Below are positions 1 to 64,000 of a DNA stretch of 64,000 nucleotides, piece by piece. The position numbers and the translations under genes were made by a program. This DNA comes from Dacryopinax spathularia (lineage: Eukaryota; Basidiomycota; Dacrymycetes; Dacrymycetales; Dacrymycetaceae), in contig JBBPFI010000004.1 in the NCBI GenBank assembly GCA_037974965.1, positions 2,153,290-2,217,289 on the forward strand, in the 5' to 3' direction. The notes below the pieces were generated by a model. That model was not told where the DNA came from and searched no databases. It saw only the letters and a list, made by a program, of their open reading frames with translations. Position 1 is the stretch's first letter; every line of letters begins with the position of its first letter.

Positions 1-817
1 GAGAAATCCACAGCGTTCGATAGTGGCCCTTGTACTGCATGAGTCTCGAACCAGGGGGTGAAAAGTGACGCCCCAAGTACCTGTAAGATTCATGTACTCC
101 ATACCCAAAGCAAGCGCTTGCTCCACGAACGGGTCATTGATGTTATCCGCCCGCATGCCAAATGTGATATACAGCATGTTGTTGAGTGCAAAGAATCCCG
201 CCAATGGGCGTGGGTCGACCGCCGACTGACCACCCTTGGATAGCTTGTACAACGATTTCATGAACTGAACCGACTCGGCCTGGAAGACCTTGGTGTACTG
301 ATTGGCAATTGGAGCAGCCGAGAGATGAGTCGCGGCAAGCCGCCGGTGGCTCTTCCTTGAAAGCGACACGTTATTAAGGAAGAGCGATACATTCCAGAAG
401 AAAAACCTACCAGATGTCACCGTATGGTGTGGAAGTGATTGCTCCTCCACGGAAGATCGTCTGCGACTTGATGAAATAGCGCTTACGAGAGCTGAACGTT
501 TTACCGCTGTTCACCAGGAGGTCCCTGGCCACAGTAGGGTCGGATATAACAACAAAGAGTTGATCGCCAAAGCGAACGGAGAACAAGCTGCCATATTGCT
601 TGGCCCACTCATGCAGGACGAGCTCGGGGAATTTGCCCAGCGATAAATAGCTCCTGAACCAGCTTGCTCGCGGACCGGGAGGTAGGTTTGCAGACCGTCC
701 AGTTGACTGCACCCGCAGCCAGAGGTAAAGTGCGCCAGCCAAAGACAGTGTCGTGAGTATTGGTACAAGGCCCCATTGGGAGCCCCATTCCAGAGTGAAG
801 GGTGCGTTCTGGAACAT
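1..817 (-). CDS. Cytochrome P450 monooxygenase, N-terminal part (cut by window edge)
   Basis: A haem-thiolate monooxygenase of the fungal microsomal type that would hydroxylate a lipophilic substrate at the ER with a P450 reductase. The start (ATG at 817-815) gives a hydrophobic anchor at about residues 17-34, then the proline hinge LPPGPRASW and the helix A/B region. Exon 1 is 817-411, intron 410-356 (GTAGGT...CAAG), exon 2 355-81, intron 80-35 (GTACTT...GCAG), and exon 3 runs from 34 off the edge. The joins restore the family pattern: WKSHRRLAATHLS after the first, LTVQGPLSNAVDF after the second. The I-helix threonine, ExxR and Cys-ligand regions lie outside the window, so activity and clan cannot be judged. 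No frame damage is visible. Confidence 0.9.
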
Positions 818-2020
818 AGCTTGTCGCAGGACGATGTGCAGAGGGTGTGCCCAGGGATTGGGGTCACCTTAAATAATGCGGATCCAGCCAAAACATCGCT
901 TAGCAGGTGTGCCGATAGATCGGCCCATGAGCTGCCGAGGACTCATATCAGAGAGAAGAGCAGTAGTCGCGGTGTTTCCGTTTCGTGATTTTGCTTTGCA
1001 GTGTCGCCCGCCACCACCGCAAGGTCGTTCAGCGATGGATTGGGCACATGTCAGCGCAAACATGCCCGCGGGTGTTCTGAGATATCGGATGAACAGCGCT
1101 CTCCAATCTGATGGACATACTCGTTGAGCTCCAGGATAAGGGAAGTGTTGTGGTCCGGTAAGACTCATATGTGGCTCCAAACGAGCTTGTTGATCATCAT
1201 CTGCTAGTCGACCCGGAACAATGCTGTCAGTGCCATGACCGATCTTCTAGAACTCAGGACTTGATTGTTTCAGGCGCGCTTGTAATGGAAGTTCCTGGGT
1301 CGAGGATCCGACTAACGTCAAGTGTACGAAGTAGACAATAAGAGTGAGGTTGTGGATTGTTTGTATCTTGACGAGTTTGTGATGGAAAGTCGCGTGCCGG
1401 GGGTATCCGCGGAATGCGAGGCTGTGCTGGCGAGCACCCTGGGCCTAGTCTCGCTGGCACAAGCGCGCAAGAGTGAGCATCTGCCACCACCTTCCTATAC
1501 CAGTCGAAAGGAAGATGGGGTTTATTCATCATACGACCGGTCGCCTGATAGCCGAGCCGACCACCTGCGGATAACAGTACTGCCTCAATGGTAGCAGGTT
1601 TCGCAACCAGCTCTGATATCTTCATTTTGGTACATGTGATTGTTTTTCTTTCCATGTTTCATCCGCACTCAACCTTCCGATCAGTTAATCTTCAGATTGA
1701 ATTTTCATGTACCGGTCGCAAGCGCAGCTTCTTGCTCTCGTCTTCAGGAAATCTGATCATAAGTGTTGGAAAACTGACCGACTGGTAACAAGAGGCTCAA
1801 CAACGGTCGGGCAGCGACGACCTCCAATGGCTCGGCGACTTCTTCTTCGGCTGGCCGCTGGTGGCAGGAGCTTCTGGTTCCTACAGACGCTGATGAGCTG
1901 CAGTTGTGGGCCTTGCAAGCGCCGAATACATTTATAGGCGACTTGAACCCCAAGCATGCTCACCGCACCTCATTGTCGTCCACACCACGACCACCTCCCT
2001 CACCGCCTAAGTCTCCGAGA
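818..2020. other. Intergenic, no gene recognised
   Basis: This holds the upstream region of the P450 gene (reading left) and of the 7-TM gene (reading right). Short open frames on both strands overlap each other, lack domain-like composition and do not join through plausible introns. Nothing else could be supported. Confidence 0.5.
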
Positions 2021-3472
2021 ATGGTGACTGTCGAAGTGAACTTTCCTCTCGACCAGACCTTCATTCTTTCGGTATGGCTAGAGGTAAGCCCAGTTGATCT
2101 TGTCGGTACTTGATTCTGACGATGCTCTTCCACCAGGTTCTTCTCTATGGTAGGTTCTGAAGCAAAGTTCCGTGCTTATCAATGCTTACGTGCCTGCTTC
2201 CCAGGCGCCTTCTTCCCTCTCTTCTGGGCTGCCGTCTATGTACTCCTTCGACGAGGATACATGGCGAGCTTGAATAAAGTGCGTACGTTGTATGTTGTGG
2301 AGAACTCGAGTTGACGTGCTGTCCTAGCCGATGCTGTTCGCCGCGATTCTCATGTTCCTGCTGGCTACCACGCATCTGAGTGAGCCCGCCCGGCAACGAC
2401 TCTACTCGCTCCTCAGACAGGATCTCATGCAGTGCTCTCTAGGTATCAACTTGTATCGGTTGCTGCAGGGATACGTCTTCCAACGCGACCGCCCCGGCGG
2501 TCCCGTTGGATACTTCTCCGACCTGAGTAATCCTACACATGTGGCGAAGGACACCATTTATGCGACACAGAGCTTGATCGGCGATGCATTCAACGTACGT
2601 CTATTACACCCACTGTACGGAAAGGTGCTTATCCGTTGCATGCAAGATTTATCGGTGCTGGGTAGTATGGAATCACAACATCTACGTCGTGGCGTTACCG
2701 TTGGTCCTGCTAATTTGCAGCATCTGTGAGAGGCATCCCAACGTCATCATCGCCGTCCATTGAGGTTTTATCCTTATAGTTTCTGGCTATGTCACTTGCT
2801 CTCTCTTCGTCAAAGTTGGCACCGATGCTAGCGTACGCGTTCTCCGGCACCGCCGTGCAGAGTATCCCTGACCTCGAGAATTAACCCTTCCCAGATCTTC
2901 GCCAGCAGTCTGAACTCGTGGATCTTGACGTTCTACTCGATCGCATTCATCCAGAACACTCTCACAACTTCTCTCATTGCCTTCCGTATATGGAAGACCG
3001 ATCGGGAGACTGCCGCTTTCCGCTCAAGCAAGCGTTCGAGCCTCTTGCCCACCATTCTGATCGTCCTGGAATCGGCGCTCATCTATGCGCTTGCCGAGCT
3101 CGTACTGCTCATCCTTTATACCATCAATGACAACGCGCAATATATTGTCTTGGAAACTATCACGCCCATTGTGGTACGTTGTTTTTCCTGCACTCCCGGT
3201 CGCTGTCAACATGCGTTGACATCTATCCATAGGGTCTAGTATTTTGCAGTATTATCGTACGAGTTGGTCTTCATGCCCACAATACCTCGATCCCAACCAT
3301 GCCCACAAGAGGCACCAACTACGATCGTAACAACTACGACCTACCAATGCGACCTCTCGCGGTCACGGTTAAGAGAGAGCAGTTGCAAGAGGGCGGATAC
3401 GATCAAGCCGAAGACCCCGGCAAACGTAGTCTATCGAGCGTCCATACAACCGACGCCACGGACTTGGCTTAG
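2021..3472 (+). CDS. Seven-helix integral membrane protein, fungal family of unknown function
   Basis: Nine exons give a 334-residue protein: 2021-2083, 2137-2149, 2205-2278, 2328-2379, 2443-2594, 2647-2725, 2780-2832, 2895-3173 and 3233-3472. All junctions are GT-AG and the lengths sum to whole codons. The product has about seven hydrophobic segments: near residues 12-35, 50-66, 85-110 (with TQSLIGDAFNIYRCWVVW), 120-145, 160-180, 205-230 and 240-265. A hydrophilic cytoplasmic-looking tail of about 65 residues follows. The motif order (N-terminal VWLEVLLYG, then NLYRLLQGYV, a loop, then RCWVVWNHN) is typical of a greatly expanded mushroom family of 7-TM proteins with no assigned ligand. A receptor or sensor role is possible but is inference. 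The exon of only 13 nt (2137-2149) is easily missed by gene finders. Confidence 0.8.
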
Positions 3473-4594
3473 GGGATACCCGTCGCCGAGGGGCGCCGTT
3501 GCAGGAGGGGCGAATCACTCTCATTAGGGTACTGTTCCAATAGTGATAACTACTCAAAGTCGCACTGCTATACAGCTGACGCGCCTATAAACCGATGCAA
3601 TTTAGCTACAATCCTCGTCGTCAGATTACATCTTCATTCGTCAGATTACATCCTCATTACCTACCTAACTATACCCGTTGCCTCGGCTCTACGTTCTGCT
3701 GTACATCGCCAGGTCTTGCGTACCCAATAACCTACGACAAGCATTCACAGTGGAATGGCCTGCTATCGTGCTGTATGTCCTACACAGTCCCGGGCTCACG
3801 CATAGCCCGGGACCAATCAGCTGTCAGAGACATCAAAGCGGTCTGGCAGGAGTACAGGAAATCGTTGCTGAAGAGAAAAGACGTACGGACCAGCGCAACG
3901 CCGTTAGGGGCGAGAGGACGAGCCGCCTTTGCACCGTTCCTCAGCTATCACCTGCTTCTTGATTTGAGACAGTCCCAGCCTGCTGAGTGACCTGCCGTAT
4001 TGGCGAATCACCAGTCGAAGTGACATGGAGATAGGTATCAGGCGATGCCCTGCGGCCTTGACGCTCTGCACTAGAGCATCGATTGCGGAGACCGATACAA
4101 ACGCCCACAAATAGGCCGAGCGTTGAAGCCAGCCCGATGAGTACGGCCTTGATTTTATGTTTGGAACGTCAGAGGTGACCTTTCGAACATATGGCAGACA
4201 CTGTGTAGCTGTCTGGGAAATAGACGCTTTAGGTACTCGCAGGTGACGTGTGGACTGAAGGAGATGGGCCGTCTATTGCATGATGGCGATGAGGAGACCG
4301 TGGCCGCCGGCCGGAGTTTGGAAGTTACAATTATCGGCCGGGCGGGACGGGACCGGTCCGAATGCGGCGGGTTCCACGTCCGATCAGATTGCGCGGCTTC
4401 TTGGTCATTATGGTGATTATGGGTCCGAGCGGCATAATCCGCTGGATGTTGTGGAAGTCTGCATCTCCCTCAGTCTACTCTGAAGTCATACATGGCATCA
4501 CATTGAACATACATTCAGAAGCGTGGACAGGTGAGAGGGAGATACAATTGACTGAGAAGTGTGTCTATACCTAGCACGCCGGCAGGCAGACGTC
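3473..4594. other. Intergenic between the convergent 7-TM and dioxygenase genes
   Basis: No gene was recognised. The only structure noted is a short direct repeat at 3617-3658, where CGTCAGATTACATC(T/C)TCATT occurs twice in tandem. It lies about 150 nt past the 7-TM stop codon. Confidence 0.5.
3617..3658. repeat. Two-copy tandem repeat, about 20 bp unit
   Basis: Two adjacent copies of CGTCAGATTACATC.TCATT differ at single positions. It is non-coding and has no recognised function. Confidence 0.6.
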
Positions 4595-5931
4595 CTACTG
4601 AGGACAAGCGCGACCATCCGGAGAGTGCTTCGTCCCGTGTCCTTCCAGCAGGTGCTCAAGCTGATATTCGTAGTAGCGCCCCTTGGGCCTCGTATCTTCC
4701 AGCCACGGATCAGGTCCATACGGGAGATTGAGCCCACTGCGCTCCATATAGTCCCTCACTTCCTTCTCGTTCCTGCGCCAGTGGATCGAATCGATGTCAG
4801 ACATGTTGCCGCCCCGCTCGTAGGTCGCTTTGACGATCTGCGCCAGTTCTATCGGGATGCGTGAACCCTTGCATTGGTAGTTGCGAGGGTACCACTTGTC
4901 GTCAGGACCCATGGCGCGAGACTGATAGTTGGGCAGGGACTTTACACCCAAAGCGCGGAGGATAACCTGCTCGACCAGGGAGTAGTCTGCAGGATCCTCA
5001 CGATTGAAGTTGTAGGGATCCTTGAGACCAACATGAGGATTCGTGATGATACGAGGGCGGCGAACATAGTTCTTTCCGACGGTATGCGGCTGCGCCAGTC
5101 TTAGCATTGGCAGGGTGCAGGCGGTTGAAGGCAGATACGTACCAGCAGCGAGTGCAAGGCGAATACATCACCCTTCTTTGCGACAACCTGGACGAACTTC
5201 TTGCAGTCCTTGACGTGCCCGTATAGTGTCTCACCCTTGAAGGGCCATTTGATCCCTTGTGGTCTGTCGTGCAAGTAGCGAACAACGCCTTCGATACCGT
5301 CCTCGGCGATCCAAGTCCCTCCGCCGTCCTCTACGATGTCGGAGAAGCACACGATCAATGTCAGCGCGTTGCCGGAGGCATCCAGAGTCTGAGTGTACCA
5401 GTCGTTATCCGTGTGCCATCGAGTGAGTTGATGTGGAGGAAGACGGTTATTCTATGGCAGCTGTTAATAACGAAGACTTCACGCAGTGTCGTAGTCACGA
5501 CTCACAGGATCGAGGTCGGCACCTCCAGAGTTAAAGATGAACTGATCGCCCTGGTAGCGCTCGCGGACTGGATGGAGACGATCTTCCCCTCCCACGAGTT
5601 CGCCTGCGCATGCAGTGAGCAACCGCGCAGAAGCGATGGTATGGCGCGATGAAGACATCAACGTACAGATCTTGGGCCAAACCTCAGGCATGAGGACCTC
5701 GTTAAGGACCTCCTTGTGTCTGGGCATAGCGACATCTTCGTATGGCGGCCAAGTGCTAGGATCGTCTTCCTTCGCCCCAGGACCCAATCGATCCCAGAAG
5801 TTCTTCAAAAGGTACTCCATGGGCTCGCGAGCCAGCGCGTTCTCGAACTTGACCCAGCCATGCTCGAGGAAATGGTCGCGTTGCTCTTGTGAGAGGTGCT
5901 TATACTTGACGGGCACGGTGGCATCTCCCAT
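4595..5931 (-). CDS. PhyH-family Fe(II)/2-oxoglutarate dioxygenase, paralogue 1
   Basis: A non-haem iron oxygenase of the phytanoyl-CoA dioxygenase superfamily, probably a cytosolic small-molecule hydroxylase; the substrate is unknown. Four exons (5931-5667, 5603-5506, 5451-5143, 5089-4595) give 388 residues. The N-terminus carries FLEHGWVKFENAL. WHTDNDW supplies the HxD iron ligands, SLLPHT the distal histidine, and the following R (RIITNPH) is placed to bind 2-oxoglutarate. All four are present only when these introns are removed. The 63-nt first intron is free of stops, so an unspliced reading gives a falsely longer frame. The protein aligns end to end with the gene at 12140-13300. It is transcribed away from the sugar-porter gene at 6574 across 642 bp, which suggests co-regulation. 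Confidence 0.85.
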
Positions 5932-6573
5932 GTTTGTAGTACCTGAGCTGGGGGAAGAGGGCAGGACGAGACAATCAGTAGTCCGACTGGTCAGCTCGGT
6001 GGCATATTAGAGAAGAGATGGTCGAGCTGTATCCCTCTCCCTGTCGGCCGAAATCGTGTTCGAGGACACCAGACTCGGGCCGACTTCCTGGCGAGATAGT
6101 CAAATCCAGGAAGGTAATTGGCGGATAAATCCAGTTACGTTCAGTTGCTCGAGGTACATTGACAGTTCGGTTGAACATAAGTACGGTTCTCTATTTACCG
6201 GCATCAACGATGTCATGCCTTTCCCCGCAGAAGACGATTGGTTCCGTCAAAAGCGGGGCCGCCGCCCGATGAATTCAATTGAACCGCCCGCCCTCCACAA
6301 AAATTCGTTATCCTCCACACCCGCCGCCATGTCAGCAGGACAATGTAGACTTCCGGCTCTCGGCTTTGACTCTTTCAAGCTTGAAATTAGACTCGCTGCG
6401 GGGCCCCATGATCTTCTCAGGCAGAGCCAGCAGCTCGCCCTTGATTGTATAAGGTCGAGAATGAGCTATAATAGTCGGGAAGGCAATCTTCCAGGCGACT
6501 CCTCAGGCATCGCTTCTTGTTGCCTACCTTTTGCAGCAGGCGATTGCGTGGTTACCATCGTCTACACAACACC
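5932..6573. promoter_or_regulatory. Divergent intergenic region, dioxygenase (-) and MFS (+)
   Basis: This 642-bp stretch separates two genes transcribed away from each other, so it must carry both promoters. A TATA-like TATAATA lies near 6469, about 100 nt before the MFS start codon. No operator could be assigned. Confidence 0.45.
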
Positions 6574-8178
6574 ATGGTTGGCCACCACGCCCCGACAGAC
6601 TTTGATCGCCGCATTGCCGATGTTTTACCAGAACGCAAGGGCTGGTGGAATTACTGGTACCTTTGGCGACTCAACTTCGCCCTCCTCGCCTCGATCCTGT
6701 CGCAAGCAACCGGTGGCTACGATGGATCACTGCTGAACGGCCTTCAGTCATTGCCGCTATGGACTGGGTACTTCAATCATCCCGCCGGTGCGAATCTTGG
6801 CGTCCTCAACGTCGCACTCTCCATCGGGCAGAGTGTCGCCATTTTGGTCGCTGGTTACATGTGCGACTTTTTCGGTCGACGTATTCCGTTGGGCATAGGC
6901 TGCTGGCTCGTGCTCATCGGCTCCATCATCGGTGCTGCAGCAACCAGCTTCGGCATGTTCTTGGGTGCACGCATCATCGTCGGCTTCGGTTGCGGTCTTC
7001 AGCAAGTTGCGAGCTCAAGTCTGTTGGCCGAGCTCTCGCATCCCAGCCAGCGTGTGCAGGTACAGACCATGTTCGCCCCGTCGTATCCGCTTGGAGGTAT
7101 TGTTGCCGCATGGGTCACCTACGCCACCTACACCTACACCACGACCTGGAGTTGGCGTCTTCCGCTAGTCATCCAGGCTGCATTTGCCGCGCTGCAGTTT
7201 ATCTGCCTTCTCTTTTGCCCGGAATCGCCTCGTTGGCTTGTTGCAACGGGCAAGCGTCAGAAGGCGATCGATGTCCTGGTGAAGCACCATGCGAATGGAG
7301 ACCGCGACTCTCCTTTGGTGGAGCTCGAGATTGCGGAGATCGACTCGCAGATCGAGGCCGACAGCATCGCAAAGGCGTACTCGTGGAAGGAGTTCTTCAA
7401 GACGAAGGGCACACGTCGCCGATTCTACATCATGTGCTTCTTCCCTTTCGCCCGCCAATTCACCGGCTCCAACCTCATATCCTATTTCCTGCCGCTCGTC
7501 CTCGTCAGTGTCGGTATTACGAATAGCAAGGAGCAGCTCATCCTGAACGGCGGCGTTAACATCTGCGCCTTCCTCTTCGGCATTTCTGCCTTCCTTTATG
7601 TGGACTACTTCGGTCGTCGACCCGTGCTCATCCTTCCAATGGCCCTATGTTCTGCCTCTTTGGTCGTTTGGACCGTGCTCGGCGCGATGATGGATCACTC
7701 CACCAATAAAGGTCTTGGCTATGGAATCGTCGCCATGGTCTTCTGGTTCCAAGGCTGGATCCACGTTTTCGATGCGGCTGCCGAACCCTACATTCAGGAA
7801 ATGTCGACCTTTAACCTCCGATCGAAGATCGTCGTGATGTGGCAATTCGGACAGCAGATCGTCTACTACATCAGCTCATTTGCCAATCCCGTGGCAATGC
7901 CCGAGCTGGGTTGGCGGTACATCATCATCTATGCCGTCCTAGATGCGGTCTACAGCCTTGTCATGTTCGCTTTCTTCCCAGAGACCAAAGGTCTCTCGCT
8001 GGAGGAATGCATGCTTGTATTCGACGGCGCTGAGGGCATAGAGAGGCAGCTTGCGGCAGAACGCGAATTTGAGGAGATGAGGCGTGCACATGGTATCCTG
8101 GAACCTGGAGTCGCTGTGGAGAGTCTGGAATCGGGCCAAAAGCTGGATGTTGAGCATATCGAGAAGAGCTCTGTGTAG
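6574..8178 (+). CDS. MFS sugar porter, lactose-permease-like
   Basis: A plasma-membrane proton-coupled hexose or disaccharide permease by family. It is a single exon of 534 residues. The start at 6574 (CACCATGG context) is preferred to in-frame codons upstream, which would add an unlikely Arg-rich leader. Twelve hydrophobic segments can be followed. Family marks include YDGSLLNGLQSL after TM1, DFFGRRIPLG between TM2 and TM3, PESPRWLVATGKRQKA before the central loop, DYFGRRPV after TM8 and PETKGLSLEE after TM12. The central loop is about 65 residues. It lacks introns while its neighbours have many, which is common in this transporter family. It is divergent from the dioxygenase at 5931 and convergent with the MFS gene ending at 8882. 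The real substrate cannot be read from sequence. Confidence 0.9.
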   Translation: MVGHHAPTDFDRRIADVLPERKGWWNYWYLWRLNFALLASILSQATGGYDGSLLNGLQSLPLWTGYFNHPAGANLGVLNVALSIGQSVAILVAGYMCDFFGRRIPLGIGCWLVLIGSIIGAAATSFGMFLGARIIVGFGCGLQQVASSSLLAELSHPSQRVQVQTMFAPSYPLGGIVAAWVTYATYTYTTTWSWRLPLVIQAAFAALQFICLLFCPESPRWLVATGKRQKAIDVLVKHHANGDRDSPLVELEIAEIDSQIEADSIAKAYSWKEFFKTKGTRRRFYIMCFFPFARQFTGSNLISYFLPLVLVSVGITNSKEQLILNGGVNICAFLFGISAFLYVDYFGRRPVLILPMALCSASLVVWTVLGAMMDHSTNKGLGYGIVAMVFWFQGWIHVFDAAAEPYIQEMSTFNLRSKIVVMWQFGQQIVYYISSFANPVAMPELGWRYIIIYAVLDAVYSLVMFAFFPETKGLSLEECMLVFDGAEGIERQLAAEREFEEMRRAHGILEPGVAVESLESGQKLDVEHIEKSSV

Positions 8179-8881
8179 AAGGCCGAGCTTGCTTTGTCGA
8201 AATAAGATGTCTGTGGCCGGGGCCTGAATCCCAGCCGAGTCGATCGCCGTTCTCCGCTCTGTGTTCTACTATACGTACTGTATTGACTTTGCCGAAGAAA
8301 TTATCCGGATACCCTTGCCTTGTCGTACATGGGAGGGAGAAGTGTCGAGATACAGATGCAAAATAGGTTGGAGCTCGCGCTGCCAGGAAACCATGTTCGG
8401 CTACGAGGCGGAACGGCGGGCCGGACTGACACAGGGTAGGAGAGGCTCATGGTTCGAGCTCTGAACTTGAAGCACCCCTTGGTAGTTGGTCTTAATTGCT
8501 CCGAGGCCGTCCGCTCTGACCGGTCTCTCATCGCTCGAAGGTTGCTCGGATGACCCGGAAAGGTTCAGCCAACACAAGCTCCTCCTTTCGGATCGCTTTG
8601 CCATGCATTCCCATTAGACACACACACTGTGAACAATAGTACACTATCCAAATATCGTAATCTGCCGTAGCTGGACGAGAAAGAGAGGGGAAGATATCAC
8701 GAAGCAGTGCGGGCCCAGGGGTTAAGCGCCAACGATTCGCGAAGCTCAAAATGCAGCCCCAGCCAAGTTGCAGCTCCGATCGCAAGCCTGAATGTGTTCC
8801 AATTTACCAAACATAGGTGAACCATGGGTTTCTGTTCAGGAGATATCAGACACAGTCACCGACGGAGCAATAATAAGTAAC
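8179..8881. other. Intergenic between convergent transporters
   Basis: About 700 nt holding the 3' ends of two convergent genes. No gene, repeat or RNA was recognised. Confidence 0.5.
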
Positions 8882-10950
8882 TTACTGCAAATCCGGAACA
8901 TCATCGAACCCAAGCCTGTACAAGACCTCGGGGTCAATCCCTTGTGCCTGGAGTCGGTCGAGCAGCGTACGCCGGTACGCTGCAGCCTCTTCGGTCGTCA
9001 TGATCGACATGTCCTCGAGCTTTGCCGGCAGACCGAGCGCCTCACGACGTTTGGCTTGCCTGCGGTTGAGGTAGCGCAGGTAGAATCCCATGATCAGGCA
9101 GAGCAGGCACAGGCACGACCAAGCTGCAATGTCGACATACAGGCCGGTGTGGTATGTTGGTGCCTCGCGTGCGAAATAGAGCTGCGGACCAATCGTCTGC
9201 GGGGTCAAGCGGTCAGACACGTATTAGCGGAGCAACGGAGGGACAGTACTCACGTTGCCCATGCACTGGCCGGCAAACATCATCGCCGTAGTCACTACAC
9301 GCTTGGTAGTCCCGCCAGCATTCAGATTGGCCCACGAGTACAGAAGCGGTTCTGCGCGGGTGGTGTTTAGCAGCGATCGCGAGAGTGAAGGATACCAGGG
9401 AACATACGCAATGTCGCAAAGAGATAGCAAACGTAGTAGCACCCCATCAGACCCCGCACGTTGGTCCGTGGAACATAGATGAGGCCAGCGGCGCCGGCGA
9501 TAGCTGGCAAGCAGAGGAACGCGATGATACAGAATCGAGTCTTGATCCGATTGGTGAGAAAAATCGCGATAAGCAGGGTGATGATTCCGATCACGCCCGT
9601 GGGGATCTGCATGAGGATCGTCTAGACAGCCATATTAGACCGAGCTCGTCTCGATCTTATCAATACTCCTAACCGTGAAGGCATCGAAGCCAAAGCCTTG
9701 CGTAATGAGGCCTCCAAAGGCGCCAATGGCAGAAGAAGGCAACGTGACACAGCTGTACCCACGTCAGATCGACCGTTTGCATGCGTAGAGAGGTGCCTAC
9801 ATGAACATGGCTGTCCACATCCACGTCTTGGGATCGCGCATGGCCTCCCAGAAGTGGTCCCACTTCCATTCGGAAGTCTGGGAAGCACAGGTCAGTACGT
9901 GTATCAGCGGATACTCAGGAGTACTCTACCTTGGTGCCAGTGTTGTTCTCTCGCAGCCGTTCCACGGCAATCAACCGGTCATTGCCGTTCCGCAAGAAAC
10001 GGGCGTCCTTAGGCGAGTTGGGCATCATGTACCAGACCAGAGGGGCGAAGCCGAGCGAGACCGAGCCCAGGAAGAGGAAGATGCCTTGGTATTGCTTGAT
10101 GCCCTTCGTAGCATGTCCGATACCGTAGGACAGAAGCGGTCCGATGATGCTTGCCACGCTGACGGCGAGCTGGTAAGCGATTGTCCGGTAAGATTGTTCT
10201 CGACGAGTCCACCACATCTGAGCTGTTTGAGGTGTCAGAAGCCACTTCCTACACCAGGAGGATGATTCTTACTGATGAGAACGAAAGAGGGAAGGATGGT
10301 AGCCTCAAACATGCCTAGGAGGACACGAGCGATGATGAGGCCCGTGAAGTTATGGGCCGCAGCTATGCAAAATGTAACGCGTTAATGCTGACAGTTACCC
10401 GCAGAGCAACACCGTACCAGTGCAGATCGTGACAATGCTCCAGGAGACCATGTTGAAGAGCACCCAGTACTTCACTGGAAACTTGACAAGAGCGTACGAA
10501 GACAGTGGCTGGCAGACAAACTGAATGATGTATACGCAGCTAACCGCTCATTCAGTACTTTGAGGAAAGGGATTGAGATGCGAAGAACCTTGTGAGCCAG
10601 CTGTACTGGGATCCGACTAAGCCGGTTTGGGCTTGCAAACCGAAGACTGCCGCGTAGGAGGTTGTCGCTTTGTCGAGATTTTGCAGAGCGTAGACGATGC
10701 ACATGGGTACGCAAACCCACAAGTCAATCTTACGCAGGACGCGCTTGTTGTCTGCGACTGATACTTCGAAGTCTCCAGTCACGCCGGACTCGCGAAGGAT
10801 TTGCGCCGCATAATCCAGCTGGTGTCCGCTGGAATTGGAGGCCTTCAGATCGGGCTCTTCATCCAGTGGGAATCCCGCTGGGTTGTTGCTAGACTCGATC
10901 TGCGACATCTCGCCCTTCTCATAATCGTCGTTGACTTGAGGAGTCGCCAT
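8882..10950 (-). CDS. MFS permease of the allantoate/anion:cation symporter (ACS) type
   Basis: A plasma-membrane permease of the fungal ACS family (Dal5/Tna1-like), whose members import organic anions such as allantoate, nicotinate or other carboxylates. Nine exons from 10950 to 8882 (first intron 10588-10540, last 9253-9197) sum to 549 codons. The marks are in the expected order: the KIDLWVCVPMCIVYALQNLDK helix after an acidic N-terminus, GLIIARVLLGMFEA, QMWWTRREQS in the first half, then WKWDHFWEAMRDPKTW opening the second half, and LLYSWANLNAGGTTKR near TM10. The C-terminal tail of about 75 residues is hydrophilic. It is transcribed away from the dioxygenase at 12140 across 1.2 kb, mirroring the pair at 5931/6574. 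Substrate is not determinable here. Confidence 0.85.
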
Positions 10951-12139
10951 CAGGAGTGCAGAGAATCAGGGGGAACCTTGGATAGAAGCGGTACCCGAGA
11001 AGAGAGGCGAGGATGTTGGAGCTTTGGCCTTCTTATGCGGCCTTCCAAGTAAGGCAGCTTGGCGAGTAAGGAGTTCCTGAATTGGCTATGCGGGGCCCCA
11101 GTTGGACTGCCACTGAGCGTGGGGTCAGTGGCCTTATGCGCGCTCGGTGTTGAATTGTGCCGGAGCAGTTTTCCTTGATGAGCTGAGACGCTTTACAGTC
11201 CAACTTGTGATGCGCTGTTTCTGCGGGTCGCTTTACTTGCCACCCTTGTCGTCGAGGTGTAGCTTTCATCTCGCAAGGGGTTGCTTGCCAGCAGATGGCT
11301 CGGGGTTTTGTTATACCGGAGCATGCCGAGTCTTTCGACCTACCGGCATGCGAAGGCTAAGTGCAACCGTATTTTGACAGGAGGCCAGGGGGCCTTGTAG
11401 GGCCCGGACTTGCAGGGGAGCACTCCAAGGTACGCGGAACATGGTCTGAGTTGTGGCGACGCGAGTTTGGTTCCATCAGGGATCGTCGTCACGGGATGCG
11501 CCTACCTCCACATGACCCAATACGGAAGAGGAATCAATCCCGATCGGAAGCCGAAGGAAGTGCCGTCGAAGTTGGTTTCGTCCGTTCTTCAAGCTCGACC
11601 TTCAATACACCAAGAACACAAAATCCCACGTTCTGCTACGCCCATGGCCTATCCTGTATTCATTCGTTTCTGGACCAACAACAACAGGGGTTCCCTGGCG
11701 ACATTCTGCTCGCACTTTGCAGCTTCGATTCCATCAACAATAACGTAAAAGCCACAAGACCTCATGCTTGCTATCCGTAGCTCGGTGAAGCACTTAGTCC
11801 GGAGGGTCATGAAACTGACCATGGTCATGGGGGCTGATGGTATTATTCGGCAGGCTTGGAATGGCGCTGCAAGATCGCTGCGCTTGGGTAAACTGCATTC
11901 TCAGCCCGCTTGACGACCCCTGGGATCGTAGGGGCTCGTAGGGGCTCAGAGGATCCTGACGACGCACTTCAGCTCGGTAGAGTACTTGACCCGAATCTCT
12001 GAGACAGAAAACCCGTGTAACTCGGTGGAAAGAATTCAGCCGAGGCAAGGTTCAAGCAGATCACGTGAAGACAGATCTGGTATAAGTGGCTCTTGACATC
12101 TCGGATCTGTTCTTGCCCCGTGATCGTATCCAAGGCACG
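10951..12139. promoter_or_regulatory. Divergent intergenic region, ACS permease (-) and dioxygenase (+)
   Basis: 1.19 kb between two divergent genes, so both promoters lie here. Short frames inside it (for example 11410-11748) have no recognisable features and are not called. No specific operator was identified. Confidence 0.4.
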
Positions 12140-13300
12140 ATGACAACCGAGAAGAAGTACCGCTATCTCACGCCGGAAGACGAGAAACACTTTCTGGAGC
12201 ATGGATGGCTGCTCGTTCCTCAGGCGATCAAGCAAGAGTATATCGACAAATGGATGGCGGATCTTTGGACGAGGATCGGCTACGATCCAAACGACAAGTC
12301 GACTTGGCATACACAGTACTTGCATTTACCGCGACACCGGGAAGTGCGAGCTGAAGAGTTCGCTCCGAAAGCTTGGGACGCGATCTGTGACCTGGTAGGC
12401 GGTGAGGACAAGCTTCATCCCTACCGGGAACGGTGGTACGGAGACCAGTTCATCTGCAACTTTGGCTCGGAAGAGCTCACCAAGCGAGAAACTCCTGAGC
12501 CTCCGCAGGAGCGGACAACTTGGCACATCGATAACGACTGGTTCAGGCAGTTCCTGGATTCGAGCGGTGTCGCCTTGACTGTGATCCACTGCTTCACGGA
12601 TATTCTGCCGCGGGGCGGAGGAACTTTCTTGGCCGAGGATGGTATTAAAGGTCAGCGTTTCCTTGCAATCTATTGCGGAAGAGCTACTGATTCGTGGGGA
12701 AAGGTGTCTGTCAATTCTTCTACGACCACCCGGAAGGGCTCGATCCGCCGGATCATAATGCTTGCTGTGCTGGAATCAAGGATTGCAAGAAGTTCACAGT
12801 CGCCGAAGCCAAAGCAGGCGACGTAATACTCCTTCACGGCCTGCTTCCACATACCAATTCGCTCAATTACCGGCATTATGCTCGGGTCATCTCCAATCCC
12901 CATGCTACCCTCAGCGAGCCGTACAACCTCAATCGGGAGGATGGCAACTACGTGAGTGGTCCCTTGCATAACCTCCAATATGCCTGACCATACTGACGGT
13001 ACTCTGAAGTCTTTGGTCGAGCAAGTCATCCTCCGCAACCTGGGTCGCGACTCGATCCCAGAATACAAGCCCACCCGAGAGCGTCTCTTCTATCGTCCGC
13101 GCACTTTCGGCTTCAAGTATGCCAAAGTTGACGAAGAGCTGCGCCGGATGATCGAAGCTGCGGAGAAGAAGGGACTCGATCGCTCCTCCGTGGACAGCAT
13201 CTTCCTACAGGGCGAGGACGTGATTAAGGAGCATTGGAGGAGGAACGGGTACGATTTGCCCATTGGGCCTAATGGATTGAACATGGTGCAACATAAGTAG
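12140..13300 (+). CDS. PhyH-family Fe(II)/2-oxoglutarate dioxygenase, paralogue 2
   Basis: Three exons (12140-12650, 12704-12951, 13010-13300) give 349 residues. The start at 12140 aligns with that of the paralogue; an in-frame upstream codon would add a non-conserved leader. WHIDNDW gives the HxD iron ligands, GLLPHT the distal His, and YARVISNPH the Arg expected to bind the 2-oxoglutarate carboxylate. The last exon carries SLVEQVILRNLGRDSIP and a C-terminal helical region shared with paralogue 1. Intron positions differ in part. Paralogue 1 keeps EDGIEGVVRYLHDRPQGI in one exon and has an intron just before PHT, while this copy has an intron after EDGIKG and another after NREDGNY. Intron turnover after an old duplication is likely. 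Substrate unknown. Confidence 0.87.
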
Positions 13301-14263
13301 TTTACTGTTCCGTTTTGTATTAGGGCGGAGCGATAGGGAGGCAGGTTTATGTTGTAACCCAGATATTCGATTTCATACTAGAACTTTTCGCTCACCTATG
13401 AGACGTCTTTCTCTTGACTGGGATCTCGCGTAACGATATTCGAAGCGCGATTGCATATGGGTGTTGCCTGTACATCGACACCTGATACGTTTGGTACAGC
13501 AGTTCTTCTTTGATCATCGTAGCAAGGAGAAAAGGCATGGAAGTATGCAACGCTGCCAACCAGAGCCACTCGACTTTCGGATCTGCCAGAGTCTCTACAG
13601 TCGGATGGTACATTCGAAGCTTTCACAGGGTATCTGTTCAATTCGGACCACGAAGCTTCAGCTACGGTGGTCCACTGGTAAATGAGGGTTCAGGCCAGAG
13701 GCAGACGCGTAACCGGCTTCATCAGTTTGCTCTCTAACAACCCGCTCGCTACTTCACCTCCGCACTTACTGTTGCATCACAAGATACGTCTGACGCGGCC
13801 GGTCCTCTCATCGGTATCGAAAGCATGTACGGGCTATGAATTGGATGATAAGGCGACGCCCGATGGGCTGGATGCGAGTGTTCATGAGGTGCGCATGCCT
13901 GCCCTCTGGTCGTACTTCAGAAGCTGATCTTCACACCTGTGACCGTCTTCCGTCAAGATAATCAAGAATACAGGGCAGAACCTCGCGACCAGCGAACAAG
14001 CCGACTTCTGCATCTGCAGCCTCTAAGCTGGACGACGGACCCGACGTGCTTTTCCGTGGTACCTACGATCGGAGTGGAAGTCTGGGCGAGTAAGCATGCA
14101 GTTATCAATACTTTCAACGAGCAAGGCAGCTGATGCCTGATAGAACCATGAGCGTACACAATCTACCTTACAAGACTCATCAATGTGATGCCTGGCTCGA
14201 TCAAGAGACACAGCGCATACCCCCTAGCCATCCGGCCTGCGCCTTGTGTAACCCATGGATCTA
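13301..14263. other. Intergenic, no gene recognised
   Basis: About 960 nt downstream of the dioxygenase and downstream of the small minus-strand gene that follows. Open frames are short and contradictory. Nothing could be supported. Confidence 0.5.
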
Positions 14264-14566
14264 TCAACGTCTACCGTATTGCCCGCCTGGCCACTGCTGT
14301 CCTCCGCCCTGCTGGTTGCCGCCGGTATTGATGCAGCCATTGCCGTACTGCGTATTACCGCCAGTGTTCTGGTAGTACGGGTTGATGACATACGTGTTGC
14401 TATTACCGCTGGAATCGAACTCAGTGCCAGGATCGCTTGGTTTGCCGTGGAGGACGTTGACTCACTTCGGCCCGACGTTGCGATATTCCCCGTTCGAGTT
14501 CGGATTGGGCGTGCCAGGCGGGTGCCGGGTGAAAGTGAAGCTACCGTCGGGAAGATAGTTGGACAT
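14264..14566 (-). CDS. Small Asn/Gly/Gln/Tyr-rich protein (YxNTGG family)
   Basis: A short gene of no known family. Exon 1 is 14566-14466 (MSNYLPDGSFTF...), exon 2 is 14435-14264, and the product is 90 residues. The joined reading crosses a GTGAGT...CCAAG segment of only 30 nt, unusually short for an intron. It is supported because a decayed copy at 38406-38843 keeps GT and AG at the same places with a 35-nt spacer. If it is not an intron, the frame stops after 34 codons. The C-terminal half is low complexity: YYQNTGGNTQYGNGCINTGG, then GGGQQWPGGQYGRR. No signal peptide or membrane segment was seen. Composition resembles prion-like or condensate-forming domains, but function is unknown. The gene and about 60 nt upstream are duplicated at 38.4 kb. 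Confidence 0.55.
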
Positions 14567-15767
14567 GTTCGTGTTTGTTACGAGGCGAGTAAGCCCTTCG
14601 TCTGGTGCAAGTGGACACAGCTGATATCATTGTTACGCCTTTAGCTCATCTGGCTCGACCATGCAAGCGCTAAGCAAGGCCTTTTATTTCCGCCCTTCAT
14701 GACACCAATTATCTAGGTCGTCGGGGAATAGGAGCTGCTATTCCGATGCGCAGCTGGCATTCGGAACTTGCGACAAACACGCTCGTGCAAACCCGATCCG
14801 GCACGATCAGACCCGGTCTGGGCAAGTCGTTCTCGAGCCCGTGAGCTGGCTCAGGGCTGCGGGTGATGCTAGCACAGCGGGAGATGGCAGCTAGTGTGGA
14901 ACCTGCAGGAGCCCTCGCCACATGAAGCACGACAACGGACAAGGTGGTGGAATGTCTTCACTAGTACCTGTCTTGACATGGTCAGACGGTGCTTGCACCC
15001 GGGACCTTTCAAACGCCGGCAAGTCCCTGAGAGAAGGGAAGCCCGTGGCTACCTATTTGGGTCCTTGGGCAATGTAGGGGACGCCATCCACCTTCTTCCC
15101 GTATGCACCCTGCTGTGTATGGTGTGTTCGTCTTCCGACATCTGTATCTTCACATTCTCACCAGTATTCTTGAAGAGTAAACCTTCCGTCTACGTCAATG
15201 GCGCAATACCAAATTCCCGCCTCTTCCTGGCCGCGTACCATCGCCTTCTGGCCCTGTCTGTATGCTGCAAAAGAAGCCGCTGCGGTGCTGCCAGGATAAG
15301 GCACGACTACCCAGCATGGCAGGAGCCGTCCTACATGCTGCTTGCCTTGGCCGCAGAGGGTTGCCGTGAAGTGTCACATGAGGAGAGGCAAGATGACGAC
15401 GGATGATCGAAGTTCCGAGCCACCGAGTCAGCGTTCTTCTCTCAGGAAGACAATCATTGGATGTCACCTTGCGGGACAGCTGTTGAATGTGTCATCCGGC
15501 CCTGGTAGTCTCTCCGGTCATGCATTCGGAAAGCAGGCTCCACAGCTCCAATCTGATGAGCGCACTAGCGAGATCGTCTCCGGTCAACAAATCTACAAAA
15601 GCCGACATCTTTGCAGGCAGTCGTAGCGCCACAACTCTGCAAACCCCTTGCAGCATCCACCAGTTCTCATCCTCTTACAGCCGCTCTAACAAGTAAGCGT
15701 ATTAGTCCAGCCTCTGGATGAGTCGTTGAACGCCATCTGACAGCTTTACCTCAAACCGCTTTCCACC
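14567..15767. other. Intergenic, no firm gene
   Basis: It contains an open frame of 170 codons at 14894-15406 that has no domain-like composition and is probably spurious. A 33-codon frame starts at ATG 15199 but has no other support. Confidence 0.4.
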
Positions 15768-16013
15768 ATGTCATCAAACAACAACGGCAATGCGCAAAAT
15801 ACCGCGGGCTATCGGCAGCCTGATTGGTGGCAAGGGAGACGGCCTGTTGGCCCGATCTGCGACTGCGCTTGGCGCCGCGCTGACGGGACTTTGGACCCCA
15901 GCTACTACTACCAGTTCTCCTCCGGCAACCAGCCGTTCGGCGCGGGCTACGTGAGCAATCAGTCGAACGGTGGCTGCATTCATCACGGCAACTACAACGG
16001 TCAGGGTCGCTGA
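15768..16013 (+). CDS. Small Asn/Gly-rich protein, possible relative of the YxNTGG family
   Basis: A single-exon frame of 81 codons with a good start context (CCACCATGT). The N-terminus is MSSNNNGNAQNTAGYRQPDWW, the middle carries a CDCAW motif, and the C-terminal half (YYYQFSSGNQPFGAGYVSNQ, then NGGCIHHGNYNGQGR) resembles the YYQNTGGN...GCINTGG block of the gene at 14264-14566. There is no signal peptide or membrane segment. The gene lies 1 kb before the copia insertion and 1.2 kb from its presumed relative. Low-complexity composition makes homology hard to prove, so membership is inference. Function unknown. Confidence 0.5.
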   Translation: MSSNNNGNAQNTAGYRQPDWWQGRRPVGPICDCAWRRADGTLDPSYYYQFSSGNQPFGAGYVSNQSNGGCIHHGNYNGQGR

Positions 16014-17049
16014 ACGAGCTGCTGTGTGTCGACAAGTGATGCTGGTGCCGGGTGCGTGGGTGATCGGGAGGAGAGCATGAGAATGCCGTTTTCTTACTTT
16101 GCCGAACTGATCCTTCTCTGAATTGTCCCTCCCTTTCGCTACTGTTCCGTAGTGTATGCATTCGAAAGCGGACCGATTTAGAGCTCTGCAATCATACGGA
16201 TGCTGGATATTCGGCATTTTTCGCTTGGCGTGCGCAGGTTGGCAGCCTCGTAGAGTTGAGAAGTCGGCAAACCCCTTCCAGTTATCTCGCTCGTCTATTG
16301 CCGACTGGCAGGCAGAAGCGTGGTGGCAACGGAGAGGGACGGTGAGCAAGCTGCTATTCGTCAACAGGCGCCGATGATGTGCGTGGAATTGAGGAGGTAT
16401 TGAGGGTGCAGTGTGGCATGACCTTCTCGTTCTGTATCGAGCGAATCATTCTCTGTGTCGTCGCTGTCTTGGTTCTTCAGCGTGTTGAGAAAGCAAACGG
16501 ATTTGCAGATGCAATGCAATCATGTGGTAATCGTGCTCAGGTTGCGGAAAAGGGAAACTATAAGCACATTCATCTGATGCTGATGTGGGCACTCAAACAA
16601 TGTCGGCTTCCGGCGGTCCATCGCGACCGGGACCTTTCGAGGTTTAGGAATCCCGCGCTGGCTATTTACGTCACGATTAGGGGACAGCACCGCATTTGTC
16701 CTTATCAGTATGCCATACTCCCGATCTTCCACGCTCTTTCTGGCATGGATCGCAAGTTTTCAACGCCGGTTCTCTAAATGTGGTAAACCAGATCCAGAGC
16801 TTCATGTTTCATGAGTCATGGGACCGGCAGACCGCACACCATTGACTAGCCGTAGTACTCTCTCGCACCAGCGGGGCGGGACGGCTGTACTGCGAACGTT
16901 GCTCTGCCACGTCATGACGAAGAAGTCTGGTCCCTCACCACATTGTGCCGATACCGCATTCGCTCTACTCTACAGATTCCGGCAGAGTGGGAGAGGCAAA
17001 TCCTACAATAGAAGGCCGGGGGGAGGGGACCGGCGGTATGAGCAGTCCG
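16014..17049. other. Intergenic left flank of the retrotransposon
   Basis: No gene was recognised. Joining this flank to the sequence after 22450 does not rebuild an open frame, so the element probably landed in non-coding DNA. Confidence 0.45.
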
Positions 17050-17054
17050 ACCTA

Positions 17055-17455
17055 TGATGCGGATATGCGCAGAAACGCGCGCACTACCCTAGCGCTTAGT
17101 CAGCGGAAGCAAATACGTGCTAAGTGCGCACCTAGAACTACATCCAATCTTTACTCTTGACATCCACCTTCTGACTGGTTGATACGTGCTCCTGCATGAG
17201 TCCCAGTTGATTATATTATCCTCAAGAGAAACCAGCAATCACTACCTACGGTAGAAACGGGCTTTGCCTGATCTATTAGTAGAGGACGTCCACGGGCACT
17301 GCCTGAGACGTCTCGACCTGGTCCCTTGCCATATTAGGCAATCCTTCCACTCTTACCACTTGTTGCCTTCACTACCTCGTCCTACCCAGAACTCACCGGC
17401 TATTCCGCACTTGACACACGCCTACGGGCACATCCATAACCCGCATCCTGCATCA
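17055..17455 (+). repeat. 5' LTR of the copia element
   Basis: 401 bp, TGATGC...GCATCA. By reading it is identical to 22045-22445. It would contain the element promoter and polyadenylation signals. Confidence 0.97.
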
Positions 17456-17469
17456 GGTTATGAGCCCTG
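17456..17469 (+). other. Primer-binding site, complementary to the tRNA-iMet anticodon arm
   Basis: GGTTATGAGCCCTG directly follows the LTR. Its reverse complement, CAGGGCTCATAACC, matches the anticodon stem-loop of fungal initiator tRNA-Met, not the tRNA 3' end. Drosophila copia is primed in this way by a 5' half of tRNA-iMet. The ATG inside this site (17460) is also the first codon of Gag-Pol. Confidence 0.75.
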
Positions 17470-20400
17470 ATCCTCTCGCCGACATGCCTTCTACCGACTT
17501 TAAAGATCTGAAGGTCAAGCAACTCCGTGACGATGGCTCGAACTGGACGACATGGAAGGACATCATGATGACGGCCTTCCAGCGCCGCAAGCTGATGCGT
17601 CACCTCAACGGCACTGCTCGACGGCCCTCAACCTACGTACTTGTAGATGGCAAATGGCGCGAACAACTGCCTGCTATCAGCCAACCTTCTGCAACTACGA
17701 CCATCAACCCCGCACAACCGGCACAAGCCTTGGGTGCCCCAAGCACGGCAGATTCGGGAGGTGCGAATGGAGAGGATGGAATAAGAGTTGAGAGGGGCCT
17801 AGGCAAAGAGTTGTCGGAAGAGGAGATGGAAAAGCTGGACGAGAAGATGGAGGACTATGAGGCGAACGAGGCAACCATCCGGGAAATCGTCTATCAGACG
17901 ATCAGCCCAACAACGCTCATCCAAGTTCGAGATGCAACAACGGCATACCAGCTCTGGCAGAAGATAACAGCAATGCATGAGAACAAGGGCTTCGACGTAC
18001 GCTCTACTCTGCACCGACGAATGATGGATCTCCGCTGTGGCAACAATCAGTCCCCACATGAGACCATTGCCGAACTTGCCAACTACCGTGACCGTCTAGC
18101 CCAAATGGGTGAAGCCATTGACGATGACACCTTCACCAACCGCATTCGCATTGCACACCCTTCCTACAGGGATGCAATACGCCAACTCGAGAACGCTATA
18201 CGCGCAGTCCAGCCAACAAACCCCAACACACGTCTCACCAGCGGGATGGTCATGTCCACCATCTATGACGAATACGACCGCCGCACCTCAGAGCAGGAAG
18301 CGGACAAGGTCCAGTCCAACGCTGCATTGGGAGCGGAAGTACGGGGCAAGGCAAAGGGCAAGGGTGGCGGAAGCCGCAAGAAAGGGGGAAAGCCCCAGTC
18401 AAAGTCAAACAAGCACTGTTCGAACTGCGACAGAGATGGGCATGTCTATGAAGACTGCTGGGCCCCTGGAGGACCCAAGGAGGATGACAACCCCTGGAAG
18501 AAGCGTCAAAAGCAGAAAGGCAAAACCGCTGCCTCTGCTGACAACAGCAACGGGTCCACCGTCAACAACAAGGCCCTCGCTATCACTGCACCGTCTCTCT
18601 ATGAAGAGCAGACAGCAGCTGCAGCCCAGACAGGCAAGCCGTACTATGGTGTGATCCTGGATTCTGGAGCCAGCATCCATATCTGCCCCGACCGCGCAAA
18701 GTTCATCACGTATGAACCTATTAAGGCGATCCCAATCACGTCAGCTGAAGGATCTTCATTTGCGGCAATCGGTCAAGGAGATGTTACACTCAGCCTTCCC
18801 ATGGGTAAAGGCAAGAGCATGCCCGTAACGCTGAAGAATGCCCTACACACACCTGGCACGGCATACAGCATGATCTCAGTGCCAACGCTTGACGCCAAAG
18901 GGTTCAAGACAGTAACTGAAGATGGCCTCTGTACGTTATACACGCCTAGACCTGAACGGGAGGTCATCGGCCGCATTCCTTTGAAGAACGGCCTCTATCG
19001 AGTGGCACCTGGTTACACCATCCAGCCCACCCGTACCGTAGCCACCATGGCCCAGCGTACTCTCACCATCATGGAGGCGCACAAGATCCTTGGCCATATT
19101 GGCATCTCCACCATCAAGGAGATGATCTCCACCGGCGCTACGCAAGGTCTCAACATAGACCTCAACTCCCCTGTCACACCTTGTGATGACTGCATGGCAT
19201 CCAAGGCTATTCGCCTGCCATTCCCAAAGACCAGCAAGCACACCCGTGCAACCCGTTGTGGTGGCAAGGTCAATGCAGACCTATGGGGACCACACTCGGT
19301 CACTTCTCTTGGAGGATCACGGTACATGCACGTACTCGTTGATTCCTACAGTCGTGAAGTATGGGTAGACTTCCTTGCCAAGAAGTCAGATGCCTTCAAG
19401 TCATACAAGAACTACGAGGCCTGGCTCATTATGCACCGCAACGAGAAGGGCATAGCCATCCTTGGCTCTGACCGCGGTGGTGAATACCTCTCAGACGTCT
19501 TCCGAGAGCATACGGCAAGCAAGGGCACTCTACGGCACCTCACTACGCATGACTCACCCCAATCCAATGGAGCGGCTGAAGTCATGAACCGTATCCTCAT
19601 CTCAGATATGCGTTGCCTGCTGAGATCAGCCCGCCTACCCAACTTCCTTTGGGCCGAAGCAATTCATCATGCAGCATATCTCCGCAACCGTACGACAACC
19701 TCCCACCTTCCCCGCGGCACTACACCATATGAGGTGGCCACCGGCAAGAAACCCAGCCTAACCGGCATGCTGCCTTTCGGCGCCAAAGTCTGGGTCAAGA
19801 ACCTCGAAGCCCACAAGACGGAATCGCGAGCCATTGAGGGCCACTTCCTTGGCTTTGACGATGAATCCAAGGGCTATCGTATCTACTGGCCAGCAAAGCG
19901 GTCAATCACTGTGGAACGGGACATCTACCCTACACGTGATGCGCTGCTGGATCCTCTGGTCGAACCCATGACGCTTGAGGGAGGGAACACGGATGATGAA
20001 GAAACGGTCAATCTGCCAGACTTCGACCAAGCAGACCGGCAGCCCCAGCACACTGCACCACCTACACCTCCAACAACGCCTCCTGAGCCACGTCTCACAG
20101 AAGAGCATGAGCTATCTCCCTTCACAACACCACCAGCCAGCACAAGAGCAAACTCGCCTGTGCAAGAACTGCCTCACCAACAAGACGATCACCTCCAACC
20201 ACCGGACAATAACCTTGGCCGCGGTAAACGTGTCCAGCATCAACCTGGTCACTACCGTCGACTTGCCACAGGTGCAGTTGCAGCACTGTCCGAAGATGCA
20301 CTGCTATCAATGCTCGCACCATCTGGCTTTGAAGTATCAACAGGGTATGAGGAATTTGCGCTCACTGCCAACTTCGGTGGCGAGCCAAATACACTCAATG

Positions 20401-22016
20401 AGGCACTGGCACAGCCTAATGGCGAAGGAGAGAAATGGCGTGAAGGCGTGAAAGCAGAGCTGGAGCAAATTGAGAAGCTCAACACGTGGACAGTTGTTGA
20501 AGCACCTCCTGGCACCAACATCGTTGGCAGTCGCTATGCACTCCGCATCAAGCGAGATGAGACTGGCAAGCCAGTCAAGTACAAGGCACGCCTGGTTGCA
20601 AGGGGCTTTACGCAAAGACACGGTGTTGACTACTATGACACATATGCACCGGTCATCAAGCCCACTACCCATCGGGTACTACTGTCTATGGGTGCAATAC
20701 GAGGAGATGCAATCACACAAGCAGACGTGAAGAACGCCTACCTCAACGCCCCTATGACTGAAGACGTCTACATGGAACTACCTCCACGCTATGAGGAGTT
20801 CAATCCAGACTTTGCGAAAGCAAGCAAGAGCCGTACTGGTAGACGACTGGTTGCAAAACTCAACAAAGGGCTCTACGGCACCAAGCAAGGTGGTCGTCTC
20901 TGGTATCAACATCTGAAGAAGACGTTCATCGCTCTCGGCTTCAAGGTCTGTGATGCAGACACTGCCGTCTTCTACAAGTTCAACAGTGGCAAGCACATCA
21001 TCGTTGGTGTTGCTACAGACGACTTCACCATTGTCTCCCCTGACAAGGCTCTCATTAGCCAGTTCATCAACGACATGAACAAAAGCTTTGAGCTAGTCAA
21101 CCTCGGCGATATTAACTGGTTGCTTGGGATCCACATAACCCGCAACATGACAGCACGCACTATAACGCTCAGTCAGAGGACATACCTGGAGGATATCATT
21201 GGACGCATGGGACTTGAGAATGCCTCACATGTCACCACGCCAATGGAACCAGGATCCGATCTCAGCTACGAGTCTGCTGCTCTATCGCCTGTGCTGCTCA
21301 ATGACACAGAGCATGCACACTACCGTTTTGGCCTTGGCGCACTTATGTATGCCGCCATTATGACAAGGCCCGATATCCAATATGCGGTAACATTCCTTTC
21401 ACAATTCTTGGAGAAGCCACATACCACGCACATGAAGGCTCTCACTCGTATATTCCGGTACCTGAAAGGCACTCTCAACCACTCTTTAATTCTTGGCAGT
21501 AATACTGGTAACGGCAATACCCTTATTGGCTACTCCGACTCAGACTGGGCCAGTCAAGCCCATCGTCATTCTATCTCTGGCTACACTTTCTTCATTGGCA
21601 ACGGCACTGTCTCCTGGAGCTCTAAGAAGCAGCCTATCATTGCGCTCTCTAGCACCGAAGCGGAGTACATCGCCCTCACGCATGCAAGCAAGGAGCTCAT
21701 CTGGCTTCGCAAGCTCATGCACGAGCTATACCCAGCCAACAAAGAAAATGTTGCCACCACACTCTTTTGCGACAACCAAGGTGCTATCGTCTTGTCCAAG
21801 GATGCAACTTACCATGCAAGGACGAAGCATATATCAGTCCGTTTTCACTACATTCGACAAATCGTTGATTCTGAAGAAGCAACTATCGTCTACTGCCATA
21901 CTGACAACATGGTTGCGGATACTCTCACCAAGTCACTGACTCGCGTCAAGTTCGAGAAGTTCAGGACAATGCTTGGAGTAAGGGAGGGCAATCTGGTAAG
22001 GCGTAGGGATGGTTAA
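17460..22016 (+). CDS. Copia Gag-Pol polyprotein
   Basis: 1518 codons in one frame, with no frameshift between gag and pol. The order is that of Ty1/copia. Gag covers about residues 1-310. A CCHC knuckle (CSNCDRDGHVYEDC) lies at about 320-333. Aspartic protease ILDSGASIHIC has its Asp at about 401. GAG-pre-integrase with ILGHIGIS follows. Integrase at about 600-760 shows ADLWG, GSDRGGEY and PQSNGAAEVMNR as the DDE residues. Reverse transcriptase at about 1009-1260 shows the copia signatures ARLVARGFTQ, QADVKNAYLNA and KLNKGLYGTKQ, with catalytic VATDDF at about 1185. RNase H at about 1357-1500 shows YSDSDWA, SSTEAEYIAL and DNQGAI. The RT active site reads ATDD where most copia elements have YVDD. 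No stop or frame break is seen, so the copy is probably competent. Confidence 0.95.
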   Translation: MSPDPLADMPSTDFKDLKVKQLRDDGSNWTTWKDIMMTAFQRRKLMRHLNGTARRPSTYVLVDGKWREQLPAISQPSATTTINPAQPAQALGAPSTADSGGANGEDGIRVERGLGKELSEEEMEKLDEKMEDYEANEATIREIVYQTISPTTLIQVRDATTAYQLWQKITAMHENKGFDVRSTLHRRMMDLRCGNNQSPHETIAELANYRDRLAQMGEAIDDDTFTNRIRIAHPSYRDAIRQLENAIRAVQPTNPNTRLTSGMVMSTIYDEYDRRTSEQEADKVQSNAALGAEVRGKAKGKGGGSRKKGGKPQSKSNKHCSNCDRDGHVYEDCWAPGGPKEDDNPWKKRQKQKGKTAASADNSNGSTVNNKALAITAPSLYEEQTAAAAQTGKPYYGVILDSGASIHICPDRAKFITYEPIKAIPITSAEGSSFAAIGQGDVTLSLPMGKGKSMPVTLKNALHTPGTAYSMISVPTLDAKGFKTVTEDGLCTLYTPRPEREVIGRIPLKNGLYRVAPGYTIQPTRTVATMAQRTLTIMEAHKILGHIGISTIKEMISTGATQGLNIDLNSPVTPCDDCMASKAIRLPFPKTSKHTRATRCGGKVNADLWGPHSVTSLGGSRYMHVLVDSYSREVWVDFLAKKSDAFKSYKNYEAWLIMHRNEKGIAILGSDRGGEYLSDVFREHTASKGTLRHLTTHDSPQSNGAAEVMNRILISDMRCLLRSARLPNFLWAEAIHHAAYLRNRTTTSHLPRGTTPYEVATGKKPSLTGMLPFGAKVWVKNLEAHKTESRAIEGHFLGFDDESKGYRIYWPAKRSITVERDIYPTRDALLDPLVEPMTLEGGNTDDEETVNLPDFDQADRQPQHTAPPTPPTTPPEPRLTEEHELSPFTTPPASTRANSPVQELPHQQDDHLQPPDNNLGRGKRVQHQPGHYRRLATGAVAALSEDALLSMLAPSGFEVSTGYEEFALTANFGGEPNTLNEALAQPNGEGEKWREGVKAELEQIEKLNTWTVVEAPPGTNIVGSRYALRIKRDETGKPVKYKARLVARGFTQRHGVDYYDTYAPVIKPTTHRVLLSMGAIRGDAITQADVKNAYLNAPMTEDVYMELPPRYEEFNPDFAKASKSRTGRRLVAKLNKGLYGTKQGGRLWYQHLKKTFIALGFKVCDADTAVFYKFNSGKHIIVGVATDDFTIVSPDKALISQFINDMNKSFELVNLGDINWLLGIHITRNMTARTITLSQRTYLEDIIGRMGLENASHVTTPMEPGSDLSYESAALSPVLLNDTEHAHYRFGLGALMYAAIMTRPDIQYAVTFLSQFLEKPHTTHMKALTRIFRYLKGTLNHSLILGSNTGNGNTLIGYSDSDWASQAHRHSISGYTFFIGNGTVSWSSKKQPIIALSSTEAEYIALTHASKELIWLRKLMHELYPANKENVATTLFCDNQGAIVLSKDATYHARTKHISVRFHYIRQIVDSEEATIVYCHTDNMVADTLTKSLTRVKFEKFRTMLGVREGNLVRRRDG

Positions 22017-22035
22017 GGCTTCGGGTAGTACGTTC

Positions 22036-22044
22036 GAGGGAGGG
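22036..22044 (+). other. Polypurine tract
   Basis: GAGGGAGGG lies immediately before the 3' LTR, the normal site for plus-strand DNA priming. Confidence 0.8.
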
Positions 22045-22445
22045 TGATGCGGATATGCGCAGAAACGCGCGCACTACCCTAGCGCTTAGTCAGCGGAAGC
22101 AAATACGTGCTAAGTGCGCACCTAGAACTACATCCAATCTTTACTCTTGACATCCACCTTCTGACTGGTTGATACGTGCTCCTGCATGAGTCCCAGTTGA
22201 TTATATTATCCTCAAGAGAAACCAGCAATCACTACCTACGGTAGAAACGGGCTTTGCCTGATCTATTAGTAGAGGACGTCCACGGGCACTGCCTGAGACG
22301 TCTCGACCTGGTCCCTTGCCATATTAGGCAATCCTTCCACTCTTACCACTTGTTGCCTTCACTACCTCGTCCTACCCAGAACTCACCGGCTATTCCGCAC
22401 TTGACACACGCCTACGGGCACATCCATAACCCGCATCCTGCATCA
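22045..22445 (+). repeat. 3' LTR of the copia element
   Basis: 401 bp, reading identical to the 5' LTR, and followed by the second ACCTA target copy. Confidence 0.97.
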
Positions 22446-22450
22446 ACCTA

Positions 22451-23335
22451 GTGAGCTCATCGTACCTGTTCTGATTGATATTGAGAACTGAAGGTCTACA
22501 GGCAAGGAAACCCGTGCTGCGGATAACTGTTTTGGATATGAACCTCGTGCTTGGCAAGTTTGCGGATACAGCGAGAAGGGACCGCTGATGGTCATTCGGC
22601 ACACGCATGTTCCCGAGGAGATTGTTGCTCGACTCATCCCTTTGAGGCAACGGCCTGACCGGTGACTGCGCGAGCACTCCTATACTCAGGTAGTGGGAAG
22701 AAGAAATTGCTGCATGTGTCTAAGGCTGGCCGATACTTAACGCTTTTAGCGTCGGCATCCGCTCGGCAGGAATCCGTGCAGCACAAACATGGGGCAAGAC
22801 CATTTCCCAAAACTCCCTAGCGCCTGTGTCAGAACGCAGCCGTCGCTCGGAAATCCCTCCATCCCGTCCGGAGGAGGAAATAAAGGCGACTTCGAATGTA
22901 TCTCGATTCTCGGGTTGGAAAGACTGCCGGTGCTTCTGGCTCAGCAATGGTGCTGAAGGCACTCTCCCCTCCATCTGCAACCGCAGCGATCCCGTGTTCG
23001 ACACAGTCTTGGACCTACCCCTGGGGCGATCTATCTCTGGACGTCGTGCGCTCTAAGGGCTGGAAGGAGCTAGTCCGGTGGAGGTTGAGCCGGAGATCCA
23101 TCGACACGAAATCGCCGGTGCTTCTAGCGCTGCATGACCAACCCGACCATAACGAGAGCCCACGGACCTTGCAGACATCCACGCATATAAAGGACGACCC
23201 GTTCGCAGCTAGTCGCAGCAAGACCAAGTGAACACCTCTCCTCTGCCAAGCCCAATAAACGGTGGGAGCCTCGTCTATTCGCTTGCACGACTTGCTGACG
23301 CACTCCCCACAGTTTTAACTTCGTACATATCAACC
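22451..23335. other. Intergenic right flank of the retrotransposon and promoter of the next small gene
   Basis: No gene was recognised in the first part. A TATA box (TATAAA, 23186-23191) stands about 145 nt before the ATG at 23336. Confidence 0.5.
23186..23191 (+). promoter_or_regulatory. TATA box of the small Gly/Gln/Asn-rich gene
   Basis: CATATAAAGG lies 145 nt upstream of the start codon at 23336. A long 5' leader or a leader intron would fit this distance. Confidence 0.45.
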
Positions 23336-23569
23336 ATGTGGCCCAACAACTGCAACCCCGGCTACCCCCAGCAGCAGACCGGCAACAACACCCAGCAGGG
23401 TGGCGGACAGCAGTGGACCGGCGGCAACACCCAGCGCGGGTACGGCCAAGGCGGCTACCAGAACACCGGCGGGAACCAGCAGTACGGCGGCGGGTATCAG
23501 AACACCGGCAGCAACCAGCAGTACGGCGGCGGATACCAGAACACCGGCGGCAACTACCAGGGCCCTTGA
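23336..23569 (+). CDS. Small Gly/Gln/Asn/Tyr-rich repeat protein (YQNTGG family)
   Basis: 77 residues, single exon, starting MWPNNCNPGYPQQQTGNN at the ATG in CAACCATGTGG. Upstream in-frame codons are GTG and not used. After a QQQ/GGG-rich first half come three near-identical units of 13 codons (39 bp): GYQNTGGNQQYGG, GYQNTGSNQQYGG and GYQNTGGNYQGP, at 23453-23566. The repeat word YQNTGGN.QYG is shared with the genes at 14.3 and 38.4 kb. The protein has one Cys, no charged residue besides one Arg, no signal peptide and no membrane segment. Such composition suits an aggregating or phase-separating protein. Function unknown. Confidence 0.6.
   Translation: MWPNNCNPGYPQQQTGNNTQQGGGQQWTGGNTQRGYGQGGYQNTGGNQQYGGGYQNTGSNQQYGGGYQNTGGNYQGP
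23453..23566 (+). repeat. 39-bp coding tandem repeat, three units
   Basis: Units start at 23453, 23492 and 23531. They encode G-Y-Q-N-T-G-(G/S)-N and then QQYGG in the first two. Differences are mostly silent, which points to recent expansion by slippage or unequal exchange. Confidence 0.85.
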
Positions 23570-23984
23570 ACGACCGACCGACGATGAGACGCGAGGTTGA
23601 CGGGGAGGGTTTGCCGACGAGAACTGGAGGAGAGGATGAAACTTCTCCGTTCTCCGCTCGATCCCTTTCTGCTGTCGTATGATTATACATGTTTCCGAAG
23701 TCATTCAGTATGTAGCTCGTATGCTGGGGATGTGTGATCGAATTCATGTTGATGTTGGTGAACGGAAAGTAAGGCTGCGGAAATCCCGGCATGAACTCAT
23801 GTGCGAGCGGGTACACGTAGAGCTTGGACGCAACCCCGCTGCCTGTACGCCGCGGAGAAGAGGACCAAGAAGAGCAGTCGTAATCATTTGAACTGCCCAT
23901 AGAGGGGTAAGCTAGGAACATGCGCCATAACGGTATATAGTATTGCCGAGAAGCTTTCGACATACGGTTTCAGCATACAGCGAA

Positions 23985-26157
23985 TCAGCTCTTGTAGCTC
24001 AAATCAATCATGAGATCGCCTTCCCTGTTAAACTCGACGCCCTGCATGTAGAAAGTATCCCCTCCCGCAAAATGGAAGCCCCACGGCCCGTTCAGGAGCA
24101 GATGGCACGCGCTGGCAATCTCCGATATGGGGAGGGACCGAAGCCTGCTCTCGATTATGCGGCTAACATCGTCGAGGAAACCCTTATGGGAGATGGTGTT
24201 GCTGATGCTGCCGGTGACCGTAGGGATAATGGTATCAGGGATCTGGGTGATGTTGAGTCGACCATCTTGAACAGAGCTAAAGATAAGGCTGCACTCCCAG
24301 GATGCAGCGTAGTCGGAAGTCCTGTGGCCGCAGATCAATTCCCGCTCGAAACAAAGAGAGTTGGAGCACGCACTCAGGAGAGCCAATGAGCTCGATCTGC
24401 GTCGAGAGGTGCACGGAGGTGGTCCCGGACAAAGAGACAACGCATTGACCGGCAGAGTTGAGGCCCCACGGGATGGACACCCTATTGGTAACCGCAGTTC
24501 TGCCGATGGCCGTATGCGTCACCAGGTCGCTTTGGTGGGAATCCTCTTGCTCGCTGGTGTAGTTCCAGAAGTAATTGAAGCTGGAGTTGTTGAGTGGCGA
24601 TGATGTTTCAAGGCTAAAGTCCACGCTCGTGCCTGAACCAACGCCGCGAGTCGATTCGAAGGCGAACCCGAACGTGATGGGCTCGTGGTACCAGAACCAT
24701 TTGGCACTGAGCATTCTCTCTGCCGTGAGGCTGTTGAGTTGCCGGAGCTGCGGTAACAGCCAGCCTTCCAAGAAGACGCTCCTCCCCAGAACCATGATGC
24801 CGTCTAGCGCTGGCTCATTCGCAGTAGGAGGGATGACCCAGTTGACCTGATCGCAGAGGATGTCGTCAGCAACTATCCTCATCATGTTCGGCGGATGATG
24901 CGTACCGATGGTACCAATAGTCCCTGGCTAGGCCAGTCACGCTGCTGGGTCATCTCGAGATACACCAGCATATTATTGTCTCCCTGGGGGCTGGGCGCAC
25001 CGGTCTGGTCGGGCTTGCCAGTATTGGGATCGACATAGCCGATGTTCTGGAACCTCAGGGCAGTCGGAGGGAAAGTCGGGGCCGTTCCCCACTCCCCAGG
25101 AGGCGTCGAGCCGCTTGGACTGGTGGTCATTACGTAGCCTAGAATCGAGTTGTTGCCATTGGTGTTGTTGGCTTGATCCTGGATCCAGTCCGACCACATA
25201 TTCTTCAGCTGTGTCAGGCCATACGTTTCCGTGACTGTAGGGCAGACGAAGGAACGGCTGTTGGTGACAATGTTCGCCGCTGCGATCAGAGCAAAAACCC
25301 AATCAGCATGATATCCACAACGCCCACAACTCTTTGAGGCGCTTATCGAGGCATGGGACGGGATTTACTGGTGAAGTCGAAAACAAGCTTGAGCACACGG
25401 TAGTCCCCGGGGCTCAGGATCTGTTTCCTGATCGATTCCGGAATGTCATAGGGGCTCGTCGCCGGGTTGAGACTCATGTCAACCAGGAATGTGATCTTCC
25501 AGTCGTTGGCGGATACCGAATTCTGCTTCGAATTTGGCCCATAACCGCTCCACCAGGAGAATGTGTTAAGAGGGGGGATGCCACTGTCGTTCTGATAGTA
25601 GATGTTAATGTCAAGCCTGTGTTCATAGGTCGCCGGAGAAACAGGATGCGCACCCCGACATTAATGACGTAATTCACTTGCTGGCTCGTACTGCTCCCGG
25701 TGAGCAGCCAAACGCTGCTAGCAGACAGGGTGACATGCAGCTCTGCACCGCCTACAGAACTCGTCGGATCATCCCAGCTCCACTAGACGGTCGAGCTACC
25801 ACAATGCAGAATGGAGGACGGAGAGCAACGTAAGGCAAGCCCTCCACAAATGCGGCCAGGGCCGGCTTAAGAGGAGCGAGGAATGTCAAGAGAGCCCGCT
25901 TGGAGCGGTTCCACGTCAACGGACAAGCAGAAACGACGCGGCAGGACAACGAAATCAGACGTACTTTCATCGTCAACGATATCCACCTTCTGCAGGCCGG
26001 GATAGAGTTCAGGGAAAGCCTGCAGCTGGAAATTGATGGCGGCTTGGGTGACGACCGTAATTTGATCATACGCCTTTCCTGGGCTGACCTCCAGCGTCGA
26101 GAAATCGAGACGCTCCCGCCTCATCTTGAACGATTGTTCCGGCGTAATGGCAGACAT
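23985..26157 (-). CDS. Putative TULIP-fold protein, paralogue 1 (P47-like, tentative)
   Basis: A multi-exon gene whose pieces match the gene at 51176-53174 along their whole length. Exon 1 is 26157-25965 and exon 2 begins at 25751. Later exons cover about 25627-25380, 25290-24940, 24830-24390 and 24320-23985. The N-terminus reads GKAYDQITVVTQAAINFQL and the C-terminus GFHFAGGDTFYMQGVEFNRE. This start/end pattern resembles TULIP lipid-binding proteins such as bacterial P47, which open with YGWD...VN and close with a GG.TF.F strand. The match is by eye, so the family is tentative. No signal peptide. Intron 1 is 213 nt here against 53 nt in the paralogue. The junction near 24390 lacks a canonical phase in both copies. 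Role unknown; a lipid-binding function would follow only if the fold is right. Confidence 0.55.
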
Positions 26158-27649
26158 GCTGAGCTCGGGCTGCCTTGTTTGATTTCGCGCGGGAAGAAAG
26201 ATATTGTGAGATCGGTGAAGATAGCTCAGCCCCAGCAGATGGGTTCGATGTGCCCGCGGAATACTGCCTCGCCGCCCGCTGCTGTATCGAATGATCGACT
26301 ACATCGAGGTTATATACGCGAGGCCATGCATACAGCAAAGTATACGCACATGTAGATAGCACGGTCTGATCGTCACCATTGTCCTTCATCTCCTCAACCC
26401 GGACAATCCGCGGGATGGCGACCAAGCGCTGAGCGGCGACCTGCCTATTCCGTCCGGCGCGTGGGTATCCGGGTGATCAGCAGTCCTCAAGACTGACCCG
26501 AGGCTGGAATCCCCTATCGGGATGGTCTCTTCTCCGTGTCTCGTCCTGCATCGTATGTCGTCTACCGAGCTGAAGCCGGGAGAGCGGACGACATAGGCAT
26601 GCCAGCGCCAGCTTGTTATCGAATGTGCAGCGGCCCGCGGCGGTCGAAGAACTTATTATAAGCGGGTAACGCCCGTCGGCCCCTCGTCCCTGGGCGCCGC
26701 ACATAACCAGGGTTGCTGAGGAACATGGGTGGGACTCTACGACAGAAGGAGAAGACGATGGAGCACAGTAGGGATTGTATGCGGCCAAGCAGTCGCCAAC
26801 TTGAGAGCGATTCAGGGCCCCGCCATGAGTCGTTCAACCGCAGCGCATGCGCATAGTAACTTGAAAGCTGATTGAGATAAGTTGGCATTGTGGCATGAAA
26901 TGATGGATAGGACGATGTGCGGAGAGATACACAGTTATTAGGCTGCCATTCTGAGATGAGCGCTCCCAGCCGCTCAACAATCATGGTACTTGGCAACTAA
27001 ACATCGGTACAGTCCAGGCACTGTTTGATTCTCCCACAATACAGTACCTCCGACCATCGACCTCGTCGTATCGTGCGTCCGAACAATGTGCGTTTCTCAC
27101 CTCGTATGGCCGACTTCACAGCTAGGGATGATGGGAGGCAGGAGCGTTTGTATCAAGATGCGGGTGCGGGATGAGGTACGCATGCACTGCCGTGCCTCAG
27201 TATATCCCTTGCTGACAGGCTTTGGCCTTTCAAGATGCGTACCGAGCAGACCAGCAGTGCGTACCAGAATACCGACAGCGGCAAGTACACCACACCACCA
27301 TCGGGTAGCAGATCATCGGTAGCAACAGGCAGGCAAGACTGCGACGCGACACAACGGGAAAGATTGCCCAGGGGAGCCCTGCCCCCTAATGCGTACCAGA
27401 AAACGATCAGGCGCTCAATTCGACATGGCTATCGCCTGCACTTTGACGCAGGTAGGCCATTCCAGCTTAGGGATCAACGAATACATTCGTAGAATCGTAC
27501 TTTTAAACAATAACATGGCCATCCCTTGTCCTTTCGACTTCACTTCGAGGAGAAGTCCGGATGTAAACGGTACTAGTGTCCAATGCACGAGCGGGCTCCC
27601 CACCGTCACGGCAGAAGGAGCAAATCCAGCTAGCACGGTGCAGAGCAGC
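26158..27649. other. Intergenic, no gene recognised
   Basis: 1.5 kb upstream of the TULIP-like gene and downstream of tannase. A frame of 85 codons at 27235-27492 contains SSAYQNTDSGKY, faintly like the YQNTGG proteins, but is not otherwise supported. Confidence 0.4.
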
Positions 27650-29218
27650 CTAATAGCTGGATACACACTCGTATGATGCGGCTGCGGCCGGATCGCCGGA
27701 ACCCTTGTACTTCGACCACTTGGGATAGGGGCAAAGTGCCTGGTAGCGCTCCGTGCCGTTCACAGCATAAGGACTAGCGGCGAGCAAAGTATCAGGTGCA
27801 GTGCCTTGCTCCACCCACTTGACGACCGCACCGAGGGCATCGACCGGCACAGGGCCGAAGCCTCCCCCGCAGTGTCCGACACCACCAGAGAAGAAGACGC
27901 GGTAGAAGTCCATGACGTCCGGGAAGATGCCGCTCACACGCTCGTAGTAGTTCATCGTTCCGTTGGGCATGATGAGGTTGTCAGCCAGACCCTGCCATGT
28001 GATAAGCTTGCCGCCGTGTGCTTTGAAGGCCGACAGGTCCGGATTCGACGTATCCAAGACCGAATAGTACTCATTAAGCGACACGTTCCAGAGTCGATCG
28101 AATTCGGCGTACGTCACATGAGACGTATTGTAGTTTGCGATCTTATAGAGGAAGTTGCTGACCCACGAGTCAGAAATGCCGAAAGGCACTGGGACAGTGA
28201 CCCCGTTGGAGTAGGTCTGCGTAACGGCCAGGGTTGAGAAGTTCGTGCCCGGAGTGATACCGTACCAAAGCCAGTTCCCGTTCGTGTCGTGCGGACCGGC
28301 CCAGATCTTCTTCACAATGTTGGCCGTTTGAGCGCTGAACGTCCGAGTTGAGTTCGTCGTGTCGCATTGGAACGTCTGATTGACCAGTGTCATAGGGTCA
28401 AACTTGTCGTAGCAAAGGCCGGGTGCGTCGATAATGCCGTCAACCAGCCCATCCAAAGGATCGCAGAATGCGATAGCTTTGGTATTCACGTACTCGAAAT
28501 CGCATGCTTCGGGCGTACCTGGCTCATTGAGCAGCACCACGTACGGCCATTGTTGCGCAAGGGTGAAAGGACTCCAGTTGATGGCCGGCGATTCGGCCAA
28601 GATGCCGTCGTAGTCCTCCGGGTACATTTGCGCCTCTCCGAGACCCTGACGACCGCCGGTGGAGCACCCGTTCCAGTACGACTTGAAGGAGGTGGTGCCG
28701 TAGAAGGTCGCTGTGATGGATTTACCGATGACAGTCATGTCATGAATGGATCGAGAGGCGAAGTCAAGGAGGAGATATTGGTTAACGTTGCCCTCGCTGA
28801 CGAGCGCCCAGTTGGTCGCATTGCCGCTAAGACTTCCGCCTTCGGCATGTCCACCGTCCGTCGTCCCGGCGGAGTAGTTCAGCTTGACCGCGGTGATCAG
28901 AGCCGAGGGATATGAGCCCACCACGTACCCGCCACCTCCGGTACCCTGGAAGCGACCGTTCCAAGTGTCCATTGGCAGCCATACAACGTTGTGGACAAGA
29001 TCTCCCGTGCCCTCGTGGGTGAGAGTGACATTGACCTCGCAGACGTTAACACCGGCGTTGCCGCCATAGTTGGTGTACTGCGCGGTCGTCAGGGAGGTGA
29101 TGGTCGCTCCGAAAACGTCAGGCCAAGATATCGCGTCAGCCGAGCAGTTCCATGCCACGACACCAAACCGACCCAAGAAGGAGGACAGGAGAACGACCGT
29201 GGAGATAGGCTTCAACAT
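27650..29218 (-). CDS. Secreted tannase / feruloyl esterase
   Basis: An extracellular serine esterase that cleaves gallate or hydroxycinnamate esters of plant phenolics. It is a single exon of 522 residues. The start is taken at 29218; codons upstream are not ATG. A signal peptide is visible (LKPISTVVLLSSFLG, cleavage near the AW-N at about 23). The nucleophile lies in YWNGCSTGGRQG, the classic GCSTGGR elbow, followed by YPEDYDGILAESPA. The acid is probably the Asp of WQGLADNLIMP and the base the His of GGVGHCGGG. The paired Cys of the CS-D-HC motif are present. Calcium-site Asp residues of the lid are plausible (DPLDGLVDGIIDAPG). Many N-glycosylation sites suit secretion. Whether tannin or ferulate esters are preferred cannot be told. 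Confidence 0.92.
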   Translation of the reverse strand: MLKPISTVVLLSSFLGRFGVVAWNCSADAISWPDVFGATITSLTTAQYTNYGGNAGVNVCEVNVTLTHEGTGDLVHNVVWLPMDTWNGRFQGTGGGGYVVGSYPSALITAVKLNYSAGTTDGGHAEGGSLSGNATNWALVSEGNVNQYLLLDFASRSIHDMTVIGKSITATFYGTTSFKSYWNGCSTGGRQGLGEAQMYPEDYDGILAESPAINWSPFTLAQQWPYVVLLNEPGTPEACDFEYVNTKAIAFCDPLDGLVDGIIDAPGLCYDKFDPMTLVNQTFQCDTTNSTRTFSAQTANIVKKIWAGPHDTNGNWLWYGITPGTNFSTLAVTQTYSNGVTVPVPFGISDSWVSNFLYKIANYNTSHVTYAEFDRLWNVSLNEYYSVLDTSNPDLSAFKAHGGKLITWQGLADNLIMPNGTMNYYERVSGIFPDVMDFYRVFFSGGVGHCGGGFGPVPVDALGAVVKWVEQGTAPDTLLAASPYAVNGTERYQALCPYPKWSKYKGSGDPAAAASYECVSSY

Positions 29219-30566
29219 CTTGTAGACGTAGGACAACTACAAATGAGAACCCCAGCGTCAGTGCACAAAACCACGCCTCTTATGATGGGACACTTACTCC
29301 GGACTTGATTGCCTCCAGAGCCTTGAGGGAACAGAGGCCCTTACCAGAAGCCTCATATATCCATTTCTGACGGTCATGTGCAACATGCATAGTGGAGTTG
29401 GGCATGTCAAGAGATGATTAGTTCGGGCCGTCTCGGAAAACCTATTCCGATCGAGCCCGCGGCAGAGTTGCAGAGCTATGGTCTGGTGATTATCCTCTGT
29501 CTAACAAGTCAGACCTCAACTCAATGAATGCAAGAGAAACAGCTAACTCAGTTCAGCGTGCGCTGACGGAGTTTCGGAGGTGTTGGGACTCAGAGGGTCC
29601 GCTAGGGAAAGGATTCTGACGTTTCTGTCTCATGATTCCAAGGGCCAAGGGACTTTGGTGACAGAATGGATGCGCTGCGGACAAACAAGATTCGAATCAG
29701 ACGAGTCGGAGAACAGACTGTGTGAGCCTCGCTCCGTCCGTGTGAGTGAATCATGAATCATCCCGGAGGGCGGCATCTCGGCGAAGAGCGGGCCAAGAAT
29801 ACTGGCTAGCTGCGGAGAGAGTCTAGTTTCGCGATGGAGCCGGCATTGCTAGTAAACATTGGCTGACCATGGGAAGGCTCGTTACGTGACTACTGAGTGA
29901 TTTGCTGGAGGAACAGTTGTGGACGAAGAAGAACATCGACTGGACTGCTCACTAAGCCGCCTGCAGTGCCACTCCTCTCATTGTTCCCGTCTGACTACAT
30001 TTGGCTATATTTATCTTAGACCCTGCCAAGCTGTGGCCCCCTAAATACATTGTCTTATCCCCCGCAACTGACATGCTTCCCCGCAACCAAACTCTATCCG
30101 CCTCCGATTTTGCGGGGATCTCGGCTTATCGGCAGTCTGAACCCGACCCTGACCATGTGCACCTCCTGAAAGAAACGTCACATTGCATACTTCGGCTCTC
30201 GCCACATCAAGGCATTTGAAATGCAACTCGAATTCGTCTACATTGGGTTCGTATCAGCTGATATTCGCTGACAGTTTGACTGGTGAGACTCTTCGGAATT
30301 CACCGGCGGGAAGCGGGGCAGACCGGAAATTGACAGTCACCAGGAACAACTTGCTCACCTGCGAAACCGTCTCGAACTGCTCGCCTATCAGTGCCGGACC
30401 ATTGCGGTGTTCGGCCAAAAGTGCCGCCCCCTATCGGCGTCTCGGCGACCATGCCCGTCTTTGGAAGCGCGGGCGTGCGGGGGCATGTGGGCGTGCGATC
30501 TGATTTATACTGCAAGCCAAAAACGCGTCTGCCTTCTGTACCATCACCCGCTTCTTCGTTCAAGCC
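29219..30566. promoter_or_regulatory. Divergent intergenic region, tannase (-) and carboxylate permease (+)
   Basis: 1.35 kb with no gene. It must carry both promoters. The proximal part (30390-30530) is rich in GGCG-type words that could be regulator sites, but none is a known operator by sight. Confidence 0.4.
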
Positions 30567-32419
30567 ATGGCGACGGACCAAGTTCATGCACAGACTCAGG
30601 TGCACAACACCTCTGTGTCCCATCAGCTCTCGACATGGCACGCACATCGTAGTAATAAATCAATCGGCCAGGCCATCATCCCCACATGGCACACCGACGC
30701 GCACGCCGAGAAGGTCACCGCCAATCCTTTCAAGTTATTGGCCATGGTATCGCCTTTTGGCTGGGCGATGTTCTTCAGGTACGCTGGCTCACTCTTCAGG
30801 CCCATTCCCCAACTGACAACCCTACGTAGCGGTTGGTTTGCCTGGACTTGTGATGGATATGACTATTTCGCTGTTTCCCTCACTGTAGCTCGTCTCTCAA
30901 CCCAGTTCGGCGTCAACACAGCACATATTACTACTGCCATCACACTTACTCTGCTCTTTCGATCACTTGGAGCCCTGATTTTCGGCATGCTGGCTGATCG
31001 TTTCGGTCGTAAATGGACTCTCGTCTGCAACCTGGTGGTTATCTGTGTCCTCGAACTCGGCAGCGGTTTCTGCAACACTTACAGCCAATTCCTGGCCGTT
31101 CGCTCCCTCTTTGGCATCGGAATGGGTGGTGTATGGGGCCAGGCTGCAGCAACGTTGGTGGAGTTTCCGCTAGACAGACCCCATGAGCTGACTCCACTAC
31201 AGGGCAATGGAGAACGTTCCCGTTCCCGCCCGTGGATTGTGTTCGGGAATCCTTCAGCAAGGCTATGCAGTCGGGTATCTGCTGGGAGCCGTCATCAACC
31301 TCACCGTTGTCAACGAGTCCAAATACACCTGGCGCTCGCTCTACTTCATGGGCGCCGGTTTCTCTCTCGCTGCAGCCATAGTCCGCTTGTGCCTCCCGGA
31401 GTCACCTCAATATCTGATTGCTCGTGAAGAAGCCAAGGCCTCCGGAGTCACCTTCGGTCAGGCAAGCAGGCGCTTCCTTTCCGAATGCGGAATCATGCTC
31501 AAGACGAACTGTATGGATTTCATTCTTGTAACCTTGTCTTGCAGTGACCCTTACACGCTTTTAGGGATCCGTTGCATTTGGGCTGTTTGCATGATGACAG
31601 GCTTCAACTTCTTCTCACACGGCTCTCAGGATCTGTTCCCCACCTATCTTCAGACCACCAAACATCTCAGCGCAGATCTCGCGTCCAAGGCGACGATCAT
31701 CTCCAACTGTGGGGCAGTCGCTGGCGGCACACTTGCCGGATATGCATCTCAGTATATGGGCCGTCGTCTTGCGTAAGCCATATGCTGGCTGGGTCACCTA
31801 CTTTGCTAACGATAATCAGCATTGTTGTCTGTCTGATTTGGACGGCCGCCTTTATCCCTCTCTGGATCCTCCCATCATCGTTCGGTGGTCTGGCTGCTGG
31901 TGGATTCTTCATCCAATTCGGTGTGCAAGGTGCATGGGGCGTAGTTCCGATCTATCTCGGCGAAGTGTCCCCTCCCGCTTTCCGAGCCCTCTTCGCTGGT
32001 CTTAGCTACCAGCTCGGAAACATGGCTTCATCCGGTGCTGCCCAGATCGAAGCGGATGCCGGCGAGACCCTTACCTTGAAAGGCACCAAGACTCCGGACT
32101 ATGCCACTATTCAGGGTATTCTCATCGGTGAGTAACCTTCCCTCTAGAATGTTTGCCTCCTGACCCTTGCTTCCAAGGGGTTGTCATTGCATGGATGCTC
32201 GTCTTCGTGATTTTAGGCCCTGAAGCCGACGGATCACACTTCGAGCAAGCGAGGGTGGCCTTCCAGAAGGGTGCCGGTTGGGTCGATCCCGCTGACCTTG
32301 TCGACGAGAATGTCATGGAGAAAACCACTGGTGAGAACGAGCATGCCGAGGATATTGACGCGAGTATCAACAAGGAGCACATCGGCGAGCATGAGCACGC
32401 AGATAATATGAGGGTATAA
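30567..32419 (+). CDS. MFS monocarboxylate permease, JEN1-like
   Basis: A plasma-membrane proton symporter of the fungal JEN (lactate/pyruvate) type. Six exons (30567-30778, 30830-31153, 31203-31510, 31565-31772, 31820-32127, 32178-32419) sum to 533 residues. The marks are GWFAWTCDGYDYFAVSLTV in TM1, the MFS loop GMLADRFGRKW, RSLFGIGMGGVWGQAAATAMEN, the long PESPQYL linker, and NFFSHGSQDLFPTYL in TM7. That last segment corresponds to the JEN signature NXX(S/T)HX(S/D)QDXXXT. The C-tail is hydrophilic and His/Glu-rich (EHIGEHEHADN). It is divergent from the tannase gene. Import of acids released from plant esters is a reasonable but unproven link. Confidence 0.88.
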
Positions 32420-34603
32420 GGGGAGGTTGGAGTTAGTGCATGCTGAAGAAGAATGGCATGGTCCGCCGCCAAATTTCTCATTTCTCCACGCTTTCATGTT
32501 GCTGTCTTCTATGAATCCTAAATACATCCAATGGAATATTCTGATTGGTCCAGGTGCATCTCGCAATAACTGACGAATCCTCACTCAAGTACAACAGCAC
32601 GGCTGAAGATGAGGTGAAAGGCGACGCATCTGCTTCCACATTGGCCATGGCCTTCGCCATGGATGGTTACATGGGGTACTGCAAAGCAAAGCTACTCGAC
32701 TCACGTTTGCTCCAAGGCTGCCTCCGCGCTCCGAAGCACGTAAGCAGTCCCAGTGCTGGCGGAACCACGGTCGTGCTGCACACAATCGTTGACTACCCCT
32801 GCGGAACAGCCCGGAACACGTGTAACCCGTGCCCTCCCGAGCTGTCTGTCTATCTAAGTTGTCGTGGGAACAGCATTAGACAGCAGAAGGTGAGTGTCTT
32901 GCCAAGAATGACTGTATCGGCGGAGAAAAGAGCTCTACGAATCCTGAGGGTAGCAGAGTCCCGCTTCCCGTCAGGCATGCCGTTTATGCATCAACTCCAT
33001 ATTACAGCCACACCTCAGTTGCAGCCAGCACCTCTGTAGCCACTTCTTGCAGGCGAGGCTCCTTGGCTCGATATGCAGAGAGGAAGGGAGTTGTCCGGCT
33101 CTATGAAGGGGATTAGTAGAAGGCTAGTATGAGAAGAAGAGCGCCAAACAAACTCGCAGTGGTCATCGCGCAGTTCGCTGAGCGGTGCGGCATATGATTC
33201 GGCCGAAGGTGTGGGGCTGCCACTGGCTGGTTCCCTAGGCAGGTCAAGGCGCAAGCTTCCTCTGGCCGACCCATGCCGAGACTGGTTTCAAAACATTGTG
33301 CACCTCGATTGACGGGGGATGTCCCATTTCGAGAACGCCAATTCACTCTCCGTTCTACATCTAGGAACGATGCCTATGAGACTCGATAGGCAGTGGCGGA
33401 AACTCTGCTATGTAAGACTGTGGGATGGCTGTTTGCCTTTGAAAGCGCAAAGAGATCGGCAGCCGTGGTATGCCGAGGCATGGTTCCGAAACACTGTCAA
33501 CGTCCCAGAACTGTCAGATCAACCCTTTGTGTCACATGTTCGGGGATGACGCGGTCCAATTCAAAACCCCAGAATGCTGTGCAGTCAGCCACAGTCCCGT
33601 GCTCTTCTAACAATAGATCAAACCCCCACAGCGGGTCCTCAACACTTCATCATTCACATGAGGGGGGCTTAAGTAATATCTTCCTCCGCACAGAAAAGCG
33701 CCCGTATGCTTCCACGGCTTCCGTTTCCGTTCGGCACATTGTCCGCTATTTCCTCCCAGTCCGCCAATGACATTGATTGCCACTATTGCGACGACTCGCA
33801 CGGTACATTCCAAAACACAAAGAAGAACTCCACCCTTTGGCAACATGGACGCATGTGCCTGCGGAATTCACTGAACCTTGATTGCATTCCGCTGGCTGGA
33901 GGGCTGTCGGTTCCGATCTCTCTTCCATCCCGCTCGGGGCGTATCTGTCCCCATCCCTAACTTCGGAAGGCCAATGCTGCGGTATCTATGGTGTAGCTTG
34001 CGCACAGATGTCACTTACGACGGGATTACAGAGTCGCCCCCGCGGTTCCGGGAAGTGTCTTGAAGAGGCGGAACGGTGCCGAAACCACGTTCAATCGACA
34101 GCCGCTTCCTGTTCACACGCTCTGTTCTTCAAGCGCTTTGGTTTCCTCTACTCTCCATGGCTCTGCAACATCGTTCTAATAAGACACTGGTGGCCTGCCG
34201 AATCTGCAAGGCTTGATGCCCTGACGCTTGACTCAAAGGCGTTGCGAACCTGTCAGTATGTCTTTGCACGGCAGTCATTTGATCTGTTGAGCAGCTGACT
34301 GTCTCTCCGCCATAATTCGGTGGACGGTATCTGATCATATGCTTTCTCGGGCTTCAGATTCGATGGTCGGGCTGGTACGGAAGGCTTGCTCGCCCGAAAT
34401 TGGCCGATTCCACATCCGGCAAGAACATTCGCTGCTCGGCCCGAAAATCTCCACTTTGCTGCATAAAAGAACACAAGCATACACGCACTTGCGGATGTGG
34501 CTTCTCTTATCGTCGCCGCACACCTCAAGAGCCGACCGGGAGGCACCGCCTCCGTGTTAATCAGCTGGGGAAACCTCTCTATCGACATTCTGTCACTGCA
34601 AGA
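32420..34603. other. Intergenic, no gene recognised
   Basis: 2.2 kb. Frames of up to 164 codons (32545-33039) have no domain-like composition. A TATA-like CATAAAAG near 34464 probably belongs to the peptidase gene that follows. Confidence 0.4.
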
Positions 34604-36686
34604 ATGATGATGAAGCTCATCCCGCTCTTATCGTCCATCGTCGCCCTGGTGCCGTCTGCGTCAGCTTGGCTCACCGCTGCAGATTCCCAGCGACTGTACG
34701 ATCGCATGTTTCAAACGGCCCTTCGCGGGACGCGTTATCGTAAGTTGTGCTGCCCCGCTTCTTCCGCGAGCCTTGCCATGAAAGCGAGCTGATGTGCTGT
34801 ACTGCCCATCCAGCCGGAAGCCCTCAGCAGCTCACCATGCTGGATGCTATCGCCGACTCCATGAAGGTTGCGGGCTTGACCGTTGATACGATCAACTACA
34901 CCATGTACAGGTTCGTTCTTCCCTGTTTGTGTATCGCGTCAACGACCCACAGCTAACGGATGAATAGGTGGGACCCTGTCTGGTGGTCGGTTTCGGCTTG
35001 GCTTACGAACGGCACTGAGGTCGTCTTCCCTACTACTGGATACTGGCCGTATTCTGGCAACACGGGCATCAAGGGGGTCACCGGCAAAGCCCATGATGCG
35101 GGATCGTATGCTATTAACGAGGCGACGCAGACTGCCAATTTCTCGTCTCTGAATCTCAAGGGTCTAAGCCAGGGCACAATTGCCTTCTTCGACAATCCGA
35201 CTGTGACGAAGAACTACAGTGCGCCGGATTATGCTCTCTTCGGTACCGCAAGGAATGACTCGCCTAGCACCATTCCTGAAGTCAGTCGTCGTGAAAGCTT
35301 GACTGTGAAAGGCTCATCATCTTCATAGCTCGGCAACCTCACGAACGCTCATTGGATCTCTGCCAAGTCGCTGAACTACACCCGTACGTATCCTACGTTG
35401 TTGGAGCGATTGTAATCAACAATTGTGCAGTGATGAATCAGATGAACGTTTCGGCCGTGATCGCCTCTTGGGTCGACATTTCGGACGAACAGGGCTCCCT
35501 TCAATGGCTCCCTCAGCAAGCCCCACCGGGCAACCAAACGACCAACTGTCCCGCAATCTACGTCGGAAACTCGACCGGTGAGGCGATTCGAGGGCTCATC
35601 GCATCTGGCCAAATCGAGAACATCACTGTGGTACTCGACGCGCCTAGTACAGCGGATCCCACATACACCCTCATCGGCCATGTCGAAGGCACGAAGGGAG
35701 CGAACGACACCATTCTTGTCTATACACATAGTACGCAAAGCTGTGGGGGATGGACTGCGCGGTATGCTGACTAGATGTAGGCGATGGTCCTTCAATCATC
35801 GAGGAGAATGGGCCCATCATGCTGTTGACAATGGCCGAATACTTTGCTCGCAACAAGCCGGGCATCAACCTGGATTTCGTCATGACCACCGGCCATCTGA
35901 GTGCGTATCTCGGCTTGTCTTCAGAAGGCCTCGCATATTCATACCTCTATCACCACAGGTGGCGGCAAATTGAATGAATCAGACTGGATGGGCACTCGAC
36001 CCAATCTCGTTCGCAACGCTCGCGCATCCTTTAACACTGAGCACCTCGGTGCGATCGAGTGGAAGGATATCCAGACGTCCAATGGACCCAGCTGGCAAGC
36101 TACGGGACGGTTCGAGCCTATGTGGACTTTTGCGTGCGTCTTCCCTCTACTCCAACTTGTTCCCCTCCCAGCCGATGTACCTTGCTCCACCGCGTACTGA
36201 CACGTCGTTCGTCGCAACATAGAAACGACTCTTCATACTCCAACAACATGCGCCAGATCTACCTTGATTCCTTCAACGGTTCGCCTGAAACACTGCGGAT
36301 GGCCCTGCTCGATCCGTTGATCGTAGGCGGCAAGCGTTCGCAATGGTACGGCGTGGGCGGATCGAGCACGCTGGGGTACAGTAACATTCCGACCGTTGGG
36401 TGCGTATTCGTCTCGCTTTCTCGACTCTCCCTCTGCCTAACCCTATCCTCGCAGGATCATCCCTCAGCCCGACTACCTCTGTACGTTACTCTATCTTTCA
36501 TGTTCTTGGGGCTCATCATGACCATGATCAACAGGGTCGGCCATGATCGATGGAGGTTGGTCCAAGTACGATCACGGCCAAGCCATCGCGCAGCTCGAAG
36601 CGCTGATCCAGGCGATCCACACTCTCGACAGCCAGTACATGGCAGGGACTCTTCCCGCAAGACCCGCTCAGCCCGCCTTGGCGTGA
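34604..36686 (+). CDS. Secreted M28-like metallopeptidase (tentative)
   Basis: A many-exon gene (about eight). The N-terminus (MMMKLIPLLSSIVALVPSAS-AW) is a signal peptide, so the product is secreted or vacuolar. Exon 1 34604-34739 joins 34814 to give GTRYPGSPQQLTMLDAIADS, the opening seen in M28/M20 exopeptidases. A PA-like middle segment follows (ASWVDISDEQGSLQWLPQQA). The metal centre region reads ILVYTHSDGPSIIEENGP, with His/Asp and a Glu pair in M28-like order, then FVMTTGHL. The second part holds GPSWQATGRFEP. The gene ends at TGA 36686 after QYMAGTLPARP. Because the HxD and EE spacing is not the textbook one, loss of peptidase activity or another hydrolase role is possible. Substrate unknown. 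Confidence 0.6.
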
Positions 36687-38347
36687 TCGACGTGCTGCGA
36701 GGCGCAAAGTAAACTAATCAGGCGCGACTGCAACGGAAATAACAGTCTGGATGAGTACACCGGACTACGAGGGCTGTCTTTTGCGAATATTCGGACAACT
36801 AAGAGTAGGAGTCGGCTAGCAGTGTATGTACGTAGGTAGCCAGCTTATGTATCTTCGCTATGGCCTTGTGAGACCTTACCCGAACTCGTAAGCCACCCAA
36901 TAAGATGGATCACAACGCAGTGGGGAACCGAAGGCGGCACCTTAGGGAGTATCGTCTCTTTCATCTGGCATTTGTAGATTAGGTATTGTACATGTACAGG
37001 GCCTCAGGACGGAGACCAGACCGGCATATCTCTACAACGATCGTGCAGCCACCTTCTTCCTCCCCGTCCGCATTCTGTGGTCATACGCTCTCGCATGCGG
37101 GTCCGTATGTTGGTGGCTAGTCGGCCGTGCAGCGTCCTTGCTTGTTTGCTTGGATGATCTGCAGGACGCTCTACTGGATGCTCTGAGAGGCCCGCCGTAC
37201 TGTTGACTCGGGAGAAATCTACAACGGTGACAAAGCGATGGCAGCTCCAGACAGTGCCGCTGGAGGGCCCTTTGTTGGCGACTGCATCCATCTAGTCTGC
37301 CTTGGTTCCGCGGTGTATTGCGGATTGTCGCCATAGTTGGTGAACATCGTTGGTTGGATGCCTGCTGAGCTACACCTAGCGAAGGGAGTTGAGCAAGTCA
37401 GCCGGACGATACAGTGATATTCTTACCTTCTGGGGGAGGCGTACAAGGACGAAGATTTGTCCGCCTGCGAGAGCGTTGTGGACTTCTCCTTCCGACTGGT
37501 CCACAACACGTAGGGTGCACAGTTTTGTTAGCCGAAGGACTTCGCGCGCTCGTCAGATAAGTAAATCGGAAGTCGGAACGGTTCTTCGGGGACATATAAT
37601 CAGAGCCGATGTGGGCGCGCGCAATGCGGGGCGTGGCAGGGGATATTCTGTATTGTCTGATCCCTCTACGGCAAACGCAAGCAGCATACAGAACGGGGTC
37701 CTGCCGGATCTACAGTAGTCTGCGTTCTTTTCCGGCCGCGTCGTATTGGTCTCAGTTTGCAGAATAGGTGATAGGGCGATAACAGAATGGAGGGCGGGAG
37801 GATAACGGTATGCGGCCTGGACGAGGCAGGATTTGGCATCGCGACCTCGACGTTGACGAAAGGCTTCCTGCTGCGGAGCGTTGGTAAGAAAAACATGAGG
37901 ATTTAGACATCGGAAGGTGAACGTACCATACAGAGCAGGAACAAGGTGGATGGCGTCTCGTATTTCTGCCCAAGAGCCAGGACAGGTAACGAAGGGCCTC
38001 GCTTCTCTCAGGGGTTGCCGGCGTTTGGAAGGTACCGCCCGCTAGCACGCGCTCGACCATGTCAAGGCGAGTACTGGGAGAGACATGTAGTTGTCGTCCG
38101 CCGTCATGGGCCCGATGCCGTGGTTCGTACAGCGTGGGCTGCTCCGATGCCACTGCAGCGCTGTCTCTCGCCGGGCTGGCATCATCCGCGACGCTGAACC
38201 GGCTCAAGCCTGTGCAGGGGACCCGCCGTGCCCAGGCAAACATCAGTCACGTCGATTCGTATTTGCGTGCATGGGTTTGTCGGGAGGCAAAAGGCGTCGC
38301 TTGTCGCCGGCATGGTTAATACAGAAGAGCTAAAGGCGCACATCACC
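36687..38347. other. Intergenic, no gene recognised
   Basis: 1.6 kb with only short overlapping frames on both strands and no supported gene. Confidence 0.4.
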
Positions 38348-38843
38348 GATATCAGCCATGCCCACTCGCAGCGCACAAAGAGCGTACTCGCCTCGTAACG
38401 CGAACAAGTCCAACTATCTCCCGGACGATAGATTCGCTTTGGTCCGGCACGCGCCCAAACCGAACTCGGACGGTGAGTATCGGAACGCCGGACCAAAGTA
38501 AGTCGACCTGCTTCGCTTCGGGCGGGGCCAAGCGACCGGAGCACTGAGATCGCACGTAACGGGAATAGGAACGCGTAGTACTGCGACGGGTACTACCAGA
38601 ACACCGGGGGAAAAACGCAGTACGGCGATAGTTGTGTCAATACTGGCGGTGGCGGCAAGCCGGGAGATCGGGGTGCTGAACTCGCATGTAGCGGGAATAG
38701 CAACACGTATGTATTACTGTGGCGAGTACTACGAGAACACCGGTGGCGACTCGCAGTACGGCAATGCTTGTGTCAATACTGGCGGCGAGCAGAAGAGCGG
38801 AGGACAGCGGCGGCCAGGCGGGAAGTATGGAAGACGTCGATAG
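38348..38843 (+). pseudogene. Decayed, internally duplicated copy of the YxNTGG small gene
   Basis: Homologous to 14566-14264 and about 60 nt upstream of it (shared GATATCAGC...ACTCGCCTCGTAACG leader). The start codon is lost: AAG at 38406-38408 where the relative has ATG, followed by SNYLPDD. The splice pair survives (CCAAA|GTAAGT...GGCCAAG|CGAC). Downstream, an in-frame TAG precedes YCDGYYQNTGG. The C-terminal module then occurs twice: first YYQNTGGKTQYGDSCVNTGG, and after a GNSNTYV-encoding stretch in another frame, a second block reading YENTGGDSQYGNACVNTGG up to TAG 38841-38843. Three kinds of damage (start, nonsense, frame) argue for a pseudogene. Confidence 0.65.
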
Positions 38844-40409
38844 CCCCCTGCGACTCTGGACTACGCAAGGAGCGAACCGGTCGACGAATCGGTCGACGAA
38901 ACGGTCCGCACTGCTGATCTCGATGGGGTCAGGCGATGAGTTGACGGGACTCGAAGAGCTGCGTTGTGCGCTATGTCGTTCTCAGTCGTCGTCTGCCTTC
39001 GTTGTTGAGCTGTTTTGATATGAGGAGCTCACTGGCGGGAGTTCGACTCCCATGGGACCATCACCTCGGGCCAGCTCGTTTAACTCGGAGGCTGGAGAAG
39101 CCGCCCGCTTCCTCGTTCGCCAGAAGGTTCTGCTCTGTATCCGGCGATCTCGATGGCAAAGGGAGACAGGTATGAAAAGCACGCCGAGGACACTGGAGGA
39201 CATCAGTTACTGAGAGTACGAACAGAGTGCAAGCATGCGCACCTGTTGGACACTCGCATCCCCGGTCAACCCGAAGCCTAATCGGTCATCGTCTTAGCAC
39301 TCCGATTCGTATCCCGCACACGTCTTCAATGCCGCAGAAAGGTTCGTCTTGCGATACAAGAAAGACACAAGTGCCGAGGTGAAGTAGTGAACCAGTCGTA
39401 GAGGATCAAACAAGAACGACGAAGCCGGTTGCGCGTCTGCCTCTCCTGAACCCGTACTGCTTCTGTACCAAGCCGGTTTGCTGTGGTCCGAATCCAGCTC
39501 ACATGTCGCAAGAGCATCGACTGTACCATCCGATTGGACCGACTCCTGCTGGACTGGGAAGGGTGCATGCAAGTCCTTCTACGCCAATTGAGAGTGGATT
39601 CTGTGCGACCGAAACCGAAATCGATTTCGCGATCGGACGGCAGCTCGAGTCCGTTTGCAAGGTGTGTTGGCGTGTCCGACTCGAATCTCGTGAGCAAGGT
39701 CAGTTTGGTCGATACCTTCCTCTACTGATGTCATAATTGATGCGGCAGGCCAAGGTTTGTAGGACCGATCGATTCTGAGGTCGAATAACAGCACGCCCAT
39801 TGTTTGGTTCATCAACGCGTTCGTTGTCGCTTTGTTTGTCGCCATCGAATTCCACAGAACCATACCAACGTTCGACGCACCCCGCCAATCAGCGACGTTG
39901 TTCCTTTTCGACAATCACATGCCACGGGTCGGAGTGGAGCACCGCCACTGAGCGTGCTTTTCGTGGGGTCTGCCCTGATCAATGACGAGCAAAGACGGTC
40001 ACTCAGGCGCTTGTGGCTCACTTGCATCGGCTGGGCTCCTCATCTCATCTCGCCTAACCGATCCTCCCCTCTTATGCATATCACGGGAATAACCCCAACT
40101 GAACCCGATATGGCAAAGGGAGGGAGACTTGGCGCTTTCCTACTCTGGCCTATTAAGGGATCGCCAATGAGCGGACGACGTCACTGTCCGCAGTCTGAGT
40201 GCGTCACGATGATGCGTCCATAGCCCCCGAATACCGTTAGGCCGCCAATATCCACCGTCCAAATCTGAATGCTGATATCCAGTATTAATAGGGCATTCGG
40301 TGGTGCTACCCAGGATTGCACTTGAAACGACCCCCTCATTCACGACACCCCACGCACGCATATACGCATATACGACCTACACACTCTAACGACTCTTTGA
40401 ACAAGCAAA
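38844..40409. other. Intergenic, no gene recognised
   Basis: It contains a small repeat near 38877-38908 (CGGTCGACGAA-like word three times). No gene is supported. The last part is the promoter region of the HAM1-like gene. Confidence 0.45.
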
Positions 40410-42944
40410 ATGGATCGGACTTCATCGATTATCGCTGCTTTCTCGGCGGGGAAGTTTCCGAGTACGAAGCAGACGATCCAATGGCTCGACTGGCTCGAAC
40501 ACTCGCCGCTCTTACAGCTGAACGATAAGCTGTCCGCGCATACCGATGACCCCGAGCCGGTTGGGACGTTGAGCGAGGAAGGCGAGGTGCTCGTCAAAGA
40601 CTTGAGGAAGCTCGTGTCGGTGTACAAGGATGTGATCAAGAGCAAGAATGGCGACGACGTTCTACAAAATGCGCTCTGGGAACTGGGGCAGACGCAGACG
40701 GACGACGGGACGAGCGGAGAGGGCGCTGAGGCGCAGGACGACGCGATCGCTTTCCGCCAAGCGCTCTCCGACCTCGTCGGGGACGTCTTCTCCCATTTCG
40801 CTGGCGAGGGACACGCGCTCTTTGCCGACTTTGCGTCCTTCTCCCGGGGCAGCATGGCCGATGTGGCTGAAGCGATCGAGGGCGGCGCCCGGACCGTGAA
40901 GGACAAACTGCGCGAGACGGAGGAGGAAGTGCAGCAGGGGAAGCGCGATAACCTGGGTCGGAGCAAGGCCGCGCAGCAGGAGGCGGAGGAGAGGGACGCG
41001 AGGCAAAAGTTTGAGCATGGGATGGACCAGGCGAAGGAGGTTGGCTCCAGCGCGATTGGCGTCGCTCAGGATGCCACTGCCAAGGTGCAGGAGGTTGGCC
41101 AGAAGGCGTCGGATCGTCTTGATCAGTCATTGTGGAAGGTGCGCATTCTTCATCATGTCCTCATTTGCATGCACTGACGTTATTGTAGATCTGCGAACGC
41201 GCACAAAAAGACGACAACTACCGCCGGAACGTCAACACCGTGCTCGACATAGCGCACAAGTGGGTCGCGCGCGGGATCGACAAAGCCTCCAAAGCCTCCG
41301 CCGCCGCCGACCCGGAAAGCGACACGAGCATGGAAGACCAGATCGCCGAGCTGGTGCAGGACAAATCTGGCAAGCTACCCCAAGCGCTACACGACCTTTG
41401 CACGCTCGTCGAGCGGTTCGCGGGCGGGAAGAGCCTTGACCAGCTGTATGCGCGGGCGAGCCAGTGCGCGGCTGATATTCGTGAAGACCCGGATTTGAAG
41501 AAGTACTGGGACGACTATGAGGCTTATGTCCGCAAGTGCCTGAACGAGCCTGGGTATATGCGCTCGGACGAGGCGACCAAGCGAAGCGAGGAGCTCAAGG
41601 AGAGGAGGAAGGAGCTCAGGGACGGCGATTCGGACAAGGCGAGGAAATGGAAGTCGGACGTGGACGCGTTCTGGACCGAGTATGACGAGTTTGGCGAGGC
41701 GGTCAAGAATGATGGCGATCTTGAGAAGCTGAGGAAGGCGCATGTCGCTGTTGCGAAGGACTTGGCTAGTGTCGCCGGCGAGGTCGCTCTGGCTGCCGCT
41801 GGGCAAGGGAAGTGGGTCTGGCAGGATATCGTCAATGCCTGGATCCCGAGGCTATTCCAGATTGTCAAGGACATCCCACTGCCGAGGTACGTTGACCACG
41901 CCAATATCTGTGATACCAATACTGACTGGTGCCTGTAGGACCGAGTACGTCGACGCGAAAGCCGAACTTGTCCTCGAGAACGTCGACATCTCCTCCCTCA
42001 AGATCTTGCCCGGCCACGTCTCTCTCAGCCAAACGACCAACATGGAGATCGATGCTCCCTCCAAGGGCTCAAGCACGACCGACGTCTCCACCCAAACCCA
42101 CATCGCCTTTACTGGCGTGCAGCTCAAGCTCGAGAACGTCAGCTTCTACTACAGGGACAAGACGAGCTCCTTCCTGCTCAACCCGGTCACCGGCCTGCTC
42201 GACGTCTCCCTCCCGCCAAGGGGCATCGACCTCGAGGTGGACGTGTCGCTCATCCCGACCGCTTCGGGCGGCAAGGAGCGCGAGGACCGGTACGGCTTCC
42301 ACAGGATCAACAAGGTCACTGCGCACCTGCACGACCTGGACGTCAAGGTGCGCGAGTCTAACATGCCCGTGACGATCACCGTCTTCGGTCCTATCCTGCG
42401 GAGCGGCGTTTCCTATGCGCTCAAGAAGATCCTGGAGGAGCAAGTCCGCGTGGGACTCGAAGCGGCCGATTCGTTCGCCTACGACGTGCACAAACGCGCT
42501 TTGGTGTTCGACGACGCTGGCCTGCCGGGCGCAGCGGCTTATGTGGGCGGGTTCATCAGCAAGATCGGCGCTATCCGGAAGAAGCAGGCTGCGGAAAACA
42601 AGCCTGGCGCGCTGGACGGATTAAGGGTCACGAACGTCGGAGTGATCCGCGACGATCCCCGGGACGACAAGGCCTTTGCGGTCGGTGCTGGCCCGCAGAT
42701 CCTCAGCGGGGACAAGCACGGCCCGATCGGCAACTTTGCCGGTGGCCCGCCTCCGGTCGTCGCCAACGTGCAGGGCAAGGCCGAGCAAGGGAAGCAGCAA
42801 GCGCAGAGCACGCTCAAGCAGGTGCAGCAGAAGGCCGGGGAGGCGAAGGAGAAGGTTGTCGATTTCCAGCAGAGGGTGAAGGAGAAACGGGAGAGGGAGC
42901 TGAAGAGCGAAGGGTGGAGGAGTGATGCGTTCAACCTGGCGTGA
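40410..42944 (+). CDS. HAM1-like (DUF4449-type) fungal protein
   Basis: Three exons (40410-41138, 41189-41886, 41939-42944) give 810 residues. The first third is helical and charged. The middle carries long amphipathic helices (RSEELKERRKELRDGDSDKA). The last third is beta-rich and begins TEYVDAKAELVLENVDISSL, the pattern of the C-terminal domain found in large fungal HAM1-like proteins. It includes RGIDLEVDVSLIPTASGG and NMPVTITVFGPILRSGVSYA. It ends in a Gln/Lys-rich coiled coil (KAEQGKQQAQSTLKQVQQK). No signal peptide or membrane segment. The family is fungus-wide with no settled biochemical role; a lipid-associated scaffold is only a guess. The gene is intact with good codon use. Confidence 0.65.
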
Positions 42945-43455
42945 GCCGGTCGGTTTGTCTGCAGTGTTACGAATGTGTTCTGAGCATTGCTGTATTTGGT
43001 ATGTTATAGTATGAAGAATTTGAGGTTACATGCGAGATTGTGAGCGTGCCCGGGAATGATTCAGAATTATCGGATGCGATCCCTTCAGTATGTACTGTAT
43101 CGTTCCATCTCGGAAACTTTGAACCAGGACAACCTCTCCCAAATGATGACATGCCTATATCCCCATTATTCGCCTTCTCAGCCCCCAGCAACACCGGTGC
43201 ATAGTGTGGGCTAACCTCGATGCGCATGTGCGACAATACCCACAATTCGCTCGCCGAGGGAAGGCTGCAGTTGTACCCCGCAATGGTGCCCCGGATGACA
43301 ATTGTCGGGCCGAACTGCCAACCGGCGTTATGACTGTGGAACTCTCCACTTCGTCTTCACCCACATAAACAGACACAACATGACCGGCTCAGTTCAGCGT
43401 CGCCTTTGGTCACTATTAGGCTGCATATACCTCTCTTTCAGTGCTCATCGTTAGC
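42945..43455. other. Intergenic, promoter of the sulfatase
   Basis: About 510 nt between two genes on the same strand. No separate feature was seen. Confidence 0.4.
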
Positions 43456-45676
43456 ATGGCCAGTTCGAACAACTCTACGAACGGTCAATCGAGCCGAAAG
43501 CGGCCTAATCTGCTGGTGATCATCGCAGATGACCTCGTAAGCTCTGCAACATTCCCTTCGTCAGAACCCACGCTGACACCGCTATAGGGATTCAGCGATA
43601 TCGGCTGCTATGGGTCTGAAATCCAAACCCCCTCCATCGACGCCCTGGCATCCGAAGGACTCCGCCTCCTCAACTTCCACACAGCGGCCGCATGCTCCCC
43701 AACGAGGGCAATGATCATGTCAGGCACAGACGCCCACCTGGGTGGGTTGGGCGTGCTGATCGAGTATAAGAAGAGTGCGAAGGGCATGGAGAGGTGGTCG
43801 GGTAAGCCAGGTTATGAGGGGTTCTTGAATAGGGAAGTGGCGACCATTGCAGAGATCTTGGAGGATCAGGGATACTTTACCACTCTGGCCGGCAAGGTGC
43901 GTCCACTATACCGTCGTACGTTGTTATACAAGTGCTGATGTGAGACGCAGTGGCATCTCGGTATGCGAAACGAGGACGGTCCATGGGCGCGCGGTTTCCA
44001 GAAATCGTTCGCCATGCTCCCAGGCTGCTCGAACCACTACGCCTGGGAGCCAGTACTCGAGGGCGGAGATCCGGCCAATTTCATGGGTGGACGGCCCGTA
44101 CACGCTGAGAACGGGAAAAGGGCGGATATGTGCGACTCGCAGCTTCCCCGTCATCAGCATATATGCTGACCAGCTCTGACAGAAAGCCAAATAAGAGCCA
44201 GGACGGCGAGGATGGGTTCTACTCTACCGATTATTACACCGGCAAGCTGCTGGAATACCTCGAGGGCCGCTCGGAGGAGGAGAAAGAGAAGCCCTTCTGC
44301 GGGTTCTTGACGTTCTCTGCTCCTCACTGGCCTTTACAAGCACCCAAGAAGATCCGGGACAAGTACATCTTTCGTAACCAATTTGCGAACAGACTCTAAT
44401 GTGTGTGACAGGTACAGAGGCATGTACGATGATGGCCCAATCGCACTCCGCTCTCGCCGCCTAGCTAATCTCGTCAAAGCCGGTATAATAACCCCCGACG
44501 TAGTCCCACACGAGATCGTCGCCCCTGAAGTACCGCCCTGGGACGAATACAGCCCGCACGAAAAGGAATGCTCCAGCAGGGCGATGGAGGCGTACGCCGC
44601 TATGGTCGATTCGATTGACGAGAATGTTGGCCGGGTGGTGCAGTATCTGGAGGAGACGGGGGAATATGATGACACGATGATTGTGTTCATGTCGGACAAC
44701 GGTGCGGAGGGGTCTGCGCTGGAGGCTTTGCGTGAGTCCTGTTGTTTGCCACGAGAGCAACGAAGCTGATTAGGCGGTATCATAGCTGTAATAGGTGAGA
44801 AGCTGCTTCAGGTCATACACCAGCATTACGATAACTCGCCGGAGAACATCGGTAATTGGAACTCGTTCACCTGGTATGCTCCGTCCATGCCTCAAACTGA
44901 GGATCTCGAGGCTGATACATATGGCCAAAAGGCTCGGTCCGCTATGGGCGCAAGCCTCCACTGCTCCTTCTCGGCTGTACAAGTGCTTCCCTTCTGAAGG
45001 CGGGATTCTTGTTCCTTGCGTTGTGAAGCCGCCGAGAGGCGTGTTCAGAAATGAAGTTCTTGGAGGAGCAATGTCCCGCGCATTCTCGACTTGCATGGAT
45101 ATCGCCCCGACATTCCTGGATATGCTTGGCGTCACGCTTCCCAAAGCTCCGGCAGACATCAGTGCCTCAACCAAAGGAGCAGCAATGAGCAAGCGAGTGC
45201 TCCACCGCGGACGAGCTGTACATCCCATGACCGGCCGCTCGTGGCTGCCCTACTACTCCTCCGGTAACTTGGCCGATCCACGAGGCGGCGAAGAATGGGC
45301 GATCTACCCGTCGACCGTACCCGTCGGATGGGAGCTTTTTGCCCGTGCCGCTTTACGCAAGGGCAACTGGAAGATAGTGCACCTGCCCAAGTCGCACGGC
45401 GGTGCTGCGGAAGGAGATGATGGTTGGGAGCTGTTTGACGTTACTGCCGACCCAGGAGAGACGGTAGACTTGGCTTCTAGGGAGCCGAAGAAGCTGCAAG
45501 AGCTTCTCAAGCATTGGGAGGAATACGTGTTGGAGTATGGCATCGTCTGGGGCGACGGGGCGTATGAACCTGGGTTGCCGAAGGAAGATACGCCCGATTT
45601 CTGGAGAGATGACATGGCGGACCAAAAGGCCTGGATGCAGGCATTGCCAAGCAGCGTACCGGTGTTTGCGGTCTGA
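43456..45676 (+). CDS. Arylsulfatase-type sulfatase
   Basis: A type I sulfatase that hydrolyses sulfate esters with a formylglycine made from Cys. About eight exons; the first intron splits RPNLLVIIADDL from GFSDIGCYGSE, which together form the N-terminal metal site (DD). The catalytic signature is AACSPTRAMIMSGTDAH (C-x-P-x-R). GKWHLG crosses an intron near 43896-43950. HWPLQAP supplies a His and MSDNGAEG the distal metal-binding Asp-Asn. PFCGFLTFSAPHW precedes an intron near 44380. The C-terminal part has GNWKIVHLPKSHGG and LFDVTADPGETVDLA, typical of the C-terminal subdomain. No clear signal peptide: the N-terminus is MASSNNSTNGQSSRKRPN, so a cytosolic site is likely. Fungal enzymes of this type scavenge sulfur from choline sulfate, aryl or alkyl sulfates. 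Confidence 0.9.
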
Positions 45677-45849
45677 TTGTCAGCACCGCGGTGGTGCTTC
45701 TCATGAGTTTAGGAGGCAATGGAGATAGCAAGGACTGGTACTTCATGTACGCGAAGGGAACATTCCATTGAGCAGTTAATTGTACAGTACTCGAAGCCTC
45801 GTCATTGGCTCGATCCCGCGCGCACGGCCGTAATAAGCAGTACAGGCGT

Positions 45850-48800
45850 TCAGGTGGTCTGATCGAGCGTGTTGATATACGCCTCAGACACGGAGAGTTC
45901 CTGCTTGACTCCTTTCAAAATGCACGAGATACCCTCCGCGCCCATTACCACGACACTCGCAATCGCCTTGTCCACCGGATCCGGGGCTAAGATACCATAA
46001 GGCGTGGCCACACCAGCCAACAGGAGCATAGTGCTGTTTGCGACGCCCATGCCCGCCAACACGTCATTTCGTCCCGTGTAGGACGTGTTGAGCTGCGTGC
46101 CGTACGAGGCTTGGGAGAGGGAGAAGTTGACAAGAGCCACGAAGGCATCGAAACAGGCAAGTGCCTTTGTGGCGGAGACTGAGGCACGTTTGCAGATGCC
46201 CTTGAGAACCACATTGAAGATGAGCATGGACCAGCCTGAGATCCTGTTCGAGAGAGATCAGATCATGTCTTTCATGGTCACAGACCGAAGGTAAGGCAAG
46301 GCATGGTGATAAGTGCATGTGAATACGAGCCACAGAATTGGTGTTGTAGGACGTCGACCCAAGAAAGGAAAAACGCACCGGAACTCCCACCCGGGAATGG
46401 TGCTATCAGACGGATAGGATATGCCCTTCACGATCAAGTCTTTTACCAGACCAAAGTAGGAGATTGGGGTAGGCGCTGCGTTTTCCGCAGGGATAGTCGC
46501 TGTTGCTATGTCTTTGACTTTCTGTGTGATGAGGTTCCATTAGTGAAGAAAGACCAGAGCTGAGGAATGCAAGACGCACAAGAATGCCTTGAATCCATTG
46601 TGCGGGAATGTCAATGTACGCTGCAAGCTCGCGGAAGGAGTTGGTAGTGGTGGTATCGAGTGTCCCGTCGACGAGCTTCTGGTAATCGAAACTTGAGCTG
46701 AGCGTGGGGCAAGACCCGGTGATGATCTTGGCCAACACAGTTGTAGGGATCGCAAGCAGCAAAGTGACAACGTCCAGGATGGAGTACGGGCCGACACCGA
46801 ATGATTCCAGAATACCGCCAATGACCGGGATCTGGAAGTCCGCATTGAGGATTGTGCGCAAGCCCGCGATGATGTCGGCTGCCACAGCGATCACAGACGT
46901 CACCAGGCCTTTGACTAGGTGCAGGAAGGCGACGGCGAATTGCTAAAAATGGACTTGGTCAGATACTTTCGCTGAGCTAGAAAAAAGGGAGGAAGAGAAG
47001 TAGGGAAGGGTCCGAAGGATGTGTTGCTTGGCGCACCTTTGCTACATTCTGGATATCGGCAACGGTAATATCGTGCCCCTTGTTGAAAAGTTGCACGATG
47101 CTAGTCCCGATGTTCTCCGCGTCCGTGAGAAGTTGACTGAGCATCGGGGCGATCTGGTTGTTATACAACCCTGCCAGACTAGAGTCTGTGCCCATGGGCG
47201 TGACGATCGTCGCATCGCTCGCACCACCGTGGTCTAGCTGGTAGTTGCCATAGTTGGCCGGGGCGCTTGTTTGTGCACCCTTCTGCTGCTCGGTCTTCCC
47301 TCCGTCACCGCCGAGGTTTTGGCTTCCCGGATTGACATCCTGCGTTGGGGCGAGGGCGAAGCTGTCGTCGATCTGCGAAGCAATCTTATCGAACCACGCG
47401 CCGATCTGTGCGCCCTCCTTGTTGAGGAAGTTCTCACCGAAGGTGAGCAAGCCGTTCACCATGAGCTTGATGCTATCCTTGGTCTTGAGGATATCCTGCC
47501 AATCAAAGATGTATCCGAGCCACTGAACTAGCGTATCCCATGCAGCGCCAATCTTCTGGAGCAACAGACTGCAAGCCTTGACAACCTTGGCCACGGTGTC
47601 AAGGACAAAGTCCCACACTTTGCCGGCAATAGTGACCACAAAGTGCCAGACTGTGCCAGAAGTGTCAACGACGAAGTCTTTGAAGTCGTTTGCAGTGTCG
47701 CAGACCCAGTTCCATGCCTCCCAAAGCACATCGCTGGCGCTGCTCTCAATGGACTCCACACCAACGCCTTGCGCCGCAAGCAGTGTCGCCTTTTGCGCCT
47801 TGAGCAGCTGAACCTGTTGCACACCATCATTGCTCATCTGGCCGATCCATTTGCCTGCCTGGTCAATCTCGTCTGGCGTCGCAGTAGAGCCTTGGAGGAT
47901 CGGGGTGCCGTCCGCAGTTTTGGCATTCCTGAGGTCGTCTCCTGAAGTGACTGCCTTGAGCTTGTCCTGCACCTTCTGGCTAGGGTCGAACGTAAACTTG
48001 ACGCCAGGTCCGAGCACACTCGAACCAGAAGCATCGGCGAGAACGAGTTCGTATGCGTCCAGGTCGGACGTAGGAAAGATGATGGTGACAGCGCCGTTAC
48101 TGTCCGTCGTCACACTGATAGGTGAAGTTCCGAGCAACGAGCTTCCGCCATTCACGATGACGGTGAGCCAACCGGCGGTGGTTGAGAGCTGGAAGGTCTG
48201 GTTGCCTTGCGGCCAGCCTTGTGAATCTGTAATGACGATACGGCTGGTGTACGCGCTAAAAGGGACAACTTTGTCCAGCTTGGTGACCAGGAATGGGGTG
48301 GTCTTCCAGACATACGTGTCCGCCGGCTGCTCCCAGCTAGCCAGTTCGCTGGTTGTGTCCATCACTACCAGGCTTTGGCTGCCGGTCGTGGGATCGATGA
48401 TAGCGGAGAAGTTGGCAGTAGAGCCTGAGAATTGCGGGATGAGTGGTACAGGTGTACCGTCGAGAATAGCTGCAGAACCCGCGATGCCCTGCTGATAAGC
48501 GAGGGTTGTGCCGGACAGGAACCAAGCACTCCAGCTGGTGCCGTACTGCGAGAGCTGGAGCTTCGAGCATGTGTTGAACAGGGGATCGGAGCTGAGCTGA
48601 GTGGCTTGTGAGCCGGAGTGCACGGTCTGGGCGGGCGGAATGTGCCAGAGGCCGCCGCCAGCAAGCAGAAGGTGAGTCTGGTTGTTCGACTCCTTGTAAG
48701 TGATCATGTGGGTGACCGCTGGGGAAATGGTGTAAGCCTTGCTCTCGTCTAGCAGACAAACTGAAGAGAGAGATGTAAGGGGAAGTAGTCGATCAAGATG

Positions 48801-49652
48801 GGTTGGAACAATGGAAGAGGGACGAGAAAAAATGGAGATGAGAGGAAGGAAGGCGTACATTTAGGCACCTGCAGATCAAATTTGTAATGCCTTGCACCGG
48901 CCTCTGTGGTTTGGAACATCAGGCTCGTTACCCCGGCATTTACGTAGAGACAATAGATGCCGACGCCGAGGGAGGAATTGCCGGTACAAAGATCGAGCAT
49001 TCCACCTGTCGCTTCCTCGGGCATGCCGAGCTGCCCGTCCCATGCCCAGGACGACGTGCCAGTAAGCAGGATGCGGGCGATGTCGGCGTTGCCTGCGGCG
49101 TCGGTGAAGGAGGCAATGGCTAGCGGGTATGTTCCGCTGGTGATAACATCGCCCTAGAGGAACCGGAGTATTAGCAACTGTTCCGAGTATCTTCTGGAAA
49201 TGGAGAAGGTGGGAACGAAAACGTACAAGCAAGATCCGGTTGACTTTGGCCGTAGTAGGCTGAGGTGCGGTGCATGGCAGAGGCTTAAGCTTGGTAGCCG
49301 CATTGCTCGCAGTCAAGTCGTCAGCGCTGAAGGGAGGCAAGACGTAGACCGTGCTCGCCGTCCCCACAACGCAGTAGATCGCGCCTGTCTTCGAGTCTTG
49401 GCTCGCGGCGAAGTGAGTTACCGCCGTCGTCGGCGCACCGATCAGCGATGACACATTCACGTTGACATGCGAGTTCTCGGCATTAGGGTCGGCCTTGAGT
49501 GCCCACAGGCATGAGTCGGTGCCAAGCGAGAAAGTGAGCGGACGGGCGAGGGTGTCGCGTAGAACGAGGAAAGGCGAGGAGGGCAGGCACTGGAAGGGCT
49601 GAGCTGCCACCTGGTGGTACATCAGCTCGGAGTCAACCGTGCAGAGGGCCAT
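45850..49652 (-). CDS. Large protein of unknown family, 1110 residues
   Basis: Six exons (49652-49227, 49153-48859, 48748-47037, 46942-46580, 46521-46379, 46243-45850) sum exactly to 1111 codons with the stop. No family was recognised. Residues 1-400 are beta-rich with recurring strand-turn words (LTFSLGTDSCLWALK, GAIYCVVGTASTVYVL, SSWAWDGQLGMP, HLLLAGGGLWHIPPA), suggesting a propeller-like fold. A middle domain (QGWPQGNQTFQLSTTAGWLT...) looks Ig-like. From about residue 560 it is helical with Trp-rich amphipathic repeats (DVLWEAWNWVCDTANDFKDF, VWHFVVTIAGKVWDFVL) and then hydrophobic helices (VIGGILESFGVGPYSILDVV, STMLLLAGVATPYG). No signal peptide. It is divergent from the TULIP-like gene at 51176. 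A membrane-interacting role is possible but unproven. Confidence 0.7.
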
Positions 49653-51175
49653 GATTGCTGATCTTCTTTCTGTCTTGTTGTCGGGCTGCTGAGTCTTTGG
49701 TGATTGGGAAGAAAGGTTGGGATGGGCTTGAGTCCGCGAGAGCGATAGGGAGTGAGGTCAAGGGAGAACGACGCTGGTTATAAGCTGATTGAGCACTAGC
49801 CTCTATGCATTTGATTTTATCCGGGTCTCTGTTTCCAGGTTTTCGCAGTCCATAGGCAATTCCAGAAAGAGACGGGCGGGCCGTCCTTCCCCGAGGACAG
49901 AGCATAGGTCCGCAAGCTCTGAGCCTCATGCAAAGCCGTTGGCCGCGAGAGATAGTGGTGGCAAGTTCGAAGGAAATGATGCGGCCCGCACTAGATCCAA
50001 TCAAAGAAGGCAGATCTGTAGAGCCAGACGGAGCGGCATTGAGATGCAGACTGATCAAGGGCACGGCCAGCGGCCGCAGATCATCTCGTTCGGCACAGCA
50101 GAGCATTCATCGCCGCAATCCAGGGGAAGTCCAAACATGGTAATGTTGGCGAAGGTGTATACCGCTGCACCGTGTAAAATTGAGGTGTAAATGAGATGCA
50201 ATAGGGCATGCGGGAGAAGATGTCGGAGGAGGACAACAGGGAAGGGAGACTCATATGCCGTTTAGCGCCCACCGAATGGGGCATTGTTTGTACACGTGAT
50301 CCAGGGACACTTGGCGCTGATGATCAGCCACGGATCTGATCCCCTGCTGATCCACTTCCACTGTTGGATACCAAAGGCTAACGATCGCACTGCAAATCGC
50401 ACCCCTGCTTCATCAGTCCCCTAAGGCACAGCTCTCCTCTTTCCCAGACTAAGCTTCTTTTGCGGTCGGCTATGACTTCATGTGCACATGAAGGTTGCAC
50501 ACGCTCATGCTCTCAGGGCCTGAGAGCAGTTGTCTGCCTCTGCGGCATATCGATGACCCCTCAGTCCCCAACTGGCGGTGCATCGCTCCTCCTCCTCCTC
50601 CTCCTCTCACTCTTACAGTCACCTCGACCACGGCAGATGCACTTTCAAGGACCCTTCGAAGGAGCTTGGGCTTGCGGCTCCAAGGAACAGTCGAGAGAAG
50701 TTGGGCGTCTCCCGCTCACCCTCGCGTAGTGGCCGCGGGCCACTATGCCGACGTCTATCTTCCATCGGTGTCCGTTCAACCTGCTCGTGGTGCGGGTCAG
50801 AGTATAGAGTGGATGAGCTTCCCATCCCGGGCGATCTGGCTCTCTCATCCTGTCTTGGATGGTCAGGTTCTCAATGCCGCAAAGGGTAGGCTGGACAGCT
50901 TTCGGTTCCCAGCTCTCGAGCAGCTGCTCCCTGTGGATTTGGAGCGGCAGACCATGCTCGGCTCGTTTAGGCTGTTATGCGGCGGCATGCCGTGCGGGGT
51001 TCATATGACGTGAGTGCATAAATACGCTCGAGCACCGCTGACTGACCTCAACAACCAGAGCAAAACCCTTTCATTGCCTACGCCTATCCGACCAATCTCC
51101 AAGTTCAACAGCATACATCTTCTGCAACGCCGCGAAACTCGTTCTTCGAAAGTCAACAAGCCGATTTCACCCAAG
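49653..51175. promoter_or_regulatory. Divergent intergenic region with a CTC microsatellite
   Basis: 1.5 kb between the 1110-residue gene (-) and the TULIP-like gene (+). It contains a CTC-repeat run near 50586-50607. The open frame at 50495-51013 is judged spurious. Confidence 0.45.
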
Positions 51176-53174
51176 ATGTCCACCATCACGGCAGCCCAGT
51201 CGGCCACGATGAAACAGGAGCGTATTCTCAACTCCACGCTCCAGGTCAGCCCTGGCAAGGGGTACGACCAGATTACTGTTGTGACGCAAGGAGCGATCAA
51301 CTTCCAGCTCGCTGCGTTTCCAGCCCTGTATCCGGGCTTGCAGAAGGTCGATGTCGTCGATGATGATAGTACGTCCCATATTTTCAAGACTGAGCGCAGC
51401 TGACCGCTTTGTGTTATGTAGGCGGCGGAGAACTGCACGTCAACCTCGCCGCGAGTGAGGTCATTCTCCTCACAGGAAGTAGTACCAGCCAGCAGGTGAA
51501 TTACGTCATTACTGTCGGGGTGCGTCCTGTGCTATCCGTCCCTTCAATGCACGTTGCTCATCCAGGATGCCCTGCCAAAGGATGACGGCGGTGTTGCGCC
51601 CCTGAACACCTTCTCCTGGTGGTCTGGACACGGTGCGAGCCAGAAGCAAACGACCGTTTCTGCGAACAACTGGAAGTTTACGTTCACCGTTGACCTCAGT
51701 CTCAACCCTGCAACGAGCGACAACGATATTCCAGATTCGATCAAGAATCAAATCTTGACCCCGGGAGACTACAGCGTTCTCAAGCTCGTATTCGACTTCA
51801 CCAGTACGTTTTCTTTCTCTCCATTGTTTGCCGCTACCCCGTGCATCCAACCGAGTACTGGTGCTGACTGCGCATTCTTAGCTGCCAACATCGTCACCAA
51901 CAGCGTGAGCTTCGTTTGCCCTGGCTTGACCGACACCTATGGACAGACCCAGCTGGGCAACATGTGGTCCGATTGGATCAAGGATCAAGCCAATAGCACA
52001 AGCGGAAATAACTCCATCCTGGGGTATGTGATGACGACCAAGCCGGATGGTACCACACCAGCCGGCCAATGGGGTACGGCTCCGACTTTTCCTCCAACTT
52101 CTCTGCGCTTCCAGAACTTCGGGTATATCGACCCCAATACTGGCAAGGCGGACACAATGGGAGCAGCAAGCCCGCAAGGAGACAACAACATGCTTGTCTA
52201 TCTCGAAATGACTCAGAAGCGTGACTTCCCAAGCCAGGCCCTACTGGTGCCTTCGGTACGCGACTTCCGTATATTATTGCTTTGACTGCGCTGACAATCT
52301 ACCCTGTGATTCAGGTGAATTGGGTCATCCCTCCAACTGCTAATGAACCAGCACTTGACGGTATCATGGTTCTTGGGAGGAACGTTTTCCTGGAGGGCTG
52401 GCTCCTGCCGCAACTTCAGACGCTCAACAACCTTACGGCGCTGACGATGCTCACCGCTAGTTGGTCATGGGACGTCGAGGTCATTTCGGAGTACTACTCC
52501 TACACATGGACTCAGGGCGTGAGCTCAGGCACGAGCCTGGCTTTCACCCTTGACACCTCATCACCCCTGAACAACAGCAGCATCAATTACATCTGGACTT
52601 ACACTAGCGAGCAGAAGGATTCTCACACGAGCGACTTGCAAACGCATACCACGATCGGCAGCACCGCGGTCACCAATAAGGTGTCCATTCCTTGGGGCCT
52701 GAACTCGGCTGGCCAATGCGTTATCTCTTTGTCTGGGACCACCTCGGTGCACACCTCCATGCAAGTTGAGCTCACCGGCTCCCCCGAGTGTGTAGACTTA
52801 AATAGCTTGTGAATATCGCGCTGACCATTTGAAACAGGACCTCTGATTACTCTGCCTCCTGGTCATGCAACCTCATCTTCAGCTCTGTGCAGGCAGGCGG
52901 CCTTAATATTACCCAATCGCCTGCAACGATTACCCCCAAGGTCACTGGCAGCGTTGACGACACTCTTTTCCATCATGGCTCACTGGACAGCATCACCGGC
53001 ACGGTACAAGGCTCGCTTCAGTCGCTCCCCATCTCTAAGATTGCTAGCGCATGCCACCTGCTGCTGAACGGGCCATGGGGCTTCCATTTCTCTGGAGGGA
53101 ACACCTTCTACATGCAAGGCGTGGAGTTCAATAAAGAGGGAGATCTCATGATTGACTTGAGCTACAAGAGTTGA
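51176..53174 (+). CDS. Putative TULIP-fold protein, paralogue 2 (P47-like, tentative)
   Basis: Exons: 51176-51368, 51422-51519, 51566-51803, 51882-52255, 52315 to about 52791, and about 52837-53174. The product is about 570 residues, starting MSTITAAQSATMKQERILNS. Key blocks are GKGYDQITVVTQGAINFQL at the N-terminus, TFSWWSGHGA, GNMWSDWIKDQAN, VNWVIPPTANEPALDGIM with a hydrophobic end, SIPWGLNSAGQCVISLSGT and the terminal GFHFSGGNTFYMQGVEFNKE. The last resembles the closing strands of TULIP proteins such as P47, but this is by eye. Length and blocks match the minus-strand gene at 23985-26157. The join between the last two exons needs a non-canonical or shifted boundary in both copies. No signal peptide or membrane anchor. 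Confidence 0.6.
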
Positions 53175-54640
53175 AGTGTAGCGAACGGCTCTTGACATGT
53201 CGTCCTAGATTCTGAAGGAACCGATGTGCTCTATACACCTAGCTCGCCTGCCCCAATTTTATGCCTTCCCCTAAGCCGCCCTGCTACTACGTTATTACCT
53301 TACTGCTGCAACAAGACGGAGGCCTGCGAAAAGTGCAGTTCGACGACACAAATGCTTCGTCTGGCTCCCGCGCATGTCCTGCAGAAGTCTTGCTCTTGCC
53401 CACCCTTCAGCTTGACGAAACAATCACTATTTGCTGGGGGTGCGAGTTGCCCATGACATGACTTCTGCTCACAAGCGAGAATTGCAGGCGTCACTTGGAG
53501 ATGGTCATTATGCGCAGGTGCTGCCCAAACTCTGCCCCATTGTTCCATAGTACAGTACCCTGCCAAATAACTGGGTAAATTTCTCCTTTGATTCACAATT
53601 TGCTTCATGTCACTTTTGTTGTCTGTGCATTTGTTTTTATTAGTAAATAAAATCAATACCAATGGGCGGATATTTAGGGTTGATCTTATAACCTGGTCAA
53701 TTCTGCAGAGCTTTCACTATAGATCAACTTCACCAGTTCCCAATCAGAAGAGGTACATCTCCATTACTCTAACCAAGCATGTCCAGATTAGGGCTCTTTA
53801 CTCCTGGAAGCTTGTGAGGGCACACCACAATAACAAGGCTACTGTGGGAGACGGAGTGACAGGATAGCGATTGGAGTAGAGTAGAGGGTGTAGAGAATAA
53901 GAGTAGAGTGGATAGTGAGATCAAGTGCCTAGGAGTTACAGTGGTGAAAATCCTCAGAGACCGGATCTGAGGAGCCTTAGGCCTTACAGGCCGTCTATTT
54001 ATACCCTACAATCACTGTGGTAGTGCCTACCTAGAGAACCTGCCGGCATAATCCAGAGGTGTGGCTACGCCCTATGGCAGAAGGTGCCGGCATATACTAG
54101 GACCGAGGCTGCACCCAATGAGTAAGCGTCACATACTACAAGGCTGCACTCCAGTATTCTGGAAGGTACCGGCGGCCCATGATATGCACTGGTGGTTGCC
54201 AGTTGCCGGTGACCCAGGACCTTGGCCTTGGCGGTGATGGCAGAGTAACCCCATGCTACGGCAGTGGTAAGGCAGAGAAGCTAGTGATCGGTGGCCACAA
54301 TGGCATGAGCGACCACAAGGGCATGGGCGGCATCAGGGGTTGAATCAGTATGTGCAGCACATCATTGTGCTGACCATGCTTCTTGGTTCCTGAGCGGCAC
54401 CGGAGATAGTGCTAATCCCCATAGATTGGTAGAGATACTCAGGGAAACCAATGACCAGGTGCTTAGGAAGGCATGCAAGCAAGTATGGGGCTAGGCTAAC
54501 CCTGGCACCCCGCACCAATGGGCATTGGTGAGCAAAACACCCTTTTCCAACCGGTCCAGGTGCCTTGTTCATGCATTTTACACAAGAGAAAAGGGAGAAC
54601 GTACATTGTCATCTCCTCTTGAGCTCTGACAACTTTTAAA
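53175..54640. other. AT-richer non-coding stretch, start of the accessory block
   Basis: Base composition falls visibly from about 53.2 kb. No intact gene is present. The segment includes an LTR-like scrap described separately. Confidence 0.5.
53842..54010 (-). repeat. LTR-like scrap (weak)
   Basis: Read on the minus strand it has a TATAAATA box (54003-53996), a pyrimidine-rich leader with repeated CTCTACTC words and an end in CTCCCACA, the layout of a retrotransposon LTR around its transcription start. No matching second LTR, target duplication or internal domain was found. Confidence 0.25.
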
Positions 54641-55460
54641 ATACATTCATTAATGACAACACCTCGAACGGTCGTTCCCGCAACAACAACTCCAGACAGC
54701 CTGGACCCTTGTGAAGGGTCGACCATTCAAATTGAAGCCTCTCCAAACGGCCAACCGTTCGAGGCATGACCTCCATCCCTTCCCTTCATTTCTTTTCCCA
54801 CCTTCTACCCATCCATCCCTTCCATGCTCTCCCCCTTTTCCCCTCCAAATCGATAAGTGCATTGTTGAGGATGCAATGTCAATAGTTGGATGCAGTTAGG
54901 GTGCAGACCCTGGGCATAAGCTCGACCGTTCATCAACGAGCTCAGCAGAACAGCATACCGTTCCATGCCTTCCAGCAACGCTAAGCCCCCATTCCTTTTT
55001 GGGTTTTGCCCTCTCCCCTCCCATCCACCATCTTGCCTTCTCCCCTTGAAAATCAATAAGGCAGTTATGGGAGCGTTGATGAAGATGTGCTGGACGTCAC
55101 CTAGGCCAGGACCCTAGGATGTGAAGAAGGCATTCCGGTTGAAGCCAGGGCAACCACGCACCGTTCACCACCTTACTGCAAAGAGATACCCCCACATCTC
55201 TGTCAATACTCCCTCCTGGCTTCTATCCACCCGCCCGCCTTCTCCCTTTCAAGATTGATAAGCAAGTTGTTGAGAACGTGATGAAGATGTGCCGGATCTC
55301 ATTTGACGCAGGGCCCTTGCACAAGAGCAGACCACTCCATGACCTTGAACGACCGTTCCCACTCTCACAACAACAATCCGCCCTCACTTCTTTCCTGAAC
55401 CTACTCCTGTTGGCTCTCTCTGCATGCTGAGCTTGCTGCCCTGCAAATTAATCTAAGTAG
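54640..55460. repeat. Degenerate tandem repeat, about 200-bp units
   Basis: An anchor word AA(A)TC(G/A)ATAAG ends at 54857, 55060, 55262 (ATTGATAAG) and, weaker, 55457 (ATCTAAG), giving spacings of 203, 202 and 195 nt. Each anchor is preceded by a C/T-rich tract (TTCTCCCC...) and followed by a purine-rich part (GTTGA..A.G.GATGAAGATGTGC) and a GGACCCT-like word. An AACG(G/A)(T/C)CGTTCCC word recurs. It is non-coding and much diverged. Confidence 0.65.
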
Positions 55461-55591
55461 GTTCGCTGCACAGGTTAGGGTCAGGGCTAGCTATAATCCT
55501 ACAGGGGTCTATGGGTGAGTACGGATACGGGTTGAGGGTAGGGTACGCCGAAAATGCGGCCCAAAACCTCCCTATCTCCCTATCTGTAATA

Positions 55592-55784
55592 CCCATCACC
55601 TCCCCGCAGGCGAGCTCGTGATGGGTTGGCACACATTTGAACCCATCACGAGCTCGCGCGCGACGAGGTGATGGAAAAACGCTTACGAACCCATCACCTC
55701 CTTGCGCGCGAGCTCGTGAAGGGGCTGTGCTAAGCGAAAAAGCGGCCCAACCCATCACAAGCTCGCCTGGAAGCTTGTGATGGG
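55592..55784. repeat. Four regularly spaced hairpins
   Basis: Imperfect to perfect palindromes of 33-34 bp lie at 55592-55625, 55642-55674, 55690-55723 and 55751-55784. Most begin CCCATCAC and end GTGATGGG with a GAGCTCG-like core. The fourth is a perfect 12-bp stem (CCCATCACAAGC / GCTTGTGATGGG). Starts are 50, 48 and 61 nt apart. GTTGGCAC follows the first and the last. Confidence 0.8.
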
Positions 55785-56015
55785 TTGGCACGGCTCATTC
55801 GTTAGGCGCATGCTGCAATGCTCGCAGCACATCCACCATCCCCGTAACCCCTCTCTTGCATTTCCGTTGCACCGTATCATCCTCTGCCTCTTTCCCAGGC
55901 CTCCTTGGGCCGCCTACAGCGTAATATACATATAATACATTATAATACAAGGTATCCTTTCTTTATATACAGCCTCTACGTTTATTTCGTCGCCCTCCCT
56001 TTATCTGCTCCCGAC

Positions 56016-56694
56016 TTAGACTCCACGCAGGTTCAGCTCGAGCCGGGACGAGTGCATGCTGCATGTCAGATTACGCAACATCTCCTGCGTCATCGGGGCA
56101 CGCCGTTGCTGCGCTGTCGCCCTCTTGTCTGGGCTTGCGCCCGTATTGCGCTGTGCGGGACGCTGCAACATACCTGTAGCTTCCCAGTGCGCAATGTCTG
56201 CATCCGACCAGATATGCTGTAGCCCTTCTTTGTGCTGTCCTCGTTCCCAGCAGTCCTTGATCTCCCTCCAGAGCGCTTCGATCCGGCTATGCTTGGCCAT
56301 TCGCCAGTATTCGATGCCGTTCGTTTGGCGCTGGCGTGGACCACGCTTACCCAGCATATCCTTGTGCGGGCTGAGGACGGTGTAGAAGCCCCAGGATGCG
56401 AACAGACCCCAATACAAGGCATGGTTCGCTGCGGTCATTAGCAGAGCATCCATCCCGTATCCAGTCACACTCACAGGTCTTTGTCTTCATCATCGCATCT
56501 GTCACCCCCCAATGTGTCGCAAGATCCTCCTGCTGATTGTAGAGCATGTACATCAGCCAGGCGATGAACGAGGCGGCCACGATCCCCACGTGGGTTGTCC
56601 CTGCGGCACGCTCTGGCACCAGCATTACCATGTTCTTCACCACGTTGCGTGCATCCTCAACCGTGTTGAGACGTGCGTTTGGGTTGGACGCCAT
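56016..56694 (-). CDS. 210-residue protein of unknown family in the accessory block
   Basis: Two exons (56694-56475 and 56428-56016) joined by a GTGAGT...CGCAG intron give 211 codons with the stop. The N-terminal half has a hydrophobic stretch (VGIVAASFIAWLMYMLYN) that could be a membrane segment or buried helix. The second half has SNHALYWGLFASWGFYTVL and then a charged helical part (RIEALWREIKDCWERGQHK). It ends MTQEMLRNLTCSMHSSRLEL. No homology was recognised. It lies downstream of the large gene at 57215-61395 on the same strand, with the palindrome trio in between, and may belong to the same element. Confidence 0.55.
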
Positions 56695-56845
56695 GTATCG
56701 GTATCGTGAGTGGATCTTGCAGAGCAGCGTGGCACAGAATAGGATGTACTGGTGCAGGTCGGTCTCGATCTATAGGTATATTACAGTGGGTTCGGGTTGG
56801 GTTTGCATAAATGTATGGGCTTATGCAGTGGCTTCCAGCATCTTA

Positions 56846-56954
56846 GTGGTGTCGTTCTGGCGCGAACGGCCCCACCAAGGGAAGGTGGTGTCGTTCTGGC
56901 GCGAACGGCCCCACCAAACGATGGTGGTGTCGTTCTGGCGCGAACGGCCCCACC
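56846..56954. repeat. Tandem trio of the 31-bp near-palindrome
   Basis: GTGGTGTCGTTCTGGCGCGA... through GGCCCCACC occurs at 56846-56876, 56885-56915 and 56924-56954, period 39 nt, with 8-nt spacers that differ. The word is self-complementary around GGCGCG. The same word, with small changes, lies inside three introns at 60.2, 61.4 and 61.95 kb. Confidence 0.9.
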
Positions 56955-56961
56955 AGATAAA

Positions 56962-56979
56962 CCAGGGCAATTGCCCTGG
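56962..56979. repeat. Perfect 18-bp palindrome
   Basis: CCAGGGCAATTGCCCTGG is fully self-complementary and sits 7 nt after the palindrome trio. It could be a protein-binding site or a cruciform. Confidence 0.8.
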
Positions 56980-57214
56980 CAATTGCGCTATCAGCCAACA
57001 CATCAACTGGTGACTCTCGCTTCAGAACTGCCCCACTTGGTACACTTGAAGCTCATGGTAACTTTTTTATCTGCATGTACCTATATTGTTTCAGCACATA
57101 TTCTGAAGGTATCCTGCTACATTGGCTGAACATGTGCTATGCTGACTGTTGAAGCAGCAGTATGAAGTACACCATGTTGAAGGTAGTACTTCGACAAGAA
57201 ACCGTTAATCTAAT

Positions 57215-60200
57215 TCACCACCCCGAGCCTGCAGTTGACCCAAATCCCCTGCGTCGCTTCTCAGCTGCAATCCTTGATAAGAGCTCTGCCTCGGATTGTT
57301 TGCGTTTTGATGAGCCCGAAGGAACTGCTGTGGCTTCACGAGTATCTGCCAAAGTGACAGCAGTGGCTGAAAACGAGCTTGGAGGCGGTCGAAGTAAGTT
57401 TCGTGCCTGGTACCGTTGCATTTCCTTTGTTCCCAGTAGCTCTTCCAATACCCTTGCATAGTCCGCAGCAGACCAAAGACGCTGCAGCATCAACCAATCC
57501 TCTACTAGATCATCATGGGGCTTGAATCGGTAGTTCTCTGCCTCAGGACAGCCACCTGAGAGCAAGCGAGTGTCGGTGCCAATCACTTGATAAAGACCAA
57601 GGTTGCAGAAAAGAGGTAAGCTAAGGCCTTTGTTTGCTGTAATGAAAGGTGTGAGTGGAGATATATCATTGCTATAAACAACTGTACTCACAGTGAACCT
57701 TTTCTTTGAAGTGATCCAAAGGCACCTTGGTTTTCTTGAGAATCAGATGCTCCATGTTGTGATGCCGATAAACACAATAGAGCAAAAAAATTGAAATGAT
57801 AGGACCAATTTTCGTTTGACCTTTGCGACGCTTTCGTTTGGCTGCACTTTCCATGTCATCTTTGACAACCAACCGGTTTTGTTCGATGCGGACCTGAAAG
57901 GGTGTCGTGCAGTTGGCCTTTGCAGCGGGAGTTGGTTTTTCATAGTGATAGTTAGGATGAATGCGTGCCAAAAGGGTTGCAAGAAAGATGAACAATTGAT
58001 GCACCGGGTCTTCCAAATTGTCTTCAAGCACTTTGCGAATCAATGTGAATGCCTTCGCATAATCCATGCCTTGCGCTTGAACCCCTTTGCCGCTACACAG
58101 ATTGCTGATTCCTTCACGCATCTCTTCTGACAATTGTGTACGGTGAAGTGCAATTGAGTAGAAGTTGAGATTCATCGGGTCTTGTGCAAACCATTCTTCA
58201 CCCGATTCCATGTCAAGGCGCTGTTGACGTTCAGCATGTGCTTCAAGTGCTTCTTCTGGATCCTCTGGTTCTGAATCTTCTTCATCTTCTTTGACAGTCG
58301 CTTTCCTTGGACCAGGCTCAGACTGGTAGGTTACGCGCACCCAGTGTCTTGGGTTTGGGTATGCCCCGCTGATTGCCCATGGTAGAAGATCAACATGCTC
58401 ATGAGCAAAAGCACGTTCAAGACCTTTGCGGATCCATGTGCTGAAGTCACCACTGAGTGCAGTGGCATGTTGTGGTTCCAACATTGTAATTGCAGCACGC
58501 AATGTTCGCACTGCAGGACTATGCGGTGACGTGACCGGTACCCCAGGAGGATCCAGTTCTTTTGCTTGACGCCAGAGGTTGCCAGTTATGGTGCTGATCG
58601 CAATCGTTTTTGATGCTTCTGACCATGGGAAACTGGGCTGCGCAGGTGTTCCAGTGCCCAATGCAAGCAGAATAGCACGGTGACCTTGCTTGCGGTCCCA
58701 GCCACCTGGTTCTTCACTCCACCGTTTCAATGCTTGCAGTTGCCGTTCAAACATGGCTGCCCTTGCTAGTGCTTCATCTGGTGTCAGATCACACTGACCT
58801 TCTGCCGCTCGTTTCAGCCGCCGAAGTTGCGCTGAACCCCGGGCCAAGATGTGAGGCTTGATTTCAGCCAGTAACCCCTGAATAACCTGTTTGCAGGCTA
58901 CATTGCGGCGGTTGAGAAGGGTATCTTTGGTTGTGTTGTAGAGCCGATCCATTACAAGCTGCAATGTTGCCCTCTGCACATATTCCTGCTGGAGTGTCAG
59001 TTATTGACAATTCCATATTGCATCCAGACTCACTTCAGCAGTAGTGACACCCCAATTCTTCAGAGCTGCCCAATATCCAAGAAGTGGGAAACCGGAGCCA
59101 TCACGACGTTGTGGCCACATATTGGCAGCAATCGACATGCGGCTATGGACCTTATCGCAAGGCCAGAACTCTTCAGTGGTTGTTGGGAAGCCGGTGAGGC
59201 GAAACTGCTCTCGCATGCCAGATGCAAGGTACACTTGACCATCCATCACAATTTGGTTCCCAGACTGTGCAAGGATGATGTTACGTTCACAAATGGAAAT
59301 CGCTTCCACCACAGTCCAGCGTGCAGGATGAATACCATGATTGGTCTGTTCCAGGAGATCACTCCACAGCCGCTCAAGTGTAACGTTCCATATGTAAGCC
59401 GATGAGAGCATCAATTTGGCCATATCTTTCAAGCCAACATCAGCAATAGCAGGCAGGCAAAGCATACACACATACTCCATACCGGAATGGCAATAAACCA
59501 TCCCTAAAAGCACCTGCTTGTTTGAAATAAGCCAGGGCGATTGTGCTCAATACCCCAACAATGCCTCTGTGAATGTGTCAGGATAGGGCCGTGACACGCA
59601 GTATAAACACAGTGCTTACTTGATGTTTCGCTTGGCTTGTGGGAAAAGATGCGGGAACATGACATACTCTGACTCCGATCTGACCCCTATCAAGGTGTCT
59701 CCATTCAACAATCGCTCTGCGACACGCCAATACAGTGTTTTGCGATTAATTCGGTTCATGAGCTGCCGTGCAGCCAAGCCTTTGGCACCATTTTGGCCAA
59801 AGCCCACAGCAGCTGCGGTGGTGCGGCCCAGCCGTAGATCATTCCGGTTCTGTGCGGTTGCTCGAAGCTTGATCTTGGGACAAGCGTAGATCTGATAGCT
59901 GGCTGCACGAACTGGTACTGGACTGTTACCAGCCTCTTCCCCTAGCACTTTGCCATTGATGACCTCCAAATCGGTAGCCAAAAAGTTTGGAAGCGTATCT
60001 GACTGAATGTTGCAAGCTGTTTTTGTAAATGCAAGTGGAAACATCTTGACTTTGCGCGGGAGGCCATTTCGCTGCTCGAATTGCTTCATAAACCGTTGGC
60101 TGTCTGCTACAATCCCAATGGGACGTCCTTCACTATCTGTGGCTCTGTTTGAGGAATCAGAACAGGGGTTCACTGGTGCGGCTCGGACCAGAACGGCCCC

Positions 60201-61395
60201 ACTTACTCCTGAACCACCGCAAGGGCAACAGTGAACCGTCCAATCTTCTCCATACTGTACTTTGATTCCCATAATACTTGCATTTTCTCCCAAGATTCAC
60301 GAGTGAGCTCAACCTCAACGTTTTGGCCATATTTCAGGATGACGAGAAAGGGCTCAAAATCTCCAAAATAGTTGTCAGAATCACGCCATGGTGCACGTCT
60401 GGCCCAGCTTTGATAGCGTGCGATCCAAGTTTCATTCAGCAACCGTAGCTGATGGAGATCAAGGTGCACTTCTCCCAATTCCCTGCATTTAGGTTAGCAC
60501 ATCTCTCTGATGTCACTAATCGAACCCACAGATATGATGATACACTCTCATCCATGAAGGCAAACTCATCTTCACAGAAAATCGAGTGTTGTTGCATGCT
60601 GCTGAGAGCATGACATAGAAATGTGCGAAACTGCTTCATGCGTCGCTCGAAGACAGAAGAGGTTGGCACACCCGGGCGTCTTCTCATTGCTTCATCCTTA
60701 TGCCGGAAAGCAAAGCCGCAGAGGCGATTTTGGCATATTCCAACATGAAAGTAATGCCCCATCCATGGAAAGCCAATAAATGCATGCTTGTCTCGCAATT
60801 TGCGCTTGTAGTCCTTGGGGTGAATGGTGAGCCAAACGTCATCTGATACTGTTCCATCAGGTGGTAGCGCCGCATCCCAGTTGGGCATTGCTGAGATAGC
60901 ACCAATGCAGTCCAGGAAAAGCCGTGGTTTCTGCCATTTGATGTTGGCTGCCCATTCCAATGGACGATAGACGGCTGGCTTGGTCTCGTCCAGGAAGTTG
61001 ATCTCAACTTGCTGGTTGCGTAGCCATTCACAGTCTGTAGAATGCTGATCGAACTGTTCGTTGAACCATGCCGCAGAAAGGGAGAGAGCATTGTCTTGCA
61101 TTGTGCGGGAGCCATCACCGTCCTCTCGAAAAAAGGTTGCATCGGCTTGCGTGGGAGCCTCCTCATCATCAACCAAGCGGGGATCGACTTCATCATACTC
61201 GGGCGTTGTGTCTCCGACTCCAGCTTGATGATCTTGTGAGGTACTTATCACAGCACCGTGTAACAAGTCCTCCTCAGCATCCGAGTTGTACTGCAGGTCA
61301 TCAGGAAACAACTCTGCATCCTCTTCAGGTTCGCCGTCTAGATCATCACTATGATCCTCTTCAAAGTCATTGTTCCAGCCATTGATGCTGGACAT
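57215..61395 (-). CDS. Large multi-exon gene of unknown family, about 1280 residues
   Basis: The start (ATG 61395) lies one base after the acceptor of a leader intron (61453-61397). Exons run about 61395-60550, 60495-60207, 60144-59622, 59523-59025, 58990-57690 and 57640-57215. The introns at 60206-60145, 59030-58990 and 57690-57640 join in frame; two other junctions could not be phased. The N-terminus is very acidic (DDLDGEPEEDAELFPDD). The next part has AFIGFPWMGHYFHVGICQNR and FCEDEFAFMDESVSSYLW. The middle has ATDLEVINGKVLGEEAGN and IGVRSESEYVMFPHLFPQ, later SAYIWNVTLERLWSDL. The C-terminal third has an acidic run (KEDEEDSEPEDPEEALEAH) and basic KRKRRKGQTK. No DDE, helicase or recombinase motif was recognised. 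The gene is largely open, so it may be functional. It could be the main gene of an uncharacterised element. Confidence 0.6.
60145..60206 (-). other. Intron carrying the near-palindrome (copy 1)
   Basis: GTAAGTGGGGCCGTTCTGG...CAAACAG, 62 nt, splices VVQE to ATDSEGRP in frame. Positions 60172-60203 are the near-palindrome, starting within the donor site. Confidence 0.75.
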
Positions 61396-61396
61396 T

Positions 61397-61453
61397 CTGA
61401 CATCGATATCTTGGAATCAGTGGTGCCGTTCTAGCCAGAGCGGTCCCACTTAC
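61397..61453 (-). other. Leader intron carrying the near-palindrome (copy 2)
   Basis: GTAAGTGGGACCGCTCTGG...GTCAG, 57 nt, ends one base before the ATG of the large gene. Positions 61419-61450 form the near-palindrome (AGTGGTGCCGTTCTAGCCAG and the complement-like other arm). Confidence 0.65.
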
Positions 61454-61479
61454 CTGGATACACCCCCCTGCTTAACTAA

Positions 61480-61515
61480 GCAGTTGCGAACACTGGTGCA
61501 GTTGCGAACACTGGT
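61480..61515. repeat. Two-copy tandem repeat, about 19 bp
   Basis: GCAGTTGCGAACACTGGT is repeated in direct order upstream of the large gene, in its probable leader. Confidence 0.75.
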
Positions 61516-61805
61516 GATGATGGTGGAACAGGAACAAGTTGCACTTGGGCACCCATCACTCGGATTGCATGCACTTACGCTCTTAGGTCACATGACAATC
61601 ACGTGGGGATCACGTGATCTTTGAAGAGGCTTCTCAGACAGTACACACTGCTTTGGCGGGCCGAAACCACATTTTTATTTTTTCAGGCATAAGTTGTGCT
61701 CTTAAGGAGCACAACGGCTAGCTACAAAGAATACTCAATCATCACCATGTTGGTGAATACAAACTTGCAGGCAACAGGTGGAAGATATACAGAGAGAAAG
61801 TCTTT

Positions 61806-62125
61806 CTAAACAATCATATCATCGTACGGCAACATCTCAGAAGCCTGAGTGTCGGGAATTTCCTGTGTCGAGCGTACTGTTGAAGCCTCATCATCGATGA
61901 AAGGATTGCGCTTGCGCTTTGAACCTGCTGTCATCAGCATTAGTGGGGCCGTTCTGGCCAGAACGACACCACTCACCAGGTGTACCACGTCCATCTTGAC
62001 TGTGATCCTCATTGGATGAGCTCACTGCCTCAGACTCAGATTCCGGCCCCCCATCCTCCTCAACATTCTCAGTGCTCTTGATGATCTTCTTGGCACGTTT
62101 GCCCTTTGAGGTCTTCTGCTTGATG
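61806..62125 (-). pseudogene. 3' end of a truncated gene (Lys/Ser/Glu-rich tail)
   Basis: Minus-strand coding-like sequence begins abruptly near 62125 (KQKTSKGKRAKKIIKSTENV, then EEDGGPESESEAVSSNED). It is spliced at 61976 to about 61929 by an intron almost filled by the near-palindrome, and continues GSKRKRNPFIDDEASTVRST to a stop at 61806. The tail looks like a nuclear, charged C-terminus. The upstream part of the gene is missing: beyond 62130 the sequence changes to CCCCGGCCCCC and unrelated DNA. Confidence 0.5.
61928..61976 (-). other. Intron carrying the near-palindrome (copy 3)
   Basis: GTGAGTGGTGTCGTTCTGG...GATGACAG(CAG). The near-palindrome 61942-61973 fills about two thirds of the intron. 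Either of two adjacent AG acceptors could be used. Confidence 0.6.
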
Positions 62126-63117
62126 GCCTAGCCGGTGCGGGTTGGACCCCTAGCCCCGGCCCCCGTTTTCTCGACAACTAATAACGGTATCCCATTGTAC
62201 TAACTTTGTAAGGCTAACAGGAAGTCCCGACCACGAGAAAACGGGTAGACAGCAATTGTTATGAATAGGGATCGACAGCAAGGCGTCCGTCCCGACGGTG
62301 CTTGCCACCGTCACGGGACGTTTCATATCCGGAACGTTCTCAACGCCCAAGCCCCATTACAGCGCTCATTTCGCCGCATCCCCATTTCGCAGTCTCACCA
62401 CCTCACAACCTCCCGTCCCCTCCAGGACACATACAGTACTTCGATCGAGAGAAGCCAGAGAAAACGCCAAAAACGCCATACACAACGGTATCGAGGTTGC
62501 ACTTGCAGTGACGACGCTAGGGTCCATCGCTAGGGTTCGCGGCCGCGTCGCGGGTGGGCGGTCGATCACGTAATTCGGTCACGTGAGCTCCGCCACGGTC
62601 AATGTAGATATCGGAAATGCTTGGTCGGGATGTAACAGGTCGAATAATGGGGCCCAATGTAATAAGTCGTTCAATCGGGCAGTGGCATCGGAAGACCGCG
62701 CGCGGCGTATCACGATCCATTGTCCAAGATATTGGGCCATCCTCACGGGGGATTTAACCCTGTGTAGTCGCAGTCGGCGCACGAGGACCCGTTCAGGGTT
62801 TGTCGGCTCGAATGTTAATGCTCGTATCATCCTCGTCATCGTAAGGCGGTAGTCGATGTGCGAGGGCCTCGGAATGGCATGTCGCGCCGGTTACCGACTG
62901 TTAGTGTTGGTCGGCGCACAATTGGGAAGACCCACTCAAGAGTCAGAAGGCGAGAAGAAAGAGGGCCACCGGCTGGCAGCCACAGAGCGATAGGTGAATG
63001 GTCGGGCAGCGATATACGAAATTGGGATGCAGATACGAAATTGGGATGCCGGAATATGGTGAACGATGGGATAGCAAGGTGGAGAGTAGGGAAGGAGCGA
63101 GTCGAGCCGATTCGGTT
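62126..63117. other. Junction and intergenic stretch
   Basis: Just right of the truncated gene lies a perfect inverted repeat (62162-62173 and 62234-62245). At 63016-63049 the word TACGAAATTGGGATGC is repeated in tandem. No gene was recognised. Confidence 0.45.
62162..62245. repeat. 12-bp perfect inverted repeat, 60-nt spacer
   Basis: CCCGTTTTCTCG (62162-62173) and CGAGAAAACGGG (62234-62245). It sits about 40 nt outside the point where the truncated gene stops, so it could mark an insertion boundary or be a small terminal-repeat element. Confidence 0.75.
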
Positions 63118-63975
63118 TCACTCATCCATGTCTGTCTCAGACCGAGAACCTGGCATCTGATAGTAGATGCTCGTAGCCAGATGCTTCATCGCAATGAAAC
63201 AATCCGTGAAGAAAGCACGATAACGAAGTCGTGCCATGCCGTCTTGCGAGTGCGTTATATTCCGGCAGCGCTGCACGATCGTCTTCGTCTCTCGCCACCG
63301 TCCCGTAATGACGGCCTGGCTGAGTTCTTCGGTCACAGGCACCAGATAGAAACTAGGGGTCACCCCGACCATGGTGATGCAGGGGACGTCCCACGACACC
63401 AGTGGGTCAAGACCGAGGTCCTTTCGTTTCCTATTGTTGTCCTGGAATGTGGCGATGGCTTCGGCGATGACTTGCGGCTCTGGATTTGGCAACCGAACCG
63501 TGTGCCCCTCGACGATTGGGGTGAGCGGGGCCGGTTTGTCCTCGACGACGACCAGAACGAGTCTGTTCTTGTGCATCATTGCAACGTCGGGCGAGATCAA
63601 GCTGGTTACGCCGCACATTGTGAACGCAAGCATCGGCCGACTCCGCAACATGAAGTCATCATAGGCGTAACCGAGTAGGCGCATGTTGTTCAAGACGAAG
63701 TCGTCAACCGCCGATTCGTGTCTCTCCCTCGTTATCGTCTGCAGATGGAGGAAGTACTGGTAAACGTCGTTGTCGCTCTTGTCGGTGAAATCGTCTGGGT
63801 GGTCGACAGTGAACAGTTGCGGCTTCAACGCCTCCCCTGCGCCGACCTGCCAAAACCCCCCGAAGAACTTCTCCGGTCGCACCAACTTGACGTCGATGTT
63901 GAGTCCCTTGAGCTCGTTGTCAGTCCATTCGTTAGGCGGCTTCTGACTCAGAATGATTTTCGCATTAGCGTCCAT
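63118..63975 (-). CDS. PD-(D/E)XK-like fungal protein
   Basis: A single exon of 285 residues starting at ATG 63975 (MDANAKIILSQKPPNEWTDN). The centre reads HESAVDDFVLNNMRLLGYAY, then SPDVAMMHKNRLVLVVVEDK. An acidic residue in the first helix, PD, and E-D-K on the next strand follow the PD-(D/E)XK nuclease order. Many basidiomycete genomes hold similar orphan proteins. The C-terminal part (QVIAEAIATFQDNNRKRKDLG, ITMVGVTPSFYLVPVT) continues the alpha/beta core. Whether it cuts nucleic acid is unknown. The gene is complete and undamaged. Confidence 0.6.
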   Translation of the reverse strand: MDANAKIILSQKPPNEWTDNELKGLNIDVKLVRPEKFFGGFWQVGAGEALKPQLFTVDHPDDFTDKSDNDVYQYFLHLQTITRERHESAVDDFVLNNMRLLGYAYDDFMLRSRPMLAFTMCGVTSLISPDVAMMHKNRLVLVVVEDKPAPLTPIVEGHTVRLPNPEPQVIAEAIATFQDNNRKRKDLGLDPLVSWDVPCITMVGVTPSFYLVPVTEELSQAVITGRWRETKTIVQRCRNITHSQDGMARLRYRAFFTDCFIAMKHLATSIYYQMPGSRSETDMDE

Positions 63976-64000
63976 GTCGTCGTCCTTCCGGATGCCAAGG

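Follow-up and report, generated by a model that had tools for sequence, protein, structure and literature searches.

Palindromic words in the introns of a subtelomeric fungal mobile element as candidate binding sites of an element-encoded protein

The window analysed here, a 64-kb stretch of DNA, contains six places with the same near-palindromic word of 30 bp, which we call W1. Judged from the sequence, W1 is on balance probably the DNA recognition site of an E1-encoded protein, where E1 denotes a subtelomeric mobile-element family. A preliminary description of this DNA had offered, as one of its readings, that the word is bound by a protein of the element, and this reading fits best: each of the related families has a palindrome of its own, which in E1 and E3 lies only in predicted non-coding sequence. 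If this is true, a mobile element shelters protein-binding sites inside its own introns, and the entire set of sites is rewritten in step with their reader protein. This genome harbours several such families, and in two of them unrelated words occupy the same introns; it would then offer a natural experiment on the co-evolution of DNA-binding specificity, and on the ways in which selfish DNA remains active at silenced chromosome ends.

Confinement of W1 to one element family

Using the pattern GTGGKGYCGTTCTGGNNMGAACGRCMCCAC with at most 3 mismatches, we found 11 strand matches at the six places in the window (Table 1), against a mean of 0.00 matches in 100 dinucleotide shuffles of the window. 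As described previously, no further copy lies in the window outside 56.8–62.0 kb at this threshold. The three single words indeed lie in predicted introns, with cores one base narrower on each side than first reported, and on the minus strand these cores start directly after GTAA or GTGA. The tandem trio is real as well, with a 39-bp period in the pattern search, in agreement with TRF. It had been placed between two genes, but it is more than intergenic: the trio lies within the 3'-terminal part of E1, the element that also holds the single words.

Across the whole genome of 29.2 Mb, the same threshold yielded 63 forward and 61 reverse matches, or 69 distinct places on ten contigs (C2, C4, C5, C6, C8, C9, C12, C14, C17 and C21). 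The search listed the first 100 of these matches singly; a recount at the contig ends reproduced the numbers exactly, and the backwards-read control pattern had 0 matches in the whole genome. All W1 places lie at most about 26 kb from a contig end, or on a contig of 37 kb. All 69 places found in this genome-wide search were inside copies of this one element family, with none elsewhere in the genome at up to 3 mismatches and none in host genes. A genome search for a splice donor followed by the word, aimed at copies in host genes, gave 17 strand rows, 16 of them in E1 copies. The remaining match (C5:449186, one mismatch) is put down to chance; the reversed control gave 3 matches.

Table 1. Features of the E1 element and its surroundings in the window.
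Feature	Position	Strand	Basis
E1 subtelomeric mobile element, telomere side cut off	56764..62129	-	blastn against copies on C5, C8, C14 and C21
Precise 3' terminus of E1, ATCTATAGGTATATTACAG	starts at 56768	-	identical terminus after different flanks, 9 places
W1 array unit 1	56846..56875	.	pattern search, TRF
W1 array unit 2	56885..56914	.	pattern search, TRF
W1 array unit 3	56924..56953	.	pattern search, TRF
Gene B, 7 predicted coding exons, without recognised domain	57215..61395	-	reading frames (models from the C5 copy), codon-position pattern
Predicted intron B3, 62 nt, phase 2	60145..60206	-	frame continuity; position and phase equal in E3 and, by eye, in E2
W1 in intron B3	60173..60202	.	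pattern search
Predicted 5'-leader intron of gene B, 57 nt	61397..61453	-	GTAAGT donor, CTGAT branch-like site, CAG 1 base before ATG; by eye
W1 in leader intron of gene B	61420..61449	.	pattern search
Gene A, 3' part (rest missing in the window)	61806..62129	-	full gene A at C5:2120899-2123532
Predicted intron A4 of gene A, 52 nt, phase 1	61925..61976	-	frame continuity; same-phase counterpart in E3
W1 in intron A4	61943..61972	.	pattern search
Truncated E2 element with the E1 3' end joined onto it; W2 palindromes near 55610-55784	55496..56770	-	

Layout of E1 and setting of its words

E1 carries two genes, A and B, neither of a recognised family. Its fullest copy has W1 in seven predicted introns (one of them weak), upstream of a TATA-like box and in an array at the 3' end, and zero W1 in the predicted coding sequence. 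Under uniform placement, the absence of all eight in-gene copies from coding sequence, which makes up 77% of the stretch, has a probability of about 9e-6. The word-bearing introns are only 48–62 nt long and mostly filled by W1, with the outer GTGG in or adjoining the donor. By eye, W1 lies between the donor and a branch-like site in 7/7 word-bearing E1 introns, and its orientation relative to transcription is mixed (three T-half-first and four G-half-first among the seven intronic copies). The reading frames, together with the intron phases shared with E3, are in agreement with splicing of these predicted introns. The coding sequence of intact E1 copies is under codon-position constraint: the copies on C4 and C5 differ at 13/1378, 10/1379 and 63/1378 first, second and third codon positions, respectively.

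Near chromosome ends, a precise 3' terminus follows different flanks at 9 places for E1, 7 for E2 and 2 inspected for E4. The 3' end of these three families mostly points towards the centromere, and several copies are truncated on the telomere side. The ends of C5, C14 and C21 are 100% identical over 8.1–8.2 kb in blastn, which shows recent exchange. Both this exchange and the location of every W1 copy near contig ends would also suit a site that is read by the host, such as a structural or insulator site, or one bound by a heterochromatin, replication or recombination protein at chromosome ends. However, one host factor would hardly require four words that are unrelated to each other and, in the loci compared, each linked to its own family; we consider this explanation improbable.

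Sister families and their words

We distinguished four element families, E1 to E4, each with its own palindrome. In the genome, W2 of E2 has 64+64 strand matches, with a family assignment that rests on the first 100 matches listed, and W4 of E4 has 14+14. Of the 8 places with W3, 7 belong to E3, and the eighth, at C4:1790840, has 2 mismatches. Controls for W2, W3 and W4 gave 0 matches each. Further loci that carry gene B lie on C1, C2, C13, C14, C16 and C22. E2 and E4 have their palindromes beside gene B; tandem arrays of words are present in E1, E2 and E4, and intronic words in E1 and E3.

W3 is unrelated to W1, and in E3 it sits in introns of the same positions and phases as those that hold W1 in E1. 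Half of W3 matches E3 introns A3, A4 and B3 with 0/15 mismatches, versus 6–8 in their E1 counterparts, while half of W1 matches the E1 introns with 0–3 mismatches, versus 7–8 in E3. These three introns carry a word in both families, and A2, B2, B4 and B5 are word-free in both. Word presence therefore agrees in 7/7 shared introns (1/35 by chance), all seven of which are also equal in phase, although this sample of introns is small and comes, for E3, from the only locus known.

The same introns bear on the earlier suggestion that W1 is an introner or an intron-generating hairpin, such that inserted copies of the word create introns. According to the accessible text of the sources on introners and introner-like elements (PMC9860276, PMC4457414), these share with W1 a near-identical sequence in several short introns and an inverted-repeat shape. 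The tight fit of the word within the intron, with GTGG at the donor, is in line with this suggestion, and intron A1, present in E1 and apparently absent from E3, might represent one gain. Moreover, the accessible part of PMC4457414 describes that introner-like elements of fungi were gained in parallel at the positions of old introns. Yet W1 has not spread over host genes, the orientation of the words is mixed, and at least one intron exists without the word: B3 is word-free in E2 and contains a different word in E3, such that intron gain and presence of a copy do not coincide there. An origin as introners is thus largely refuted and seems very improbable to us. Recurrent intronic palindromes are not necessarily introners.

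Constraint and decay of the words

An alternative explanation might be that the words are functionless debris, spread by gene conversion or slippage and tolerated in non-coding DNA only. The number of array units indeed varies between E1 copies, with 3 in C4, 4 in C2 and C9, and 5 in C5, C6, C8 and C17a; the array in C12 consists of 5+2 units and that in C17b is split. In the relic copies C17b and C9 the words decay like their surroundings (7/150 and 5/120), and comparison of C8 with C5 revealed no word conservation (words 4/270, other non-coding sequence 16/1082; p=1.0). Between C4 and C5, words differ less than other non-coding sequence (1/180 versus 45/1044; p=0.0096), a pooled result that leans on array units, which are possibly homogenised; for the intronic words alone the difference was not significant (1/90 versus 13/331; p=0.32). 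Overall, conservation of the words is weak, which counts against the binding-site reading. Passive spread nevertheless seems quite improbable, given that E1 and E3 have unrelated words in three corresponding introns and no word in the four other shared ones, and that a dyad shape of about 30 bp is kept.

Folding of the word-bearing introns

The word might also act in the pre-mRNA, as a hairpin that folds the short intron and brings donor and branch site together, or that regulates splicing. The position of W1 between these two sites would favour this, as would the predicted folding energies of introns A4 (-19.3 kcal/mol), A3 (-16.6), B3 (-16.2) and BU (-15.5), compared to -6.2 to -13.0 kcal/mol in five word-free introns. 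The word introns of E3 fold too (-12.1 to -34.1), and the arm mismatches of W3 comprise 8 G-U versus 5 A-C over 8 stretches, or 4 versus 2 when one misregistered stretch is left out. In contrast, the arms of E1 lack a G-U bias (5 G-U, 7 A-C and 19 other mismatches over 8 copies), and introns A1 (-9.2) and U2 (-8.5) are no more stable than introns that lack a word. Furthermore, the mismatch at position 5, with T in one half and G in the other, is kept in 7/8 in-gene copies and in 5/5 array units of C5, which would hardly be expected of a hairpin under selection. Outside the introns, words are found in the 3' array and ahead of the TATA-like box as well. For E1 the case for an RNA hairpin is weakened by these results, and we regard it as rather unlikely.

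Proteins A and B and a possible mode of action

If the words are binding sites, their reader would be a dimeric protein encoded by the element, most likely the fast-changing protein A. Between E1 and E3, protein A is 23% identical over 274 aa and protein B 45% over 574 aa; hence A diverges faster than B. Since gene A was found only in E1 and, in diverged form, in E3, we restrict the proposal of an A-type reader to the words of these two families among the four. Binding may maintain the activity of the element within silenced subtelomeric chromatin, or may join the element ends for mobility. Sites would persist only where the coding sequence stays unbroken, and therefore in introns, leaders and termini. 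Whenever the specificity of the reader protein shifts, all sites of that element would shift along.

As a point against the binding-site reading, the pieces of A and B had no credible match in Pfam, NCBIfam, PHROGs or PDB. Weak matches were not credited: MEC3 (E=0.024), PurE for the B protein of E2 (E=0.018), DUF3179 for that of E4 (E=0.0096, under its cut-off) and a PHROG match of 16 residues for A (E=0.0019). A shared NGHHR stretch in protein A recalls a ParB motif, but this reading was dropped: neither Pfam nor NCBIfam returned a match, and no ParB was among the PDB matches. Single-sequence structure models of A and B were poor (mean pLDDT 42.7 and 43.3), and searches for relatives of B gave no peptide-pattern match in viral contigs and no match in plasmids.

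Comparison with known systems

CACTA (En/Spm) elements have arrays of family-specific TnpA sites near the element end, and E1 resembles them in this respect. To our knowledge, however, known TnpA sites are subterminal and not in introns. Moreover, no transposase domain was found in A or B, and E1, E2 and E4 revealed no CACTA terminus.

The words resemble the family-private motifs of the VANDAL transposons of Arabidopsis, which are read by VANC anti-silencing proteins (PMC5735166, PMC10398659). As far as the accessible text of these papers goes, the motif is short and non-coding, forms tandem arrays, and lies upstream of one element gene and within introns of two others; it differs between related families, and the VANC reader has variable regions and changed targets. 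E1 likewise has a motif of its own that is restricted to predicted non-coding DNA, introns among it, and that forms arrays; E1–E4 likewise differ in their motifs. In contrast, the VANC21 motif is 9 bp long and the string 'palindrom' does not occur in the accessible text of the paper, whereas the fungal words are dyads of about 30 bp. VANDALs also have a known transposase, whereas A and B, the candidate readers here, are without known domain. As regards homology to VANC or Mutator-like proteins, the A and B pieces had no credible match among Pfam and NCBIfam profiles. In an open-access literature search, we found no comparable fungal system in print.

A bolder proposal, which we make tentatively and consider doubtful as a whole, is that these elements form a new fungal superfamily without known transposase domain, in which a fixed 3' end attaches to chromosome ends. 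In such elements a fast-changing protein would shift its specificity in concert with a dozen palindromes, seated in introns, at the promoter and at the termini, either as an intron-based counterpart of VANC anti-silencing or as a self-recognition code between competing telomere elements.

MoTeR and HeT-A/TART are telomere-associated retrotransposons at chromosome ends. E1 differs from such retrotransposons, as no reverse transcriptase or other known domain was detected in the A and B pieces, scanned with the same library that recognised a copia frame in the window by its RVT_2. With these retrotransposons, and with FoTeR, a further one described in the accessible text of PMC12857005, E1, E2 and E4 share the location at chromosome ends, the 3' end that mostly faces the centromere and the truncation of several copies on the telomere side. 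Their precise 3' terminus after different flanks is in line with telomere-associated mobile elements in general.

Distribution of the word and its carrier element

The window lies at the end of contig C4 and holds, besides the features discussed below, a Ty1/copia frame together with sugar-transporter, tannase-type and HAM1-like genes; introns are ~50 nt long and telomeres consist of TTAGGG. These traits have a fungal, probably basidiomycete, character. The near-palindromic word described from the sequence in three introns was found there again, with 30-bp cores (W1) at window positions 60173-60202, 61420-61449 and 61943-61972, as was the tandem trio, three copies at 39-bp spacing (56846-56953). 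Shuffled windows gave no word matches in 100 trials.

In the whole genome (29.2 Mb, 24 contigs), W1 had 63 forward and 61 reverse matches at up to 3 mismatches, and a reversed control pattern had none in the same search. Recounting within the examined contig ends gave 63 and 61 again, or 69 distinct places. Since this equals the genome-wide count exactly, all W1 copies at this threshold lie within those ends. Ten ends carry the word (contigs C2, C4, C5, C6, C8, C9, C12, C14, C17 and C21). Telomere repeats were present at six of them, terminally in C5, C8, C2 and C9 and at the start of C14 and C12, and were not seen at the W1 ends of C4, C6, C17 and C21.

All W1 copies are part of one mobile element, E1. 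Its 3' terminus is exact: ATCTATAGGTATATTACAGTGGG follows differing flanks at nine places (C5, C8, C4, C6, C12, two copies on C17 termed C17a and C17b, C2 and C9), with one or two altered bases further inside the terminus in C2 and C9. The opposite side varies among copies. E1 continues directly into TTAGGG repeats in C8 and C12, and in C14 and C21 the break is instead on its 3' side, where it joins internal telomere repeats. The 3' termini of families E2 and E4 are ATCCTACAGGGG (7 places) and ATCTATACCCC (2 places inspected). The junction target holds at least AT in all six joins that have an uninterrupted target copy for comparison. Pieces of E1, E2 and E4 mostly point with their 3' end to the centromere; E3, in C6, has the opposite orientation.

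Features of the window and of E1 (W1, word; A1-A4 and B3, predicted introns of genes A and B)
Feature	Location	Strand	Description
Window	C4:2153290-2217289		end of contig C4
Ty1/copia-like polyprotein frame	window 17415-22016		1533 aa, no stop
Gene B	window 57215-61395	minus	predicted 1287 aa (C5 copy)
Gene A	3' part only within window	minus	predicted 810 aa (C5 copy)
E1, fullest copy	C5:2115785 to ~2124000		5' end without defined limit
W1, upstream copy	C5:2123844		upstream of TATATAA
W1, leader intron	C5:2123644		5' leader; weak donor GTGCGG
W1, leader intron	C5:2123550		5' leader
W1 in A1	C5:2123015
W1 in A3	C5:2122114
W1 in A4	C5:2121036
W1, leader of B	C5:2120513
W1 in B3	C5:2119272
W1 array	C5:2115866-2116051		five units

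Word positions and element genes

The 69 places comprise 43 array units and 26 single copies. With the C5 gene models applied, 23 of the 26 singles are intronic; the other three, in C5, C14 and C21, lie upstream of a TATA-like box. These three E1 copies are identical over 8.1-8.2 kb and were therefore counted as a single recent event. In C5, no W1 copy falls in predicted coding sequence, though this makes up 77% of the gene stretch. Every intronic copy there has, by eye, the donor on one side and a branch-like CTRAY on the other. The word is absent from predicted introns A2, B2, B4, B5 and B6 (checked) and B7 (by eye). Intron A2 of E1 is 48 nt long with its frame open throughout, and its prediction is supported mainly by the E3 counterpart, where a stop occurs.

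Searched as exons or single frames, A and B had no credible match in Pfam, NCBIfam, PHROGs or PDB sequences. Changes between the C4 and C5 copies numbered 13/1378, 10/1379 and 63/1378 at codon positions 1, 2 and 3, and those between C8 and C5 numbered 19, 3 and 38, each of 1682. No clear pattern emerged for the relics C17b and C9. A B exon of 442 aa had 44 genome matches at E<=1, the weakest of which (E=0.98) is probably due to chance. Among contigs of known length these were mostly close to contig ends, with one (C6:1791756) ~134 kb away. The search with a gene A exon returned five matches, only in E1 copies.

Other families carry other words

E3, the sister of E1, has one locus in C6, with relatives of A and B in the same order. 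Its word, W3 (GTTTGAACATCCAA..TTGGATGTTCAAAC), occurs at eight genome places (<=2 mismatches), seven of them within E3: three in introns B3, A3 and A4 and four in the 5' region of gene A. All seven introns common to E1 and E3 agree in phase (A2 0, A3 0, A4 1, B2 2, B3 2, B4 2, B5 0). They also agree seven out of seven in carrying a word (A3, A4, B3) or lacking one (A2, B2, B4, B5), for which chance is 1/35. In a half-word test, introns of E1 and E3 matched their own family's word only, and in E2 introns B3 and B2 no word matched better than shuffles.

The E2 word, W2 (CCCATCACGAGCTCGC and its mirror), had 64+64 genome matches and lies, among the matches listed, both upstream and downstream of gene B at the three loci compared (C1, C17, C6). 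The E4 word, W4, had 14+14; it lies downstream of a B match at five loci (C2, C5, C14, C17, C18) and upstream of one on C22, and on C9 had no B match nearby among the matches listed.

Function of the words

The preliminary description proposed an introner-like element or a hairpin that makes its own intron or, alternatively, a site for an element-encoded protein. Position 5 is T in one half and G in the other in 7 of 8 in-gene W1 copies and in all five C5 array units; in the upstream copy both halves carry T. Read in the direction of transcription, the T half comes first in three intronic copies and the G half in four. This mixture counts against a splicing signal or an introner, either of which would be expected to hold one orientation, while a DNA site is free to vary. 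The introner reading was not upheld. Nor is there a sign of maintained RNA pairing in E1, because arm mismatches comprised 5 G-U, 7 A-C and 19 other; the E3 counts were too small to judge.

Signs that the words are under constraint are mixed. In the comparison of C4 with C5, words changed at 1/180 sites and other non-coding DNA at 45/1044 (p=0.0096); for intronic words alone the difference was not significant (1/90 vs 13/331, p=0.32), and between C8 and C5 there was none (4/270 vs 16/1082).

We adopted the protein-site alternative, and conclude from sequence that the words are putative protein-binding sites, each family's for its own use. Introns would be places where such sites sit without damage to the genes. 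Of the two proteins, A appears the better candidate reader, given its faster divergence (23% over 274 aa vs 45% over 574 aa for B). The pairing of word and protein might serve anti-silencing or mobility.

In behaviour, the E1 words come closest to the VANDAL/VANC system, although we do not claim membership. Two papers describe a motif private to the family in non-coding DNA, including introns of VANC21 and VANB21, and in tandem repeats; related families have motifs of their own (PMC5735166, PMC10398659). Our literature searches showed no fungal counterpart among the papers listed.

Sequences adjoining the elements

Internal TTAGGG blocks where broken element copies join (C14:17416-17531, C21:8652-8754, C12:1826-1935) resemble old fusions between chromosome ends, or breaks that have healed. 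Immediately upstream of the E1 TATA-like box lies a second palindrome, GCGGCTGTGCGCTTAGTAAGCGCACAGCCGC (C5:2123789-2123831), which differs from W1 and is in part similar to W4. Telomere-ward of E1, a satellite of ~57-codon units (C5:2124219-2127977, C14:5491-9249, C21:2-583) can be read through as a single open frame, antisense to the genes, of 1253 aa in C5 and C14 and cut off by the contig start in C21. Past the broken E1 end, window 62130-64000 holds a 293-aa open frame with no Pfam match, and this segment was found again at C18:763491-764498, adjoining element remains.
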